This document shows, piece after piece, positions 1 through 63,737 of a stretch of DNA of 63,737 bases. A model generated the notes under the pieces. That model was not told where the DNA came from. It saw nothing but the letters and a program-made list of their open reading frames with translations, and made no database searches. Source of the stretch: Ignavibacteria bacterium RIFOXYB12_FULL_35_14 (GTDB lineage Bacteria > Bacteroidota > Ignavibacteria > Ignavibacteriales > Ignavibacteriaceae); contig MHAR01000069.1 of NCBI GenBank assembly GCA_001803045.1, positions 1 through 63,737 on the forward strand, read 5' to 3'. A program made the translations under genes and the position numbers. Position 1 is the first letter of the stretch. Each line of letters begins with the position of its first letter.

Positions 1-146
1 AAAGATAATCCCTATTTATCGAAAAACCTGAGACTTTTTTAACTTCCTATATCGGAGTTGAGAACCTAATCACCTTTCGCGGAGAAATTGGATTTGTTTA
101 AATTGTTTTTATAGTATCTTATCTAACACGACTTATTAATTTCTAA
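1..146. other. Left-edge non-coding stretch
   Basis: This AT-rich stretch lies downstream of the minus-strand T9SS gene cluster. I see no gene, no tRNA and no convincing hairpin followed by a T-run that would serve as a terminator. Confidence 0.4.
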
Positions 147-2777
147 TTATTTTAAAAGTATCATCGCCTTTGTTTCAACGAAGGAGCCTGATTGTAATCT
201 ATAGAAATAAATTCCTGATGATAATCGTGAGGTGTTAAACTCTACTTCATAACTCCCTGCAGGTTTGTATTCATTCACTAATGTGACTACTTCATTTCCC
301 AGCGTATCATAAACTTTCAATATCACGTTTAACATTTGACTTTTGACATTTGACGGAATTGAGTAATGGATTTTTGTAATTGGATTGAACGGATTTGGAT
401 AATTCTGATATAAAGCAAATTCGGAGGGAAAACTTGGATTAATATTTATACCAGATGGGTTAGAAACCCGAACTACATTAATCTTTTTTTCGGTTGATGA
501 GCCGGCTGATCCGGTAGCTGTTAGAGTTACAGAAAATGTTCCGGGATTTTGATATGCATGAACTGGATTTTTTTCGGTACTTGTCTGTCCATCTCCAAAA
601 TCCCAAAAATATGTCTGAACACCCTGAAAAGAGCGATTATAAAATGAAACCGACAATGGAGTATTGCCATTTATATTTTCAGCATCAAATGATACGAGGG
701 GAGTGAGCTTCCCTTTAAATATATTTCCATTATTGTCCTTTGTTGGATTAAAGCTTTTGCGCCAAACTAAAACATCGTTATCAATGTACGATTCAGAGTT
801 AATCATGAAATCATCATTTGTTAGTTGACTTATAATTTCTCCGTCATAAACGAACACATTACTGTTTTGAGTCCATGCAATTTTTCCATTGCTCATCCAC
901 TGCCATTCATTACCAGTAAAGTAGAAATGAGCAACCTTCTTAGATTCTCCGCTCGTTATATCGTAATACCACATTACAGGCGTAACCGGCGGAAATGGAT
1001 AATCCGCATTTTCATACCAAATTATTTTTGATCCATCGGTTATAGGTTTAAGCATGTGTTTGGTACCGTTAGTTATTTGAGCTTTTATTCCGGTTAGTAA
1101 ATCATACAACATAATCTGCCAAATATTATTTCGACTCTCGCTCCATACTATTTTACCATTTCGATAACTGTAATCATATTCAGCAATCGAATCACTTAAT
1201 ATTGAAATAGCTGAACCATTGTAAAACATTAGTTTTTGAGTATCGGTATTTAACCAACAAGCTGTATTTCCCTCACACAAAACATTCCAGTTATTACTGC
1301 TGTCAGTTGTAAGTTGGACGAGTGAGGAAGAAGATATATCATACAGCCATGCACTTTTAATATTAGTACCGGAATTAGATCTGAATCCAAAGAATCCTAT
1401 TGAACCTCCTGCGATATAAGGATTTTCAGACTGTAAACTATCAATTATCTGCACAGGCGGATTATTTCCATCGTACAACCAAAGGAAATCAAAATTATGC
1501 CTCCAGATTACATACCCACCATTTGCCATTAAAAAGTCTTTGACTACACTTGAATCAGTTAATTGAGTTAAGCTGTTACCATCAGAATAGAACAGTCTCA
1601 TATTACCTGCATTCTCATTTTCATAATTTCCCCAAACGATATTTCCATTATCTATTGTTTTAAATTTTGTCTGCTCCCAGCCATTCAATAAGTCGTGAGT
1701 TAGCTGTTGATAGATAACCGGTACACGTAATTCAATTACATCACCTAATGTCCAGGCAATTTGTTCATCATCAATAATAGGTTTTTCAGCAGAACCGACC
1801 TCTTCTGAGATTGCGGTTTTAAGATCATGTACCACAAGTTTTTTAATAACTCCAGAACCAGACTGCCAACAAATTAAACCGTTGTCAATATGGAGATTTG
1901 AGATACGTGCAGTATCATTCAAAATCGTAAAGGTGTGAGTTTCGGAATTATAAATTTTGATAGTAGAATTATTTGTTGAAGAATCGGTTATTGATGCTAC
2001 CGAGAATCCGTTGCTTAAATCATAACCGGAAATGTATGAACCTGCATCAGCCTGGATAAGAATTCTTACAGAATCTCCATCAAATAACATGACTTTAAAA
2101 TTGTTATTGGAGAACTGGAGCCAAGCAACCTGTCCATCTTTCAAAACCGGATGATAATTTTTTGATAAGGTATTGCTTGAGAGATTTCGTGTACTTAGAC
2201 CATCGAATAAATAAATATTAGAAACAGTAGTATCCGCAAAGAATTTTTGAGTCCATGCTAACTGCCCATGATGTAAAGAAGGTTCAAGATTCCAGACTCC
2301 TGCACTAAATACTGATTCATCTCCTGAAGTTAAATTCTTCATAACTATTTCCGTTCCGTTTCCTGCACTTCTTGCATAAGCCAATTTTCCGTTAGCTAAC
2401 GATATTGACTGCCTGAAATCCGGATTATATGATACACCAATAGAAGTTGTGCTCCAATCTTTAACATTAAATATTTTTATTTCCTCAGATGAAGTATTCC
2501 ATGCTACATAATCAGCATCAATAGCTGATGTAAGTCCCGCTAAGTTTGAATCAAGCTTAAATATTTCAGCACCTGAGAAATATTTAAGATTGTAAGTGTT
2601 GTTATTTATATCAACATCTTTCCAAATTAACCGACCATGATTAATAATTAAATCGGAGGGTTGGCTTGTATCAAAAGTCACATTGATGATACGATGCGAA
2701 TTAATTTCCTGTGGAAATGTAGTGAAAGTGGTTACAATGGAAAAGACCGCTAATATAAGAAGACGGAATGTGATCAT
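147..2777 (-). CDS. Secreted propeller/PKD protein with T9SS sorting domain
   Basis: This 876-residue protein is probably exported across the inner membrane by its N-terminal signal peptide (about residues 1-22) and then across the outer membrane by T9SS. Residues about 30-690 are degenerate repeats alternating 'xGxIxWxxxxN' and 'IxLYDG' strands, like a TolB/WD40-type beta-propeller. A PKD domain follows (about 695-770, motif YFWDFGDGQTS). The C-terminal 85 residues are a T9SS type A domain beginning at LYQNYPNPFNP. Inside that domain the loop before LKVYDTLGNE is lengthened by a stretch encoded by TTTGAC-rich repeated words. No catalytic motif is visible, so a binding or surface role is inferred. 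It is the last gene of the minus-strand cargo cluster, 109 bp beyond its upstream neighbour. Confidence 0.85.
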   Translation of the reverse strand: MITFRLLILAVFSIVTTFTTFPQEINSHRIINVTFDTSQPSDLIINHGRLIWKDVDINNNTYNLKYFSGAEIFKLDSNLAGLTSAIDADYVAWNTSSEEIKIFNVKDWSTTSIGVSYNPDFRQSISLANGKLAYARSAGNGTEIVMKNLTSGDESVFSAGVWNLEPSLHHGQLAWTQKFFADTTVSNIYLFDGLSTRNLSSNTLSKNYHPVLKDGQVAWLQFSNNNFKVMLFDGDSVRILIQADAGSYISGYDLSNGFSVASITDSSTNNSTIKIYNSETHTFTILNDTARISNLHIDNGLICWQSGSGVIKKLVVHDLKTAISEEVGSAEKPIIDDEQIAWTLGDVIELRVPVIYQQLTHDLLNGWEQTKFKTIDNGNIVWGNYENENAGNMRLFYSDGNSLTQLTDSSVVKDFLMANGGYVIWRHNFDFLWLYDGNNPPVQIIDSLQSENPYIAGGSIGFFGFRSNSGTNIKSAWLYDISSSSLVQLTTDSSNNWNVLCEGNTACWLNTDTQKLMFYNGSAISILSDSIAEYDYSYRNGKIVWSESRNNIWQIMLYDLLTGIKAQITNGTKHMLKPITDGSKIIWYENADYPFPPVTPVMWYYDITSGESKKVAHFYFTGNEWQWMSNGKIAWTQNSNVFVYDGEIISQLTNDDFMINSESYIDNDVLVWRKSFNPTKDNNGNIFKGKLTPLVSFDAENINGNTPLSVSFYNRSFQGVQTYFWDFGDGQTSTEKNPVHAYQNPGTFSVTLTATGSAGSSTEKKINVVRVSNPSGININPSFPSEFALYQNYPNPFNPITKIHYSIPSNVKSQMLNVILKVYDTLGNEVVTLVNEYKPAGSYEVEFNTSRLSSGIYFYRLQSGSFVETKAMILLK

Positions 2778-2886
2778 TAATTATACCTCATTAATAAAAA
2801 TTTTATTCATACTATTCGAGTAATGATTTAACTGTAAAAATAATTAGAAGCTCATGTCATCTGAGTAAAACCTGTCCGCTGAAGTA

Positions 2887-3795
2887 TTAACGAAGGAGGA
2901 TCATTTTCTTAACACTTACATATTCTCCGACTTGAATTTTATAAAAGTAAACTCCGCTTGATAATTTTGAGCCGTCAAACTCAACTACATAACTTCCAGC
3001 CGGTTTATATTCATCAACAAGTGTTGCAACCTCATTTCCAAGCACATCGTAAACTTTTAAAGTTTGCCAACTGCCTACAGGAGACTGCCAACTGATTTTT
3101 GTAGTTGGGTTGAATGGGTTTGGGTAGTTTTGTTTTAGAATATAGACAGGTGGCGACTGGTTGTTTATAATTTCTTTTACGTCAACAAGTCCTTCTAATG
3201 ACAGATCATCAAAATATGCTGCTGCACCAGTTGGAACTCCTGAGATATTATAATCAGTAAACTTCAATACAATTACTAAAGTATCCGGAATCTCATTTGA
3301 GTAATAAGTAATGAAACATGTGAATTGTTTATAGTCCGTGGCTTCAGGTAAAGAATCAATTGTACCTTCCCCGATAATGTATCCATTTTTCTTCATTAAA
3401 ACAGAGAGTTCAAGTTTTTCATAGTATGTATGAATATACTTAAACCATCCGTTAAAACTTGAATGGCGTTGAGAAACGGGAGTACCAAAATTTTCTGATG
3501 TTCCATTAATTAATTGAGCAGTAGACACAGAACCAATTTTATTTTCTCCAGAAAGTTTTACGGCGAAGCTTCCTGAGTAGGAGTTATTGGTTCGATTGAC
3601 CATGCTGCTGCTATTAATTTCCCATCCTTCAGGTTTTCCGTTTGTCCAATTTTCAAATCCAGCATTAATTATTTGTGCGTGATTTGTTGAAACGATTAGG
3701 AGACTAATTATTGTCACAAGGGTGTTTTTCTTCACATTAGATCTATTATTTATAAGTTTAATAGCAATTAATAATTTATTGCAGTATTGTATCAA
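2887..3795 (-). CDS. Small secreted protein with T9SS sorting domain
   Basis: This is a 302-residue secreted protein of unknown function. After the leader comes a jelly-roll-like region (about 45-205, starting INAGFENWTNGKPEGW and containing AAYFDDLSLEG), which resembles carbohydrate-binding-like modules of outer-surface proteins. The last 85 residues are a T9SS type A sorting domain with the loop segment WQSPVGSWQTLKVYD also seen in neighbouring genes. The ATG used here puts about 20 polar residues before the hydrophobic signal. A GTG at 3735 (VKKNTLVTIISLL) would give a more normal signal peptide, so the start is uncertain. The gene lies 14 bp downstream of the first SBBP gene and is probably co-transcribed with it. 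Confidence 0.8.
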   Translation of the reverse strand: MIQYCNKLLIAIKLINNRSNVKKNTLVTIISLLIVSTNHAQIINAGFENWTNGKPEGWEINSSSMVNRTNNSYSGSFAVKLSGENKIGSVSTAQLINGTSENFGTPVSQRHSSFNGWFKYIHTYYEKLELSVLMKKNGYIIGEGTIDSLPEATDYKQFTCFITYYSNEIPDTLVIVLKFTDYNISGVPTGAAAYFDDLSLEGLVDVKEIINNQSPPVYILKQNYPNPFNPTTKISWQSPVGSWQTLKVYDVLGNEVATLVDEYKPAGSYVVEFDGSKLSSGVYFYKIQVGEYVSVKKMILLR

Positions 3796-3809
3796 ATTAT
3801 TTTTTTTAA

Positions 3810-6710
3810 TTACTTCATTAAAATTAATTTTTTGGTTTGCACAAATTCGCCTGCTTTTATTCTAAAGAAATATACGCCGGAGGCGTATCCGCCTCTGGCG
3901 GAAACTCCGCTCGAAAGATAGTTAGCATCGAAGATTTCTTCGTAACTTCCTGCAGGTCTTTCTTCATCAACAAGTGTTGCAACCTCATTTCCAAGTACAT
4001 CGTAAACCTTTAAAGATTGCCAAGTGCTTACTGGTGACTGCCAACTAATTTTGGTAGTTGGGTTGAATGGGTTTGGATAATTTTGGTATAAAACAAATTC
4101 TGTGGGCAGGGTTGTTTCTGTCTCAACATCAGAAGGAAGAAAACCGGGCTGTTTGTATTTGACAATGCTCCATAACCACTCTTCGCCTGCTTTGCTGCTG
4201 TAACCAGCTACTACAACGTTTCCGGAATTATCAACTAAGAGATCAGTTGCTGTATCCTGATAATTCAATAAATCGAAATTTATTTCCCACTGTTGCACGC
4301 CTTGCTTGTTGTACTTGATTGTGGAATATTCAGCATTGTTATTGCTGTAACCGGCAACATAAATATCGCCTAAATGATCAAGAGTAACATGATATGCAAC
4401 ATCGCTGCCGTTTGATTGACCATTGTAAGGGACTGCCCATTGCTGTTCACCGATAGAATTATATTTTACTGTTGTGTAATCGTTATCTGTTCCCATTCCC
4501 TGACTAATTCCTGTTACATATACATTCCCATCTCCGTCAACAGCAATATCGTTTGCATAATCATATGAGCTTGCAGGATCATCCCATCTTGCAGACCATT
4601 GTTCAACACCGGAAGAATTATATTTTACAGTTGCATAATCTGAATTGGTTGTGTTTCCAAAACTCCATCCGGTTACAAATACATTACCTGAATTATCCAG
4701 TGACATAGAACTTACCAGATCACCATCGTTCGCGAGTCCGTTATATCTTTTTACCCATTCTACATTTCCTGAAGGATTATATTTTATAGTTACATAATCA
4801 TAAAGCGATCCTGTACTGTCGCTTGTACCAACAACAAATACATTACCGGATAAATCAATTTCAAGACCCTGTGCAAGGTCATTACCATCTGCTGAACCAT
4901 TATATCTTTTTACCCATTGAAGTTGACCCAAGTTATTATATTTAATTGTTGCAATATCGTAACTAGTATTGGAACCTAAACTACTACCCGAAACATATAC
5001 ATTACCGTCTGCATCAACACTAATGTCTCCTGCAATATCTGAATAAAAAGCAGGAGAATTGTAACGTACTACCCACTGCTCATTTCCAGAGGAGTCATAT
5101 TTTATTGTTGCAAAATCAAAATCAGTACCTATTCCCTTACTTCCGCCGGTAACATATACATTTCCTTCGCTGTCGATTTCAATATCATTAGCTTGGTCTG
5201 CCTCGTTAGCTGGTCCGTTGTATGTTCTTATCCATTTTATTTTCCCGGATGAATCACATTTCATTGTAATATAATCCCACATAGATTGATTTAATCCGCC
5301 AAAGCCAGCTATATAAATATTCCCCTCAGAGTCTTCCTGTATAGAAGTTGGCTGGCTAAAACTTTTAAAATTTGAAACCCATTGCTGATTGCCATTGCTA
5401 TTATTTAATTTGATAATTTCCGGATAATTTCCAACGCCTGAAGAATTGCCAACCGCCACGTACAAATCACCTGAATTATCTAATAATATCACTCTTCCAA
5501 GTGTACTAGTATAAGTCTGGTTATCATGGCTGTTAACCCAAAGTTGAGCACCTGAACTGTTATATTTTATAGTAACTGCATTATATTCAAAAGGTGACGG
5601 ATCGCTGTGACCTGTAATATATATGTTCTCATCAGCATCAATTTTTATATCGTTTGGCCTATCATGTAATCCACCGTTATAAAGGCTTTCCCATTGAAAA
5701 TTTAGTGAAGAATTAAACTTCACCGTTGAATAACCTCCATTTAACTCTTGGGAACCTGTTACATAAACATTTCCCAGTGGGCTTACGACCATTCCTCTCA
5801 TTTCCAAAGGAGAATTATAAGTAGTCCCTGCGCCTGAACCATTGGGATTGAATTTCCAAATTGTATAACCTATGGGTCCATATGGAGGACTAGGATTATA
5901 ATTAGTGCCTCCGACAAAAATCCATCCTGAATTATCTAAACCAATGAATTGGGCGTATTTAATTTGTGCCGGAGAGCCGGCAATTCTAGTCCATTGTTCA
6001 ACCCCTGCAGAGTCGTATTTAATTGTTAAAAATTGAGTAGAAGTTGTATATGTCTGGCCGGCGACATAAACATTACCTGAATTATCAACAGTCAAAGCCT
6101 TTCCTTCGTCATCATAAAGATTGGAGTCTACATAAGTGCTTTTCCATTGCATAACCCCATCCGAATTATATTTAATCGTTGTAGCGTTAGTATAGAATTG
6201 ACTCTGTTCGTGATTGGCCCCAGTCACATATACATTTCCAGCATTATCCACAAATAAATCGTTTATCCAATCCATGTAGTCGGCAAGACCGTTATAAGTA
6301 TTTACCCATACCTGCTGTCCTGAAGGATTGAATTTTATTGTTAAGTAATCACTATTATTATTACCAGTGTAAGTTAAGCCAGCGACGTAACAGTTTCCTT
6401 CATTATCAATTTCTAAATCATCAGCTACATCTTGGTTTGTATTTGCTGGTCCATTATAGACAGCAATCCATTCAACTAAAAAACTAGTCGAAACTATTTT
6501 CATTAAAAAAATATCAGCATTCCCTGTATTCTCGTATATAGTCCCCGTTAAATAGATATTCCCTGTATTATCTTTTCCCATATCAACTATGTTTATATTA
6601 TTGAAGTCTAAAAAAGGCGGAAAATTTAAAGTCCAAGCTTCTTCAACTGAAGTTTGGGAATAAATTATTGAATAACTGACAAGAATTAAAAAGATTAGAA
6701 AACGTTTCAT
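3810..6710 (-). CDS. SBBP-repeat beta-propeller protein with T9SS sorting domain (copy 1)
   Basis: This 966-residue protein has a signal peptide (about 1-18) followed by some 15 repeats of about 50 residues with the SBBP signature DxxGNVYVTG...DYxTIKYNSSGxxQWVxxYNG. SBBP repeats form beta-propellers, and no enzyme motif is visible, so a surface or binding role is inferred. The C-terminal T9SS type A domain carries a 10-residue in-frame insertion next to LSSGV, encoded by two abutting 15-bp palindromes at 3873-3902 (see separate entry). It is the third and last of three tandem SBBP paralogues, separated from the one upstream by 34 bp. The junction sequence closely matches the next SBBP junction, which points to tandem duplication. 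Confidence 0.9.
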   Translation of the reverse strand: MKRFLIFLILVSYSIIYSQTSVEEAWTLNFPPFLDFNNINIVDMGKDNTGNIYLTGTIYENTGNADIFLMKIVSTSFLVEWIAVYNGPANTNQDVADDLEIDNEGNCYVAGLTYTGNNNSDYLTIKFNPSGQQVWVNTYNGLADYMDWINDLFVDNAGNVYVTGANHEQSQFYTNATTIKYNSDGVMQWKSTYVDSNLYDDEGKALTVDNSGNVYVAGQTYTTSTQFLTIKYDSAGVEQWTRIAGSPAQIKYAQFIGLDNSGWIFVGGTNYNPSPPYGPIGYTIWKFNPNGSGAGTTYNSPLEMRGMVVSPLGNVYVTGSQELNGGYSTVKFNSSLNFQWESLYNGGLHDRPNDIKIDADENIYITGHSDPSPFEYNAVTIKYNSSGAQLWVNSHDNQTYTSTLGRVILLDNSGDLYVAVGNSSGVGNYPEIIKLNNSNGNQQWVSNFKSFSQPTSIQEDSEGNIYIAGFGGLNQSMWDYITMKCDSSGKIKWIRTYNGPANEADQANDIEIDSEGNVYVTGGSKGIGTDFDFATIKYDSSGNEQWVVRYNSPAFYSDIAGDISVDADGNVYVSGSSLGSNTSYDIATIKYNNLGQLQWVKRYNGSADGNDLAQGLEIDLSGNVFVVGTSDSTGSLYDYVTIKYNPSGNVEWVKRYNGLANDGDLVSSMSLDNSGNVFVTGWSFGNTTNSDYATVKYNSSGVEQWSARWDDPASSYDYANDIAVDGDGNVYVTGISQGMGTDNDYTTVKYNSIGEQQWAVPYNGQSNGSDVAYHVTLDHLGDIYVAGYSNNNAEYSTIKYNKQGVQQWEINFDLLNYQDTATDLLVDNSGNVVVAGYSSKAGEEWLWSIVKYKQPGFLPSDVETETTLPTEFVLYQNYPNPFNPTTKISWQSPVSTWQSLKVYDVLGNEVATLVDEERPAGSYEEIFDANYLSSGVSARGGYASGVYFFRIKAGEFVQTKKLILMK
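3873..3902. repeat. Paired 15-bp palindromes inserted in frame in the sorting domain
   Basis: Two perfect palindromes abut: TACGCC-GGA-GGCGTA (3873-3887) and TCCGCC-TCT-GGCGGA (3888-3902). Together they are exactly 30 bp and add 10 codons between LSSGV and YFFRIKAGEF of the T9SS domain. All other sorting domains in the window lack residues at this exact point. The 15-bp unit recurs at 18689-18718 and, with ends changed to ACCGCC/GGCGGT, between genes at 21408 and 21470. Confidence 0.85.
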
Positions 6711-6744
6711 ATTACTGCCTCTAATTAATTGAAATTAAGCACGA

Positions 6745-9633
6745 TCATTTCATTAAAATTAATTTTTTCGTTTGAACAAATTCTTCTGTTTTTATCCTAT
6801 AGAAATAAACTCCGCTTGATAGTTGTGAAGCATTAAAAATAACTTCGTAACTTCCAGCAGGTTTTTCTTCATTAACTAAAGCTGCTACTTCCCTTCCAAG
6901 GATATCATACACTCTAATAGTTACAAAGCCAGTTTGAGGTATTTCATATCTTATTGTAGTTAAAGGATTGAATGGATTCGGATAGTTTTGATACAACACA
7001 AATTCGGATGGTGTTATTATTTCTTCATTAACACCTACCGGTATGAATCCAGGTTGGCTATACTTTCTTATATTCCACACGCTCCTATCCGAGGCGTAAA
7101 TAGTCTGGGCAATGAAAATATTTCCGCTTTTATCAAGTAAAATCCCGGCTGGAATGATACTGGTATAGTTATCATAATTATATCTAAAAGCCCAATTCTG
7201 CAAACCATTGGAATCATATTTCATAGACGCCATTTCAGAATTTCCATTAAAACTTTGACCTATGACATAAGGATTATTATAGGCATCAAGAGTTATGAAC
7301 GTGCCTACATCTGATAAATTAGCGAGACCATTATAATTAGAAACCCATTGCTGTATTCCATTTGAATTATATTTAACCGTTGTATAATCATTATCGGTTC
7401 CGGCTCCAACACTGAATCCGGTCACATATACATTTCCATCCGTATCAACTGTGATATCATTTGCTTCCTCAAAAGAATTAGCCGGGTCATCCCATCTTGC
7501 TGCCCATTGAAAAACTCCATCAGAATTATACTTTACTGTTGCGTAATCTGTATTCGTTCCACTGCCAACGCTCCAGCCTGTTACATAAATATTAGCAGAG
7601 TCATCCATTGTCATTGCATTTGCCCAGTCGCCATCGTTCCCAAGTCCGTTATATTTTTTTATCCATAGTTCATCTCCACTCAAATTATATTTTAAAACTA
7701 TATAATTATAAAGTGTACCAACACTATCACTTGTACCGCCAACATAAATATTGCATTCTTTATCAGTGTCAAGTCCGCATACAACATCAAGACCATTCGA
7801 CATTCCATTATATCTTTTTACCCATTGAAACTGACCAATGTTGTTGTATTTGATAGTTGCAATGTCATAATTTCCATTTGCATTCAGGCTATTACCACTG
7901 ACATATACATTACCATCCTTATCTAATTTGATTTTTTGAGCTTCATCAGAAAGGAAAGCAGGACTATTATATCTAGCAATCCATTTCTGATTACCTGAAG
8001 CATCATATTTGATTGTTGCATAATCATAACCGGTTCCTATACCCTTACTCTGACCTGTGACATAAACATTTCCTTCCTCATCAACATCAATATCGTTTGC
8101 TTCATCTGTTGAATTATCGGGTCCGTTATACGTTGCGGTCCATTTAATATTTCCCAATGAGTCACATTTCATAGTAAGAAAATCTTTTGGATCGCTTTTT
8201 TGACTTCCGTAGCCCGTCAAATAAATATTCCCAGAAATGTCTAATTTAAAATCATTCACTTTATAATCTCCATAGAGACCAGGTTCAACTTTCCATTCAA
8301 TGGATCCATCATTAATATATTTGATAAGCACCAATCCTTTATCCGCCAAATTTTGATTACTAGTTCCTGCCAAATATATTTTACCGGAGTTAAATACCAG
8401 GACTTTACTAGCTTCATCCAATGAATTCATTGATCCATTATATTTTTTAACCCATTGTTCAACACCTGAAGAATTATACTTAATAACGGCTATATCAGAA
8501 TTAGGCGAATCTAAAGTATTACCGGCTGCATAAATATTATTTTCTTTATCTACTGCAATTGAGAATGCCTCATCATTTTGATTTTCTGTACCATTATATT
8601 GCTGCACCCATTGCTGCGTTCCGCTTGAATCATATTTTATAGTTAAAAAATTTTTCTTCCCGCCTGCCGAAGTGCTGTATCCAGTAACATAAATAAAACC
8701 CAAATTATCAATTACTAAATCCCTTGCTTGATCATTAAGATTATCAGCTCCATTATAGGTTCTGGTCCACTTCTTAACACCTGAGGAATTATATTTAATA
8801 GTAACAAAATCATTCATATTTGTACCTGGATACCCTTTAGAACCAACGACATAAACATTACCGGAGGCATCCAATTTGATAGCTTGTGATATATTAAAAC
8901 CGTCAGGAATGTTTGCTTTATCGGCCCATAATTGAGCGCCTGAAGAATTATATTTTATAGTAATAAATGAATACCCTGCATAGAGTCCTCCGAAATGGTT
9001 TCCGGTAACATAAATGTTTCCGATGCTGTCAATAGCAATTGCATTAGCTCGCTCTTGGTAATTGATATCATCATAGAAAGCTATCCATTCTCTCGTTCCA
9101 CTACTATTGTATTTAATTGTTATACATTCGTAATTAATAACAGAACGAATACCGGTACCTGTAACATATACGTTACCTGAATTATCGACTATAATATCTC
9201 TACCACTACTATAGATAACACTATCGGATAAATAGCTATTTGACCACAATTGTTTTCCCTTAGGATTATATTTTACAGTTGTGATAAATGCTCCTTTTTC
9301 GGTTCCGGTTACATAAACATTACCGCTGCTGTCAACTGCAACCGCTAAAGATTGTGTATATTTTGAAATTACATCTCCCCTATAATTGGAAGTCCATAAT
9401 CTGTTCCCGGAACTGTCAAACTTAATTGTTACATATTCGGTAGTACCGTCTGTTAGTGAAGTGTTATATCCTGTCAGATAAATATTTCCATTTAAATCAA
9501 TTGCTGCGTCATTAGTATGGAAATTTCCGGTATCAGGAGTAGATGGATAAAACCTTTCCCATAATTCTTCAGGATTTTGAGAATAAGTCGTTGAAAAAAT
9601 CAAAAGAATAAAACATACAGCACACCATTTCAT
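6745..9633 (-). CDS. SBBP-repeat beta-propeller protein with T9SS sorting domain (copy 2)
   Basis: This 962-residue paralogue of the 3810-6710 gene has a signal peptide (about 1-18), about 15 SBBP repeats (DxxGNVYVTGxS, DYATIKYNS, QWVxxYNG) and a C-terminal T9SS type A domain (ALVNEEKPAGSYEVIFNASQLSSGVYFYRI). Its sorting domain has no palindromic insertion and uses a plain RYEIPQTGFVTIRVYD loop, so it is the natural uninterrupted comparison for the neighbouring copies. The two proteins also match closely outside the repeats, for example in the segment following the 'YCDSLGNIKW' type block. The role is presumably structural or ligand-binding at the cell surface; no active site is visible. Confidence 0.9.
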   Translation of the reverse strand: MKWCAVCFILLIFSTTYSQNPEELWERFYPSTPDTGNFHTNDAAIDLNGNIYLTGYNTSLTDGTTEYVTIKFDSSGNRLWTSNYRGDVISKYTQSLAVAVDSSGNVYVTGTEKGAFITTVKYNPKGKQLWSNSYLSDSVIYSSGRDIIVDNSGNVYVTGTGIRSVINYECITIKYNSSGTREWIAFYDDINYQERANAIAIDSIGNIYVTGNHFGGLYAGYSFITIKYNSSGAQLWADKANIPDGFNISQAIKLDASGNVYVVGSKGYPGTNMNDFVTIKYNSSGVKKWTRTYNGADNLNDQARDLVIDNLGFIYVTGYSTSAGGKKNFLTIKYDSSGTQQWVQQYNGTENQNDEAFSIAVDKENNIYAAGNTLDSPNSDIAVIKYNSSGVEQWVKKYNGSMNSLDEASKVLVFNSGKIYLAGTSNQNLADKGLVLIKYINDGSIEWKVEPGLYGDYKVNDFKLDISGNIYLTGYGSQKSDPKDFLTMKCDSLGNIKWTATYNGPDNSTDEANDIDVDEEGNVYVTGQSKGIGTGYDYATIKYDASGNQKWIARYNSPAFLSDEAQKIKLDKDGNVYVSGNSLNANGNYDIATIKYNNIGQFQWVKRYNGMSNGLDVVCGLDTDKECNIYVGGTSDSVGTLYNYIVLKYNLSGDELWIKKYNGLGNDGDWANAMTMDDSANIYVTGWSVGSGTNTDYATVKYNSDGVFQWAARWDDPANSFEEANDITVDTDGNVYVTGFSVGAGTDNDYTTVKYNSNGIQQWVSNYNGLANLSDVGTFITLDAYNNPYVIGQSFNGNSEMASMKYDSNGLQNWAFRYNYDNYTSIIPAGILLDKSGNIFIAQTIYASDRSVWNIRKYSQPGFIPVGVNEEIITPSEFVLYQNYPNPFNPLTTIRYEIPQTGFVTIRVYDILGREVAALVNEEKPAGSYEVIFNASQLSSGVYFYRIKTEEFVQTKKLILMK

Positions 9634-9667
9634 ATAATTTCCTCTAATTAATTTAAGCTCAGCATTT

Positions 9668-11605
9668 TCATTTCATTAAAATTAATTTTTTAGTTTGCAC
9701 AAATTCTCCTGCTTTTAGTTGATAGTAGTACACACCGCTTGACAATTGATGACTGCCGGCTGCTTGTCCGCCTTTAGTGGAAAATTCAACTTCGTAATTT
9801 CCAACAGGTTTGTACTCATCTACTAAAGTTGCAATTTCATTTCCAAGGACATCAAAGACTTTTAAGGAGACATAACTACTTACTGGTGACCGCCAACTGA
9901 TTTTTGTACTTGGATTAAACGGATTGGGATAATTCTGGTTGAGGCTATAATTAGCAGGAATTGGTCCTTCTCCTAAAATAATACCAACTGGATTAAATGT
10001 TGTATCTAATGCGACATTTGAATAATCAGAATTTCCGGCTGTGTTGTACGCATAGATTCTGTAATAATAGACCTTATTACCTGATAAGTTGGTATCGGTA
10101 TAGGTTACAATATTTTGAGCTACAGAATCTATTGACAACCAGTTCGTGTCTGCATTTGTGCTTCTCTCCACTTTAAATCCTATTTCATTCTTCGAAGTCT
10201 CTATCCAAACAAGCTCTATTGTACTTGCTGAAACTGCTGTTGCGGATAAATCATTGGGAGTATTGGGAGATTGGATATACTTTATTGTAGCGTAATCATA
10301 ATTCGATACGCTTCCTATACTCAGACCTGTCACATATACATTACCAGTGCTATCTACTGCTATTGAATTAGCCTGGTCTTCTTTATTTCCTGATCCATTG
10401 TAAGTTTGAAACCACTGAAGAACACCTGATGGATTGTATTTTATTGTGGCATAATCATCACTTGTACCGCTGATAAAACTATACCCTGTCACATACACAT
10501 TACCCGAACCATCGGTGGCAAGTGAATTTGCATAATCATAGCTATTCGCCGATCTATCATATTTTTGAATCCATTGCTGAACACCGGTTAAATTATATTT
10601 TATTGTTGTATAGTCACTTTTTGTTCCGGGTCCCGGACTACTACCTGTCACAAACACGTTTCCTAAACCATCTAATGCTATTGAAGCAGCAAAATCATTA
10701 TTACTTCCTGGAGAGTTATATCTTGATACCCACTGCTGAATACCTGAAGAATTAAATTTAACCGTAGCATAGTCATAATCAGTAAAGATCGAACGGCTAT
10801 ATCCAGTCACATATACATTGGCTGAATCATCCAATACATGAGCCGTGACAATATCATTATAACGTTCTGGTCCATTATATTTTGCCACCCATTGTTGGGT
10901 ACCTGAGGAATTGTATTTTATTGTAGCGTAATCTAAAAGATTTCCACTATCATCTATGCTACCTGTTACATAAATATAACCCGAATTATCGATTGAGATA
11001 AAATATTTTATCTCAGTATTTATTTTTTGTGAATTGTACCTTTTAACCCACTGCTGGGCACCTTCAGAATTATATTTTATTGTAGCACAAGCATCACTAG
11101 ATAATCCCAAACTTATACCTGTCACATAAACGTTACTAAAACCGTCTATAGCAATTGAAGTTGCAAAATCATCATAACTTTCTGGTCCGTTGTACCTTGC
11201 TACCCACTGCTCAACTCCTAGTGTGTTGTATTTTATCGTAGCATAATCATCTAGCGTCCCATTTCCTCTGGAACTGCCAGTCACATATACATTACCAGAA
11301 TCATCTACCACTATTGAATTTGACTTATCTATACGATTTCCTGGTCCGTTATATCTTACAGCCCACTGCTGGATACCTGCAGAATTATACTTTACAGTGG
11401 CATAGTCGTAATTAGTTCCATCACCTACACTCTGGCCTGTGACGTACACATTACCCAAAACATCTACGGTTACTGAATTTGCTCGATCCGCAGCATTTAC
11501 AATTCCGTTAAACATTTGAATCCATTCTACATTAACCTGTGAATAAACTATAATATTGTAGAGAAGTATTACCAGAGCTGTAAGTGTTGTTTTCATTCTA
11601 TTCAT
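9668..11605 (-). CDS. SBBP-repeat protein with fibronectin III and T9SS sorting domain (copy 3)
   Basis: This is a 645-residue shorter paralogue. It has a signal peptide (about 1-22), about nine SBBP repeats (NVYVTGxSxGxGTxxDYATIKYN), a fibronectin type III domain (about 450-540, PNDLSATAVSASTIELVW...YYYRIYAYN) and a T9SS type A domain. The loop before LSSGVYYYQL is extended (STKGGQAAGSHQ). The DNA for that stretch includes a degenerate TCCGCC-TTT-AGTGGA palindrome at 9767-9781, which suggests an old insertion like those in two other genes. It is the most upstream of the three tandem SBBP genes, and 13 bp separate it from the upstream peptidase gene. No catalytic residues are seen. Confidence 0.9.
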   Translation of the reverse strand: MNRMKTTLTALVILLYNIIVYSQVNVEWIQMFNGIVNAADRANSVTVDVLGNVYVTGQSVGDGTNYDYATVKYNSAGIQQWAVRYNGPGNRIDKSNSIVVDDSGNVYVTGSSRGNGTLDDYATIKYNTLGVEQWVARYNGPESYDDFATSIAIDGFSNVYVTGISLGLSSDACATIKYNSEGAQQWVKRYNSQKINTEIKYFISIDNSGYIYVTGSIDDSGNLLDYATIKYNSSGTQQWVAKYNGPERYNDIVTAHVLDDSANVYVTGYSRSIFTDYDYATVKFNSSGIQQWVSRYNSPGSNNDFAASIALDGLGNVFVTGSSPGPGTKSDYTTIKYNLTGVQQWIQKYDRSANSYDYANSLATDGSGNVYVTGYSFISGTSDDYATIKYNPSGVLQWFQTYNGSGNKEDQANSIAVDSTGNVYVTGLSIGSVSNYDYATIKYIQSPNTPNDLSATAVSASTIELVWIETSKNEIGFKVERSTNADTNWLSIDSVAQNIVTYTDTNLSGNKVYYYRIYAYNTAGNSDYSNVALDTTFNPVGIILGEGPIPANYSLNQNYPNPFNPSTKISWRSPVSSYVSLKVFDVLGNEIATLVDEYKPVGNYEVEFSTKGGQAAGSHQLSSGVYYYQLKAGEFVQTKKLILMK

Positions 11606-11618
11606 TCATTTTTATTTT

Positions 11619-13232
11619 TTATCTAAGGATAATCATTTTCTTTGTTTGGGTATAATTTCTCACATTAAGCGTATAAAAATACATTCCACTTGCTAACTGA
11701 AGACTGCCGACTGTGGACTTAAATTCAACTTCGTAAGTTCCAGCAGGTTTGTATTCATTCACTAATGTGACTACTTCATTTCCAAGAACATCATAAATTT
11801 TTAATGTTTGCCAACTGCCTACTGACGACTGCCAACTGATTTTTGTGCTCGGATTGAATGGGTTTGGATAATTCTGTTCTAGATAAAATCCTGTGGGATG
11901 ATTTATATCTTCAGGATTAACTGATGTAATAAACGGAGCACCCGGACTTTCAGAAACCACATGGGAGACATACCTTTTCGCACCATGTCTATGTAATACC
12001 ATACGGCCAAGTCCATCTACCGTAATCTCTGGATACTCTTGAACTGTACCACCAGTGTCTTTTTGATTAACATCGTGCTTTATGCCAACGGTTTTCTTTC
12101 CGTCCTCTGTTTCATATACCCCTGTTACAGTTACAACATGCCCTCTCCATTTTTCTCCATCATGCCATCTATAGAACAGTTCAACATCTTCGCTGTCAGC
12201 AACCTCCTGCTTAAGAAAATCCCATGTTGGGTATTTACCATCGTTAGAATTTTTAGCGTAAGTTCCACCTGAAGCGTTAATATTTCCTGATTTATCCTGC
12301 GACTGAAATTTTATTTGGATCGGAAGGTTATGTGCTTTTATAAAATTTAATTTACCTTGAATAAATGTTTCTATATTCACGCCTGAATTCGGCTGTCTTC
12401 CCATGTATTTACTTAACGAATCCAACAAATCACGATGAGAGAAAGGTATTGAAATTCCAGAGAAAGTTTGTGACATCCACATAAGACTATTAGATGCCGC
12501 CGCAGGTCCGCACGCATTTTGATCGCCTGCATAACCCGAACCTGCAGGATGCGTTGAATTAGCCAGATCAACATTGGGAATTGAGCAGCCGATGTGTGTC
12601 ATGGAAGTAATTGGAGAATTTAAGTTAGGTGGAGGATCGGATTGATCTAATGGTGGTTCTTCACTTGTGCTGTCAGCATACTCATTACTCGCATCATCAT
12701 CTAAAGGTCTGACCTCTAAATCATACTGATAAAAATCTTGACCAGGATTTGGAACGGGCTGCTGAGAAAAGTGTAAATAAATTCTTAGAAGTGCAGATGG
12801 AGGCCACTGCATGCCGGGTGTAATCCCCAATTGTTGTAGGCTAAACCTTATCGCTATCATATTTAAATTTGATAGTGCGACTGCAGCATAAAGGTTTTGA
12901 GCAACAAAAGTAAATCCCGCTAAAGGTCTTTCAGCACCAATGGTAAGATAAAATGGTAGTGTTGATGTGTAATAAAATATTAGCAGACCCTCTGGCGAGA
13001 AAGGAATGGGAGGAACAAAACTGAGTAGGTTAAGCTGATGTGCACGGATATCTACGACCTGAAATTCCACACCAAGAGTTTTATTATTTCGAGTCGAGCT
13101 TTCTGAGATTATTGATACTTCATTTGAGAGAGCATTAAACCTGTACTGCCCAACTAAACTGGTTGCATAAAAGAGGAAAAGACAACAGAACAAATAACCG
13201 AATCGATAAAAGAAATGTATACTAGCGTTCAT
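11619..13232 (-). CDS. Secreted C39-like cysteine peptidase with T9SS sorting domain
   Basis: This is a 537-residue protein. Residues 1-28 are a signal peptide, about 30-175 an unrecognised beta-rich domain, and about 180-210 an acidic/proline linker. Residues about 215-410 look like a papain-fold C39-like peptidase domain: Cys241 lies in NACGPAAASNSLMWM, His365 in GHVVTVTG, and Asp387 in GIKHD could complete the triad. A T9SS type A domain ends the protein. The motifs are as expected for C39-like proteins, but substrate and activity are inferred. The start is supported by a strong AGGAGGT ribosome binding site at 13236-13242. It is the first gene of the 13.2 to 0.1 kb minus-strand run, with gaps of 13-35 bp to the SBBP genes, so co-transcription is likely. 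Confidence 0.8.
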   Translation of the reverse strand: MNASIHFFYRFGYLFCCLFLFYATSLVGQYRFNALSNEVSIISESSTRNNKTLGVEFQVVDIRAHQLNLLSFVPPIPFSPEGLLIFYYTSTLPFYLTIGAERPLAGFTFVAQNLYAAVALSNLNMIAIRFSLQQLGITPGMQWPPSALLRIYLHFSQQPVPNPGQDFYQYDLEVRPLDDDASNEYADSTSEEPPLDQSDPPPNLNSPITSMTHIGCSIPNVDLANSTHPAGSGYAGDQNACGPAAASNSLMWMSQTFSGISIPFSHRDLLDSLSKYMGRQPNSGVNIETFIQGKLNFIKAHNLPIQIKFQSQDKSGNINASGGTYAKNSNDGKYPTWDFLKQEVADSEDVELFYRWHDGEKWRGHVVTVTGVYETEDGKKTVGIKHDVNQKDTGGTVQEYPEITVDGLGRMVLHRHGAKRYVSHVVSESPGAPFITSVNPEDINHPTGFYLEQNYPNPFNPSTKISWQSSVGSWQTLKIYDVLGNEVVTLVNEYKPAGTYEVEFKSTVGSLQLASGMYFYTLNVRNYTQTKKMIILR

Positions 13233-13235
13233 ATG

Positions 13236-13242
13236 ACCTCCT
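13236..13242 (-). promoter_or_regulatory. Strong Shine-Dalgarno of the C39-like peptidase gene
   Basis: AGGAGGT on the minus strand ends three bases before the ATG at 13232. It fixes the start and marks the beginning of the cargo operon. Confidence 0.7.
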
Positions 13243-13787
13243 AATTGGTTTTGAAAGATTTTTTTAGCTTGGTATAAAATAAAGTTTTACTTGCGTTGCT
13301 GCTGTATTGTCTGATAAATTAAATTGATACCCATAATTTTTATAAAGAACCTTCCTAAAGTATTTAGAATGTGAATTGTCCAATACATACATCTATGAAC
13401 CTTGATCATGCTCAATGTGAAACTCATATAAATTCAACCAAGAAACTCAATATGCGATAATTACAGCGAATAATTTTTTAAAATGCGATTAATAGAGTGC
13501 AGTTAATCAATCGTATTTTCTTAGAACCTCCTCATTAAAAAAGAAGCAATTGCTAATTACGAGAGTGCAAATTGTGAAGCGTTAATAGTTGGCTTTAATA
13601 TAGATTGATAATGAACAATTCTCAATAGATGAGATTTGTTGTGTGTTGTAAAACACAACGGAAGTTTTAGTAGTTGAGTAAAAATAATTGGGGCTGGTTC
13701 TTTTGCTTCATCGGGAGTTATGGAAAGGTGAAACTTACGTTAAAGCTGAGTCTCGCCTGTAACATGTTATGCAATTAATCTAAAAAC
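13243..13787. other. Non-coding gap between cargo operon and membrane protein
   Basis: This is about 550 bp without a gene. It should hold the promoter of the minus-strand cargo operon, but I cannot pick one out with confidence. A GTTGTGT/ACACAAC hairpin lies at 13638-13659 but lacks a T-run. Confidence 0.4.
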
Positions 13788-14408
13788 TCATTTGCTTTGC
13801 TGACTAAGAAACAGCACTTCGAGAAATCCCCCGCCAATGGAATCAAAATAATTAGGATTTATAATCTCCAATATTCCTGCACAGAGAAAAAATATTCCAA
13901 GAAGAATTAAAATTGTGCCAGCCAAAAAACGAGATGTGAGAAGATTGAGAATAACTAAAAATTTTAATCCCTGTTTATCTTCTAAAGAACCGATAATTGC
14001 AGTAACCGCTGTTAGAAAGCAAAACACTGATAAAAACAATAATGGAATTCCTGGATGCTTTACAAAATGATGAAAAAGATTTCGACCTTCATTCAGATAA
14101 TTGAGCGTTAATAATCCAATTAAAAAACATCCCGTTAGAATAATAAGCAGTCCCTGTGCTATTGCTGCAATTCCAATATATGTATCGGATAATCTTTTGT
14201 GGTAGGGTGCAGAGAGAATTATTTTTCGTTTTACTATCGCTTCTAAACCTATCATAATTCCGGAAAGTGAGAAAAGTAAAACACCAATGTTTAAAGAGAC
14301 AATTGAATTGAAAAAGCTATCGTAAAGAATTAGCAAAATCCCAATAATTGCTACGCTAATAACCGTTGCAGCCCAATATTTAGATTTAATACTGAAAACC
14401 GTTTTCAT
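13788..14408 (-). CDS. Hypothetical five-helix membrane protein
   Basis: I do not recognise the family of this 206-residue protein. Hydrophobic segments at about 12-30, 36-56, 80-103, 122-142 and 158-185 suggest five inner-membrane helices with short polar loops. The loop near residue 68 (APYHKRLSDTY) is the most hydrophilic. There is no charged or cysteine motif suggesting catalysis. It is monocistronic by spacing. The adjacent 14434-14844 pseudogene on the same strand ends about 25 bp upstream, so weak coupling is possible. Confidence 0.6.
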   Translation of the reverse strand: MKTVFSIKSKYWAATVISVAIIGILLILYDSFFNSIVSLNIGVLLFSLSGIMIGLEAIVKRKIILSAPYHKRLSDTYIGIAAIAQGLLIILTGCFLIGLLTLNYLNEGRNLFHHFVKHPGIPLLFLSVFCFLTAVTAIIGSLEDKQGLKFLVILNLLTSRFLAGTILILLGIFFLCAGILEIINPNYFDSIGGGFLEVLFLSQQSK

Positions 14409-14433
14409 TTTTTAAGATATTCGATTAAGTATT

Positions 14434-14844
14434 TCAAAACTTCGCAATGTATTTAACCGATTGCGTAATTATTTCCTTAAGCACCCTCAAATTAATTTCT
14501 TCGAGACTTTCAATGTACAAGCATGACTTTCCTGTCTTGTGCTTTCCTTATTTTTTAAGCAGTTCCTCATATTGGCTGAAACCCGACATAATATAAAGCG
14601 TTAAGCTATGTTTGCGAGGAGAAAACCCTGTAAGAAACCAGTTCCCTTCTCTGCCACTTTCATATTTGTAATGGTAAGTTCCAAATCCTACAATACTGCT
14701 GCCCCACATTCTGGGCTCTGCCTTGGTTATTTTTTTCATCAATTCTAAAACTGTGAAACAATCCTTCCTTCGTTTTTCATCTGATATGGAGTTAAGAAAC
14801 TTCTCAACGCTTGCATCATTAATTTTGGTTTTAAGTTCTGCCAT
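14434..14844 (-). pseudogene. DUF1801 (YdhG/YjbR-like) gene with internal stop codon
   Basis: The first 98 codons encode a DUF1801 protein (MWGSSIVGFGTYHYKYESGREG...WFLTGFSPRKHSLTLYIM), stopping at TAA at 14548-14550 right after EELLKK. Past that stop the same frame continues for 37 codons, starting GKHKTGKSCLYIESLEEIN, and ends at TGA (14434-14436). This is exactly the missing C-terminus of the family, which normally has a Leu where the stop is. One base change (TTA or TTG to TAA) thus explains the break. The restored protein would be 136 residues, close to the usual length. It could be a recent nonsense mutation, a sequencing error or, less likely, readthrough. Confidence 0.75.
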
Positions 14845-14879
14845 ACAATGAATTTCCTTTAGCTTATGATTGAAGAATA

Positions 14880-14930
14880 CAAATTCAGTTCTTGACGCAT
14901 AGTCGACAAAATTAAAGGAACCGGGTTTGT
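14880..14930. repeat. 51-bp interrupted palindrome, copy 1
   Basis: The left arm CAAATTCAGTTCTTGACGCAT pairs loosely with the right arm GGAACCGGGTTTG. The same layout, with near-identical arms and an ACGCATAG core, recurs at 15148-15197, so this is a dispersed element, not a local hairpin. Confidence 0.6.
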
Positions 14931-15147
14931 TTGCATATTTTCATCATCACCATATGTAATGAGAGCTATTAATTCATGTTATGTAAAATGACAAACCCCG
15001 AGGTTTCGATAGATGGTTTTATGAAAATATTTTCAATTAAAAGCCAAAAAATAATTTTAAGAATATACTAATTACAAAACTTCGGAGGTTTTACACTCAC
15101 TTACCTAAGGTGAGTTATTAAGACACCGTAAACAAAAGTGAAGAATG
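14931..15147. other. Non-coding spacer with small hairpins
   Basis: No gene is seen between the two 50-bp palindrome copies. It contains AAACCCCGAGGTTT (about 14993-15007), AAACTTCGGAGGTTT (about 15078-15093) and ACTCACTTACCTAAGGTGAGTTA, three small palindromic words. None is followed by a T-run. Confidence 0.4.
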
Positions 15148-15197
15148 CAAACCCAGTTCCTAACGCATAGTACTATAAATCAAAGGAACTAGGTTTG
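15148..15197. repeat. 50-bp interrupted palindrome, copy 2
   Basis: CAAACCCAGTTCC and GGAACTAGGTTTG flank TAACGCATAG plus an AT-rich loop. It matches copy 1 at 14880-14930 along its length, differing mostly in the loop. Confidence 0.6.
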
Positions 15198-15201
15198 TTT
15201 G

Positions 15202-15290
15202 GAAACCTTAGTAAAACGATGACCTAATGAAATATAACCTTATTATCTTCTTTTTTAAGATGCAGTGTGTTATACAACTTTAAACTAAAC
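15202..15290. repeat. Dispersed ~90-bp intergenic repeat, copy A
   Basis: The block runs GAAACCTTAG...GACCTA-TG-AATATAACC...ATTATCTT...TTT...CAACTTTAAA. It aligns along about 90 bp with 55998-56092, with clear but imperfect identity. It lies upstream of the PAP2 gene and encodes nothing obvious. Confidence 0.6.
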
Positions 15291-15428
15291 TAATCTGAGA
15301 TTTATTGCGGAAAGATATGCTCTCGCAAATCTTCTCAACTGCTATTATTGCCGATCCAAAATATGTTGTTAAATTTGAAACCGAAATAATGTGGTACAAA
15401 ATTAAATCCGTCTGCCTCGGAATAAATC

Positions 15429-16325
15429 ATGCAATTAATTATAAATAAATCAAAAGCCAAAATGAAGAAGAAAAAGATCAGTCTTACATACACTGCGCTT
15501 TTGCTGATTATTTGGGCATTACCTTTTCATGCACAAAAGGGTAATCCTGATTCAACAGATGATTATTTTGAGTCAAGAACAAGCGAAATAGCTAATCAGA
15601 TAAATTATTCTTTGGACGATGGAGCAAAATTATTTGAACGCACAACTAATTTTAACAATATCGATCTCATTTATTCCGCCGCATTTGTATTAGGTACTGG
15701 TGCTTCGTTTTCACTCGATAAAGAGCTAAAAAATATTTCTGCCCGCAACCAGAACTCAACGATGGATTTTATAACTGATGTAGGTGAGAAATACGGTAAC
15801 GGAATATACTCCGTCCTTTTATCTGCCGGATTGTTCACAACAGGCTTATTAACAGAAAACAATAAAATAGAAAATACCGGCAGAATTCTTTTTGAAGCAT
15901 TATTGGTTTCAGGCGCTGCAGTGCAAATAATTAAAATCGTAAGCGGAAGAAGCCGACCATTTTTAGATGAGGGACCATTCATGTTTGATTTATTTAAAAC
16001 AGATAATTCTCACCAATCTTTTCCTTCCGGACACGTAGTTGTGGCATTCACTACCTCTTCAGTTTTAGCTGCAAGTATAAAAAATACCTATGCTTCAATC
16101 GCTCTTTACTCATTGGCAGGATTGAGTGCATATCAAAGAATCTATTCGAACAATCATTGGTTTTCCGATGCAGTGCTTGCAGCTATAATCGGGACAGTGG
16201 TCGGGAATACGCTTGTAAAAATAAACAATGATAGATTTAATGAGGAGAACAATGAGAATAGATTGAATATCCAACCCATTTTTAACCATTTCGGTATTCA
16301 TCTTAATTTTTTAGTGCAGCTATAA
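15429..16325 (+). CDS. PAP2-family membrane-associated phosphatase
   Basis: This is a 298-residue acid-phosphatase-like protein that probably dephosphorylates a lipid or polyprenyl phosphate on the outer face of the membrane. All three PAP2 signature blocks are present: K169-x6-RP177 (KIVSGRSRP), PSGH at 199-202 and R237-x5-H243-x3-D247 (RIYSNNHWFSD). An N-terminal hydrophobic segment (about 17-34, ending FHAQ) looks like a signal peptide. An ATG at 15462 (MKKKKISL) would place that signal at the very N-terminus and may be the true start; neither start has a clear Shine-Dalgarno. Its 3' end overlaps the convergent DinB-like gene by 23 bp. Confidence 0.85.
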   Translation: MQLIINKSKAKMKKKKISLTYTALLLIIWALPFHAQKGNPDSTDDYFESRTSEIANQINYSLDDGAKLFERTTNFNNIDLIYSAAFVLGTGASFSLDKELKNISARNQNSTMDFITDVGEKYGNGIYSVLLSAGLFTTGLLTENNKIENTGRILFEALLVSGAAVQIIKIVSGRSRPFLDEGPFMFDLFKTDNSHQSFPSGHVVVAFTTSSVLAASIKNTYASIALYSLAGLSAYQRIYSNNHWFSDAVLAAIIGTVVGNTLVKINNDRFNEENNENRLNIQPIFNHFGIHLNFLVQL

Positions 16326-16788
16326 ATTTTTCCACTTGCCTTCGGTGACGAAGTACATGAACAATTGCATGTTCCAATATTTGTTCAAAATTAAACTCTT
16401 CTCTCCAGCGAGTAGTAAATTTTAGTGAGAACATATTCTCCTCGATCTTTTCTCTGTTCAACTCGTAAAGGTTGTGGATGTTGAACAGAACCATCTTACG
16501 AATTTCATGGATTGCATCATCAGCTTTTCCAATTGTCATTTCATCAGCTTTAGGAAAATCAATTTTAATTCCCAAAGCATTTAAAACATAATTGGCATAT
16601 CCATAACCTGAACGAATAACATGTCGGCAAATAGTCTGCACCGATCTGCAATCCTCATCTGAGGTTTTGCTATCAACAATTTTTATAAAATTGTTTTGGG
16701 AAACATTGCCAATCACACTTATCAATTCCTCAGATGCTTTTTTATATTCATCAAGTATTGCACCCAATGCACCTTTAAGTAATTGCAT
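16303..16788 (-). CDS. DinB-like putative metal-dependent protein
   Basis: This 161-residue protein has the length and four-helix pattern of the DinB/YfiT superfamily. Its members bind a metal through three histidines, and some transfer thiols such as bacillithiol. The likely ligands are the His in CRHVIRSGYGYANY (about residue 54) and the HxxxH of EHAIVHVLRHRRQ (about 139-143). No signal peptide is present, so it is cytoplasmic. It converges on the PAP2 gene with a 23-bp overlap of coding ends, so no terminator space exists between them. The substrate is unknown. Confidence 0.75.
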   Translation of the reverse strand: MQLLKGALGAILDEYKKASEELISVIGNVSQNNFIKIVDSKTSDEDCRSVQTICRHVIRSGYGYANYVLNALGIKIDFPKADEMTIGKADDAIHEIRKMVLFNIHNLYELNREKIEENMFSLKFTTRWREEFNFEQILEHAIVHVLRHRRQVEKFIAALKN

Positions 16789-17267
16789 GACTGAATTCCA
16801 ATTAAGATTTTAAAAATGACTTGGCTGAATATACTAAATGAATAAACATGAAGGTGGGAGTATCGTGACATTTAATACAAGTAAGACTCACCTAAAAACC
16901 GGAAGGCTTAGTTAAGGTGATCCTCACTTGAACATATTTTTGTAGTTCCGCCGTTTGCGTATCTTTTTTCGGAACGACCACCACCATAGGCGGTCAGGAG
17001 GAGGTCGTTCCCAACGGTACGTAATTATGAACTACATACAGGAATACGCAAATAATCTATTGCAGTTTGCTTCAGCAAACTGAATGTGATAAAACATAAA
17101 ATAATTCGGACTTTAGTCCCATTTACAAATTTTATGTGGCTGAAACCAGATGATTATTTACTGATTTTGTTAGTTAGATAAATCTGACTGCAATAGATAA
17201 GAAAGTATTGAATTAAAATTCTGTATAGTAAAATCTGTGGCAGAACACTTGGGTCATTTTATTCATT
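16789..17267. other. Gene-free stretch rich in hairpins
   Basis: No coding region is seen. It holds a nested inverted repeat of about 100 bp: TGTAGTTC (about 16941) pairs with GAACTACA (about 17029), TTTGCGTAT with ATACGCAAA, and innermost the GGAACGACC/GGTCGTTCC element at 16971-17011. A separate perfect hairpin CAGTTTGC-TTCA-GCAAACTG lies at 17063-17082. Confidence 0.5.
16971..17011. repeat. Nested GC-rich palindromic element
   Basis: The outer arms GGAACGACC (16971-16979) and GGTCGTTCC (17003-17011) enclose ACCACC-ATA-GGCGGT (16980-16994), a near-perfect 15-bp palindrome followed by CAGGAGGA. Its layout matches the two nested elements beside pdxJ (21399-21439 and 21461-21501). Confidence 0.75.
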
Positions 17268-17591
17268 TCAATAAACCAACAAGTCCGCAACCGTCAATTG
17301 CACAAGACGAAGTATTGTTTCTACATCTGCAACATCTGTAAGATATTTTTTCTCATCTGCGGATAACATTTTCAGTTTGTCACACTTTGTGACAATCTCA
17401 CTTCCTTCCTTTTTTAATCGGTGCTTTAAGGTGGTCCAATAGCTTTGTGCTTTTTTAAAATCTTGCTGATCTATCAATGCAGCAACGATGTCAATAACAG
17501 AAAAATACCAGATTTCTGCCTCCTCATCATAATGGCGGCGGATTCGGAATGTTTCAAATATTACCAGGGATTTTTCATTTATTGTTTCCAT
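17268..17591 (-). CDS. BRO-N / antirepressor-type N-terminal fragment
   Basis: This 107-residue ORF resembles the N-terminal domain of BRO-family phage antirepressor-like proteins ([29 protein letters not shown]...[25 protein letters not shown]...[15 protein letters not shown]). Full-length relatives are usually well over 200 residues and continue after LRL(I/V)Q with a conserved region. Here the reading frame diverges to LTVADLLVY and stops, so it is probably a truncated remnant. It sits in a repeat-rich region next to a broken toxin-antitoxin pair, fitting an eroded accessory island. DNA-binding function is unlikely to be intact. Confidence 0.55.
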
Positions 17592-17676
17592 AAAATTCTT
17601 GAATTGTTTATTTAGAAAATAATAGACCTTTATCTAAGAGGGAAATGTAAACTTGACCATTGGTGTCCAAAATAAT

Positions 17677-17802
17677 TTTATAGATAGAAATAGATATAGA
17701 ATCTGTTGTGTGTTCAATACTAAATTGTAATTACTTTAATTCAATCCCCATATTTCGTCCCATACGGGACTTGGAGTCATGATGGGTTTTTCTATCTATA
17801 AA
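17677..17802. repeat. 126-bp element with 14-bp terminal inverted repeats
   Basis: TTTATAGATAGAAA at 17677-17690 and its exact complement TTTCTATCTATAAA at 17789-17802 bound a non-coding stretch containing GTCCCATACGGGAC. A further AGTCCTTAACAGGACT hairpin lies just outside. The form is that of a small non-autonomous mobile element, but no transposase is near. Confidence 0.6.
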
Positions 17803-17999
17803 TATTTAGTCCTTAACAGGACTAGCAATAAAAAACACTTCAGAATAAACGGTTTATGTCCCGATTTTGAACAGATATGAACTTAACAGCTAGTTAATTG
17901 ATAAAAAATAAAACCTCAATCAGATAAAAAGAAACTCCGGGGCTGAATAGAAATAATTGTTTGGAAGTTATTTAAGTAGCAATATTTGCTTTTTTTGAA
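17803..17999. other. Non-coding stretch before the HicA remnant
   Basis: This is AT-rich sequence with no gene or strong structure beyond the AGTCCT/AGGACT hairpin at its left end. Confidence 0.35.
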
Positions 18000-18214
18000 T
18001 CAGACAAGTTTTTTTAGTTCTTCTATCGTAATTCCAACTTTCTTGATGATATTGTTCAGAGTTCCTTTCTTTATTTCTGAGTGGTTTGGAACTATGATGC
18101 TTTTATTTTCAGTAAGATTGTGCATGAAGATATGACTTCCCAGTTGGTGATCAATATAATATCAGATTCTCCGCAAAGCTTTTATACTTCTTTACCAGAG
18201 AAAGTTTTACTCAA
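18000..18214 (-). pseudogene. HicA mRNA-interferase toxin, inactivated by two small lesions
   Basis: Translation from a TTG at 18214, overlapping the HicB stop, gives SKTFSGKEV and then TAA. Restoring one lost base at that point continues as IKALRRI, meets TGA where the family has Gly (GGA to TGA), and then reads [16 protein letters not shown] and on to [15 protein letters not shown] and the natural stop. The repaired protein would be 71 residues, a full-length HicA with the GSH motif holding the catalytic His. HicA toxins bind and cleave mRNA or tmRNA. Two independent lesions show that the toxin is dead while the antitoxin frame is intact. The order hicB-hicA is reversed from Escherichia coli but common in this phylum. 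Confidence 0.8.
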
Positions 18215-18426
18215 ATAACAACCTTTACTTCACGATAGGTTAGATTTGGCTTTGTTTTGATCTGGTTCAATTTTTCTAATCCTTCCAAATAACATAATAT
18301 TGCTTCTTTAGCATTAGAAACAGCTTCTTCCTCAGTTTCGCCTTGAGTAAAGCAGCCATCCAATGCTGGTACAGTTACGTTGAATCCACCTTCTTCAGCT
18401 TTTTCTAAAATTACATTGAATTTCAT
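18211..18426 (-). CDS. hicB: HicB-family antitoxin
   Basis: This 71-residue protein has the HicB partial RNase H-like fold (MKFNVILEKAEEGGFNVTVPALDGCFTQGETEEEAVSNAKEAILCYLEGLE), the standard antitoxin pattern of a domain that sequesters HicA. There is no C-terminal HTH or RHH DNA-binding extension, so autoregulation through this protein is doubtful. An AAGGAG Shine-Dalgarno lies about 7 bp before the ATG. The partner toxin directly downstream is a pseudogene, making this an orphan antitoxin that might still neutralise HicA proteins encoded elsewhere. Confidence 0.85.
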   Translation of the reverse strand: MKFNVILEKAEEGGFNVTVPALDGCFTQGETEEEAVSNAKEAILCYLEGLEKLNQIKTKPNLTYREVKVVI

Positions 18427-18515
18427 AAAACTCCTTTTGAATTACTTGAATATACTTTAAGAAAATTGACGGTGCAAGGAATTAACGCCGGAATAAGAGG
18501 AAGATGCCTCCATAG

Positions 18516-18545
18516 AGTAAGGACACGATGCATCGTGTCCCTACA
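18516..18545. repeat. 30-bp palindromic element (CACGATGCATCGTG core), intergenic copy
   Basis: A perfect 20-bp palindrome GGACACGATGCATCGTGTCC lies at 18521-18540, extended by a CTACA tail and an imperfect matching AGTAA arm to 30 bp. The same element, with two compensated base changes, is inside the esterase gene at 28798-28827. It is followed by TTTCACG direct repeats and a CCCCGAA/TTCGGGG hairpin (18571-18589). Confidence 0.8.
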
Positions 18546-18598
18546 ATTTCATTTCACGTTTCACGTTTGACCCCGAAATAAATTCGGGGCAGGCAGTT

Positions 18599-20986
18599 TC
18601 ACCTTAGCAGGATCATCTTCTTCGTTTCGATGAAATTGCCTGCTCTAATCTGGTAGAAATAAACTCCGCTTGACAGTGATGAAGCATTTCCGCCAAAGGC
18701 GGATCCGCCTCCGGCGGAAAAATCTATTGAGTGATAGCCAGCTTCTTTTTCTTCATTCAACAAAATTTTTATTTCTTCTCCGAGTATGTTAAGTACAGAT
18801 AATCTTACATTTCCTTTCTCTGAAATTCCAAATCCTATTGTTGTTGTTGGATTAAATGGATTAGGATAGTTCTGCTCAAGCTTGTAAGTAGTAAATGGAC
18901 TCCAATTAACTTCCACTGTTTGTGAGTACTCATACTTTCCTCCGAAGTCTATTTGCTTGAGCCGATAAAAATATTTTCCAGCATCTGAAAGTTTATCAAT
19001 GAAGGTGTAATTGTTTGGAGAAGTAGTTGTACCATGTCCTTTTACAGAACCAACTGTCATAAAATCATTCGAGCCAAATTTTCTTTGTACTTCAAATCCT
19101 CGGTTGTTAAGCTCTGTTGCAGTTGACCAGTTTAGTGTTACTTCTTTTTCGTTGGCTGTGGCTTTGAATGATGTTAGTTCAACTGGTACAACACCACCAT
19201 TGTTGGTTTTTAATATTGTCCCGCCACTACCCACAATAATGGCGCAATTTTTATCAATAAATACAACAGAGTAAAGCGTATGCGAAGTATTACTATTCTG
19301 ATTCAACCAATTTAATCCACCATCTGAAGTTTTAAGAATAGTACCATATGGTCCCACAGCAAGGCCATTGTTTTCGTCATAGAAAGAAACACTGCTAAGC
19401 CTGTAGAATGTTCCACTAATCTGCCTCACCCAATTTCTTCCTCCATCCATTGTTTTGAGAATGATCCCCCCATCCCCCACGACAATACCTACATCTGTAT
19501 TTAAGTAACAAACTCCTGATAATGCCTCGATAGTCCCGCTATTCTGCAAATCCCAATGTTGCCCTCCATCTGTTGTTTTCAGAATAGTTCCATTTTCACC
19601 TACAATAGTAGCATTTTCTGGATTGATGAGAATGACTCCTTTAAGGTGAGTGTTTATACCACTAGATTGGACATTCCAATTTTGACCTCCGTCTGTCGTT
19701 TTGAGTATAGTGCCATGGTCTCCGACCACCATTCCATTATTACTATCATAAAAATAAACATCACTAAGCGACATAGAAATTCCACTGTTTTGCATTGTCC
19801 AATTTTGTCCGCCATCCGTAGATTTTAATATAATGCCATTTTCCCCTACAATTGTGCAATAATTTGAGTTAATGTAAGAAACTCCTGCGAGATTTTTATT
19901 AGTTATATGATTCAGTTCATTCCAGTTATTTCCTCCATCATTTGTTGTAAGAATTGTCCCATTATAACCAACTGCAATTCCTGCTTCTCGCCCCGAAAAA
20001 GAAACTGCATAAAGATAATAATTTGTTCCCTTAGTTTGATTAATCCAGCTTTCTCCACCATTCGTTGTTCGATAAAGAATGCCTAAATCGCCAACTACAA
20101 TACCATTATTGGCATCAGTGAAACACACACCACGAAGCCAATAATTAGTATTACTTGTAATTTGATACCAGTCATATCCGCTATCTGTAGTTTTAAATAT
20201 GGTTCCATCATAACCGACAATAAATCCATTTAATGAATCACTAAATGAGATAGCATTTATATGTTTAGTTACTTGATTTACTCGATTTGTCCAGGTTAGT
20301 CCACCATCAGTTGTTTTTAAAAATGTACTACCGCCAACAGCGACTCCATTCAGTGTATCGGTGAAAGTAACAGCTGTTAGAGAGACTTTCATAGTGTCAA
20401 TTCGGTCAATCCATTTTTCTCCTCCATCAGTGGTTACAAGAATCGTTAAATATCCCGCGATTACAGCGAAATCTTTGCCCACACATGAAACTGAAGAAAG
20501 GTAGGATGATGTACCACTTAGCTGCTTGATCCATGATGTACCTCCATCTGTAGTCTTCAGAATTAAACCTTCATTTTTTTCAAGATCCCGGCCGACTATT
20601 AGTCCATTATTATTATCCCAAAATGATGCGCCAGAAAAAAGTGTATAACTGCTATATGGCACTATTATCCAACTTTCTCCTCCACTTGAGGTTCGAAGAA
20701 TTGTACCTTCATCTCCTACGGCGATTCCCGTAAAAGTATCAACAAAATGAACAGATATTAAACGAGTACTTAAACCACTATGTTGTAGCATCCAGTCAAT
20801 GCCACCATTTGTCGTCTTTAATATTGTTCCATCATCTCCTACAGCCCAACCAACTTCCGAGTTGACAAAATCTACTGAATTGAGAGTGTTTCCTTGCGGT
20901 AATGGATTTTGCCAAAACCATTGCGCATAAAGGTTTGAAAAGTTAATTGTGAAAAATAATATCAGGAGAGCAACAGTTTTTTCCAT
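18599..20986 (-). CDS. YCF48/BNR-type propeller protein with T9SS sorting domain
   Basis: This protein of about 795 residues has a signal peptide (MEKTVALLILFFTINFSNLYAQ) and about 13 repeats of about 45 residues with the pattern SVxFxDxNxGxxVGxxGTILKTTDGGxxWxxQ. These are typical of YCF48-like and sialidase-type (BNR) propellers. A fibronectin-like linker (ELTSFKATANEKEVTLNWSTATELNNRGFEVQRK) and a T9SS type A domain follow. The start was moved to the ATG at 20986 because GAGGGG lies just upstream and the signal peptide begins there; an in-frame ATG at 21043 would add 19 residues. A 30-bp double palindrome (18689-18718) adds 10 residues to the sorting domain. Confidence 0.88.
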   Translation of the reverse strand: MEKTVALLILFFTINFSNLYAQWFWQNPLPQGNTLNSVDFVNSEVGWAVGDDGTILKTTNGGIDWMLQHSGLSTRLISVHFVDTFTGIAVGDEGTILRTSSGGESWIIVPYSSYTLFSGASFWDNNNGLIVGRDLEKNEGLILKTTDGGTSWIKQLSGTSSYLSSVSCVGKDFAVIAGYLTILVTTDGGEKWIDRIDTMKVSLTAVTFTDTLNGVAVGGSTFLKTTDGGLTWTNRVNQVTKHINAISFSDSLNGFIVGYDGTIFKTTDSGYDWYQITSNTNYWLRGVCFTDANNGIVVGDLGILYRTTNGGESWINQTKGTNYYLYAVSFSGREAGIAVGYNGTILTTNDGGNNWNELNHITNKNLAGVSYINSNYCTIVGENGIILKSTDGGQNWTMQNSGISMSLSDVYFYDSNNGMVVGDHGTILKTTDGGQNWNVQSSGINTHLKGVILINPENATIVGENGTILKTTDGGQHWDLQNSGTIEALSGVCYLNTDVGIVVGDGGIILKTMDGGRNWVRQISGTFYRLSSVSFYDENNGLAVGPYGTILKTSDGGLNWLNQNSNTSHTLYSVVFIDKNCAIIVGSGGTILKTNNGGVVPVELTSFKATANEKEVTLNWSTATELNNRGFEVQRKFGSNDFMTVGSVKGHGTTTSPNNYTFIDKLSDAGKYFYRLKQIDFGGKYEYSQTVEVNWSPFTTYKLEQNYPNPFNPTTTIGFGISEKGNVRLSVLNILGEEIKILLNEEKEAGYHSIDFSAGGGSAFGGNASSLSSGVYFYQIRAGNFIETKKMILLR
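18689..18718. repeat. Paired 15-bp palindromes inserted in frame in the sorting domain
   Basis: TCCGCC-AAA-GGCGGA (18689-18703) abuts TCCGCC-TCC-GGCGGA (18704-18718); both are perfect. They encode the extra 10 residues GGGSAFGGNA between IDFSA and SSLSSGVYFY. Size, structure and insertion site parallel 3873-3902 in an unrelated cargo gene. Confidence 0.87.
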
Positions 20987-21095
20987 ATTTGGCCCCTCAG
21001 AATAATTTTGAAAAATGTTTAATACCGTAGATGAACTTAGCAATAACTTTTTAATTGGAAAACATCATTGTCGTATCATTTCAATTTCTTCCTTT

Positions 21096-21218
21096 TACCT
21101 CTTCAGCAGCTCAAACATCTCTCTCACCGCTTCTTTCAGCCCAACAAAAACTGCACGGGCTAGTATTGCGTGACCGATGCTTACTTCATCAATATCTTCA
21201 AGCTCACGGAAAATTTTA
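21096..21218 (-). pseudogene. Duplicated 3' end of pdxJ, copy 1 (outer)
   Basis: Translated on the minus strand it reads [40 protein letters not shown] and stops. It is nearly the same peptide as the real PdxJ C-terminus but with several synonymous differences in DNA. It lacks the rest of the gene and any start, so it is not a functional gene. Confidence 0.8.
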
Positions 21219-21227
21219 CCCTTGTAG

Positions 21228-21249
21228 GGAACTGCCTCCTGGCAGTTCC
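21228..21249. repeat. Simple palindrome GGAACTGCC-TCCT-GGCAGTTCC
   Basis: This separates the two outer copies of the pdxJ 3' end. It has the same 9-bp arms as 21399-21439 but no inner 19-bp insertion, so it looks like the empty version of that nested element. TGTA(G)GG precedes it. Confidence 0.8.
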
Positions 21250-21270
21250 GCTTTTTGCGTACACTTCTGC

Positions 21271-21391
21271 TCTCAAAAGTTCAATCATCTCCCTCACGGC
21301 TTCTTTCAGTCCAACAAAAACTGCACGGGCAAGTATTGCATGACCGATGCTTACTTCATCAATATCTTCAAGTTAACGAAAGATTTTTATC
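21271..21391 (-). pseudogene. Duplicated 3' end of pdxJ, copy 2 (middle)
   Basis: The minus-strand translation includes [21 protein letters not shown] then [20 protein letters not shown], running on into the palindrome instead of stopping. A TAA interrupts it just before LEDIDE. It is a partial copy only, with no start. Confidence 0.8.
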
Positions 21392-21398
21392 TTTGTAG

Positions 21399-21439
21399 GG
21401 AACTGCCACCGCCAAAGGCGGTCAGGTCCTGGCAGTTCC
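21399..21439. repeat. Nested palindrome between pdxJ 3' copies
   Basis: The outer arms GGAACTGCC (21399-21407) and GGCAGTTCC (21431-21439) enclose ACCGCC-AAA-GGCGGT (21408-21422) plus CAGG and the TCCT loop. Compared with 21228-21249 it carries a 19-bp insertion in the loop. Confidence 0.82.
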
Positions 21440-21460
21440 GCTTTTTGCATACACTTCTGT

Positions 21461-21501
21461 GGAATGACCACCGCCAGAGGCGGTCAGGAGGAGGTCATTC
21501 C
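21461..21501. repeat. Nested palindrome abutting the pdxJ stop codon
   Basis: GGAATGACC (21461-21469) and GGTCATTCC (21493-21501) enclose ACCGCC-AGA-GGCGGT (21470-21484). The flanking CCCTACA tail of this element family supplies the TAG stop of pdxJ (21502-21504), so the element has probably replaced the native end of the gene. Confidence 0.82.
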
Positions 21502-22215
21502 CTACACACGCAACAACCCAATCATTTCTCTCACTGCCTCTTTCAATCCCACAAAAACGGCGCGGGCAAGTATTGCATGACCAATGCTAACTTCATCAAT
21601 ATCCGTAAGCTCACGGAAAATTTTTATGTTGGAGTAGTTCAGTCCGTGTCCGGCATTCACTCCAAGTCCAAGTTTTTTAGCATGCTTAGCGGCAGTTCTA
21701 ATTCTGTCGAGTTCATCAAACTGTTCTTCTTCGGTGAGAGCATTGGCAAAAACTCCGGTGTGTATCTCAATATAATCTGCATCAATTTCTGCAGAGGCAT
21801 CAATTTGGTTTATGTCCGGCTCAATAAACATCGAGACTTCAATTTCAAATTTGTGCAAGGTGCTTACAGTTTCTTTCAGCCGTGCCACATTATCAATCAC
21901 ACTTATTCCGCCTTCGGTTGTAAGTTCTTGTCTTTTTTCCGGAACTATGGTTGCCAATTCTGGACCAACATCACAGGCAATTTTAATTATCTCTTCGGTT
22001 GCTGCCATTTCCAAATCGAGCTTCGTGGTTATCAATTCTCTCAAAAGACGAACATCTCTTTCGTTAATGTGTCTTCTGTCTTCACGCAAATGCACCACAA
22101 TTCCATCCACTCCGGCTTGTTCGGCAAGCAATGCGGCTGTAACGGGATCGGGCTGTGTTTCTCCCCTCGCATTTCTTAATGTTGCAATATGATCAATGTT
22201 TAATGCAAATCTCAT
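21502..22215 (-). CDS. pdxJ: Pyridoxine 5'-phosphate synthase
   Basis: PdxJ condenses 1-deoxyxylulose 5-phosphate with 3-amino-2-oxopropyl phosphate to make pyridoxine 5'-phosphate, the last ring-forming step of DXP-dependent vitamin B6 synthesis. The 237-residue protein has the family marks: N-terminal RFALNIDHIATLRNARG, the EDRRHI block, VSMFIEPD, EIHTG and a C-terminal GHGLNY...[17 protein letters not shown]. The start at 22215 is chosen because GAGGA lies 5 bp upstream and homology begins there; a TTG at 22227 is less likely. The last residues (IGLLRV) run into a palindromic element that supplies the stop codon. The gene starts within 10 bp of the CPBP protease stop, suggesting one transcript. 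Confidence 0.93.
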   Translation of the reverse strand: MRFALNIDHIATLRNARGETQPDPVTAALLAEQAGVDGIVVHLREDRRHINERDVRLLRELITTKLDLEMAATEEIIKIACDVGPELATIVPEKRQELTTEGGISVIDNVARLKETVSTLHKFEIEVSMFIEPDINQIDASAEIDADYIEIHTGVFANALTEEEQFDELDRIRTAAKHAKKLGLGVNAGHGLNYSNIKIFRELTDIDEVSIGHAILARAVFVGLKEAVREMIGLLRV

Positions 22216-22223
22216 TGAAGTCC

Positions 22224-23009
22224 TCAAAATAATGTTTTGATAATATTCATTAGCGAAGAAAAACCTACTCCAAAATCGTTAGCTCGAAATCTTAATGTCG
22301 AAATTAAATCTATGCTGAACATAACACTCATATGAGCAATTACGCAATAAAAAATTGATTTAGTCCGCAGAGCCAAAATTCCTAAAGCCAATCCGGCTAA
22401 TATCGCACCGAAAGTCTCAAGCATCGGTTTTCCGTTATGCAAAATAACAAATGGAATCATCTGAATAAAGATGGAGTAAAATCCGAATTTCTCATAAAGT
22501 CCAAACAGCATGTAACCGCGCCAGACAAACTCCCAAGCAATCATGTAGATGAGAAGCCCAATTTCATAAATGATAAAAACATCCCAGGAATCTCTTGCTG
22601 AGTTTAAATGCGGATAAACATTTGCAAATGAATTTGATGAAGATGCAAACCAAATTATTGGCAGCATGATTGCAAGAAAGATTAAGCTTATCTTCAAACC
22701 GATTTTGTAATCGCCGAGTCTTATTCCGTAATCAGATAATTTTTCTTTTAGAAATAATCGAATGATAAGAACCGGGACGATGCAGAAAGTAATGAAATCT
22801 CCGATAAACCAATACAAATACTCAACCAGATAAACTTGCGGGTGAAATTGGTATTGTTCAAAAAAATTTGCTCTGAAGAATTTCCGGGATGTGATATACC
22901 ATGAAATCGTTTGAAGTACAGCCACACTTAAAAAGATAGTAACGGCTTTTTTTTCTAAAGTCTTCGTATGATTTTTAAGTGATGATAGTTCGTTCTTGAA
23001 AGAAAACAT
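22224..23009 (-). CDS. CPBP-family intramembrane metalloprotease-like protein
   Basis: This is a 261-residue polytopic membrane protein. Predicted helices lie at about 22-40, 62-85, 102-122, 146-165, 178-190, 196-214 and 218-240. Motif 1 is WEFVWRGYM (about 158-166; the second Glu of the classic EExxxR is replaced by Val), motif 2 is ILHNGKP (His about 190), and motif 3 is IAHMSVMFSIDL (His about 226). The family contains Rce1-type proteases and immunity proteins; without the full EExxxR motif, activity is uncertain. It is immediately upstream of pdxJ on the same strand. Confidence 0.8.
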   Translation of the reverse strand: MFSFKNELSSLKNHTKTLEKKAVTIFLSVAVLQTISWYITSRKFFRANFFEQYQFHPQVYLVEYLYWFIGDFITFCIVPVLIIRLFLKEKLSDYGIRLGDYKIGLKISLIFLAIMLPIIWFASSSNSFANVYPHLNSARDSWDVFIIYEIGLLIYMIAWEFVWRGYMLFGLYEKFGFYSIFIQMIPFVILHNGKPMLETFGAILAGLALGILALRTKSIFYCVIAHMSVMFSIDLISTLRFRANDFGVGFSSLMNIIKTLF

Positions 23010-23040
23010 GATAATCTAACATCCTATTTTATTACAAGGA

Positions 23041-23061
23041 TGTCACAGTTGTACCGTGACA
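23041..23061. repeat. Small hairpin TGTCAC...GTGACA
   Basis: TGTCAC and GTGACA enclose a 9-bp loop just upstream of the CPBP gene, at the left end of a repeat-rich gap. It lacks a T-run, so it is not a clear terminator. Confidence 0.4.
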
Positions 23062-23085
23062 TTATATAATTCTGTCAAGGAATGG

Positions 23086-23201
23086 GAGTCTGTCCGAGAA
23101 CCCCAAAATGATGAAACTATATTCAAGTTTTTATATTTAAATAATCTGATATTCACTTTCTTTAATATTTGTTTACGAAAAACTAGTTCTCGGACAGACT
23201 C
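23086..23201. repeat. 116-bp element with 16-bp terminal inverted repeats
   Basis: GAGTCTGTCCGAGAAC at 23086-23101 is perfectly complementary to GTTCTCGGACAGACTC at 23186-23201. The 84 bp between are AT-rich and non-coding. This is the form of a MITE-like remnant. Confidence 0.7.
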
Positions 23202-23340
23202 ATGGTTCATGACAGCTGTGCTGTGCAATATTTTTTTTATATGTCTTTAACTTAAACAAATTCCAATAAAGTTTTGGATAAGTTAAACAAACAGCTTTAT
23301 TTTGATTCAGATAAAAAAATCGAGATAAAATCTCCATTAA

Positions 23341-23539
23341 AATAAGGTGATAAGGTTAGATAATCTTGGTCGTTTGATTATTACTAAGGTTAGAAAAAAT
23401 TTATAGGCTTTTGTAATTTTTTAATGTTTACTCACCCATCTTCATATCCTCTATTAAATGTAGAGAAGTAAAGATCTTCTAATTTGTTCTACCTTAGTAA
23501 CCTTCCTAAAACTTTACTGTCCAACCTTATCACCTTATT
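23341..23539. repeat. 199-bp element with 17-bp terminal inverted repeats
   Basis: AATAAGGTGATAAGGTT at 23341-23357 is the exact complement of AACCTTATCACCTTATT at 23523-23539. Internal matches (ACTAAGGTTA near 23383, TACCTTAGTAA near 23490) extend the pairing. The right end resembles the blocks at 15202-15290 and 55998-56092. Confidence 0.65.
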
Positions 23540-23698
23540 TCTCCCGATAAATTTCTACATAATAACTCCCAAGGTTTATGGAAAAACAATTGAAAGCGGA
23601 TTTAATATTTCCAACAGAGGCGGACAGGTTTAACGGATTGGTACTGATCTATTTCAATCTGATCGGTTCGTGTTATATTTCTTCATCAAGCAGATATG

Positions 23699-23734
23699 CC
23701 AGATTTCTGTCTTGAGGAGAATACGACAAATCTG
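23699..23734. repeat. Hairpin upstream of the groESL promoter
   Basis: CCAGATTTCTGTC pairs with GACAAATCTGG across a short loop, with one bulged base. It ends about 24 bp before the -35 box. It could be an operator or a decayed repeat; there is no T-run. Confidence 0.35.
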
Positions 23735-23757
23735 GAATAGCTAATACTCACCAAATC

Positions 23758-23786
23758 TTGACAAAAGTATCCAGAAAGATTATATT
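23758..23786 (+). promoter_or_regulatory. groESL promoter (sigma70-type)
   Basis: TTGACA at 23758-23763 and TATATT at 23781-23786 are separated by exactly 17 bp. The CIRCE operator begins within the -10 box, so repressor binding would block RNA polymerase. Confidence 0.85.
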
Positions 23787-23811
23787 AGCACTCGCAAAAA
23801 TAGAGTGCTAA
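23785..23811 (+). promoter_or_regulatory. CIRCE operator (HrcA binding site)
   Basis: TTAGCACTC-N9-GAGTGCTAA is a perfect match to the CIRCE inverted repeat bound by the heat-shock repressor HrcA. It overlaps the -10 region and start site of the groES-groEL promoter. hrcA itself is not in the window. Confidence 0.95.
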
Positions 23812-23857
23812 TAATAATTCAAAATCTAATCAAAATCAAACAATTTGGAGGTAAAAA

Positions 23858-24154
23858 ATGGCTAAACTAAAATTAAAACCCCTCGCAGATCGCGTTGTGA
23901 TTAAACCGATGGAAGCAGAAGAAAAAACCAAAGGCGGAATCATACTACCAGATACAGCGAAAGAAAAACCAATTGAAGGAACAATCGTAGCAGTTGGTCC
24001 GGGAAAAGTTGCTGAAGACGGAAAGCTTATCAAGCCGGAAGTTAAAGAAGGCGACAAAGTTCTTTACGGTAAATACAGCGGTACTGAAGTTACTGTCGAC
24101 GGCGATGATTACTTGATCATGCGCGAGAGTGACATCTTTGCAATCGTTGGTTAA
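23858..24154 (+). CDS. groES: Co-chaperonin GroES
   Basis: GroES caps the GroEL folding chamber in the cytoplasm. The 98-residue protein is of usual length, with the [32 protein letters not shown] start, the mobile loop around residues 20-32 and [12 protein letters not shown] near the end. GGAGG lies 7 bp before the ATG. The gene is under the CIRCE-controlled promoter at 23758-23811 and 35 bp from groEL, forming the standard heat-shock operon. Confidence 0.97.
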
Positions 24155-24177
24155 TCAATAATTCGAAAATAAAATAA

Positions 24178-25824
<1,647 letters not shown>

Positions 25825-25840
25825 GATTAATCTGTTCGAT

Positions 25841-25870
25841 AAAAAGGCGGGGTGCAAATCTCGCCTTTTT
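25841..25870 (+). terminator. Terminator of the groESL operon
   Basis: AAAAAGGCG (25841-25849) pairs with CGCCTTTTT (25862-25870), giving a GC-containing stem that ends in a T-run 17 bp past the groEL stop. Confidence 0.85.
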
Positions 25871-26107
25871 TATTTGCATCTTACCCATTTTTACTACATC
25901 TCAGAAAAAATTACAAGATAAAAGTCCATAGAACCACATAGTGGCAGGCACTAATGACCCGGATTCAGCCAGAGGCTGATGAATACGCTGATTTAAGCAG
26001 ATTTCAATCTGTGTTAATCTGTTTCATCAGTGTTATCTGTGTGCTATTGATTAAAAAATGGCACTTGCTTTGCTAAAATCACTGCAAATTAAACCTCATA
26101 ACAAAGA
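25871..26107. other. Non-coding gap with word-like repeats
   Basis: There is no gene. From about 26000 the sequence repeats variants of AATCTGTGTTAATCTGTTTCATC, a low-complexity dispersed text often seen between genes. The promoter of the ABC exporter should be here but is not clear. Confidence 0.4.
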
Positions 26108-26827
26108 ATGCTTCAAATCAAAAATATTGTAAAGAAATTCGGTTTTTTCACTGCAGTAAATGGAATAAACGTTCACATCAATCAAGGTGAACTGTATGGA
26201 TTTTTAGGTCCGAATGGAGCAGGAAAAACCACGACAATCAAAATGATTGCTGGAATTTATGCACCGACATCCGGTTCAATTTCAATTAATGGGATTGATA
26301 TTTCCAAAAATCCGGTGAAAGCAAAATTGCAAATTGGTTACGTTCCCGATCAGCCGTATTTGTACGATAAACTTACCGGCAGGGAGTTTTTATATTTCAG
26401 CGGCGGACTTTACAACCTGGATAAAAAAACAATTCAAAATAAAATTGATGAATTAGTAGATATTCTTAAGATTGAAAGCTGGCTCGATAAACGAACCGAA
26501 GAATATTCACAAGGAATGCGGCAAAGAATTACTATTGCTTCGGCATTATTGCATGATCCAAAGCTGATCGTTCTTGATGAACCAATGGTCGGACTTGATC
26601 CTCAAAGTGCTGTCTTAGTTAAAAAAATCCTAAATCAAAAAGTCTCTGAAGGTGCATCTGTTTTTGTATCAACACACAGTTTGTCATTCGCTGAGGAGAT
26701 TTGTTCAAGAATCGGAATTATTAAAGCCGGAGTTATGATTTACGAAGATAAAAGAGAAGCAATCGAAACAATTAAAGCAAATCTCAATAGTAATTTTGAA
26801 GAAGTATTTCTCGAGCTTACCAAATAA
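26108..26827 (+). CDS. ABC transporter ATP-binding protein
   Basis: This 239-residue ATPase powers the membrane protein encoded just downstream. Walker A is GPNGAGKTT (34-42), the Q-loop region is YVPDQPYLYDKLT, the signature is YSQGMRQR (about 133-140, a variant of LSGGQ as in ABC-2/CcmA-type exporters) and Walker B is LIVLDEPMVGLDP with the switch His in STHSLS. The stop codon overlaps the permease start (TAATG), indicating translational coupling. The substrate is not predictable. Confidence 0.92.
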   Translation: MLQIKNIVKKFGFFTAVNGINVHINQGELYGFLGPNGAGKTTTIKMIAGIYAPTSGSISINGIDISKNPVKAKLQIGYVPDQPYLYDKLTGREFLYFSGGLYNLDKKTIQNKIDELVDILKIESWLDKRTEEYSQGMRQRITIASALLHDPKLIVLDEPMVGLDPQSAVLVKKILNQKVSEGASVFVSTHSLSFAEEICSRIGIIKAGVMIYEDKREAIETIKANLNSNFEEVFLELTK

Positions 26828-28515
26828 TGGATCAGATATTCCATATAATTAAATACAAGCTGGTCAGTTTTATGAAAATTAACACTGACCTTAAGCCTGT
26901 GAGCATTCTGAAAAATCTCGGCTCAATGGTAGTGTATGTTTTGTTTGGAATTGGTGTTTACTTTTTCACTTTATCATCGTTGTCCTATCTATTAGAGGAA
27001 ATAAGAATAGGTACGTTTCTTTTGCATCGATTCGTTTCAATTATTCTGTTTATTTTCTTCATGGCAGTGAATGCCGGCAATATAATCGTATCTTTTTCAA
27101 CTCTTTACAAATCCAAAGAAGTTTATTATTTAATTGCGAAGCCAATTTCATTTACAAAGATTTTTCTAATAAAATTTTTAGATAATTTCTTTTACAGCTC
27201 AACAACAATGCTGTTAATGATTTCGGCTGTTATGCTTGGGTACTCAACATACTTCAAAATAGATTTTTTCTTCGTCATCTTCTTTTTCTTTTTGATGCTT
27301 CTCCCATTTATGCTAATAGCAGCTTCATTAGGAGTAATATTTCTCATGTTCATGATTCGCATATCATATAAAATTGGATTAAAAAAAGTCATTGCCGGAT
27401 TAATAATGCTTTATTTAATCGGTTTGCTCCTATTCTTTAAATCAAGCAATCCGATTTCTATCGTTGAGCAAGTGATGGTATTCTATCCGAACATAAACGG
27501 TTACTTCGGGTCACTTGATAATCCAATGTTAAAATTTCTTCCCAATTTTTGGATTGCCGATTCTTTGTATTGGTTCTCTGCAGGTAAATCGATGAATGCT
27601 TTGCCTTACATCGGCTTATTGCTTGGAACTTCGCTAATGTTTTTAATTGCCGCTCTTTTCACAGCAAAAAAACTTTATTACAAAACCTGGCTTGAATCTT
27701 TCGAATTAAAAATTAAAAACACACGACCAAAAGAAAGAATAAATTCGAAGCAGATATTCAATAACAAATCTTTTTTTACACAACAGATTGATGTTCTGCT
27801 TAAAAAGGAATTCCTGCAGTTTTTCCGGGAACCGGGACAATGGATTCACCTCTCAGTCATAATTTTTTTAATCGCAATTTTTATTGTCAGCTTAGGTGGA
27901 ATAGACGAAGGATTGCTTAATGCATATAACTATAGCCTGAGAGCAATAATTTATGTTGTAATCTTTTCGTTTAACTTATTTTTAATATCATCACTCTCGT
28001 TAAGATTCGCCTTTCCGGCACTCAGCTTGGAAGGAGATGCATACTGGAAATTGAAAAGCTCCCCAATCTCCATGAGAAAATTTGTAGTTGTAAAATTTCT
28101 AATACTTTTTTCTTTTATTTTTTTGTTAGGACAAGGATTGAATTACTTTTCACATCTAAATTTTCCGGAGGCATTGTACCTTACTTCTTCAATTAATATT
28201 GGATTTATCACGTTGGCAATAGTATCCTTAAACTTTGGGATGGGTTCGTTATTCATCAATCTCAAAGAAAAAAGTCCGATTAGAATTGCATCGTCTCAAG
28301 GTGCATCGCTAACATTTCTATTTACTATTATTCTGATTGTATTTCTGATTGCTTTATTATTCATACCGGTTTACAACTATTACAATGATATTTTTGGATT
28401 TCAAGAACGGTTAAAGAATATTTACCTTACTTCATTTATAATTGTACTAGTTTCTCTAACAATTTCACTCACATCAATTTTTCTTACAAAAAGAGCTTTA
28501 AAGCGCGATTTTTAA
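26827..28515 (+). CDS. ABC-2-like exporter membrane subunit
   Basis: This 562-residue protein has about twelve hydrophobic segments in two halves (about 30-270 and 335-555) separated by a charged linker (about 285-330). The second half begins with LKKEFLQFFREPGQW, a cytoplasmic amphipathic segment typical of ABC-2-type permeases. It shares one base with the upstream ATPase gene, so the two form an exporter. The size suggests that one polypeptide may supply both halves of the pore. The cargo is unknown. Confidence 0.8.
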   Translation: MDQIFHIIKYKLVSFMKINTDLKPVSILKNLGSMVVYVLFGIGVYFFTLSSLSYLLEEIRIGTFLLHRFVSIILFIFFMAVNAGNIIVSFSTLYKSKEVYYLIAKPISFTKIFLIKFLDNFFYSSTTMLLMISAVMLGYSTYFKIDFFFVIFFFFLMLLPFMLIAASLGVIFLMFMIRISYKIGLKKVIAGLIMLYLIGLLLFFKSSNPISIVEQVMVFYPNINGYFGSLDNPMLKFLPNFWIADSLYWFSAGKSMNALPYIGLLLGTSLMFLIAALFTAKKLYYKTWLESFELKIKNTRPKERINSKQIFNNKSFFTQQIDVLLKKEFLQFFREPGQWIHLSVIIFLIAIFIVSLGGIDEGLLNAYNYSLRAIIYVVIFSFNLFLISSLSLRFAFPALSLEGDAYWKLKSSPISMRKFVVVKFLILFSFIFLLGQGLNYFSHLNFPEALYLTSSINIGFITLAIVSLNFGMGSLFINLKEKSPIRIASSQGASLTFLFTIILIVFLIALLFIPVYNYYNDIFGFQERLKNIYLTSFIIVLVSLTISLTSIFLTKRALKRDF

Positions 28516-28566
28516 AGAACAATTTATTTTTCAAGACACGCAAAGATTTTTCTTGAACAAGTGCGT

Positions 28567-28598
28567 AAAAAAAAGCTGCTTTATTAAGGCAGCCTTTT
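28567..28598. terminator. Bidirectional terminator between convergent genes
   Basis: GCTGC (28575-28579) pairs with GCAGC (28589-28593), with eight A's on the left and TTTT on the right. It can end both the plus-strand exporter transcript and the minus-strand esterase transcript. Confidence 0.75.
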
Positions 28599-28622
28599 GA
28601 CAATAGTAAAACATATCTACTT

Positions 28623-30023
28623 TTATTTAACTAATAACATTTTCTTCACACTAATAAAATCTCCTGCTCGTAATTCATAGAAATAAGTTCCGCTGGATAA
28701 ATGATTGGCGGAGAATTCAACTTCATATTTTCCAGCGGGTTTATGCTCATTCACCAGAGTAACCATTTCATTTCCAAGCACATCATAAACAATTAATTGT
28801 ACGGGCACGATGCATCGTGCCCCTACACATGGGACAGAATATTTTATTTTTGTAGATGGATTAAATGGATTCGGATAGTTTTGCAAAAGCTCAAAATTAT
28901 TCGGTGATTGTGTGGTAAAAATATTTTCAATACCAGTTACCCATCCCATTTTATCACTTATATGATCAGCAAGGTTTTGACCCATTATCAAATGATGGCG
29001 CACTCGCGGATGCTTAGTCCAAGCCGGATCAAATGGGAAAAAGAAAGTAGTGATGTTTGTATCATTATCTGCAGCGTGTACAAATTGAACAGCACTTTCA
29101 ATATATCCCGGCCAGGGTGATCCAACTTTTGTTGCATCCATACTTCCTAATGAACAAACAATAAAAGCATTCGGATGCCTGCTGCGAATTGTACGAATAA
29201 AATCAACATAAGCAGCAACTCGTTGAGATGAATCTGGAACTGGGTTTAGGTTGCCAATCAGCCAACTGTCATTTTGAAGAAGATTTATTACAACTACATC
29301 GGGAATGTATTCGTCAAAATTCCAATTGCTTGCGGGATCATCAGGATTGAGACGATAATAATATTCGGGCATAATAAGAGGGAACCAGCTAATCATAATA
29401 CCGATTCCACTTTTTGCAATACACATATAATCAGCATCCAATAAGCGTGAGGTGATTGCACCATAAGCTAAAAAATTATTTTCTTGCGACATTTTATCAT
29501 CGGTACCGCTATCGGGTGCTTCGTTGCCCATACCGCAAGTGATTGAATTTCCATAAAACAAAATTTTATGCGCAGGTCTCACTGGCGGTTCAACCAAAGT
29601 TTTTCCATCATTAATCTGAATACCTAAAAATATTGTGGGACCTGTGGATGCTTCGGTACGACGAAAGAGAAGAAGACTGTGTACTGTATCTGTAAGTACA
29701 GCTGAAATAAGATAGATTTGACTTCCTGCATTGCAATCAATGAAATGAGGGTGCTCGTAATCTTCATCTATAAAAACATTATAATAGGATTGCCCAGTTT
29801 GATCATCTAACATAAGTATGAGTAAGGAACCCTCGAAATTAGCGCTTATGTAAGTACCGGGCCAATAAATTACCGGTTTATCTGGAACTGAATAATCAAT
29901 CCTGCCGGTATATTGAAAATTTGGATTGTCAGCTTTTATAGTTGTAACTCCGAACAACTCCGAAATAGAACAAAAAACAAATATTGCAACTATATACGTA
30001 GCATTTAGTTTTTTTCTAAACAT
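28623..30023 (-). CDS. CE2-like SGNH carbohydrate esterase with T9SS sorting domain
   Basis: This 466-residue protein has a signal peptide (about 1-25), a beta-sandwich (about 35-140, QYTGRIDYSVPDKPVIYWPG) and an SGNH hydrolase domain (about 150-365), the two-domain layout of carbohydrate esterase family 2 acetyl esterases. The catalytic Ser160 lies in GNSIT (normally GDSIT), Asn251 in LLQND and His338 in TKHPRVRHH. A T9SS type A domain follows. Its loop contains residues encoded by a 30-bp palindrome (VGARCIVPV) that is repeated between genes at 18516. Likely job: removing acetyl groups from polysaccharide outside the cell. It is the last gene of the 33992-28623 run of secreted proteins. Confidence 0.85.
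   Translation of the reverse strand: MFRKKLNATYIVAIFVFCSISELFGVTTIKADNPNFQYTGRIDYSVPDKPVIYWPGTYISANFEGSLLILMLDDQTGQSYYNVFIDEDYEHPHFIDCNAGSQIYLISAVLTDTVHSLLLFRRTEASTGPTIFLGIQINDGKTLVEPPVRPAHKILFYGNSITCGMGNEAPDSGTDDKMSQENNFLAYGAITSRLLDADYMCIAKSGIGIMISWFPLIMPEYYYRLNPDDPASNWNFDEYIPDVVVINLLQNDSWLIGNLNPVPDSSQRVAAYVDFIRTIRSRHPNAFIVCSLGSMDATKVGSPWPGYIESAVQFVHAADNDTNITTFFFPFDPAWTKHPRVRHHLIMGQNLADHISDKMGWVTGIENIFTTQSPNNFELLQNYPNPFNPSTKIKYSVPCVGARCIVPVQLIVYDVLGNEMVTLVNEHKPAGKYEVEFSANHLSSGTYFYELRAGDFISVKKMLLVK
28798..28827. repeat. 30-bp palindromic element inside the esterase gene
   Basis: The palindrome has GGGCACGATG/CATCGTGCCC as its perfect 20-bp core, with TGTA and CTACA ends and one mismatch overall. 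It is 30 bp, so it adds 10 codons without shifting the frame. It sits in the loop before the QLIVYDVLGNE strand of the T9SS domain. An intergenic copy is at 18516-18545. Confidence 0.85.
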
Positions 30024-30118
30024 TTTAAATTCTCTCGATTATAAAGGTAGCATTGACTATCGTCTTTAATTGTTTGGCTACTATGTGTCGTACTTAAAGT
30101 ACCACTAGCATAAAAAAA

Positions 30119-32656
30119 TCATTTCATCAATAACATTTTCCTCACGCTAACAAAATCACCGGCTCGTAATTCATAAAAATAAGCTCCGCTGGTCAACTTC
30201 ATGTTGCTCGACGGAAAATTAACTTTGTAATTTCCGGCACTCTGATATCCATTAACTAATTCCGCTACCTGGTTTCCTAGAATATCAAATACTTTAAATG
30301 TTACAAAACTTTCCTTCGGTAGCTGATAATTAATCGTTGTTATAGGATTGAATGGGTTCGGATAATTCTGACTCAATTCATAAACTTTAGGTATAACATC
30401 TTCCTCAACACCCGTTACAAAGTTAAACGATGTTACATTTGACCAGCTTGACCATTTTACATTATGATCGCGATACTTAACTCTGTAACGATACAATTCA
30501 CCATTTGTAAACAGAGATGTAGGAAATGATAACTTAGTTAAATCAATTCCACTATTACGATCAATAGGTTCGTAATTAAAATCAGCACCATATATGTTTT
30601 TCCAGTTTACCATCGTGTCAATTACAGTAGTACTAAAATTTTCATTTTGTGAGACTTGAATTTTCACAGTCATCAGTGAATCACCGCTAATCTCTGAAGT
30701 GTTAAAAGTAATCTTAGTCGTATCAATTGTTGGGGCATTTGTAACCGGATCAGCAGGTGCAGGCTGATTCGCTTTTCTGTACCATGTATCCATTATTTCA
30801 TTATCACGAGCTTTGCTTGAATTACCTAAACTGAACATTTTAGATTCATATGTGTTGTTTGCCGGATCAATTTCAATTATCTGATAGAAATAATGATCAA
30901 GCGTAACATGGATATTCGAAAAATCATTGTTAGCATAAGCTCCCCAACGATCTGTAGCGCCGCCACTACCGCCGCCGCATACAATTCTAAAATCACCTCT
31001 GGAGTTCAAAGCAATAGATTCCCAGGATCCTCTTTCATATCCGTGAGTATGCCCATAAGAATGTTGTATAACTTTCGAGTACTTTTTAAGAATCGGATAA
31101 ACCTCGTTTGTAATGTACTGAACTTTAAAAGCCTCATAAGTCATTCCCTCACCCCACAACTCAGTAATTGTAAAATGGTGAGATATAACAAAAACAAAAT
31201 TAATAGTTGAATCTGCTTCTGCTTGCGCTAATGCTTGATCAAGCCAGATCTTTTGCAATGTAAAAAAACTGCTTGCGTTTGAATTTATACCGATGAATAA
31301 AGTATTTGCGATTCTGTAGGACCAAAATCTTTCTGCAGCAGTAACGTACGGAGTCACATCGTCATACTTCATGTACTTATAATAGTTCTGATGTTCTATT
31401 TCATGATTTCCAGCTACTGTCATGAAGGGGATGTTGGGTGAAAGGAAGGACATCGGTGCAAAGTATTGATCAGTCCACTGAACAATATTGCTGCCATCAA
31501 CAACTAAATCTCCTGAAATAAGAACCATGTTTAAATGATTTTGAATGTCACTTCCGTATAATTCCTGGATTTTCTTTTTAGCTTCTTTAATAACCTTTAC
31601 AGCCATAGTTGTATCACCGCTATGAGGATCACTCAATAACAAAAATCTAATTTTACCCGTGTGATTACTATCTGGCAAAGTTTTAAAAGTGTATGCAGAC
31701 GATGAACCGCTACCGCTTACTGCCTTATAAAAATATTCAGTATTCGGCTGCAGACCAGTTAATTTGACTGAATGCCATCTATAAGCACCAGCTATTATTT
31801 CACTTGTTCCAGTTTCGGTTTGACCTAAGGCAGCAGTAGTACCAAACTCAACACTTGTTGTGGTGGCCATTGTATCATGCCAGCAAACATACATCGAACT
31901 TGTTGTAGGTTCTTGCAAGTAAGGAACAAGAATTAATTGTGTGCCAGGAACTGAGGGCGGCTTATGACCAAACCCGCCAAGATCTTTTATTTCGGCACCT
32001 GATAAAGCTCTATCCCAAATGCCAATTTCTGATACAACAATGTTATTATCCTCGCCATCTTCATCCGCAAACATCAGAAGCAGGGAATCAAGAGAGAATC
32101 TGCCATCAATTGATTGAACTGTTCCGTTATTGAGTATTTCACCATCCAAATAATATTTGTATTGTGTACCATTCTTCACGGATAGGACCAACCTGTACCA
32201 TTCATTAATTTTAACATTGTAAGCAGAATATCCAGTTGCTGCAACTCCAATGCTGCCGCTTGTATTAATAAAGCAATCACCATCATTATTATTAAGAATT
32301 GTGGTTTGAAAGAAGCAATGCCATATTCCCAATGCTTCAACCTTAAAATCTACTTGCAAGGTGTATTCGTTCACTTTAGTTCCACCACCGTTTGGCGCAA
32401 TTTGATGTTTCATTTTATAATAACTGCCCACTCCGATTTTGGCTGCATAGTCAGTAGAGTTAGGTCCCTCAGCGACCTGATGTGAACCGACTAATTGCAA
32501 GAGTAATCCGTATCCCACTACCGGTGTAACAAGGTTAGTTGTATCATTAAAATTCCACCAGCCAACTCTGTCAGCAGTTAAGCTGTTGCCTGCAAAACTA
32601 TATGAACCAAATATTATTAAAGAAAAAAGAGCAAGAGTTAGCTTATTTACATCCAT
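30119..32656 (-). CDS. Secreted metallophosphoesterase with LamG and T9SS domains
   Basis: This 845-residue protein runs as follows: signal peptide (1-22), LamG/concanavalin-like domain (about 30-225), purple-acid-phosphatase-type N-terminal domain (about 240-330, TTSSMYVCWHD...GLQPNTEYFYKAVSG), calcineurin-like phosphoesterase (about 335-600), fibronectin-like domain (about 640-745) and T9SS type A domain. The metal-site motifs are complete: LLSDPH, SGDLV, AGNHE, ISHHF and GHTHGYE. It probably hydrolyses phosphate esters outside the cell, with the LamG domain binding glycans. The LamG domain closely matches that of the next upstream gene (shared APNGGGTKVNEY), so they are partial paralogues. 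Confidence 0.87.
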   Translation of the reverse strand: MDVNKLTLALFSLIIFGSYSFAGNSLTADRVGWWNFNDTTNLVTPVVGYGLLLQLVGSHQVAEGPNSTDYAAKIGVGSYYKMKHQIAPNGGGTKVNEYTLQVDFKVEALGIWHCFFQTTILNNNDGDCFINTSGSIGVAATGYSAYNVKINEWYRLVLSVKNGTQYKYYLDGEILNNGTVQSIDGRFSLDSLLLMFADEDGEDNNIVVSEIGIWDRALSGAEIKDLGGFGHKPPSVPGTQLILVPYLQEPTTSSMYVCWHDTMATTTSVEFGTTAALGQTETGTSEIIAGAYRWHSVKLTGLQPNTEYFYKAVSGSGSSSAYTFKTLPDSNHTGKIRFLLLSDPHSGDTTMAVKVIKEAKKKIQELYGSDIQNHLNMVLISGDLVVDGSNIVQWTDQYFAPMSFLSPNIPFMTVAGNHEIEHQNYYKYMKYDDVTPYVTAAERFWSYRIANTLFIGINSNASSFFTLQKIWLDQALAQAEADSTINFVFVISHHFTITELWGEGMTYEAFKVQYITNEVYPILKKYSKVIQHSYGHTHGYERGSWESIALNSRGDFRIVCGGGSGGATDRWGAYANNDFSNIHVTLDHYFYQIIEIDPANNTYESKMFSLGNSSKARDNEIMDTWYRKANQPAPADPVTNAPTIDTTKITFNTSEISGDSLMTVKIQVSQNENFSTTVIDTMVNWKNIYGADFNYEPIDRNSGIDLTKLSFPTSLFTNGELYRYRVKYRDHNVKWSSWSNVTSFNFVTGVEEDVIPKVYELSQNYPNPFNPITTINYQLPKESFVTFKVFDILGNQVAELVNGYQSAGNYKVNFPSSNMKLTSGAYFYELRAGDFVSVRKMLLMK

Positions 32657-32726
32657 TCCTTCCTCACAAATTAAAATGAGGATTCCTCAGAATTGAAGTC
32701 TGAAAAATCCTCAAGTAAAAAAATAA

Positions 32727-33992
32727 TTATTTGTTTAGCATCATTTTGATTCGTTGAACTTTTTCATTTGCTCTTAATTCTACAAAATAAATTCCACTTG
32801 ATAAAGTTGCGCCATTAATATTAGAATTAAATTGCTGTTCATAGTACCCTGCAGACTGATAACCATTAAACAATTCTGTAACAAGCTCTCCGATTGAATT
32901 ATAAATCTTTAAACTTACAAATGCATCCCCAGATAAATTGTAGGAAATTATTGTGGATGGATTAAATGGATTGGGATAATTATTATATAATTTAAAGGTA
33001 GTTGGAACAATTTCAACTTCAACGATACTTGAATAATAGAAAGATCCGTCGTAATCTATTTGTTTTAATCTATACAAATATTTTCCTGCTTTTTCCGGTC
33101 TATCTACAAAAGCATAATCCTGAGCCCTAGTTGTAGTTCCGTTTCCTTTTACAAACCCAACAGCATTCCAATCCTGCTGTAAATCTTTCCTTTGTATTTC
33201 GAAGCCATTGTTATTTGTTTCAGTAGCGGTTGCCCAGAGAAGCGTAACATTTCCAAGCAACTGAGAAACTGTGAAAGAGGTAAGCTCAACAGGGATAACT
33301 GTTCCTACGACCCCAAATACAGCAACTTCAGCATCGGAAAGTGGATAATCCCAAATTGCAACTTCAGCAATATCGATCTCACCATCATCACCATCATCAT
33401 CACCAAATAAATACAAAACAGATGCTAGTGAATAACGGACATCGTCTACCGGTCTAACATTATGTTGAAAAATGAATTGTCCGTCTATATAGGCTTTAAA
33501 AAAATTTCCATTATCAACCGTTAATATTAATCTATACCATGTGTCATTAGAAACCACAAAAGGTGTTGTATATCCCAAATCCAGTGTCCCCAAAGCTCCA
33601 GAGCTACTTCTAATAAAGTATTCACCATCATTGGCAGTAATCACTGGATCAGTCTGGAAAAAGTTATGCCACATACCTAGTGCTTGAGCAACTTTAAAAT
33701 CAAACATAAGTGAATACTCATTTACTTTTGTCCCACCACCATTTGGAGCGATTCCATGAGTAGCAGTATAATGACTACCTACCCCTATTCTTGTTGCTCC
33801 ATTACCGGCGGTTGGACCAGCTACTGCTAAATCAGTACCAGATAATGCTAGATCGGAACCATAACCAGGCTCTGCCGTAGTTAAATTAGCCGGATTGTCA
33901 AATTTCCACCAGCCATTTTGTGAGTAAGACGAAAACGATGATAGCATAAATAAAGCTATCAATAGAACCGATCGAAGTAAGAGAATTTTCAT
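32727..33992 (-). CDS. LamG-domain secreted protein with T9SS sorting domain
   Basis: This 421-residue protein has a signal peptide (about 1-24), a LamG/concanavalin-like domain (about 27-225, GWWKFDNPANL...APNGGGTKVNEYSL...FFKAYIDGQF), a fibronectin-like linker (ELTSFTVSQLLGNVTLLWATATETNNNGFEIQRK) and a T9SS type A domain (YNNYPNPFNPSTIISYNLSG). No catalytic motif is seen, so glycan or cell-surface binding is the inferred role. AGAGGTG lies before the start. It is the first gene of the secreted run with the phosphoesterase and esterase downstream (gaps of 70 and 95 bp), and lies about 200 bp below the response-regulator gene. Confidence 0.85.
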   Translation of the reverse strand: MKILLLRSVLLIALFMLSSFSSYSQNGWWKFDNPANLTTAEPGYGSDLALSGTDLAVAGPTAGNGATRIGVGSHYTATHGIAPNGGGTKVNEYSLMFDFKVAQALGMWHNFFQTDPVITANDGEYFIRSSSGALGTLDLGYTTPFVVSNDTWYRLILTVDNGNFFKAYIDGQFIFQHNVRPVDDVRYSLASVLYLFGDDDGDDGEIDIAEVAIWDYPLSDAEVAVFGVVGTVIPVELTSFTVSQLLGNVTLLWATATETNNNGFEIQRKDLQQDWNAVGFVKGNGTTTRAQDYAFVDRPEKAGKYLYRLKQIDYDGSFYYSSIVEVEIVPTTFKLYNNYPNPFNPSTIISYNLSGDAFVSLKIYNSIGELVTELFNGYQSAGYYEQQFNSNINGATLSSGIYFVELRANEKVQRIKMMLNK

Positions 33993-34199
33993 AACAGCAC
34001 CTCTTTCTTTTTGTTGTGTGATTGTGATTTATGCTTTTTAAGCGTAATTATTTAATAATTAATTCCAATTCTCTAAAACGTTTAAAAATATATTGGATGG
34101 CTGTAGAGGACAATCCCTCATTCGAGGTATTTTGCAAACATGCAATGATAAGATTGATAATTTAGCTGGTTTGTAAATTGAAATAAGCGGAAAGCTGTT

Positions 34200-34862
34200 C
34201 TAAAGAATATTTTCTTTATAAACTTTAGAAACAGCACCCGATTTGCTATTGACATGCAGCTTACTGTAAATATTTTTCATGTGTGTGGTTACGGTATGAA
34301 AACTAATAAAAAGTTTATCGGCAATTTGCTGCCTTGTAAGTCCGCTTGTAACTAACTGCAGAAGTTCCTTCTCGCGTGTTGTTAAACCGTAATCAGCTTT
34401 CTTCGGCTTGAGCTGACTGAATATTTCCAAAACTTTATGGGCAATCGGCATACTCATTGGGGCACCGCCTGCTATGGCCTCTTCTATACTGTTGATGATC
34501 TTCTCAGGTGAAGAATCTTTTAATAAATAGCCCGATGCACCAGCGCAAAGAGCATCGAAAACTTTCTCATTATCATCGTAAACAGTCAGAATAATTATGT
34601 GCGTAGTAGGAGAAATAGATTTTATTTTTTCAATACCTTGAATTCCACTCATCCCGGGTAAATTTATATCAAGTAAAATAATCTCCGGCGGAACATCACT
34701 TGCAAGTTTTACTAATGCTTCTTCACATGATTCAAATGCTTGCGTGCATTGCATACCAGTGGTTCGGTTTATTAACCACTTCATAGTTCTCCTGAAATGA
34801 GCATTATCCTCAACCAGCCAAATGTTGTGAAAGTCCTTATTTAGATTTTTTGTTTTGCTCAT
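34200..34862 (-). CDS. LuxR/NarL-family response regulator
   Basis: This 220-residue cytoplasmic regulator has a receiver domain (WLVEDNAHFRR start, phospho-acceptor Asp in ILLDINLPGMSG, switch Thr in ILTVYDD, Lys in YLLKDSSPEK) and a GerE/LuxR helix-turn-helix (LTTREKELLQLVTSGLTRQQIADKLFISFHTVTTHMKNIYSKL). The start at 34862 (MSKTKNLNKDF) is preferred to 34904 because the longer form adds 14 unconserved residues. The histidine kinase gene lies 86 bp upstream on the same strand and is its obvious partner. The downstream secreted esterase/phosphoesterase genes are plausible targets (inference). Confidence 0.9.
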   Translation of the reverse strand: MSKTKNLNKDFHNIWLVEDNAHFRRTMKWLINRTTGMQCTQAFESCEEALVKLASDVPPEIILLDINLPGMSGIQGIEKIKSISPTTHIIILTVYDDNEKVFDALCAGASGYLLKDSSPEKIINSIEEAIAGGAPMSMPIAHKVLEIFSQLKPKKADYGLTTREKELLQLVTSGLTRQQIADKLFISFHTVTTHMKNIYSKLHVNSKSGAVSKVYKENIL

Positions 34863-34948
34863 AATTAAATATTCATAATGGACGAGATATTTCCCATACC
34901 GCAATCAAGGTATTTTTAATTTAATGATTCGCTTAGCACATACAATAA

Positions 34949-37900
34949 TTATTTATTACTGCCAAATGGAACAACAAGTTTAATAACTGTTCCGTTTCCA
35001 ATCTCGCTGTAAATTTTTACTTCGGCATTCATATTTGCGGCTCTTCTCTTTATGCTGCGCAAACCAGTATTTTCTTGTACTTTTTTTTCATCAAATCCTT
35101 TTCCATCATCTTTAATCATTAATAAAAAAGTATTACCAAGATTGCGAAGTTCTATTTCACAACTTTGGGAATTTGCATGACGGACCACATTATTTAATGC
35201 TTCTTTATAAATAAGATAAATGTTTCGTCTGATTTCCAAATTTAATTCTTCCAGCTCAACTTCTGAATTCACCTTGAAAGACCAATTCATACCAGCTAAA
35301 AGTTTTGCAGCGGTTTCTTTCATTTTAAGAATCATATCTTTCCCAAAATCATTATTTGGATTAATAAACCAAATTAAATCGCGCATCGTTTCAACAGTTT
35401 CTTGTACTGTTTTACTTATGAATGATGCAAGTTCCTGCTGAGTTTCATCAATGGAACTATTATTTAACAATAATTGACTGTCGATGCTGATGCTGCTTAA
35501 GTTGCTTCCTATTTCATCATGAAGATCATTTGCAATATTTAATCTTATGTTTTGAATGGCCAAAGATTGTTTTAATCGGTAGAGATAAATCAAATATCCA
35601 ATTCCTAATAATATAATTACAACAAGAATTTTAAACCACCAAGTCATCCACCAAGCGGGAGTTATAATTACTGAAAGCGATAATGGGGAACACCATACAC
35701 CATCTGCATTGCAAGCTTTGAAATGAAACTTATATTCTCCGGGAGGAACATCAGTATAGAATGCGGCTGATCGCGAACCTGAATACACCCAGCTTGGATC
35801 TAAGCCTTCAAGTAAATAGGCAAATTGGTGTTTATGAGATGGTGCAATGTCAAGTGCTGAAAATTCAAATGAGAAAAAGTTCTGATCATAATTGAGCAAA
35901 ATTTCTTTTGTTGATGAAAGTGATTGCGGCAGTTCAGCTTCCTTACCAAATATTTTAAATGAAGTAAGCACAACTAACGGAGGCTGACTGTCAATTTTAA
36001 CTGAGGATGGATGAAATGAAATTAATCCGTTAATAGTTCCAAAGTACATTTGCCCCGTCTTATTCTTTAAGCTAGCATGCCAATTAAATTGATTGTGGAT
36101 TATACCATCGGATACATCATAGTTTCTAAATTTTTCTTTCTCCGGATCAAATTTCGATAAGCCATTAAGCGTGCTGATCCATAAAAAACCCTTCTCATCT
36201 TCAAGAATACCGAAAACAACATCATTTGGAAGGCCTTGCTTTAAAGAATATAGAATAAATTTTCCGCTTGTCTTATCAAATTTGTTTATACCTCCGCTGT
36301 GAGTTCCAGCCCAAATGTAACCTTTCGAATCTTCAACAATGCAGGTAATTTTATTCGAGCTGATGCTATAATTCAATGTTGGATCCGGGATGTACTGAAA
36401 AAACTTTTTTTCTTTTTTTGAATAACGCAATAGTCCATCCAGCCAGGTTCCAATCCATAGTTCACCTGCACTGTCTTCAAAAAAGGTGTTGGCAGAATAT
36501 TTTTGGGGGAAAGAATTTCTGCCCACAACCTCTGGTTTAAAATCTATCAACGATCGAGTGGTACGATTAAATACTTTTAGACCGCTGTTTGTTCCTATCA
36601 GCAATGTTCCATCCGAAGTTTCTAAAATTTTATGAATCCAGTTGTCATCCACACTTTCAGGCTTATTTGGATTGAAAATAAAATGCTGGAAAGATTCATC
36701 CTTGGGGTTGAAACAATTTAATCCAAAGTTTCTTGTTCCTATCCATATTTTGCCAAATCGATCTTCAAATAGCGCGGTAACATCATCCTCAGCTAAGCTG
36801 TTCGGATTGTTAGGATCATGATGATAATGCTTAATGGTGTTTTTGCGAAGATCAATTCTATCGAATCCGGATCCAGCCAATCCTAACCACAAAATATTAT
36901 CATGTCCTTCAACAATTCCGCTGATTACTCTTCCGCCTAAGCCAGTATTTCTGAATGGGAAAAATCTAAAGTGAACAAAAGGTTTTACAGCGGATAGTTT
37001 ATTTAATCCATCCTCAGTTCCTATCCAAAGATTCTTTTTCCTATCTTCATAAATCCATCTGATTCGATTCATAGTAAGCGAATTCGGATCGTCTTCTTCT
37101 CTAATGAGGTGATGAGTGTGAGATTTGCCTGATTGATCTTTCACAATCAAGTAAAGTCCATAATACTCATAAGTTCCAATCCATAGCCGATTGTAGCTAT
37201 CCCTGAAGGTTTGACGAACTGGTGAATTCAAAACAGACTGTATTTCTCCTGGCAAATTTAAATTATGAACATAAAAATCTTTTTCGGGATCATATAGATC
37301 AACTCCAAAATCCGAGCTGATAATAATTTTCTTACCTAACCCTTTTTCTATAAACCAGATGTTGTTATTAGAAAAAGTTGTATTGGTTGGTGGACGTACA
37401 AAATTTTTAATAATATTCTTTTGTTCATCGATAAAAGAAAAACCGCTTCCCCAACTTCCAATCCATAATGTATTATCCGGGTTTACAGCGAGAGTTGTTA
37501 TATTATTATTTAGCAGCCGAATTAAACTGCCGGTGTCGGTGCTATAGTTGCGAATGCTCCTTGATGCAGGATTATATTTGAATAGCCCGCCGGTCAGCGT
37601 TCCAAACCATAGATTCTTATAATTGTCTTCGGCAATGCATTGAATATATCTATCCTTTGCAAAATTTGTTTCGATTTTTATAAATGATTCATGAATAGGA
37701 TCATATTTGCATAACCCGCCGCCCCAAGTGCCAACCCAAAATGTTTCATCGGAACTTTCAAGCAAACTCATAACATAATTTTCGGGAATAGAATTTTTCA
37801 GTGAAGGGTCATGCTTGAAGACAAAGAATTTTTGTCCATCAAATCTGTTTAGTCCATCTTTTGTGGCTATCCAAATAAATCCATCACGGGTTTGGAGAAT

Positions 37901-38077
37901 TGCATTGATGGAATTGTTCGATAATCCATTGGCAATAGTATAGTGATCAAATGAAAAATGGTGGGATTGCGAAAAAAGATTAAGTTGATTCGCAAAAAGA
38001 AAAATAGTGCACAATAGTATGCTTTGAAGGCTTAGACTCTTAATAAACTTAGAGTGTCTGATGAATTTTATTTCCAT
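34949..38077 (-). CDS. Propeller-sensor histidine kinase (Reg_prop/Y_Y_Y/HisKA_3)
   Basis: This membrane sensor of about 1042 residues has a signal or anchor segment near the N-terminus and about 14 two-component-regulator-propeller repeats (DGFIWIATKDGLNRFD, ENLWFGTLTGGLFKYN and variants) forming a large periplasmic domain. A Y_Y_Y domain (FEFSALDIAPSHKHQFAYLLEGLDPSW), one transmembrane helix (about 815-840), a HisKA_3 dimerisation domain with His in NDLHDEIGSNLS, and an HATPase domain (N-box ALNNVVRHA, DDGKGFD) follow. It resembles Bacteroides hybrid systems that sense glycan fragments, but the receiver and DNA-binding parts are in the separate downstream protein. The ATG at 38077 is chosen over 38128 because it puts the hydrophobic segment in a normal signal position. 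Confidence 0.9.
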   Translation of the reverse strand: MEIKFIRHSKFIKSLSLQSILLCTIFLFANQLNLFSQSHHFSFDHYTIANGLSNNSINAILQTRDGFIWIATKDGLNRFDGQKFFVFKHDPSLKNSIPENYVMSLLESSDETFWVGTWGGGLCKYDPIHESFIKIETNFAKDRYIQCIAEDNYKNLWFGTLTGGLFKYNPASRSIRNYSTDTGSLIRLLNNNITTLAVNPDNTLWIGSWGSGFSFIDEQKNIIKNFVRPPTNTTFSNNNIWFIEKGLGKKIIISSDFGVDLYDPEKDFYVHNLNLPGEIQSVLNSPVRQTFRDSYNRLWIGTYEYYGLYLIVKDQSGKSHTHHLIREEDDPNSLTMNRIRWIYEDRKKNLWIGTEDGLNKLSAVKPFVHFRFFPFRNTGLGGRVISGIVEGHDNILWLGLAGSGFDRIDLRKNTIKHYHHDPNNPNSLAEDDVTALFEDRFGKIWIGTRNFGLNCFNPKDESFQHFIFNPNKPESVDDNWIHKILETSDGTLLIGTNSGLKVFNRTTRSLIDFKPEVVGRNSFPQKYSANTFFEDSAGELWIGTWLDGLLRYSKKEKKFFQYIPDPTLNYSISSNKITCIVEDSKGYIWAGTHSGGINKFDKTSGKFILYSLKQGLPNDVVFGILEDEKGFLWISTLNGLSKFDPEKEKFRNYDVSDGIIHNQFNWHASLKNKTGQMYFGTINGLISFHPSSVKIDSQPPLVVLTSFKIFGKEAELPQSLSSTKEILLNYDQNFFSFEFSALDIAPSHKHQFAYLLEGLDPSWVYSGSRSAAFYTDVPPGEYKFHFKACNADGVWCSPLSLSVIITPAWWMTWWFKILVVIILLGIGYLIYLYRLKQSLAIQNIRLNIANDLHDEIGSNLSSISIDSQLLLNNSSIDETQQELASFISKTVQETVETMRDLIWFINPNNDFGKDMILKMKETAAKLLAGMNWSFKVNSEVELEELNLEIRRNIYLIYKEALNNVVRHANSQSCEIELRNLGNTFLLMIKDDGKGFDEKKVQENTGLRSIKRRAANMNAEVKIYSEIGNGTVIKLVVPFGSNK

Positions 38078-38162
38078 GCTTAATAAATCTTTAATCTCAA
38101 ATAAAAAATACCAGATATTTTGATTCAATCAAAAGCTGATTAATTGGTTTTGATTCTTAACA

Positions 38163-38194
38163 AAAAAGACAGATCCAACCGAATCTGTCTTTTT
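38163..38194 (-). terminator. Strong rho-independent terminator
   Basis: A 12-bp perfect stem, AAAAAGACAGAT with ATCTGTCTTTTT, encloses an 8-bp loop. It lies just past the 3' end of the decayed T9SS gene fragment and upstream of the kinase gene. It isolates the kinase transcript and is probably a relic of the lost gene's terminator. Confidence 0.85.
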
Positions 38195-38215
38195 AAAATT
38201 AGCATAACTGAGATT

Positions 38216-38566
38216 TTATTTTAAAAGCTGCATCTTCTTCACACTAACAAAATTGCCTGCTCGTAATTCATAAAAATAAGTTCCGCTGGACAAATGGCTG
38301 GTGGAAAATTCAACTTCATATTTTCCTGCGGGTTTGTATTCATCAGCAAGTATTGCAATCTTATTGCAAGGTCATCAAGCACTCTAAAAACTTGCCAACA
38401 GCTTATTAGCGACTACCAAATGATATTTGTGCTTGGGTTAAAGGGATTGGAATAGTTTTGAGCATGCTGACTTTCCTTTGGAATCATTGAATTTTGGATT
38501 TCGACAATATTCGAATATGAATGAGAGTCATCATGATCGATTTATTTTAATCTGCCTCGAATGTTA
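38216..38566 (-). pseudogene. Decayed C-terminus of a T9SS cargo gene
   Basis: The minus-strand translation gives GRLK*IDHDDSHSYSNIVEIQ, QNYSNPFNPSTNIIW*SLIS, then after a one-base frame change NKIAILADEYKPAGKYEVEF, LSSGTYFYELRAGNFVSVKK and MQLLK, ending at TAA (38216-38218). The two stops fit CAA to TAA (RLKQID) and CAG to TAG (WQSPVS) in intact relatives. Only the end of the fibronectin-like linker and the sorting domain remain; no cargo domain is visible upstream, where the phosphatase gene begins. Confidence 0.85.
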
Positions 38567-38611
38567 TCTCCTTAAATTTCGATTTTATAATTAGGGAAGA
38601 ACAAGTATCCC

Positions 38612-39310
38612 TCAATAATTTGGGCGTATATCGTTATGGTGTGTCTTTTCTTGAAGCACTTCGATTAACTTACCATTTTCAACAATAACAGCAGATAATT
38701 TATTTCCCAAGTAGACACCTGTATCAATATAAATAGCATTTGATTTTTCAGAATAAATAACATCTTTTTTAATAGTGTGTCCCACAACTTGAAGCTTTCC
38801 AATATTTAATAATGTACCACGCGTCCACAAGATACCATCCTCGGAATTTATATTCGAATGAACAACTTCATCTAACTCCGATGAATTTACTTCAAAATCA
38901 TTGGGCAATAGATTCTTCATGTATTTTGATATTCCGGCGTGCGATATAAGGCATTCATCAAGATTATAATAAAGAGGATGATTAATAATTACTTCTAAAT
39001 GTTCATTCATTTTATCAAAGTGTTCATTGTAAGACATTAAAGTGGTTTCGTACCCATTGTAAGGCCAGGGTTTACCAATTTCATGATTGGGATGCTTTAT
39101 AAAATAATACATCATGTAATCATGGTTGCCTGCAGTGAATTTTATTTTTTCGGATTTGATAAACTCAATTACTTCATAGCTGAAGTTTCCCCTGTCAACC
39201 AAATCTCCAACAGAAAAAATTTCTATGGATGGATATTTTTGTCTTATTTGCTCAACAAGATTGCGAAGAGTGTTAAGACATCCATGAATATCGCCGATTA
39301 CAGCTACCAT
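38612..39310 (-). CDS. PPP-family serine/threonine-type protein phosphatase
   Basis: This 232-residue metallophosphatase has all PPP signature blocks: GDIHGC, GDLVDRG, AGNHDY, a late SHAG and VVGHT with the terminal YIDTG. This is the layout of bacterial PrpA/ApaH-like single-domain enzymes. It would hydrolyse phosphoserine/threonine or dinucleoside polyphosphates in the cytoplasm; the sequence alone does not decide. It lies 44 bp downstream of the alanine dehydrogenase gene on the same strand. Confidence 0.88.
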   Translation of the reverse strand: MVAVIGDIHGCLNTLRNLVEQIRQKYPSIEIFSVGDLVDRGNFSYEVIEFIKSEKIKFTAGNHDYMMYYFIKHPNHEIGKPWPYNGYETTLMSYNEHFDKMNEHLEVIINHPLYYNLDECLISHAGISKYMKNLLPNDFEVNSSELDEVVHSNINSEDGILWTRGTLLNIGKLQVVGHTIKKDVIYSEKSNAIYIDTGVYLGNKLSAVIVENGKLIEVLQEKTHHNDIRPNY

Positions 39311-39354
39311 TTCAGATGCCTAAATTGTGAAAGTCGATTAAATAAAAAGTGAAT

Positions 39355-40476
39355 TTAATTTGTTGAGAATATCCTGAGCTTGCGATATTCGACATTAAAA
39401 ATGTTCGCAATTGCCTCATTTGTACAGGAAGCTTTATAAGTACAAACACCTTTTGATAAACCCGCATCAGCCAACAAAGCATTTGCCAAACCATGCTCGG
39501 CAATGTTTTGTATGTACTCGATTGCAGCATTATTTAATCCGTAAGATGCTGTGCGTGATACTAATGCAGGCATATTAGGTACACAATAATGAATTACATC
39601 TTTATATGAAAAAACCGGATCGGACAGAGTTGTTATCCTGCTAGTCTCAATGCAACCGCCTTGATCAATAGAAACATCAACAATTACGGCTCCCTTCTTC
39701 ATTTCTTTAACCATTGATTCGGTAACAAGATGAGGTGTCTTTTCGCCCTTAATTAAAACGGCTCCAATAAGAACATCTGCAAACTTAACTCCTCTTGTAA
39801 CTGTGTAAGGATTTGCCATAACGGTTGTAAGCTTTCCGGGGAAAAGAGAATCAATCATCCGTAATCTGTTTAGATCTTTATCGATAACAATTACTTGAGC
39901 ACCTCTTCCAAGTGCAGCTCTTGCAGCAGTGGTACCAACTACACCGGCACCAATAATTACTACTGCAGCGGGTGCAACACCGGTAATTCCGCCCATTAAA
40001 ATTCCTCTGCCTCCCTTTGAAGAAGATTCTAAATATCTTTCCGCTATTTGAATTGAAAGAGGTCCAGCAATTTCACTCATAGCGTGCAGAACCGGAAGTC
40101 CGCGTGAATCTTCAATAAGCTCATAACTAATTGCCGTTACATTATTTTTTAGTAAATTTTCTAAAATTGATTTTTTAGCAACGGCAAGATGAAGAAAAGT
40201 AAAAAGTATCTGCTCCTCTTGAAGTAGTTCCGCTTCAGCTTCGTTTAGCGGTTGAACCTTCGCAATTAATTCTGAACGCTTAAAAACTTCTTCAGCACTA
40301 AATACGATGTTAGCACCAACTTTGCTGTAATCTTCATCAGTGAATTGACTCCCCTCTCCTCCCCCATGTTCAAAATATACAGTGTGACCTAAGCGTACAA
40401 GTGCATCAACGCCCGCAGGCGCAAGTCCGACTCTTTTTTCTTCTTTCAGATTTTCTTTTGGAATTCCAATTCTCAT
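39355..40476 (-). CDS. ald: Alanine dehydrogenase
   Basis: Ald catalyses reversible NAD-dependent oxidative deamination of L-alanine to pyruvate and ammonia. The 373-residue protein is full-length, with MRIGIPKE, the catalytic-region FTFLHLA (His about 96), EIAGPLSIQ, the Rossmann motif VVIIGAGVVGTTAARAALG (about 172-190), VDVSIDQGG (Asp about 270) and HYCVPNMPA(L)VSRTAS near the end. Residues around Lys73 (IAKVQPL) fit the substrate site. It lies between the SpmAB gene and a phosphatase gene on one strand with modest gaps. Confidence 0.95.
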   Translation of the reverse strand: MRIGIPKENLKEEKRVGLAPAGVDALVRLGHTVYFEHGGGEGSQFTDEDYSKVGANIVFSAEEVFKRSELIAKVQPLNEAEAELLQEEQILFTFLHLAVAKKSILENLLKNNVTAISYELIEDSRGLPVLHAMSEIAGPLSIQIAERYLESSSKGGRGILMGGITGVAPAAVVIIGAGVVGTTAARAALGRGAQVIVIDKDLNRLRMIDSLFPGKLTTVMANPYTVTRGVKFADVLIGAVLIKGEKTPHLVTESMVKEMKKGAVIVDVSIDQGGCIETSRITTLSDPVFSYKDVIHYCVPNMPALVSRTASYGLNNAAIEYIQNIAEHGLANALLADAGLSKGVCTYKASCTNEAIANIFNVEYRKLRIFSTN

Positions 40477-40547
40477 GAGATGTTTCTCCTATTCGTTCTA
40501 AAACTAAATATTACTTGAGAGAGATTCAAATTTTTTACGAGATCTTT

Positions 40548-42182
40548 TTAACCAAAAAGTTGTTTTACAATAAATACTGCCGCTAAAATTCCTGCAACAT
40601 CAGCTATTAGCCCTGCAGGAAGAGCATGCCTTGTATTCTTAACATTAACAGAACCGAAATATACAGCAAGTACATAAAAAGTTGTTTCCGTACTTCCAAA
40701 AAAAGTTGAGACCATTATCCCTATCAGTGAATCGGGACCATAGACAGACATCGTTTCAGCCATAATTCCCAAAGAGCCGCTGCCGGAAAGAGGACGCATC
40801 AAAGCCATAGGCAAAACTTCAGCAGGCATTCCTATCGGATCGGTAATGTATCTTAGTGCCGGTATCAGCCAACCCTCCATTGCTCCCCCCGCTCTGAATA
40901 TACCTATTGCTCCTAACATAGCAACTAAGTAAGGAATTATCCTAACAGCGATATTAAATCCTTCTTTAGCACCTTCTATGAATTGCTCATAAACTCTAAC
41001 TTTCTTAATGGCGCCATACCCGATGAATGAAACAATCATTAATGGGATTGCAATTATCGACACTACTTGTATTATTTCTTTAAATAGCTCCGGTGATATA
41101 AAACTGAAAGCGGAACCTAAAATCTTTCCTAAACCGGTCGTTGTTAGTAAAAGAATCAATACAACAATAGCCGCAAGAAATCCCAGAATACTTTTGTTAT
41201 CCTTAAACCATTGAGAAGTTTGACCTTTTTTTATTGGAAACTTTTCAAAAATTTTTACCGCCGTTATGCCTGCTATGGTTGCACAAGTTGCACCAAATAA
41301 TGAAGTCCCGATTATTATCGCCGGATCTGAGCTTCCTGCGGCAGCGCGAATTGCGATTGCACTAGCAGGAATAAAAGTAATGCCTGCGGTGTTAATTGCT
41401 AGAAAAGTACACATTGCATTTGTTGCGGTTCCTTTATTTGTATTAAGCTTATCAAGTTCTTCCATTGCCTTTAAGCCAAAAGGCGTAGCCGCATTGCTTA
41501 ATCCAAGCATGTTCGCAGAAATATTCATGATCATCGAGCCAACTGCAGGATGATCTGAAGGAACATCCGGAAAGAGCTTTTTAGTAATTGGCTTTAACAT
41601 TTTAGCCAGAATGGAAATTAACCCCGCAGATTCAGCAACTTTCATTACACCGAGCCACAACGCCATTATCCCGATTAAACCTAATGCAATCTCAACTGCA
41701 GTACCAGCATAGCTCAATACGGAGTTTGTAACTTGTTTGAGTTTTAGAAAAGAAACTTCTTCAAGAACCATTTCGGCTCTAACACTTGAAGAATCCATAA
41801 CTTCCTTTAATTTAATTTTTACAGTTAGATCATCATCCTTTCCGGAAATGCTTGCAACTTCAGATAAAACCTTAGGAGCAGATTTATCAATCTTGAAATA
41901 AGCATTAAGCGTATTATCCTTTTTTACAAAAGTTAGTTTTGATATGAGTGCAATATCGTTTGGAATGTTTTGCGAGAAATGATCAGAAAAATCTTTTGAG
42001 GATATTTTTATCTTACCATCATAAATTTTATCTACATCAGTATCAAATTTCTGATAAAATTCTATTGTAACTGATAACGGAATGTCGTTCCGGTATTTGT
42101 TTTCGTACTTATCGCGGATATCAGTATAAATAGCAGTTCCAATACCAAGCATTAACAAAGCAAGCCAAACATAATTCAGCAT
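40548..42182 (-). CDS. SpmA-SpmB fusion, nucleoside-recognition (Gate) membrane protein
   Basis: This is a 544-residue polytopic membrane protein. After one N-terminal helix and a periplasmic-type segment (about 25-150), an SpmA-like half (about 155-310, NMLGLSNAATPFGLKAMEEL...NTAGITFIPASAIAIR) is joined to an SpmB-like half (about 365-544, MRPLSGSGSLGI...TETTFYVLAVYFG). In Bacillus these are two spore-maturation genes. Fusions occur in many non-sporulating Bacteroidota, where the role is thought to be transport, but the substrate is unknown. It is followed by ald, which may hint at amino acid-related transport (inference only). Confidence 0.87.
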   Translation of the reverse strand: MLNYVWLALLMLGIGTAIYTDIRDKYENKYRNDIPLSVTIEFYQKFDTDVDKIYDGKIKISSKDFSDHFSQNIPNDIALISKLTFVKKDNTLNAYFKIDKSAPKVLSEVASISGKDDDLTVKIKLKEVMDSSSVRAEMVLEEVSFLKLKQVTNSVLSYAGTAVEIALGLIGIMALWLGVMKVAESAGLISILAKMLKPITKKLFPDVPSDHPAVGSMIMNISANMLGLSNAATPFGLKAMEELDKLNTNKGTATNAMCTFLAINTAGITFIPASAIAIRAAAGSSDPAIIIGTSLFGATCATIAGITAVKIFEKFPIKKGQTSQWFKDNKSILGFLAAIVVLILLLTTTGLGKILGSAFSFISPELFKEIIQVVSIIAIPLMIVSFIGYGAIKKVRVYEQFIEGAKEGFNIAVRIIPYLVAMLGAIGIFRAGGAMEGWLIPALRYITDPIGMPAEVLPMALMRPLSGSGSLGIMAETMSVYGPDSLIGIMVSTFFGSTETTFYVLAVYFGSVNVKNTRHALPAGLIADVAGILAAVFIVKQLFG

Positions 42183-42211
42183 ATCTTACTTTCTGTATGG
42201 TTTGTTAAAGA

Positions 42212-43252
42212 TCACTCGTCGGCTATCGAGTCAACTATAATTTTATGATGAAACGGAAAAGCATGATTTCCATTTTTGTTTGCCGCTAAAATTCTTATAA
42301 CATGCTCTCCGGTGTGCACATCTTGCATTGATAAAGCTATTTCGCCGGATCTATCATCGTAGGTAAAGTTTTTGGTTTTTAATGAATCAAAATAAACCTG
42401 GATGGATTCAACATTGATACCTGTAGAATCTCGTATTGAAAATTTTAGTTCAAGATTATCTTGATAAAAAATACTATCACTCATAGCATACTCAATTTGG
42501 GGAATTCCCGCTGCATAATACCGGGCTATTCCTCTAAAGATTCCCCAAGCTTGGATTTTATTGAACTCATCTAAGGCTAATCGTCTTTCCTCATGAAGAT
42601 TTGTAAAGAAACCGCATTCAACTAGAATGGATGGAATTTTAGTAACACGAAGTACCGAGAAGCCCGCACCAGGATAAATCCAATAATCCGAATATGTTCC
42701 GTCGAACGACCCTAAGCCGCCGGAATTTCTCATTGCATAAGCTAAATCTCTTTGAACATACTTTGCAAAATCTCTTTCGGAAGGTTCATACTCATAATCG
42801 GTTTCCTTAGCATGATAATAGGTTGACGTGTAATTTATTCCTTCATCACTACCTTTTCCTGGTGCATTATGATGAATACTGATGAAAATTTCAGCACCAC
42901 TTCGATCTGCCATATAAGATCGTTCAGTGAGATCAACTGTTTTATCGATTTCACGCGACATCACCACTTCAACTCCAGCTTCCTGTAAAAAATCTCGTAG
43001 GTTTAAAGCAACATTTAAATTAGCATCGGCTTCAACGGTAAATTTTTGTGGACCAGCGTTACTTCTATCCGCACCGCCATGACCGGGATCAAGAAAAATT
43101 TTCTTTCCTGATATAAATTTTAAGTGAGTATTTAAGAAGTCCTTTTTCTTTTGTGGATTTTTAAATTCGATAGGAATTTCGTAGTAAGTTATATCTGCAG
43201 AACAGCTGATCAGAAGCAAACCGGATAGAAGAAGAAGAGCCGAATATTTCAA
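42212..43252 (-). CDS. N-acetylmuramoyl-L-alanine amidase lipoprotein (Amidase_3)
   Basis: This 346-residue zinc amidase cuts the bond between N-acetylmuramic acid and the stem peptide. The start is placed at TTG 43252: GGAGG lies 6 bp upstream, it overlaps the previous stop by nothing, and it begins exactly at MKYSALLLLSGLLLISC, a lipoprotein signal with a LISC lipobox. An ATG at 43288 would overlap the upstream gene and add 12 charged residues. Zinc and catalytic residues are in FLDPGHGG, the Glu of FTVEADANLN, SIHHNA and VECGFFTN. A C-terminal beta-sandwich (about 260-346) follows. It likely acts in the periplasm, anchored to a membrane. Confidence 0.9.
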   Translation of the reverse strand: MKYSALLLLSGLLLISCSADITYYEIPIEFKNPQKKKDFLNTHLKFISGKKIFLDPGHGGADRSNAGPQKFTVEADANLNVALNLRDFLQEAGVEVVMSREIDKTVDLTERSYMADRSGAEIFISIHHNAPGKGSDEGINYTSTYYHAKETDYEYEPSERDFAKYVQRDLAYAMRNSGGLGSFDGTYSDYWIYPGAGFSVLRVTKIPSILVECGFFTNLHEERRLALDEFNKIQAWGIFRGIARYYAAGIPQIEYAMSDSIFYQDNLELKFSIRDSTGINVESIQVYFDSLKTKNFTYDDRSGEIALSMQDVHTGEHVIRILAANKNGNHAFPFHHKIIVDSIADE

Positions 43253-43253
43253 A

Positions 43254-43721
43254 TCAGCCTCCGATTTCCTCCTGAGCGTGAATTTCATCAGAATCCATTA
43301 TTATAGCACTGGCTAATGCTAATATGTTTTTTCGCACGGTATCTGTTTTCTTAGAATACTTAACCAAATATTCATGTCGAAGGTTTGTCATTATCTTTTC
43401 TTCATCAACTTTTCTGACCAATCCGTTTAAAGTAATCGAGAACATTTGATAAGTGGGTTTGAATTCAAGTTTTTTTCCTCGCTTCACTTTTTCTTGCTTT
43501 ATAACGGTGAAACTTGCGCTCGAGTTATACTTTATAGAATTATAAAGTTCATCATTATTCTTAAAAAAGATGTAGATGTTTTTATCTCTATAAAGAAAAG
43601 TTGTGGGATACTGAATGGTTTTTTCATCATCGATATAAAGAGCTAAAACTCCAACCGAAGTGTTCTTCAGTTCACTTTCAATTAGCTCTAAATCTCTTAT
43701 TTGATTAGTGAAACGCTGCAT
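43254..43721 (-). CDS. Pyridoxamine-phosphate-oxidase-like FMN-binding split-barrel protein
   Basis: This 155-residue cytoplasmic protein has the split-barrel pattern: GVLALYIDDEKTIQYPTTFLYRDKNIYIFFKNNDELYNSIKYNSSASFTVI. That resembles the flavin-binding half of the pyridoxamine 5'-phosphate oxidase-like family. The C-terminal conserved region of true PNPOx is absent, so it is not a PdxH orthologue. Its stop is 1 bp from the amidase TTG start, so the two are translationally coupled. The function is unknown. Confidence 0.7.
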   Translation of the reverse strand: MQRFTNQIRDLELIESELKNTSVGVLALYIDDEKTIQYPTTFLYRDKNIYIFFKNNDELYNSIKYNSSASFTVIKQEKVKRGKKLEFKPTYQMFSITLNGLVRKVDEEKIMTNLRHEYLVKYSKKTDTVRKNILALASAIIMDSDEIHAQEEIGG

Positions 43722-43794
43722 GAGTTTCTTCCCAAAATTATTTTCATTATAAATATAGGAATAATTTTTTTTGAAATTAACAAGCCGGTAAAAT

Positions 43795-46700
43795 TTATAC
43801 TACAATACAATTATTTTTTATCAAGAAAACACAATTATTGCAATGATCTAAGTTTTTTTCAGGTGTTTGTTCTCTAACTTTTTTAACCATCATCTCAATT
43901 TCATGCTCAATTTTAACCAATTCTTTCAATCCGATATTCAAAGTAATCACTTCATTGGGGTGCTTTAAAAAAACGATACGCAGCTCAAAGTCCGTTATCG
44001 CTTTAAATAACTTACCAGCAATATAGGAATAAAATTTTAATTGAGTGAAATACTGGCTGGCTCTTTCTTGAACTTCATCCAAAGTTATTAAATCTGTTTT
44101 GTAATCAACTATTACAATTTTGTCTTTGCTTATGATTAGCTTATCAATTATTCCATATAGATAATAATCGTCATGCTGATGGTAAATTTCAAATTCGTTT
44201 TTATAAACTGCAAATTCTTTTAGGCGGTTATAATTATCCGATTTAAAATAAATCGAAAGATTATTAATAATATCTTGTTTCAAGTCTGCGAATTGATTCG
44301 ACAACCACTCTTCCTTATCAATCATATTCTTTAGATAGGTATCAACTTTAACCGAGAGTTCAGTTTCGGCTGCTTCCTCACTTAGTAACTTATGAATTAA
44401 AGTTCCTTTGACTTGCGCAAATTTCACTTCAGTTCTACTGGTTTCTTCTCCGTTTGATGAAGCGAGAAGTTCTTCCTCTTTAGTATTGAAATCAAACTGC
44501 TTGGATTTATTAACAATTTTCTGACTGTTGAGCCATTTACGATTTTCTATTATCAGGTTTGAAAACCCCAATTCATAAATCAGCCGATACTTAAGCGGAC
44601 ATTGATTATAAACACTAAGCTTCGTAGCTGAGATGATTTCGCCAATGGGTTTATCGTCAATATGTTCAGCCATAAACGATTCGATTTTGGGCAATTGCTC
44701 CGCTCCTGTTTTAGGAACTGCAAGCGGGTGAATGATTTTGATTATTGGTACCTCTATTTCCAAATCTTTCTCATCGCCTATGTATTTATCATCTTTTTTA
44801 GCTAACAATTTTAATTTTGATCTTAGAGTAAATAGCTGAGAATTAAAATCAATATTGAGTCCTTGTTGAAGTAAGCCGATGAAAGAATCTTCTTTAACTG
44901 ACAAAGCAGAATTTAAGCTCGCAGAAATGAAAACCTGATTCTTTGCACGAGTGATTCCCACATAAAACAACCGCTTAATTTCAGCAATATTTTTTCTATC
45001 AGCTATGTAATCATTTAATCGTACAATTGGTGCTGGGTGATATTCGCCAAAATAATTTTCATCAAGAGGAACTTTAGTAAGAAGCCCAAATTCCTTGTTC
45101 ACTAAAATTGATTTTGTTTTCACGCCCTGTTTTCTGGACGACTCACCGCATCGATATAAAATGACAACCGGGAATTCCAATCCTTTCGCTTGATGAATCG
45201 TCATAATTTTAACAGAATTCAGTTCGTCAGAAATTACTGCCTGGGATTCATCTTCAACCTCACCAATTGCTTCTCGTAGAAAATTGAGATAGTCGTACAA
45301 TGTCCTGAATCCTTCAGCAAAGAAATTTATGGTGAGATTTATCAGCTTAGTTACATTCGCTTGCTCTTGCACCGAGTTTACTTTATTGTTGAGCAAGCTT
45401 AAGTAGCCTGTTTCCGAAATTATTTTTCTCAGAAGGAATGATATTTCAACTTTACTTACCAAAGAAATATTTTCTTCGAGATATTCAACGATGTTCAACA
45501 TTGTTGGATTGCTAAAGCTATAAGATTTAAGCTTTGACCAAAAATTTGCTTCTTGATTCAATGAAATTTCGAATATTTCCGAATCTGAAACTGAAAAAAG
45601 CGGCGAACGAAGAATACCGACTAAAGCTGTATCATCGTTTTGATCGAGGAGGAAAGAAAAATAATTATAAATATCATAAATCGATTGACGCTGGTAAAAT
45701 CCTTTTCCTCCGATGATTGCATAAGGTATTTTTTTTCTAATGAATGATTTTTCCAATTCGATAAATGATTTTCTTTTCCGGCAGAGAATTGCAATGTCAC
45801 CCCAATTTATTTTTACTTCCGGCGAATCTTGATTCTTCAGCCGGAGAATTCTCTCAGTTAACAAATTTGCTTCAGCAATTTCTTCATCTTCATCATCTGT
45901 TGACTCTGCCAAAAGAAGCTCAACATTACCTCTTTCATTATCATCTCTTGCACAAACAACATCAGAATGCTCTACTTCGTTGTACAACGGATTTGGATTG
46001 TGAAAAAGATTATTAAACAAAGCATTAATAAACAAACAAACGTTCGGCGCCATTCTAAAGCTGTCCGGAAGTGATAGTAGACTTTCTCTCCCCGCGCTTA
46101 CGGTTATTTCATTTTTAGTTTTGTTAAAAATTTCAAGTTCGGCGTCTCGAAACATGTAAATGCTTTGCTTCTCATCACCAACAACAAATAAGTTTCCTTT
46201 TCTTAGGTTATCAAGTATCGGTAAAAATATATTGTACTGAAGCTCATTCGTGTCCTGGTACTCGTCGATCATTATGTATTTAAACTTTTCGGAAAGTGAT
46301 TTTCTCACATCTTCATTTTGAAGTATGTTCTGGGTGAAAAGTAAAATGTCTTCGTAATCAAGATAACCGGCTTCTTTCTTTTTTTCAGAATACAGTTCAA
46401 GTGTTCTGTTGAAGAAATGAATAAACAATCTTCCGAATTTTGCAAGCTCAATTTCGATTTCCGAATGATTGTCAGGAATTTCAAAGTATCTCAATTTGCC
46501 TAAATAATCTTCGACAAAAGAACATTCCTGTCGTAATGTATTACTGTCATCACGGTTCAAATAACCTTTTATGGCTACAGTTCCGCTTTTAATTAGAATT
46601 TTTTCTCTGAGATTTCCAAGCAGCACCAAAAGTTTTTGAACATTTTTCTCATTCTCAATTTTCATCAATATGTGTTTTATCTCGATTGCTGTTGGATTTT

Positions 46701-47412
46701 TGGGCGAACCATTCAGAACAACCGAGTTTATTTTTAATGCTGTCTCTAAAAGAAGGGGAACACTTTCTTTTAATACATTTTCAGTAATCGAAAAAAAAGT
46801 TTCGTAAAAATGGTTCGCTATTTCATCGGTAGATTTACTATAGATATGTTTAGCCAGACTCAGCAAATTTCTTCGATGCTTAATTGACAATGTCAATTCT
46901 CTGCTGAGAATAAACTTAGATGAAAAAAATCTTATTAAATATTTTAACTTATTTTCATCGGTGGAATTTTCGAGCGAAGACTTAATTACCTCTTCCACAG
47001 ATAGCTCGATCATTTCATCGGCAAATATTTCATCAATCGGAGTAAAGTTTGCATCAATACCGGCTTCAACCGGATGCTCGCGCAAAATATCTATACAAAA
47101 TGAATGGATTGTGGAAATGTTTGCCGATACAAGCTGCCGCCGAATCAGCTCTAACTGTTCAATTGAAGACTTTTCTTTTGCATCCTTTATTCTGGCTTCA
47201 ATTTCTTTAGCAATTTTTTGATAAAGCTCTCCCGCAGCTTTATCGGTAAAAGTTATTGCTGCAATGTTTCTCAGCGGTAAATTTTCGTTAACTGCTATCT
47301 CTAAATATCTTTTTGAAAGCACAAAAGTTTTTCCCGATCCGGCGTTAGCCGTTAAGGAAATATGCTTTTTGTAATTAAGGGCTTTACTTTGATAAGGAGT
47401 TAGCAAGTTCAT
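43795..47412 (-). CDS. addA: AddA-like UvrD-family helicase/nuclease with Fe-S nuclease domain
   Basis: This 1205-residue protein is of the type that processes double-strand DNA ends for recombination. The helicase motifs are Walker A TANAGSGKTF (about 22-31), ITFTDKAAGELY, IDEYQDTN (about 395), VVGDEKQSIYMFRDA, IMTIHQAKGLEFPVV (about 760) and RLFYVGITRAKNQVF. The C-terminal PD-(D/E)xK nuclease has Asp1090, Asp1103 and Lys1105 (VDYKTD). Cys938 and Cys1191, 1194, 1202 have the spacing of a 4Fe-4S cluster, which in Bacillus AddAB is in AddB. No addB is nearby. Its start overlaps the stop of the upstream kinase gene by one base. Confidence 0.9.
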   Translation of the reverse strand: MNLLTPYQSKALNYKKHISLTANAGSGKTFVLSKRYLEIAVNENLPLRNIAAITFTDKAAGELYQKIAKEIEARIKDAKEKSSIEQLELIRRQLVSANISTIHSFCIDILREHPVEAGIDANFTPIDEIFADEMIELSVEEVIKSSLENSTDENKLKYLIRFFSSKFILSRELTLSIKHRRNLLSLAKHIYSKSTDEIANHFYETFFSITENVLKESVPLLLETALKINSVVLNGSPKNPTAIEIKHILMKIENEKNVQKLLVLLGNLREKILIKSGTVAIKGYLNRDDSNTLRQECSFVEDYLGKLRYFEIPDNHSEIEIELAKFGRLFIHFFNRTLELYSEKKKEAGYLDYEDILLFTQNILQNEDVRKSLSEKFKYIMIDEYQDTNELQYNIFLPILDNLRKGNLFVVGDEKQSIYMFRDAELEIFNKTKNEITVSAGRESLLSLPDSFRMAPNVCLFINALFNNLFHNPNPLYNEVEHSDVVCARDDNERGNVELLLAESTDDEDEEIAEANLLTERILRLKNQDSPEVKINWGDIAILCRKRKSFIELEKSFIRKKIPYAIIGGKGFYQRQSIYDIYNYFSFLLDQNDDTALVGILRSPLFSVSDSEIFEISLNQEANFWSKLKSYSFSNPTMLNIVEYLEENISLVSKVEISFLLRKIISETGYLSLLNNKVNSVQEQANVTKLINLTINFFAEGFRTLYDYLNFLREAIGEVEDESQAVISDELNSVKIMTIHQAKGLEFPVVILYRCGESSRKQGVKTKSILVNKEFGLLTKVPLDENYFGEYHPAPIVRLNDYIADRKNIAEIKRLFYVGITRAKNQVFISASLNSALSVKEDSFIGLLQQGLNIDFNSQLFTLRSKLKLLAKKDDKYIGDEKDLEIEVPIIKIIHPLAVPKTGAEQLPKIESFMAEHIDDKPIGEIISATKLSVYNQCPLKYRLIYELGFSNLIIENRKWLNSQKIVNKSKQFDFNTKEEELLASSNGEETSRTEVKFAQVKGTLIHKLLSEEAAETELSVKVDTYLKNMIDKEEWLSNQFADLKQDIINNLSIYFKSDNYNRLKEFAVYKNEFEIYHQHDDYYLYGIIDKLIISKDKIVIVDYKTDLITLDEVQERASQYFTQLKFYSYIAGKLFKAITDFELRIVFLKHPNEVITLNIGLKELVKIEHEIEMMVKKVREQTPEKNLDHCNNCVFLIKNNCIVV

Positions 47413-50400
47413 TAAATAAAACTATTTTTTTGAGAAATAGGAAATGTCACCTTGAAAGTTGCACCGGGTTTGCTGCTCTCAATTAGCTGAATGTCTCCGC
47501 CAATTCCATCTAAAAATCTTTTCGCTAATTTAAGTCCCAAACCCATTCCGGAGGTTTTGGTAGTAAAATTCTGCTCAAATATTTTATCAGTAATCTCAGG
47601 CGCTATACCTTTGCCATTATCTTCGATAACCAAATTGCAAAAATTATTCTCGTGGTTAATTAACAATTTTATTTTACTCGCTCCAGCTTGAATTGAATTA
47701 CGAATCAAATTAATTAATAATCTTCGCACTTGAGAATTATCTGCGCTAATCTTTGGCAGTTGATCATTAATTTCAAGCTGAATATCAACTGCTTCGTCGG
47801 TAAACAGATTTATTACGTCAGTGGCAACGTTGGCAAGATCAACTTCTTCAATCTTATAGCTTGGCATTTTTGCAAACCGCGAAAATTCTGATGCAATCGA
47901 GTTTAAGCTTTCTATCTGATTTAGAATAGTTGGAGAAACCTTCTCAAATATTTCATCAAACCTTTTATTCTTATCTCTGAATGCAGCAATTAATTGTTGA
48001 ATTGACAGCTTCATTGGTGTAAGAGGATTTTTTATTTCATGAGCAACTTGCTTTGCCATTTCTTTCCATGCTGCTTCCCTTTCTAATTCAGCAAGCTCGG
48101 ATTGATTTCTTTTAAGTTCATTTGTCATCAAATTAAAACCGTCGAGAAGATCTTTTAACTCACCTTTTTCCTGGTTATCAAGTGAAACATTCAAATCACC
48201 TTGAGCAACAGACATGGTTGCTTTGGTTAATCTTCGTATCGGTGAGGAAATTTTATCAGCCAGGAATGTGCTTATCAAAATGATTATTAACGCCGCAAGC
48301 AAGTAAATTCCGAAGAGAAGCACATCCAAATCGCTTGTTGAAAAAGTTAACCTCACTTTGTTAAAGGCATCATTAACTGCGAGAATATAATTCTTATTAT
48401 CTACTGAAATCTTTTTGTAAAATGAATTGAACACGTATTCTTCAATATTTTCCTTGATAGTATATTCTCTAAAGCTCAGATAATTCAGGTTATAATAAAC
48501 TTGCGGATTGATCCGCTCTGCGAAAATACCGGCTTTGTAATACTGATCCATTGAATTAAATATCTGCAGCGTGTTATCATAAATCGTAAAAGAAATTCCC
48601 AAATCTTTACCTGTCAATTCAAAAATATTCGTTAGGCTGATTTTATTTTTTTCAAGAAGTTTCGACTGAATATCATTCTCAATGTAGTTTGATCTTTCTT
48701 TAAGCTCATTAAATATTGCCTCATCAGATCTTTTTTCAACAAGCTGACGGTTGTATAACGCAAGAATCACAACAGGAATTAATGAGATTAAAAGAAAAGC
48801 AATCGTTAGCTGAAAACGAAAAGTGTATCTAAAATTTTTTATATCCGAAGTGAAAAGAATAATAAATAGAATTATTATGAAAATAATTTGAATTATGAAC
48901 AGCTTGAAAAAATTGAAAAGATTCCATGATATTTTTTTTTCGAGCAGAGAAACCGAAGTTATATTGGTCTTACCTTCCGATTCATGTCTGAGTGCATAAG
49001 TTAAGTACTCTTCCTCATTAAGAATTAGAGTCAGCCAAACATCACCACTAGCTGTAAAATCCGAGTTGATAATTGGTAAAATTTGATCTCTAGATGGATA
49101 GATGTCGCCATAAACATTCACTAATTTTGAATCGGTGAATTCAAATATTTTAAGCTGGGAAAAGTCTAAGACAGAATTTAGAGTACTTCCTTTTGACCGT
49201 AAAAATTCAGGAGTACTCGTAAAACTGGGGAGAGCCGGATCCCAGAGAATTGATACCGAAATGAATCCGACTCTTTCATTTTGAACCGTTACCGGTGCTA
49301 TACCCGTTAATATTTTTTGATTTGTCTGGTTTAAATTATTAGCTTCAAAAATTACAGGATCACTTTTTATCAAATTTAAAGTTGGTTTTATATTTTCAGG
49401 AATTTTTTCGTCGCCAATCCAAAAATGACCAAGCAGATCTCCCTTGGTACTAAGAATTGAAATAGATGAATTCATCGCTTCACGCTGAAGCGAACTCTGG
49501 CACCATAGAATATACGCTTCAGCATTGAAGTTAGAGGATGTGCCCCTAAACGCTGATATTACCTTTTCATCTCGCATACTGTTCAGCAGAACTTCACTGA
49601 TCATAAAGCGGAAAAGATTATCGTTAGGACGATTGATTTCAACCGCGGTGGTTTTTAGCGATTCTCGTTCTAATTCGAGATTGAAATAATTCAACTGAAG
49701 AATTGTAATGATTGATCCGCACAAAGCCGAGTAAACAAATACATATTTTGATTTTTTAATTTTAATATAAATGTGATAAACCAATGCGAATATCAGAGTG
49801 ATGACCAGTATTATGGTGGTATAATTAATTAGCGGTTGTTCTTGCATAAAAATAAATATTGCACCTGCACCTTGAAAAACCAGGAAGAGCATCAATAAAT
49901 ATTTTTTTGATAAGTATTTGTTGATTGGTTTAAGTAAAGCAATCAGAAAGACAACAATTAAACCTAAAATTAAGACAACAGAAAAACCAAGAAGCAATAC
50001 ATTAAGATTCATCAGCAGTGTTGGAGCAGTGGATAGTATATCTGGATCGCGGAAGTATCTCAATGTTGAATCGAATATCACGCTGCGAAGTGAAGCACTT
50101 AGTCCGCGCAGTCCTAAAAAGAAAACCAGTGCTAAAGGGATGAGGAGAATTATAAAATATTTAATTAATGATTTATACTTTTCAAATTCCGGAGAAAAAA
50201 CAAAGTTAGCGCTATATTGATATATCTTGATGCAAAGTAATGTGAAAAATGCAGCCGAAATAAAAAATTCTATTGGCGATCTGACAATACCACCTGCAAA
50301 AGCAGAGGAAAAGTATAAAGGATCGGAGAGAGAACCCTCAAGAATATTTGCCGGAAAACCCACCTGATAGATCAGGTATCGGAATGCGGAGATATAAAGC

Positions 50401-51266
50401 GCGAACAAAAATATTTTATACAATGAGCTTTTAAGCTGCCCAAATTCTTTTCTCAACCCCAATCCTAAAAAAGTGATGGCAAGAAAAACAAAAATAGACT
50501 GAATACGTTCAATAGAGTAGCTTATCCTGTTGACTGCGACATCAAGAATCGGTTTGGTAATAGTTACCTGACCAATTTTACTGTTTCTGTTGTTGAGCAG
50601 ATCGAATGAATATTTTCTGCCGTCCTTAGTTTTAGCTTCAAAAGGATTAAAAGCAATTTCAGCTTGTACGGAATTTTTTTCCGAAACCTGTTTTGAAAAA
50701 TTTATTTCTTTGTAAAAATTATTTTTTATGATGTAATGCTTTTCAAATGGTAAGCTGCTAACCAAATAAAATACATCCGATTCAGAAATTATTGTATCTG
50801 TAACGGTGAGATAAGTAACTATATCCGATTTGAAAAAGTAAGTTTCGCCAATAGGATAATCCAACGGAAATATATCATCCTGAGGAATTGCAATCATTGA
50901 ATTCCATGCGATCAGTTTCCCGTTTGGAGCTAATATTTCGAGCGAGTAATCGTTAAACCTTTTCTGGTTAATAGTTTTAACAAGTTCACCGTATGACACA
51001 TTGTTATTAATGAGCAGTTTGCTCAAATCTTCTTTAACCAATCGCGAAATATCAAGCAGCTCATTTTCAATTGTTTTAAAATCTTTTAAGGTATTCCTCT
51101 CGACTTGCGTAATGTTGCCGGACAGATTATCCGACCATTTTTCTTTTTGGCTGTTGATTAGAATCGGAGAGACTAATCCTGAAAGCACTGTAAGGATTAA
51201 AATAAAAAAGACGATAGTAAAATATTTTCTATCGTCTTTGAATCTATCGAAAAAAGCTTTAACCAT
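47412..51266 (-). CDS. NtrY-like membrane sensor histidine kinase
   Basis: This is a 1284-residue sensor. The N-terminal half has a periplasmic segment (about 40-250) and about eight hydrophobic helices (about 255-530). A second sensor segment (about 540-775), further helices (about 785-835), another extracytoplasmic loop and a helix (about 985) lead to HAMP (about 1000-1055), HisKA with His in AKQVAHEIKNPLTPMK, and an HATPase domain (NLIRNSIQAGASKIK, EDNGKGIAP, GLGLKLAKRF). This is the plan of NtrY-type kinases, although much longer. No response regulator is adjacent. The gene shares one base with both the DUF4783 gene before it and addA after it. Confidence 0.88.
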   Translation of the reverse strand: MVKAFFDRFKDDRKYFTIVFFILILTVLSGLVSPILINSQKEKWSDNLSGNITQVERNTLKDFKTIENELLDISRLVKEDLSKLLINNNVSYGELVKTINQKRFNDYSLEILAPNGKLIAWNSMIAIPQDDIFPLDYPIGETYFFKSDIVTYLTVTDTIISESDVFYLVSSLPFEKHYIIKNNFYKEINFSKQVSEKNSVQAEIAFNPFEAKTKDGRKYSFDLLNNRNSKIGQVTITKPILDVAVNRISYSIERIQSIFVFLAITFLGLGLRKEFGQLKSSLYKIFLFALYISAFRYLIYQVGFPANILEGSLSDPLYFSSAFAGGIVRSPIEFFISAAFFTLLCIKIYQYSANFVFSPEFEKYKSLIKYFIILLIPLALVFFLGLRGLSASLRSVIFDSTLRYFRDPDILSTAPTLLMNLNVLLLGFSVVLILGLIVVFLIALLKPINKYLSKKYLLMLFLVFQGAGAIFIFMQEQPLINYTTIILVITLIFALVYHIYIKIKKSKYVFVYSALCGSIITILQLNYFNLELERESLKTTAVEINRPNDNLFRFMISEVLLNSMRDEKVISAFRGTSSNFNAEAYILWCQSSLQREAMNSSISILSTKGDLLGHFWIGDEKIPENIKPTLNLIKSDPVIFEANNLNQTNQKILTGIAPVTVQNERVGFISVSILWDPALPSFTSTPEFLRSKGSTLNSVLDFSQLKIFEFTDSKLVNVYGDIYPSRDQILPIINSDFTASGDVWLTLILNEEEYLTYALRHESEGKTNITSVSLLEKKISWNLFNFFKLFIIQIIFIIILFIILFTSDIKNFRYTFRFQLTIAFLLISLIPVVILALYNRQLVEKRSDEAIFNELKERSNYIENDIQSKLLEKNKISLTNIFELTGKDLGISFTIYDNTLQIFNSMDQYYKAGIFAERINPQVYYNLNYLSFREYTIKENIEEYVFNSFYKKISVDNKNYILAVNDAFNKVRLTFSTSDLDVLLFGIYLLAALIIILISTFLADKISSPIRRLTKATMSVAQGDLNVSLDNQEKGELKDLLDGFNLMTNELKRNQSELAELEREAAWKEMAKQVAHEIKNPLTPMKLSIQQLIAAFRDKNKRFDEIFEKVSPTILNQIESLNSIASEFSRFAKMPSYKIEEVDLANVATDVINLFTDEAVDIQLEINDQLPKISADNSQVRRLLINLIRNSIQAGASKIKLLINHENNFCNLVIEDNGKGIAPEITDKIFEQNFTTKTSGMGLGLKLAKRFLDGIGGDIQLIESSKPGATFKVTFPISQKNSFI

Positions 51267-51721
51267 TAATTAATTGTAAGCTGTGAAATTTTCCAGTTGT
51301 TTCCGCTTTTATTTAAGGAAATATAAACGCGTGCAGTTCCTCTTTTACCTCTGTGGTCAAAATAAAAAATTCCTATGGCATATGGTACATCTTCTTCGGT
51401 TTTGATACTCTGCAGCTTGAATGAAATCACCCGGTGAATTTTGAAATAATCTTCTAAAATGTAAAAAGCTTGATTTGAACTATAATATCCGTTAACACCG
51501 TTTGAAAGGCTTAGGTAAGTCTGCCCGCTTAAAAAACGAGAAATGGAGGAAGCTTTGCCGGTGGATATCTCCATTTCAATTTCATTAAAAACATTTTTGG
51601 TGATGCTTCGACGTTGATTCGAATCCAGTTTATTAAAAAACTTAGCTTCCTGCCCGGATACATTCCAGGTTAGGAAACTAAAAACAAGGACAAACAATAT
51701 TTTGTTTAAGGTGGTCAACAT
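51266..51721 (-). CDS. DUF4783 exported protein
   Basis: This 151-residue small exported protein of the DUF4783 type is common in Bacteroidota. It has a signal peptide (about 1-23, ...WNVSGQ) followed by an alpha+beta NTF2-like domain (MEISTGKASSISRFLSGQTYLSLSNGVNGYYSSNQAFYILEDYFK...GTARVYISLNKSGNNWKISQLTIN). The function is unknown; a binding role in the periplasm is likely. The one-base overlap with the kinase gene suggests it is part of that operon and perhaps of the same signalling path (inference). Confidence 0.8.
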   Translation of the reverse strand: MLTTLNKILFVLVFSFLTWNVSGQEAKFFNKLDSNQRRSITKNVFNEIEMEISTGKASSISRFLSGQTYLSLSNGVNGYYSSNQAFYILEDYFKIHRVISFKLQSIKTEEDVPYAIGIFYFDHRGKRGTARVYISLNKSGNNWKISQLTIN

Positions 51722-51799
51722 TTGTAATCAAAATTTAATGAATAATCACTTAGAAATCTATGCACCTGATCAACATCTTTTCAAAGAGCCAGGAGAAAA

Positions 51800-52609
51800 T
51801 TATCTCCCGATTAATCTTTTCAATTCGCCTCGTAAGATTCCTTTGGCTTTAGGTTTAAGCTGGGTATTTCCTTCAACAAGCTGGTAAGCCCAGTCAAAAA
51901 CTATTCTATCATTAGTAATTGATTTAACTCTGATTTTAGCAAAGTGATTATTCCATGTCCAAATAACATATGTATGTCCGATCTTTGCAATTGCATCTTT
52001 TGTATCCGACCAGCCGGTTGTTGGGGCAAAAGGAATATCATAAATATCTTGAGTATATCCCATATCTTGAATATCAGTATCATCCCACACATCAAGATAA
52101 AATGTTCCGTTGTAGTTTTCAAAGAACACATCTGCACCAAGATCATCGTAAGGAACAACAAGATATTCTGAAAACGAATAACCGGCATTTTGCGGAAATC
52201 TATTGAAATCAAATATCGCTTGATTAAAACCTTCGGGTCTTGGCGTTGAATACACAGCATCATAGCTTAATTCACTTTCGTTACCGTTGTAATCGTAAGC
52301 TGTAACAGCATAAAAATATGTAACTCCGTTGTTTGCACCATAGTCAATAAAATGATTGTTGCTTGAAGAACCGATCATCGTATATTTTCCATCATAGCTG
52401 TAGCTGTAATAGATGTTATATCCTGCAACATCATTCTCATAATTTCGAATCCAGCCTATATCCACCCGATTATCTCCATTAAGAACAACTATTCCGGATG
52501 GAGGTGCTGGCGGTTGATTATCTATATAATAAAAAGGATCGTGAATATCACAGGAACATAGTGATAGTATCACTGAAATAAATGCTGCGGTTAATAATGT
52601 TTTTTTCAT
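51800..52609 (-). CDS. Fibronectin type III lipoprotein
   Basis: This 269-residue lipoprotein has a signal with the lipidated Cys near residue 18-20 (LSLCSC-D). A fibronectin type III domain (about 35-120, PPAPPSGIVVLNGDNRVDIGW...GVTYFYAVTAYDYNGNES) is followed by an unrecognised domain (about 130-250) with repeated WDDTD/TYVIWTWNNHFAKIRV strands. There is no catalytic motif and no T9SS sorting domain, so it is probably in the periplasm or outer membrane leaflet. It is the first gene on this strand after the pyr operon, preceded by 160 bp of non-coding DNA. Confidence 0.75.
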   Translation of the reverse strand: MKKTLLTAAFISVILSLCSCDIHDPFYYIDNQPPAPPSGIVVLNGDNRVDIGWIRNYENDVAGYNIYYSYSYDGKYTMIGSSSNNHFIDYGANNGVTYFYAVTAYDYNGNESELSYDAVYSTPRPEGFNQAIFDFNRFPQNAGYSFSEYLVVPYDDLGADVFFENYNGTFYLDVWDDTDIQDMGYTQDIYDIPFAPTTGWSDTKDAIAKIGHTYVIWTWNNHFAKIRVKSITNDRIVFDWAYQLVEGNTQLKPKAKGILRGELKRLIGR

Positions 52610-52773
52610 TTTAGTATCTCCTAAATTTAACTCGATTCCTATGAGCCAAATGAAGTGCCAAAAAAAAGTGTCGTGGTGAGTAATTTAGGAAGAAAATTAA
52701 ATCCGAATGTATGATTTAATGTACGAGGTGTATACTAAAAAATATTTTTTAGATATGAAGGTTTAAGAAAATA

Positions 52774-54063
52774 TCACAGGTCGATAAATTCGCCGCCAAA
52801 CAGCATCTTCTTATTGTTAACCACACCTATGGCTTTACCAGTAAGAAGGCGCTTATCAAACGGTGAATTTTTAGATTTGCTTTTGAATTTGCTGATATCA
52901 ACTGTCCAGACTTCATCAATATTAAGAAAGGTAAAATTGGCTATTTCACCTTCCTTAAACTGAGGAATTGATTGGTTAAGAATTTTTCTCGGATTGATTG
53001 ATAGTTTTTCAACCAATTGTTCCAGAGAGAGTATTTTTTTATGTAACAGTTCGCTTAATGATAATCCAACAGAGGTTTCTAATCCAATAATACCATATGG
53101 GGCGTATTCAAACTCAGCTTCCTTTTCTTCAAAAGAATGAGGTGCATGATCGCACGCGATACAATCAATTGTACCGTCTTTTAATCCCAAAATGATTTCA
53201 TCAATATCTGCATTAGTGCGCAACGGCGGATTCATTTTATAATTAGTATCGTAGGTTTTTAGTGAATCATCGGTCAGGGTGAAATGATGTGGAGCTACTT
53301 CAGAAGTTACCCGTATACCTTTTGCCTTTGCTTCCCGAACAAGTTGAATTGCTCTTCTTGTACTAATATGAGCTATATGAATCTGACCTTTAGTGTACTC
53401 AGCTACAATAATATCGCGCATAACTATGAGATCTTCCGCAATAGAGGGAATCGGAGGAAGCCCCAATAAAGTAGAATTAATGCTTTCATTCATAGCACCG
53501 CCGCTAAGTGATTCATCTTCACAGTGTTCTATAATTGGAAGATTGTACATTTGAACATATTCAAACGCCCTTTTAAGTATGCTTGCGGTTTTGATTACCG
53601 TACCATCATCGGACAAACCAACAACACCAGCTTCATACAGTTCCGCAATTGGAGAAAGTACCTCACCTTTTCTGCCAACTGTAGCTGCTGCAACTGGAAA
53701 TACATCCACTAAATGATCTGCTGCTTTTTCTTTAACGAATTTAACTACTTCTGCCGAATCAATAGCCGGTTCGGTGTTTGGCATACATGCAATGCCAGTA
53801 AAACCACCGAAAGCTGCACTGTTGCATCCGGTTGCAATTGTTTCTTCGTCTTCTCTTCCTGGTTCACGAAGGTGAACATGCATATCAAAGAATCCAGGTA
53901 CTACATAGTTACCTTTAAGATCAATTACTTTATCTGCTGAAATGCTCGTTGAAAGATTTCCTATTTGCTTGATAACGCCATCCACTAAAAAAATATCTTT
54001 ATTCTTTTCATTTAGCTTTTGGCCGGGATGAACAATGCTGCAATTGGTTATAAGTGCTTTCAT
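52774..54063 (-). CDS. pyrC: Dihydroorotase
   Basis: PyrC closes carbamoyl-aspartate to dihydroorotate, the third step of pyrimidine synthesis. The 429-residue protein is an amidohydrolase of the type I class, with Zn ligands His62 and His64 in DMHVHLREPG, a His in IIEHCEDESL, the HIAHIST block and the catalytic Asp in ACDHAPH. The expected GxxTxxxMPNT(EP) segment is present. It is the third gene of a pyrR-pyrB-pyrC operon, 11 bp after pyrB, and is presumably controlled by the attenuator upstream of pyrR. Confidence 0.95.
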   Translation of the reverse strand: MKALITNCSIVHPGQKLNEKNKDIFLVDGVIKQIGNLSTSISADKVIDLKGNYVVPGFFDMHVHLREPGREDEETIATGCNSAAFGGFTGIACMPNTEPAIDSAEVVKFVKEKAADHLVDVFPVAAATVGRKGEVLSPIAELYEAGVVGLSDDGTVIKTASILKRAFEYVQMYNLPIIEHCEDESLSGGAMNESINSTLLGLPPIPSIAEDLIVMRDIIVAEYTKGQIHIAHISTRRAIQLVREAKAKGIRVTSEVAPHHFTLTDDSLKTYDTNYKMNPPLRTNADIDEIILGLKDGTIDCIACDHAPHSFEEKEAEFEYAPYGIIGLETSVGLSLSELLHKKILSLEQLVEKLSINPRKILNQSIPQFKEGEIANFTFLNIDEVWTVDISKFKSKSKNSPFDKRLLTGKAIGVVNNKKMLFGGEFIDL

Positions 54064-54074
54064 AGTTTACCTAA

Positions 54075-54995
54075 TTAGTTAAGAGTTCCAAGCAGATATA
54101 ATACTGCCATTCTTACAGCAACACCATTTGTAACTTGCTGCAATATTACTTGATTTAGTCCATCGGCTACTTCGGAAGATAGTTCAACTCCCCTGTTAAT
54201 CGGACCGGGATGAAGAATTAAAATATCTTTTCCATTTTTTTCCAGCCGTTCGCTGGTTATACCAAAGTAATTAGCATATTCCCGGATAGATGGAAAATAT
54301 TCACGTGCTTTTCTTTCAAGCTGAATACGCAGAACATTAAGCACATCATTTTCTTGAATTGCTTCATCGATATTGTGAATAACATTAACTCCCAATTCCT
54401 CAATAAACTTTGGAATCATTGTGGATGGGCCACAAACTGAAACTTGTGCACCTATAGTCTTCAATCCAAAAATATTGGATAAAGCTACCCTGCTGTGTGC
54501 AACATCTCCAACTATGCATACTTTTAATCCGGCAAGTTTTCCAAATTTTTCCCTAATCGAATACATATCTAACAATGCTTGAGTTGGATGTTCGTGAATG
54601 CCATCACCGGCATTAATTATATTCGAGCTACAGATTCTTGAAAGAAAATTTGGAACACCTGCTGCTGAATGCCGTACGACAACGATATCAACCTTCATCG
54701 CTTCAATGTTCTTAATTGTATCTTTCAGAGTTTCTCCCTTGCTAACACTGCTCTGCCCAATTGAAAAATTCACTGAATCTGCCGAGAGTCTTTTTTCAGC
54801 CAATTCAAATGATATTCTGGTGCGTGTGGAGTTTTCATAAAAAAGATTTACAATCGTTTTTCCTTGTAAAGTAGGAACACGTTTGATTGGTCTTTCGAGT
54901 ATTTCTCTGAAAGTTGAAGCAGTATCTAATATTAGCTGGATATCTTCTTTAGGAACACCCTGTAATCCTAAAAGATGTCGGCTAGATAAGGACAT
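54075..54995 (-). CDS. pyrB: Aspartate carbamoyltransferase catalytic subunit
   Basis: PyrB joins carbamoyl phosphate and aspartate, the committing step of pyrimidine synthesis. The 306-residue protein is intact with the carbamoyl-phosphate motif YENSTRTRISFELA (STRTR), the mobile-loop Ser/Lys in SSVSKGETLKDT, the HEHPTQALLD block and HPGPINRGVEL. No pyrI regulatory subunit is near, fitting the unregulated trimer type. It lies 15 bp from pyrR and 11 bp from pyrC. Confidence 0.96.
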   Translation of the reverse strand: MSLSSRHLLGLQGVPKEDIQLILDTASTFREILERPIKRVPTLQGKTIVNLFYENSTRTRISFELAEKRLSADSVNFSIGQSSVSKGETLKDTIKNIEAMKVDIVVVRHSAAGVPNFLSRICSSNIINAGDGIHEHPTQALLDMYSIREKFGKLAGLKVCIVGDVAHSRVALSNIFGLKTIGAQVSVCGPSTMIPKFIEELGVNVIHNIDEAIQENDVLNVLRIQLERKAREYFPSIREYANYFGITSERLEKNGKDILILHPGPINRGVELSSEVADGLNQVILQQVTNGVAVRMAVLYLLGTLN

Positions 54996-55010
54996 GTATT
55001 TTAACCCTCT

Positions 55011-55559
55011 TTAATTATTACCGGAGTTTTCTATTAGATAAATGGCATCTTCTCCGTCAATTTCTTTCATTCTAACTTTAATTTCTTCTTGATTTGAAGT
55101 TGGAATATTTTTACCGATATAGTCTGCCCTGATTGGTAACTCACGATGACCACGATCCACAAGCACACATAATTGGATAGAACGCGGTCTTCCAAAATCC
55201 ATTAATGCATTTAACGCTGATCTAACAGTCCTTCCGGTATACAAAACATCATCAATGATAACCACATCTTTATCATTGATGTCAAAAGTAATGTTTGATA
55301 CCGATACCTCAGGCTGCTTCAATCTGGTTCTGAAATCATCCCGATAGAGTGTAACATCAAGAACTCCTAGCGGCAAATCTATTTTTTCTATTTCTTTTAT
55401 TTTATGATAGATTCGATTTGCTAAAAACTCGCCGCGAGTTTTCATTCCCATTAGAACAAGATTTTGCGAACCTTTATTCTTTTCAAGAATTTCATGAGCC
55501 ATTCTGGTGATGATTCTTGATAAACCATCCTCGTCTACAATTTTTGCTTTTACATCCAT
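55011..55559 (-). CDS. pyrR: Bifunctional pyr operon regulator / uracil phosphoribosyltransferase
   Basis: PyrR binds pyr mRNA when UMP or UTP is abundant and causes transcription to stop, and may also make UMP from uracil and PRPP. The 182-residue protein has the PRPP-binding motif VVIIDDVLYTGRTVRSAL (about 98-115), the early LVLMGMKTRGEFLA and CVLVDRGHRELPIRADYIGKN. It is of normal length. A PyrR-type RNA site and a terminator stem lie directly upstream, so it controls its own operon. The ATG follows the terminator T-run almost directly, and AGAGG of the terminator's 3' arm is the only Shine-Dalgarno-like sequence. Confidence 0.95.
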   Translation of the reverse strand: MDVKAKIVDEDGLSRIITRMAHEILEKNKGSQNLVLMGMKTRGEFLANRIYHKIKEIEKIDLPLGVLDVTLYRDDFRTRLKQPEVSVSNITFDINDKDVVIIDDVLYTGRTVRSALNALMDFGRPRSIQLCVLVDRGHRELPIRADYIGKNIPTSNQEEIKVRMKEIDGEDAIYLIENSGNN

Positions 55560-55560
55560 A

Positions 55561-55595
55561 TAAAAAAAATCCTCTTCGGTATAGAACCTTAGAGG
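55561..55595 (-). terminator. Attenuator terminator of the pyr operon
   Basis: On the minus strand, CCTCT-AA-GGT (5' arm) pairs with ACC-GA-AGAGG (3' arm), followed by eight T's that end two bases before the pyrR ATG. The stem positions are 55591-55595 with 55571-55575, plus inner GGT/ACC. The 3' arm is also the apparent ribosome binding site. Confidence 0.8.
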
Positions 55596-55621
55596 TAATT
55601 GATTAATAAAATTATTTTAAT

Positions 55622-55642
55622 CCTTATCCACCTCTCGGGACA
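55622..55642 (-). promoter_or_regulatory. PyrR RNA-binding loop (anti-antiterminator)
   Basis: The minus-strand leader reads TGTCCCGAGAGGTGGATAAGG, matching the conserved PyrR site UCCnGnGAGGyunnnAAGG. Its AGAGG can pair with CCTCT of the terminator's 5' arm, so binding of PyrR would release the terminator. The layout is that of Bacillus pyr attenuators. Confidence 0.8.
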
Positions 55643-55997
55643 GATTTAAAGGAACACATTTCAAAATTAAGTCAATCCTTGAGTAAAGTAAAGCAATATT
55701 AAATATTTTTTTTTCAGTTCTCGCAGTGTCCAAAATAAATAGGAAACAGTAAAAAAATTTTTTCTAATTAGCTGGATTAAATAGGTTATAATTATTTACG
55801 AACTCAATCCCTCTCCTATTTAATTCTTCTTTCTACCTATCAAAGTAAAGTCTTCTCGGTGTTGGAAAGAATTTTTAATCATAAATTTATTCTCAGTTTA
55901 TGAAAATAATGTGATAAGGTTGAAAGAGCTTATCTTATTATGTTATTAAGGTCAAAATTTCTAGACATCCAATCCGCAGTTGGATAAATATTTTTCC
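55643..55997. other. Non-coding gap upstream of the pyr leader
   Basis: It should hold the pyr promoter; TTGACT on the minus strand near 55668 is a possible -35 box, but I cannot place the -10 with confidence. An AATAATGTGATAAGGTT block at 55905-55921 resembles the left arm of the 23341-23539 element. Confidence 0.4.
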
Positions 55998-56092
55998 GAA
56001 ACCTTAGCAGAATAAAGAACCTACTGGAATATAACCCAATTATCTTATTTCTTTTGGATCCAGAGTGCGATTCAACTTTAAAACAAGAACAA
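55998..56092. repeat. Dispersed ~90-bp intergenic repeat, copy C
   Basis: CCGAAACCTTAGCAG...GAACCTACTGGAATATAACCC...ATTATCTTATTTC...TTCAACTTTAAAAC aligns with 15202-15290. Together with the arm near 55905 it forms an imperfect inverted repeat like 23341-23539. Confidence 0.6.
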
Positions 56093-56217
56093 CCTGGCAT
56101 TTATTTCGGATAGGCATGTTAGTTCAGATTAAACCTGTACAAAATAAAAATCCTATTCCGATTAACTCGGTTGGATATATTTTCCAAAGGGATTATTTTT
56201 GTTTCGAACATTACATT

Positions 56218-56292
56218 CGGGGTGTAGCGCAGCCCGGTTAGCGCGCTTGGTTCGGGACCAAGAGGTCGAGAGTTCAAATCTCTCCACCCCGA
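56218..56292 (+). tRNA. tRNA-Pro (CGG)
   Basis: A full cloverleaf of 75 nt folds: acceptor CGGGGTG/CACCCCG, D-stem GCGC/GCGC, anticodon stem CTTGG/CCAAG with loop TTCGGGA (anticodon CGG, reading CCG), and T-stem GAGAG/CTCTC with TTCAAAT. Discriminator A; CCA is not encoded. Its neighbours are repeats, and it could serve as an integration site, but no integrase is present. Confidence 0.95.
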
Positions 56293-56648
56293 CAGAAAAT
56301 TGTTGAATTAATGACGATTTTATAAACTTTTCATTTAATCAGAACAAAACTTGTACACTTTTTCAGAAATACGAAGTAATCAAGAGAATTGTATAGGACA
56401 ATCTGAGTCCCAAATCCTCTGAAAATTTTTATGAACTTCACTTCGAAAGAAATTAAAATCCTCCCCTTCAGATTTCAACTTACAAGAATCTTTAGACCAT
56501 TAAAGACTCTGAACGTTTAAAAAAAAGTATTTTGAAAATTTAGACTAGAATCTTTGTTGCACAATAATCACTAAGATCTCGTTCGAAGGATAGAATAATA
56601 AATATTGAGAGGCATTAATGGAAATGAAAATAAATTTGCTTACTAATT
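56293..56648. other. Non-coding gap after tRNA-Pro
   Basis: No gene or clear structure is seen between the tRNA and the terminator of the minus-strand VWA operon. Confidence 0.4.
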
Positions 56649-56668
56649 AAAAAGGGAGCAGAAGCTCC
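56649..56668 (-). terminator. Terminator of the VIT/VWA operon
   Basis: On the minus strand GGAGC-TTCT-GCTCC is followed by CTTTTT. It lies about 110 bp past the stop of the last VIT/VWA gene. Confidence 0.75.
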
Positions 56669-56780
56669 AAAATGTTATTTCATTAAATCCATATCTTTTA
56701 AATGATTGCAGAGATTAATAAAAAAATAATCATTTTTTAATTTTGAAATAGACAGTTTTTTAAATATGCTGACGTTAAAT

Positions 56781-58817
56781 TTATTTTAACAAATTAATTT
56801 TTAATGAACTTGATATTTCATTCCCTACTTGCAAATGGATTAAATAGATTCCACTGGGTAGATTATTCCCGAACATATCTTTTCCATTAAATAAAATTGA
56901 ATGCTCACCTTCCCGAAGATTGGATACATCAATAATAGCTACTAAACGTCCAAGGATATCATAAATTTTTAATAGCTTAACTGAAAGGCTAGAAGCTTTA
57001 TTTATACGGATAATTATGGTAGTTGTTGGATTGAAAGGATTAGGATAATTACCAACAATATAAGTTTCAGGAGAAGTTAGTTCTTCATAATTGGTACCAT
57101 CTACATTTGTTGATATGGTGGTATAATCAGCTATATACGATGTATATCGGCATCGAATGTTATAGCCTAAACTTAATTCAATATCTATTTCTTTTAATTC
57201 TGGAGTTTCACCATAGACTTCAATTTGTCTTTCAATATCATCAATTGTCTCTTTTGCCCAAAGAATTTCTGCAAATTTGTTCTCATTTGTTTTGTTGTTA
57301 AAGTCTAAATAAAAATTATAAGCTTTTATTCCGTTTACGGACGTCCCAGCAATACTGATTACTGATTCGCCGGAGACTTTGTATCTCCCAGTCATAAAAA
57401 ATAAAGAGCCGGCATAAGTGGAAGGAATTTTCTTTGGAATAACGTGATTTACTTCGGCCTTGCCATATTCAAAAGCAACATCTTTTAAAATTGGCTGGCT
57501 GATTTGATTAAAAACTTTAATCATTTTTTCGCCCAAATTATCCAGTGGATTTAGATAAGTTACAAATCCATAATTAAGTGCAGCAGTCATTTCTAAACGT
57601 GCCCGGTCGAGATCTTCCCCGATAGTTATAGGAAATATGCCGGCTTTAAAAGTATTTTGTGTCTCAATCTCTACCGGATTCAGGACAGACACACCTGTAG
57701 TAAAAATTAATATTGCGTTATTAAAAGAATTATTGTTTAACTGAGTTAAAGCATTTAGTAATGCAGAATTCATGTTGGAACCAAAAGAAGTAGATATGCC
57801 GGCTAAATATTCTTTCGCACTTTGGATATTTTCTGTGCTGGCTATTACTGGATTTGACTGCCATGTATTGAAAGTAGAATTAACAACAAAAATATTAAAG
57901 TAATCCTTTGCTGTTAATTGATCCAGAGATTTTGAAATTGCATAAATACTCTGGCTTAATTTATTTCCAGCCATACTCCAATCATTGGAAAGCATGAAAA
58001 TAATTTTGCGAGGGAAAATACTATCAGGCAGAACTTCGTTTTGAGGTTTAACGAACAAAGCAAAATGCCCATCCATTGTGTCGCTTGCAACGGAATAAAA
58101 ATCTACTCCCAATGTTGAATTATCTGTTTGATAAGAAAATTCGAAATCGTGGTTGATATAGCTTTTGGGTTCTACTACTTCAAGCTTTAATAATCTTGCT
58201 TCGGATTGAATGATACTATAACCTGGATTATTTGGCAGATTAAAACTTGTAATATCGGAGTTGGAATTCACATTTACGTTAAATTGAAGGTGATTCAAAG
58301 GATATGTTATAAACTGCCCGCTATTTAAAGGATATTTATATGAATATTTTCCTTGATAATAATCGCATCTGCTGATGTAGTGTAATTCCACTTTTTGAAT
58401 AGCTCCAGCTTTAATCCCTTTTAAAAATATTTTAATTCCATTTCTGCCAATATATTTATTAACTTCAGCAGCTATTCCGCCCTCTCCAGTTCCAGGATTA
58501 ATAACTTGTTCTTTAATTCTAAGTACTGCCTGATAGATCTCATTTCCATACCAGTATATAAATTTAGTTGCTCTCGCATCTGATGGAAGCGGAAACGAAT
58601 AAACGGCATCTGTCGAATCAATCCATTCATTCTCAAATTCCTGGTATACTATTGTTTCTGCAATTGATCCATTTATATTTACAGTTACCTCAGTTACATT
58701 AGTTCTTAAAAGATCTTTCGGATAATTTTCATTTACAGGCATTAATAAACCGTCTGCAAGAGAAAAAGAAAACAATGAAAGGAAAGCATATACTTTGATA
58801 AGATTATATTTTTTCAT
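56781..58817 (-). CDS. VIT/VWA-like secreted protein with T9SS domain (degenerate MIDAS)
   Basis: This 678-residue protein has a signal peptide (1-21), a VIT domain (about 40-155, SIAETIVYQEFENEW...AVYSFPLPSDARATKF), a von Willebrand A domain (about 270-440) and a T9SS type A domain. The VWA metal site is lost: where the homologue at 61201 has DVSSS, this one has SNDWS (277-281). VIT-VWA proteins usually bind protein partners through a metal-dependent site, so this one may bind differently or be structural. It is the last of three related genes on one strand, 13 bp from the middle gene. Confidence 0.85.
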   Translation of the reverse strand: MKKYNLIKVYAFLSLFSFSLADGLLMPVNENYPKDLLRTNVTEVTVNINGSIAETIVYQEFENEWIDSTDAVYSFPLPSDARATKFIYWYGNEIYQAVLRIKEQVINPGTGEGGIAAEVNKYIGRNGIKIFLKGIKAGAIQKVELHYISRCDYYQGKYSYKYPLNSGQFITYPLNHLQFNVNVNSNSDITSFNLPNNPGYSIIQSEARLLKLEVVEPKSYINHDFEFSYQTDNSTLGVDFYSVASDTMDGHFALFVKPQNEVLPDSIFPRKIIFMLSNDWSMAGNKLSQSIYAISKSLDQLTAKDYFNIFVVNSTFNTWQSNPVIASTENIQSAKEYLAGISTSFGSNMNSALLNALTQLNNNSFNNAILIFTTGVSVLNPVEIETQNTFKAGIFPITIGEDLDRARLEMTAALNYGFVTYLNPLDNLGEKMIKVFNQISQPILKDVAFEYGKAEVNHVIPKKIPSTYAGSLFFMTGRYKVSGESVISIAGTSVNGIKAYNFYLDFNNKTNENKFAEILWAKETIDDIERQIEVYGETPELKEIDIELSLGYNIRCRYTSYIADYTTISTNVDGTNYEELTSPETYIVGNYPNPFNPTTTIIIRINKASSLSVKLLKIYDILGRLVAIIDVSNLREGEHSILFNGKDMFGNNLPSGIYLIHLQVGNEISSSLKINLLK

Positions 58818-58830
58818 TTTTCAATTCCCT

Positions 58831-61164
58831 CTACTTTAAATAAAGAATTTTAGCAGTTTCAAAATATTGTAGTTCATTCTTCACGTTCAACACTAATTGA
58901 ACAATATATAATCCGGCACTAATTAAATCTCCATTATCATTTTGGGCAGACCAAATTATGCTCTGGGTATTATTATCGATATTTATTGTTTTAATTAATT
59001 GGCCGAGTAAATTGAATATTCTTAATTCACCTCCTAAATAATTCCCCTTTTCAACATTGAAGGTTATTTGTGGATTAAATGGATTAGGGTAAAAAGCAAG
59101 ATATCGACTGCTTTTATAAAAAGTCGTACCTATTGGAAATACTATTGCTTCCCCTCCCAAGCCGGCATAACGTATTTGCAATTTTATTTCCGCCGGAAGT
59201 TGTGAACTTAAAGATTGATAACTGAGCACATATTTACTCGAAGAATAAAATCTTGAAATATCTAGAAGTATATCTCTAAAGTTTCCATAAATGTCATAAA
59301 AATTTCCGCCGGTCGGAATTATTATTGGATCATAATAACTTGACTTATTGGATTCAGGCCCAATTGCATGAACAATCAAACCCATTGATAGTAAGGCTGT
59401 TATAACATCATTCTTGGTTAGTGAAGTATATGTATCATTCTCATGATAAGTGGCATCGGTAATCCAAATTACAACTCTATTTGCATTTTGCCGGAATGGA
59501 TATTTAGTTGCTTCAATTAATGCCTGCAGTGAATTCTCCGGTTCATCGGCTCCCCCATGAGCATGCTGCTGACTAACTAACGATTGAAAATATTGAACAT
59601 CGGTGGTAAATGGATAAATATTTTCAATTACATCAAGAAAAGTAACCATTCCTAGCCTGTAGTCGATTCCTCTGTAGCTCAGGCTATCGGCAAACTCAAT
59701 GATATTATTTTTGACTTCATCAATTTCATCTGACATACTTCCGGTTACATCGAGAACGAAAATTATATCGGCTGCATTTAATCCTCCGGTTGTATCATGC
59801 CCTAAGTTAAAATCCATAATTCTGTTATCATCTTCATAGAGGAAAATATTTTCTGAAGATAAGTTGGATATTTTATAATCATTAGAATTTATTTTCGCTT
59901 CGAATTTAAATTCTATCTTTGGAAATTTTGATCCATCTATGTTATCTATTGAGACTGTCAAACCGGTATCGGAAACTGGAGTTGCTGGAATGAATACTTC
60001 CCGATGAAGCTCATCAATTAATTGATTGTCTGAAAATATTTTTGCGATTACTTCTTCCACTTTGTCTTCGTAAATAATATGAGATCTAAAATTTATTTTT
60101 TTATAATAACTCTGATTTCCCAATGCAATATATATTTCAGATGAATTTGAAGTTAATGAAGAAGGGAGTTCAAGTTTAATATTTGCATTGCTAATTGAAC
60201 TGCTGGTGGTTTTATTAACTGTCAGATAAGTATCAAAACCATTTGGAAAGACTATATTATTTTGCAAACCTAAAAAACTTTGCAAATCCCATCTTAAAAA
60301 TAATTGTGAAGAAAAATCAGGTGATTTCAGAGCGGCTTTTAATTGGCAACTTTTTTCTTCATTAGGTAACAATTCAGTTTCCTGCCAATAAAATTTCAGA
60401 AATAAATCATAAAGTACTTGTGTTGTGTCAACGGATGCTTTTTTAGTTTCATAAATTTCCTTCCAGTTAGCGGCAACTATTTCCAATGGTTTTTCATTTT
60501 GAAAAGACAACTCTATCCCGATTCCCTTAACGCCAAAAGATTTTTCCCAAAGTGTAACTTTTTCCGGGACAGCAGCAGAATCAAACATTTTATTATTCTT
60601 CAGATATCCCGGTTGTATTTCTAAATATCCATCGCCCCATTTACCTAGAGCAGGGTCAAACGAAAAACCAATTGCAATTGAGTGCGAGATTGAATCCAAA
60701 TTTTTAATTGTTTGATTTAAGATTACTGCCTGTCCATCAACACTAAAACAAATAAAAAATTTAATTAACAGCTCGGTACTTTTAATTGCTGCAACTTCAA
60801 GAGTATCTGCATTGCGGTTAAGAGTAAGTTCTGATGGGGAAAAATACTCGTCGAGTTTGTACCAGTTTCCGTCTATTGAAAAAAGGGGAAAAGAAGTTTT
60901 AGCATAAGGATGACCAAACGTTATATCGCAGTTATCATCTAATAGATCACTTGACAATCCTGATGCTGTTCCTATAGTATAATATCCGCCATTTAAAATT
61001 GTGGCGGACAAATAAGTATTGTTTATTTCATCCGAGTCAGTATTTATTTTAGTTAATAAATTGTTAAAATTATCACCATTAGTTTTACTTACATCAAAAA
61101 ACAATTTATTTTGTGAAAATAAAAAAGATGATATAATTGTAATTAGAATCAAAATATTTTTCAT
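58831..61164 (-). CDS. VWA-domain secreted protein with T9SS sorting domain
   Basis: This 777-residue protein has a signal peptide (1-17), a large beta-rich N-terminal region (about 25-400) that I do not recognise, and a VWA domain (about 465-640) with an intact MIDAS motif DVTGS (472-476) and HGGADEPENSLQ, which resembles integrin-beta-type VWA domains. A short T9SS type A domain (AFYPNPFNPQITFNVEKG) follows. It has no VIT domain, unlike its two neighbours. Adhesion or calcium-dependent ligand binding at the cell surface is inferred. It lies between the two VIT-VWA genes with gaps of 36 and 13 bp. Confidence 0.85.
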   Translation of the reverse strand: MKNILILITIISSFLFSQNKLFFDVSKTNGDNFNNLLTKINTDSDEINNTYLSATILNGGYYTIGTASGLSSDLLDDNCDITFGHPYAKTSFPLFSIDGNWYKLDEYFSPSELTLNRNADTLEVAAIKSTELLIKFFICFSVDGQAVILNQTIKNLDSISHSIAIGFSFDPALGKWGDGYLEIQPGYLKNNKMFDSAAVPEKVTLWEKSFGVKGIGIELSFQNEKPLEIVAANWKEIYETKKASVDTTQVLYDLFLKFYWQETELLPNEEKSCQLKAALKSPDFSSQLFLRWDLQSFLGLQNNIVFPNGFDTYLTVNKTTSSSISNANIKLELPSSLTSNSSEIYIALGNQSYYKKINFRSHIIYEDKVEEVIAKIFSDNQLIDELHREVFIPATPVSDTGLTVSIDNIDGSKFPKIEFKFEAKINSNDYKISNLSSENIFLYEDDNRIMDFNLGHDTTGGLNAADIIFVLDVTGSMSDEIDEVKNNIIEFADSLSYRGIDYRLGMVTFLDVIENIYPFTTDVQYFQSLVSQQHAHGGADEPENSLQALIEATKYPFRQNANRVVIWITDATYHENDTYTSLTKNDVITALLSMGLIVHAIGPESNKSSYYDPIIIPTGGNFYDIYGNFRDILLDISRFYSSSKYVLSYQSLSSQLPAEIKLQIRYAGLGGEAIVFPIGTTFYKSSRYLAFYPNPFNPQITFNVEKGNYLGGELRIFNLLGQLIKTINIDNNTQSIIWSAQNDNGDLISAGLYIVQLVLNVKNELQYFETAKILYLK

Positions 61165-61200
61165 TTTATCTCCGAAAAAACAGTAATAAATTTTTAGTTA

Positions 61201-63294
61201 TCATCGTAAAAGAATCATTTTTCTTGTAGTTCTATAATTCCCGGCTTGAATAGAACAGAAATAAATTCCGCTTGTAGCCAGATTATTATTAATATCTTTT
61301 CCATTCCAAATAACTTTATACTGCCCTGGAAATTGTTCTTTATCAACAAGCACGGCAATAAGTTGACCTAAAGAATTATAAATCTTTATTACCACATGAA
61401 ATGATTGCCATGTTGATGGTAAATCATACTCAATTATAGTCTCAGGATTAAATGGATTCGGATAGTTTTGTCTGACAATAAATTTATCAGGCAAACTACT
61501 TCCTCTCTCATTTATTCTGGTTGGGTTTGGATCAGAATAGAACGCTGTATATTTAGTTAGGATTTGGAATCGTAGGCTAAGTTCAATCACCTGATTTACT
61601 AGTTCAGGAGTTTCACCATAAATATCAATAAGCTCTAAAATATAATCTATCTTAAACTTAGCCCATAATCGCGGGACGAATCTATGTCCACCTATTGAAT
61701 CGGGAAACTCAATCAATTTCCTATACTCAACAGTTTTCGATCTTATCCTACCAGTTAATTTGACTTCAAATTGACCTGTCTTATTATATAATCCTAATTG
61801 CACAACCTGGCTCCCCCAGAATAAATCATTCATGCTTTTAGGGTACAGATCCCAACCGTCCAAACCTCCCATATCAATTTGAAGGTCAGTCATAACCGGT
61901 TTAGAAATTCTTTGGAAATGATTGTTAATAACAAGGGCTATACTATCGTCCGATGTAATGAATTGTGCATACCCGTGGTTTTCACTCGAAAGCTTTACAA
62001 GAAAATTTCTGCTTACATCATTCCCTATACCAAAAGAAAATAATCTAACGTTTTTTAAATTGTTTTTCGTTGCATTACTAATTATTGTATCAGTATTTGT
62101 TATTCCCCACGTTGGGTTTCCATCTGTAAGAAAAATTAAATTATTAGAAGTAGTATCTCCATAGCTTTGACCAAGTGATGTAGTTAATGCTTCATTAATA
62201 TTTGTTAATCCTAAGGCAAATAATTGATTAACAAAATACTTTGCCTCACTTATATTATTGCTGTCTGCATCGACCAAATCGGATTTAAATTTGCCAATAA
62301 AGGTGCCAAAAGTTATTATGTTAAATTTATCCATTGGATTGAGCAGATCTATAAAATAAGTTAATGCTTCTTTCATTTGATCAATGCGAGTACCCTCCAT
62401 GCTTGATGAAACGTCCGCGGTAAACACAATATTTTTAGAAATCAATTCTTCGTTCTCAATAGTATCGGGAGGAGTTATCCAAATTGTGTAAAAACTGTTA
62501 TCCCCAATGGAATCCTCCGGAGTGGGAGTATAAGTTAGAATATTAAAATTTACATCATCCCTGGTAGTTTCAAATTCTACTGTTAAATCTTTGTCGGGAT
62601 AAAAATTCTCATCACCAAAAAATAAATTATATTGGTTATCAGAAATCTTTTGAATTTGTGTAGCAGTAGAATTATAATGTGTCGGTGAGAAAAATTTTTT
62701 AAATGGAGTTTGAGATTTAGCTTCAAGATTAATTGTTACAGTTTGTAAAGGTTGTGAAGAAAGCTGAAGTGTATTTAACCGGAAATTATATTTTACAATC
62801 CCTAAATCATAATTAAGCGGTTCCACATAAGTAATTTCTGTACGCACATCACTGTTTGCATCAATCGGAACAATACTTAATCTAAAAAGATTATCCCCTA
62901 GATATTCCAAAAGAGCAGGGTCAAGCCATTGGCGAAGCTTATTGTTATAATCTATAACTGCTTGTTGTCTCTCTCGAATTTCGGCGATAAATCTTTGTCC
63001 GTTCACCCAATAAACTAATTCTGTTAGGACAGCATTTTCTGGCAGGGGAAAAATATAGATCGCTTCCACTGATGTATTTAATTCATTATAAAAGATTTGG
63101 TCAACATGCGTAACAGCAATCTGTTCTTGGATATCAATTGAAGCATAAATCGATTTAATCCACATTTTCTGATACTCCACCTCACTAAATCTTGGCCTAG
63201 AAAAAAGTGCCCCAACTGCAATAATTTCATTCGTTGCCGTGAAAAAAAATAATATGAAACAAATTACAGAAACGAATCTATTAGTTGGATTCAT
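61201..63294 (-). CDS. VIT/VWA secreted protein with T9SS sorting domain (intact MIDAS)
   Basis: This 697-residue protein has a signal peptide (about 1-27), a VIT domain (about 45-160, IDIQEQIAVTHVDQIFYNELNTSVEAIYIFPLPENAVL), a VWA domain (about 285-450) with an intact MIDAS DVSSS (294-298), and a T9SS type A domain. The VIT-VWA plan is shared with inter-alpha-trypsin-inhibitor-type proteins; ligand binding at the surface is inferred. It is the first gene of a three-gene minus-strand unit and keeps the metal site that its last paralogue has lost. Confidence 0.88.
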   Translation of the reverse strand: MNPTNRFVSVICFILFFFTATNEIIAVGALFSRPRFSEVEYQKMWIKSIYASIDIQEQIAVTHVDQIFYNELNTSVEAIYIFPLPENAVLTELVYWVNGQRFIAEIRERQQAVIDYNNKLRQWLDPALLEYLGDNLFRLSIVPIDANSDVRTEITYVEPLNYDLGIVKYNFRLNTLQLSSQPLQTVTINLEAKSQTPFKKFFSPTHYNSTATQIQKISDNQYNLFFGDENFYPDKDLTVEFETTRDDVNFNILTYTPTPEDSIGDNSFYTIWITPPDTIENEELISKNIVFTADVSSSMEGTRIDQMKEALTYFIDLLNPMDKFNIITFGTFIGKFKSDLVDADSNNISEAKYFVNQLFALGLTNINEALTTSLGQSYGDTTSNNLIFLTDGNPTWGITNTDTIISNATKNNLKNVRLFSFGIGNDVSRNFLVKLSSENHGYAQFITSDDSIALVINNHFQRISKPVMTDLQIDMGGLDGWDLYPKSMNDLFWGSQVVQLGLYNKTGQFEVKLTGRIRSKTVEYRKLIEFPDSIGGHRFVPRLWAKFKIDYILELIDIYGETPELVNQVIELSLRFQILTKYTAFYSDPNPTRINERGSSLPDKFIVRQNYPNPFNPETIIEYDLPSTWQSFHVVIKIYNSLGQLIAVLVDKEQFPGQYKVIWNGKDINNNLATSGIYFCSIQAGNYRTTRKMILLR

Positions 63295-63688
63295 ACTAAT
63301 TCTCCCTTTACTAGATTTGGTTTATCATGCCTTCAGACTTCCCAATAAAGTATATCCCTTATTTTATTTTTAATTTAAATACAATAATTATTAAACGCAA
63401 CCTGGTGAAATTGTCTGGTAATGTTTTATTTTGATAAAGGCATTTGTTTGCAAATGAATGGTTTATTTTGAATCGAAATTATTATGAAAAGGAAATAAAC
63501 GTCTCGGCGACAAAGAATTGCTTTAACTTCTATCTTCCACAAGCAGTTTTGACCAAAAAATTAAGATACTAACAATAATGGGTTAGCATTACAAAATTTG
63601 GCAATCTGGGTTCTTTGAATCTTTTGAGAATATATTTTTAAAAAATATGGTTCTACCGTTAATAGTGTGAAAATAATAATTTAAAGAT
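63295..63688. other. Non-coding gap at the right edge
   Basis: It should contain divergent promoters for the minus-strand VIT/VWA operon and the plus-strand partial gene. It is AT-rich; I see no repeat or hairpin that stands out. Confidence 0.4.
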
Positions 63689-63737
63689 ATGGAAACGAAA
63701 GAATTATTCAACCGTTTATTACATCTCCCGGAAGAAT
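63689..63737 (+). CDS. Start of a gene cut by the window edge
   Basis: An ATG at 63689 opens METKELFNRLLHLPEE and runs to the end of the window without a stop. The ribosome binding site is weak (AAAG 4 bp upstream). Too little remains to assign a family. Confidence 0.4.
   Translation, partial: METKELFNRLLHLPEE

Follow-up and report, generated by a model that had tools for sequence, protein, structure and literature searches.

Rickettsia is the main source of known in-frame selfish palindromes; REPs provide further cases elsewhere among bacteria. As they have been described, Rickettsia palindromic elements (RPEs) are palindromic repeats of approximately 100-150 bp (PMC3767692, PMC2229807) that are found between genes as well as in frame within conserved ones, and different elements can lie near one site in orthologous genes (PMC3767692). 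Both RPEs and intragenic REPs are by now established (PMC3767692, PMC2229807, PMC2635572, PMC3733652). REPs are short palindromes found as singles and dimers, some of them within genes including those of tRNA synthetases; the GTAG/CGTC REPs measure 20-40 bp and carry a terminal tag, with 20-30 residues for dimers or grouped repeats, and CGTC repeats have been reported in Chlorobi and Bacteroidetes (PMC3733652). The main text of that report makes no mention of Ignavibacteria or Melioribacter (PMC3733652). The Correia, ERIC and YPAL MITEs, too, include small repeats that have become joined in frame to genes (PMC2229807). The open-licence literature searched gave no account of in-frame palindromes in Ignavibacteria.

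The repeat reported here, from Ignavibacteria bacterium RIFOXYB12_FULL_35_14, is a 15-bp unit with arms TCCGCC/GGCGGA around a 3-bp loop, present either single or as an abutting pair. Like RPEs, such palindromes are found between genes as well as inside conserved genes, in frame and with orthologues that lack them (ValS, Kbl-like, HsdM and MenB-like genes), and different elements occur near one site in orthologues, as in the ValS gene of locus L171. The Rickettsia parallel drawn in the original prediction is therefore apt, since these are short palindromes in frame in many genes with empty orthologues, yet RPEs, compared here by description, belong to another lineage and are far longer (approximately 100-150 bp as opposed to 15 or 30 bp). 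With the GTAG/CGTC REPs the repeat shares its short palindromes, its singles and dimers and its presence inside genes including those of tRNA synthetases; however, it is untagged, its inserts comprise 5 or 10 residues rather than 20-30 and, unlike GTAG REPs, no exact copy flanks a Y1/RAYT gene at the nine Y1 loci of this genome. Small repeats in frame within genes also recall the Correia, ERIC and YPAL elements, but MITEs measure approximately 100-200 bp and most have terminal repeats and target duplications, neither of which was seen here. To our knowledge, no mobile repeat is as short as this 15-bp unit.

The window, by which we mean the whole stretch of 63,737 nucleotides that was analysed (contig MHAR01000069.1), contains two double palindromes in frame on the reverse strand, at the positions originally proposed. 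The first (3873-3902) consists of TACGCCGGAGGCGTA at 3873-3887 abutting TCCGCCTCTGGCGGA at 3888-3902. It reads SARGGYASGV and lies in the T9SS type A C-terminal sorting domain (CTD; 3822-4079, reverse strand; TIGR04183 35.9 bits, above the cut-off; PF18962 26.5 bits, slightly below the cut-off of 27) of P0001, a cargo protein assigned by Pfam to the SBBP beta-propellers (3810-6710, reverse strand). The second (18689-18718), made of 18689-18703 and 18704-18718, each of the TCCGCC type, reads SAGGGSAFGG and lies in the corresponding domain (18611-18868, reverse strand; TIGR04183 37.9 bits, PF18962 32.9 bits) of P0002, whose cargo is a YCF48-like propeller in Pfam (18599-21043, reverse strand). 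As had been anticipated, the host proteins otherwise differ and each double adds ten codons. These codons are missing from most other CTDs, from the P0001 orthologue L377 in genome G171 (61% identical) and from the neighbouring P0001 paralogue in the window, and the P0002 loop at 18689 has 16 residues, compared with 6 in 67 and 11 in another 21 of the 105 insert-free CTDs readable by the loop pattern. The two inserts were thought to occupy one site, but they occupy two: that of P0001 follows LSSGV, inside SGVYF (LSSGV-SARGGYASGV-YF), and that of P0002 follows DF, upstream of LSSG (DF-SAGGGSAFGG-NASSLSSGVYF). A relative predicted in a third cargo gene, P0003 (9668-11605, reverse strand), is indeed degenerate; it reads STKGGQAAGS at 9752-9781 (reverse strand) in the CTD, only 9767-9781 passes a search allowing two mismatches, and the loop has 8 residues more than the usual 6, counted by eye. 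Two further palindromes, GGACACGATGCATCGTGTCC and CCCCGAAATAAATTCGGGG, lie downstream of P0002 at 18521-18589 of the window.

Across the 4.10-Mb genome, TCCGCCN3GGCGGA has 45 exact sites and its reversed control none; with up to two mismatches the counts are 205 and 16, and the window alone holds 10 such matches compared with a shuffle mean of 0.38. The reversed control and the shuffles rule out base composition as the source of the palindromes, and the expectation that they exceed chance is thus borne out genome-wide. TCCGCC also stands out among arms at loop length 3 in the DNA fetched from this genome (G000), a sample that contains some runs of N and from which a GC content of approximately 36% was estimated. 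The second commonest loop-3 arm in that sample is AAACCT N3 AGGTTT, with 12 copies.

Where the palindrome has diverged, its two arms have tended to change together. Among the sites of the fetched sample with exactly two mismatches, a set enriched in CTDs, 16 of 25 carry paired, complementary arm changes, which argues that the palindrome itself is kept or restored; the reversed control gave one two-mismatch site, its changes unpaired. In the window, the search with up to two mismatches and comparison of the arms revealed paired changes in both arms of the variants ACCGCCAAAGGCGGT (21408-21422) and ACCGCCAGAGGCGGT (21470-21484), and a third, TCAGCCAGAGGCTGA (25965-25979), outside ORFs of at least 80 aa, has them in both arms as well; all three are given on the forward strand. 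Palindromes that arose where they now stand, through template switching at near-palindromes and not by movement, would also yield paired arm changes, and the several unrelated palindromes in CTD loops fit such an origin. It is nevertheless highly improbable, given identical arms at 45 sites in a sampled genome of approximately 36% GC and empty sites at which no near-palindrome was seen by eye.

By crude ORF calls (at least 80 aa), called CTDs hold 10 of the 45 exact copies and other ORFs 13, the remaining 22 lying outside any ORF. REPs in the broad sense are dispersed short palindromes, single or dimeric and mostly intergenic; the repeat is dispersed, with singles and dimers, but only those 22 of its 45 exact sites are outside ORFs. 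Four CTD copies added by eye (C22:13791, the pair C53:77325 and 77340, and C67:6747, the last in a sorting domain without a long ORF) bring the number in CTDs to 14. The 150 called CTDs, each extended by 36 bp, make up 0.99% of the genome, so that 10 or 14 of 45 copies represent a 22- or 31-fold excess, where an abutting pair contributes two copies and the 0.99% leaves out the domains that were added by eye. Coding copies are in frame 0, encoding SAxGG, in 19 of 24 cases in this genome and 17 of 20 in genome G140 (crude calls), and some of the others are probably in spurious ORFs; one frame-2 copy (C39:104872) lies in a gene that we take from its sequence to be WecB-like. A restriction of the target to the secretion signal, as originally suggested, is wrong because other genes carry copies, among them those of tRNA synthetases, metabolic enzymes and restriction-modification systems, and 22 of the 45 copies are outside ORFs of at least 80 aa. 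A presumably restriction-methylase-like gene (L116, C50:30956-33205) contains two exact palindromes whose starts are separated by 42 bp, with a glycine-rich stretch around them.

Within the sorting domain the inserts fall in particular loops. The host domain matches TIGR04183 and the description of T9SS type A sorting domains; the sole PDB sequence match at E 0.01 is a T9SS substrate domain (Por secretion CTD), and the fold matches are weak, none with E of 0.001 or below, T9SS domains (8glk, 8gl8, PorZ, mirolase) being mixed with unrelated beta sandwiches. Predicted CTD models have six strands; strands 4 and 5 flank the P0002 insert (residues 51-60), whose residues 53-58 have pLDDT below 50. 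In the 150 called CTDs, a set without the uncalled domains at C22, C53 and C67, perfect GC-rich hairpins number 12 in the strand 1-2 loop (3.1 kb) and 10 in the strand 4-5 loop (5.4 kb), that is, 22 in 8.5 kb compared with 1 in the remaining 29.4 kb; the C61 hairpin, among the 12, adds no length and may be due to chance. The strand 1-2 loop holds palindromes of other sequence, such as CCCCTCTTGGGAGGGG, GCCTGACGGCAAGGC and GGGCACGATGCATCGTGCCC, the last found by the hairpin search in a CTD of the window (28635-28877, reverse strand) within CVGARCIVPVQ. A further insertion point, NPF|NPT or NPS, has doubles in C53 and in two genes of G189. Several unrelated hairpins in CTD loops and nearly none elsewhere in the domain agree with the earlier suggestion that the loop tolerates changes in length. 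Extra residues (PANGG and similar) were also observed in the last hairpin loop, strands 5-6, of the CTDs L053 (C6:104054) and L394, those of L053 being encoded by the palindrome CCCGCCAACGGCGGG.

Both the enrichment in CTDs (22- to 31-fold) and the filling of the same points in genomes G000, G140, G161, G171, G189 and G208 could mean that the CTD loop is the specific target of an insertion machinery, or that the inserts serve secretion. We consider this very unlikely, as unrelated palindromes occupy another loop of the same CTD, many copies of the palindrome lie elsewhere, and two ValS orthologues carry different palindromes at one site, which points to tolerance.

Alternatively, the sorting domain may be copied as a DNA module along with its inserts, so that few insertion events lie behind the many hosts. 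The genome has 150 CTDs, and those of C45, C62 and P0002, all with an upstream double, have a C-terminal module in common (64% identical). On a CTD tree built by a quick search from 79 columns and 146 of the 150 domains (four excluded by length), the 15 insert-bearing CTDs need 12 changes, compared with a mean of 14.5 and a minimum of 11 for shuffled labels, and a single clade for the four doubles at the downstream site (site 2) is not rejected (p-AU 0.47), so these may share one origin. A single clade for the six upstream-loop doubles, however, is rejected by the AU test (p-AU 0.013). The first tree constrained to one clade for these scored 152 log units below the unconstrained tree, and constrained trees begun at six further starts, themselves built from the unconstrained tree, came out 170-181 log units below it; an unconstrained search started afresh had not converged after 270 s. 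The upstream doubles therefore probably reflect repeated insertion or recombination, with the qualification that the rejection comes from 79 columns and a quick search and could be mimicked by recombination between domains. The original proposal of a copied module may hold for the downstream doubles and is probably not the full account of the upstream ones, and since module copying cannot account for the ValS, Kbl-like, HsdM, MenB-like or ProS-like inserts, we regard it as distinctly unlikely to explain the palindromes in general.

Those inserts outside the sorting domains have orthologues with empty sites. In the valyl-tRNA synthetase ValS (PF00133, PF10458) a 30-bp double lies in frame between QWFMSM and AGLAEPAL, and the site is without insert in 77 of the 78 loci printed by a motif search; the set comprised 80 loci from named genomes, L219 and L236 not being printed, and the relatives include Ignavibacteriales, Melioribacter and unplaced Bacteroidetes records. 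The ValS gene of L171, from an Ignavibacteriales genome, has a different in-frame palindrome, CAGACTC AGGA GAGTCTG, at the same site. The Kbl-like gene (aminotransferase I/II in Pfam) shows a net gain of 12 bp over its orthologues in G162 (94% identical) and G169 (92%), and HsdM the same gain over L332, L333 and L335, the alignment with L334 being ambiguous. The MenB-like gene of G140 (enoyl-CoA hydratase in Pfam) has TCCGCCTCAGGCGGA where its two closest relatives have GAA, and the insert is absent from the 22 other rows printed out of 24 loci, L415 not being printed by the motif search. Furthermore, the ProS-like gene of G140 has four codons more at SASGG than that of this genome, and at SASGG the HemN-like gene of G208 exceeds that of G140 by four codons; the names Kbl, MenB, ProS and HemN are our assignments from the sequences. 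The HemN-like gene of G140 (L272) was rejected as a further insertion, its SADGG aligning free of gaps with SGEGG in G208. The expectation of orthologues without the insert thus proved correct, with empty sites for P0001, ValS and the Kbl-like, HsdM, MenB-like and ProS-like genes, and the first five of these rule out a shared ancestral loop. Separately, apparently truncated tRNA copies with the palindrome in the D-loop region were observed in two different genomes (L154:1469-1625 and L459:1485-1570), each closely followed by an intact tRNA (Met, Arg). The suspicion that functional tRNA genes had been hit (C89, L459) was discarded, since ARAGORN finds the intact neighbour only and the palindrome-bearing copies look truncated.

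The lengths of the inserts follow an unexpected rule. In the upstream CTD loop all 11 doubles listed have 16 residues compared with the usual 6, and singles have 10 residues in 11 cases and 7 in five short ones; the list consists of hand-typed strings, some of them related to each other, and the degenerate P0003 and C67 loops (14 residues by eye, a gain of 8) are outside it. The singles in the Kbl-like, HsdM, MenB-like, ProS-like and HemN-like genes each add four codons. Among the cases measured, doubles thus add 30 bp and singles 12 or 3 bp, and no single adding 15 bp was seen, contrary to the multiples of 30 bp that had been expected. These net gains of singles are not predicted by plain insertion. 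That the loop triplet is the original target codon, giving the gain of 12 bp, is unlikely because TCA, the loop of the MenB-like and ProS-like inserts, is also a common intergenic loop. A bolder reading would make the repeat a minimal mobile palindrome with a fixed length rule (a pair adding 30 bp, a single exchanging 15 bp for 3 bp), implying a dedicated mechanism, and would cast the CTD loops of these bacteria, at least a hundred, as landing pads on which several unrelated families build up, diversifying the secreted proteins; we hold this combination to be conceivable but rather doubtful. Short-patch double illegitimate recombination was considered as a route, on which the open-licence literature searched gave only unrelated papers.

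As for what might move the palindromes, a RAYT- or IS200-type tyrosine transposase acting in trans, as proposed for REPs, would suit palindromes with abutting dimers, which are typical of REPs, and the genome has nine Y1 transposase matches. One of these (L169, C12:27820-28200) resembles a REP-associated tyrosine transposase (RAYT; 73.6 bits, below the cut-off of 80), and the REP pairs beside it contain TTCCGCCG and CGGCGGAA, which are close to the palindrome arms. CCTG, a possible weak tag, adjoins 4 of 21 intergenic copies in this genome and 3 of 6 in G140. Against this, no exact copy was found in the fetched flanks of the nine Y1 loci, where L168 and L169 each have a match with two mismatches, that of L169 being part of a REP repeat; the RAYT-like gene is flanked by GTAG-tagged GTAGGGAA...TTCC repeats, a REP arrangement of other sequence; and neither GTAG nor CGTC adjoins any of the 45 exact copies of this genome or the 26 of G140. 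No target-site duplication was visible in the pairs aligned, and the singles in the Kbl-like, HsdM and MenB-like genes lose 3 bp. With no mobility machinery found tied to the palindrome at the nine Y1 loci examined, movement by such a transposase appears unlikely. The repeat of the L169 type occurs once more in the window, at 21224, with a related sequence at 16946.

The palindrome is patchily distributed. Counting this genome, 49 of 158 genomes in the phylum sample have a copy, and in the family sample 44 of 61 do, with a range of 0-47 and 3 copies in the one genome of the same genus. In-frame CTD copies recur in G140, G208, G161 and G189. In G066, 26 of the 28 exact copies examined fall outside ORFs of at least 100 aa, and their flanks recur in the manner of longer repeats; in G019 one of four distinct copies examined is in frame 0 of a 165-aa ORF, and in G039 none of four copies is in frame 0. 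As the copies of these three genomes are mostly not of the in-frame kind, the arms by themselves are not enough to define the element.

Taken together, the palindrome occurs far above chance, is patchy across related genomes, stands in frame in many genes and is missing from the orthologues compared. We put at roughly three in four the probability that the palindromes are copies of a very short, dispersed element akin to REPs and RPEs, which inserts widely and persists in coding DNA wherever SAxGG can be tolerated. Such an element would have been copied to many places, and its coding insertions would then have passed through selection, so that those remaining mostly read Ser-Ala-x-Gly-Gly and lie in tolerant loops; T9SS CTDs would dominate among the hosts because there are approximately 150 in the genome, with several tolerant loops. 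The paired arm changes could result from hairpin-templated repair or from selection on the hairpin. Some CTD copies may instead descend by duplication, as the site-2 doubles (p-AU 0.47) and the module of C45, C62 and P0002 suggest.

The finding means that a form much shorter than the RPE marks conserved enzymes as well as a secretion domain present in many copies, in a group whose named relatives are mostly metagenome-assembled. The filled and empty orthologues provide many natural insertions for studying short DNA added to intact proteins, and the length rule offers a testable clue to the spread of a 15-bp repeat. They also carry a warning, in that a SAxGG stretch of such a protein can be DNA-derived rather than a conserved motif.
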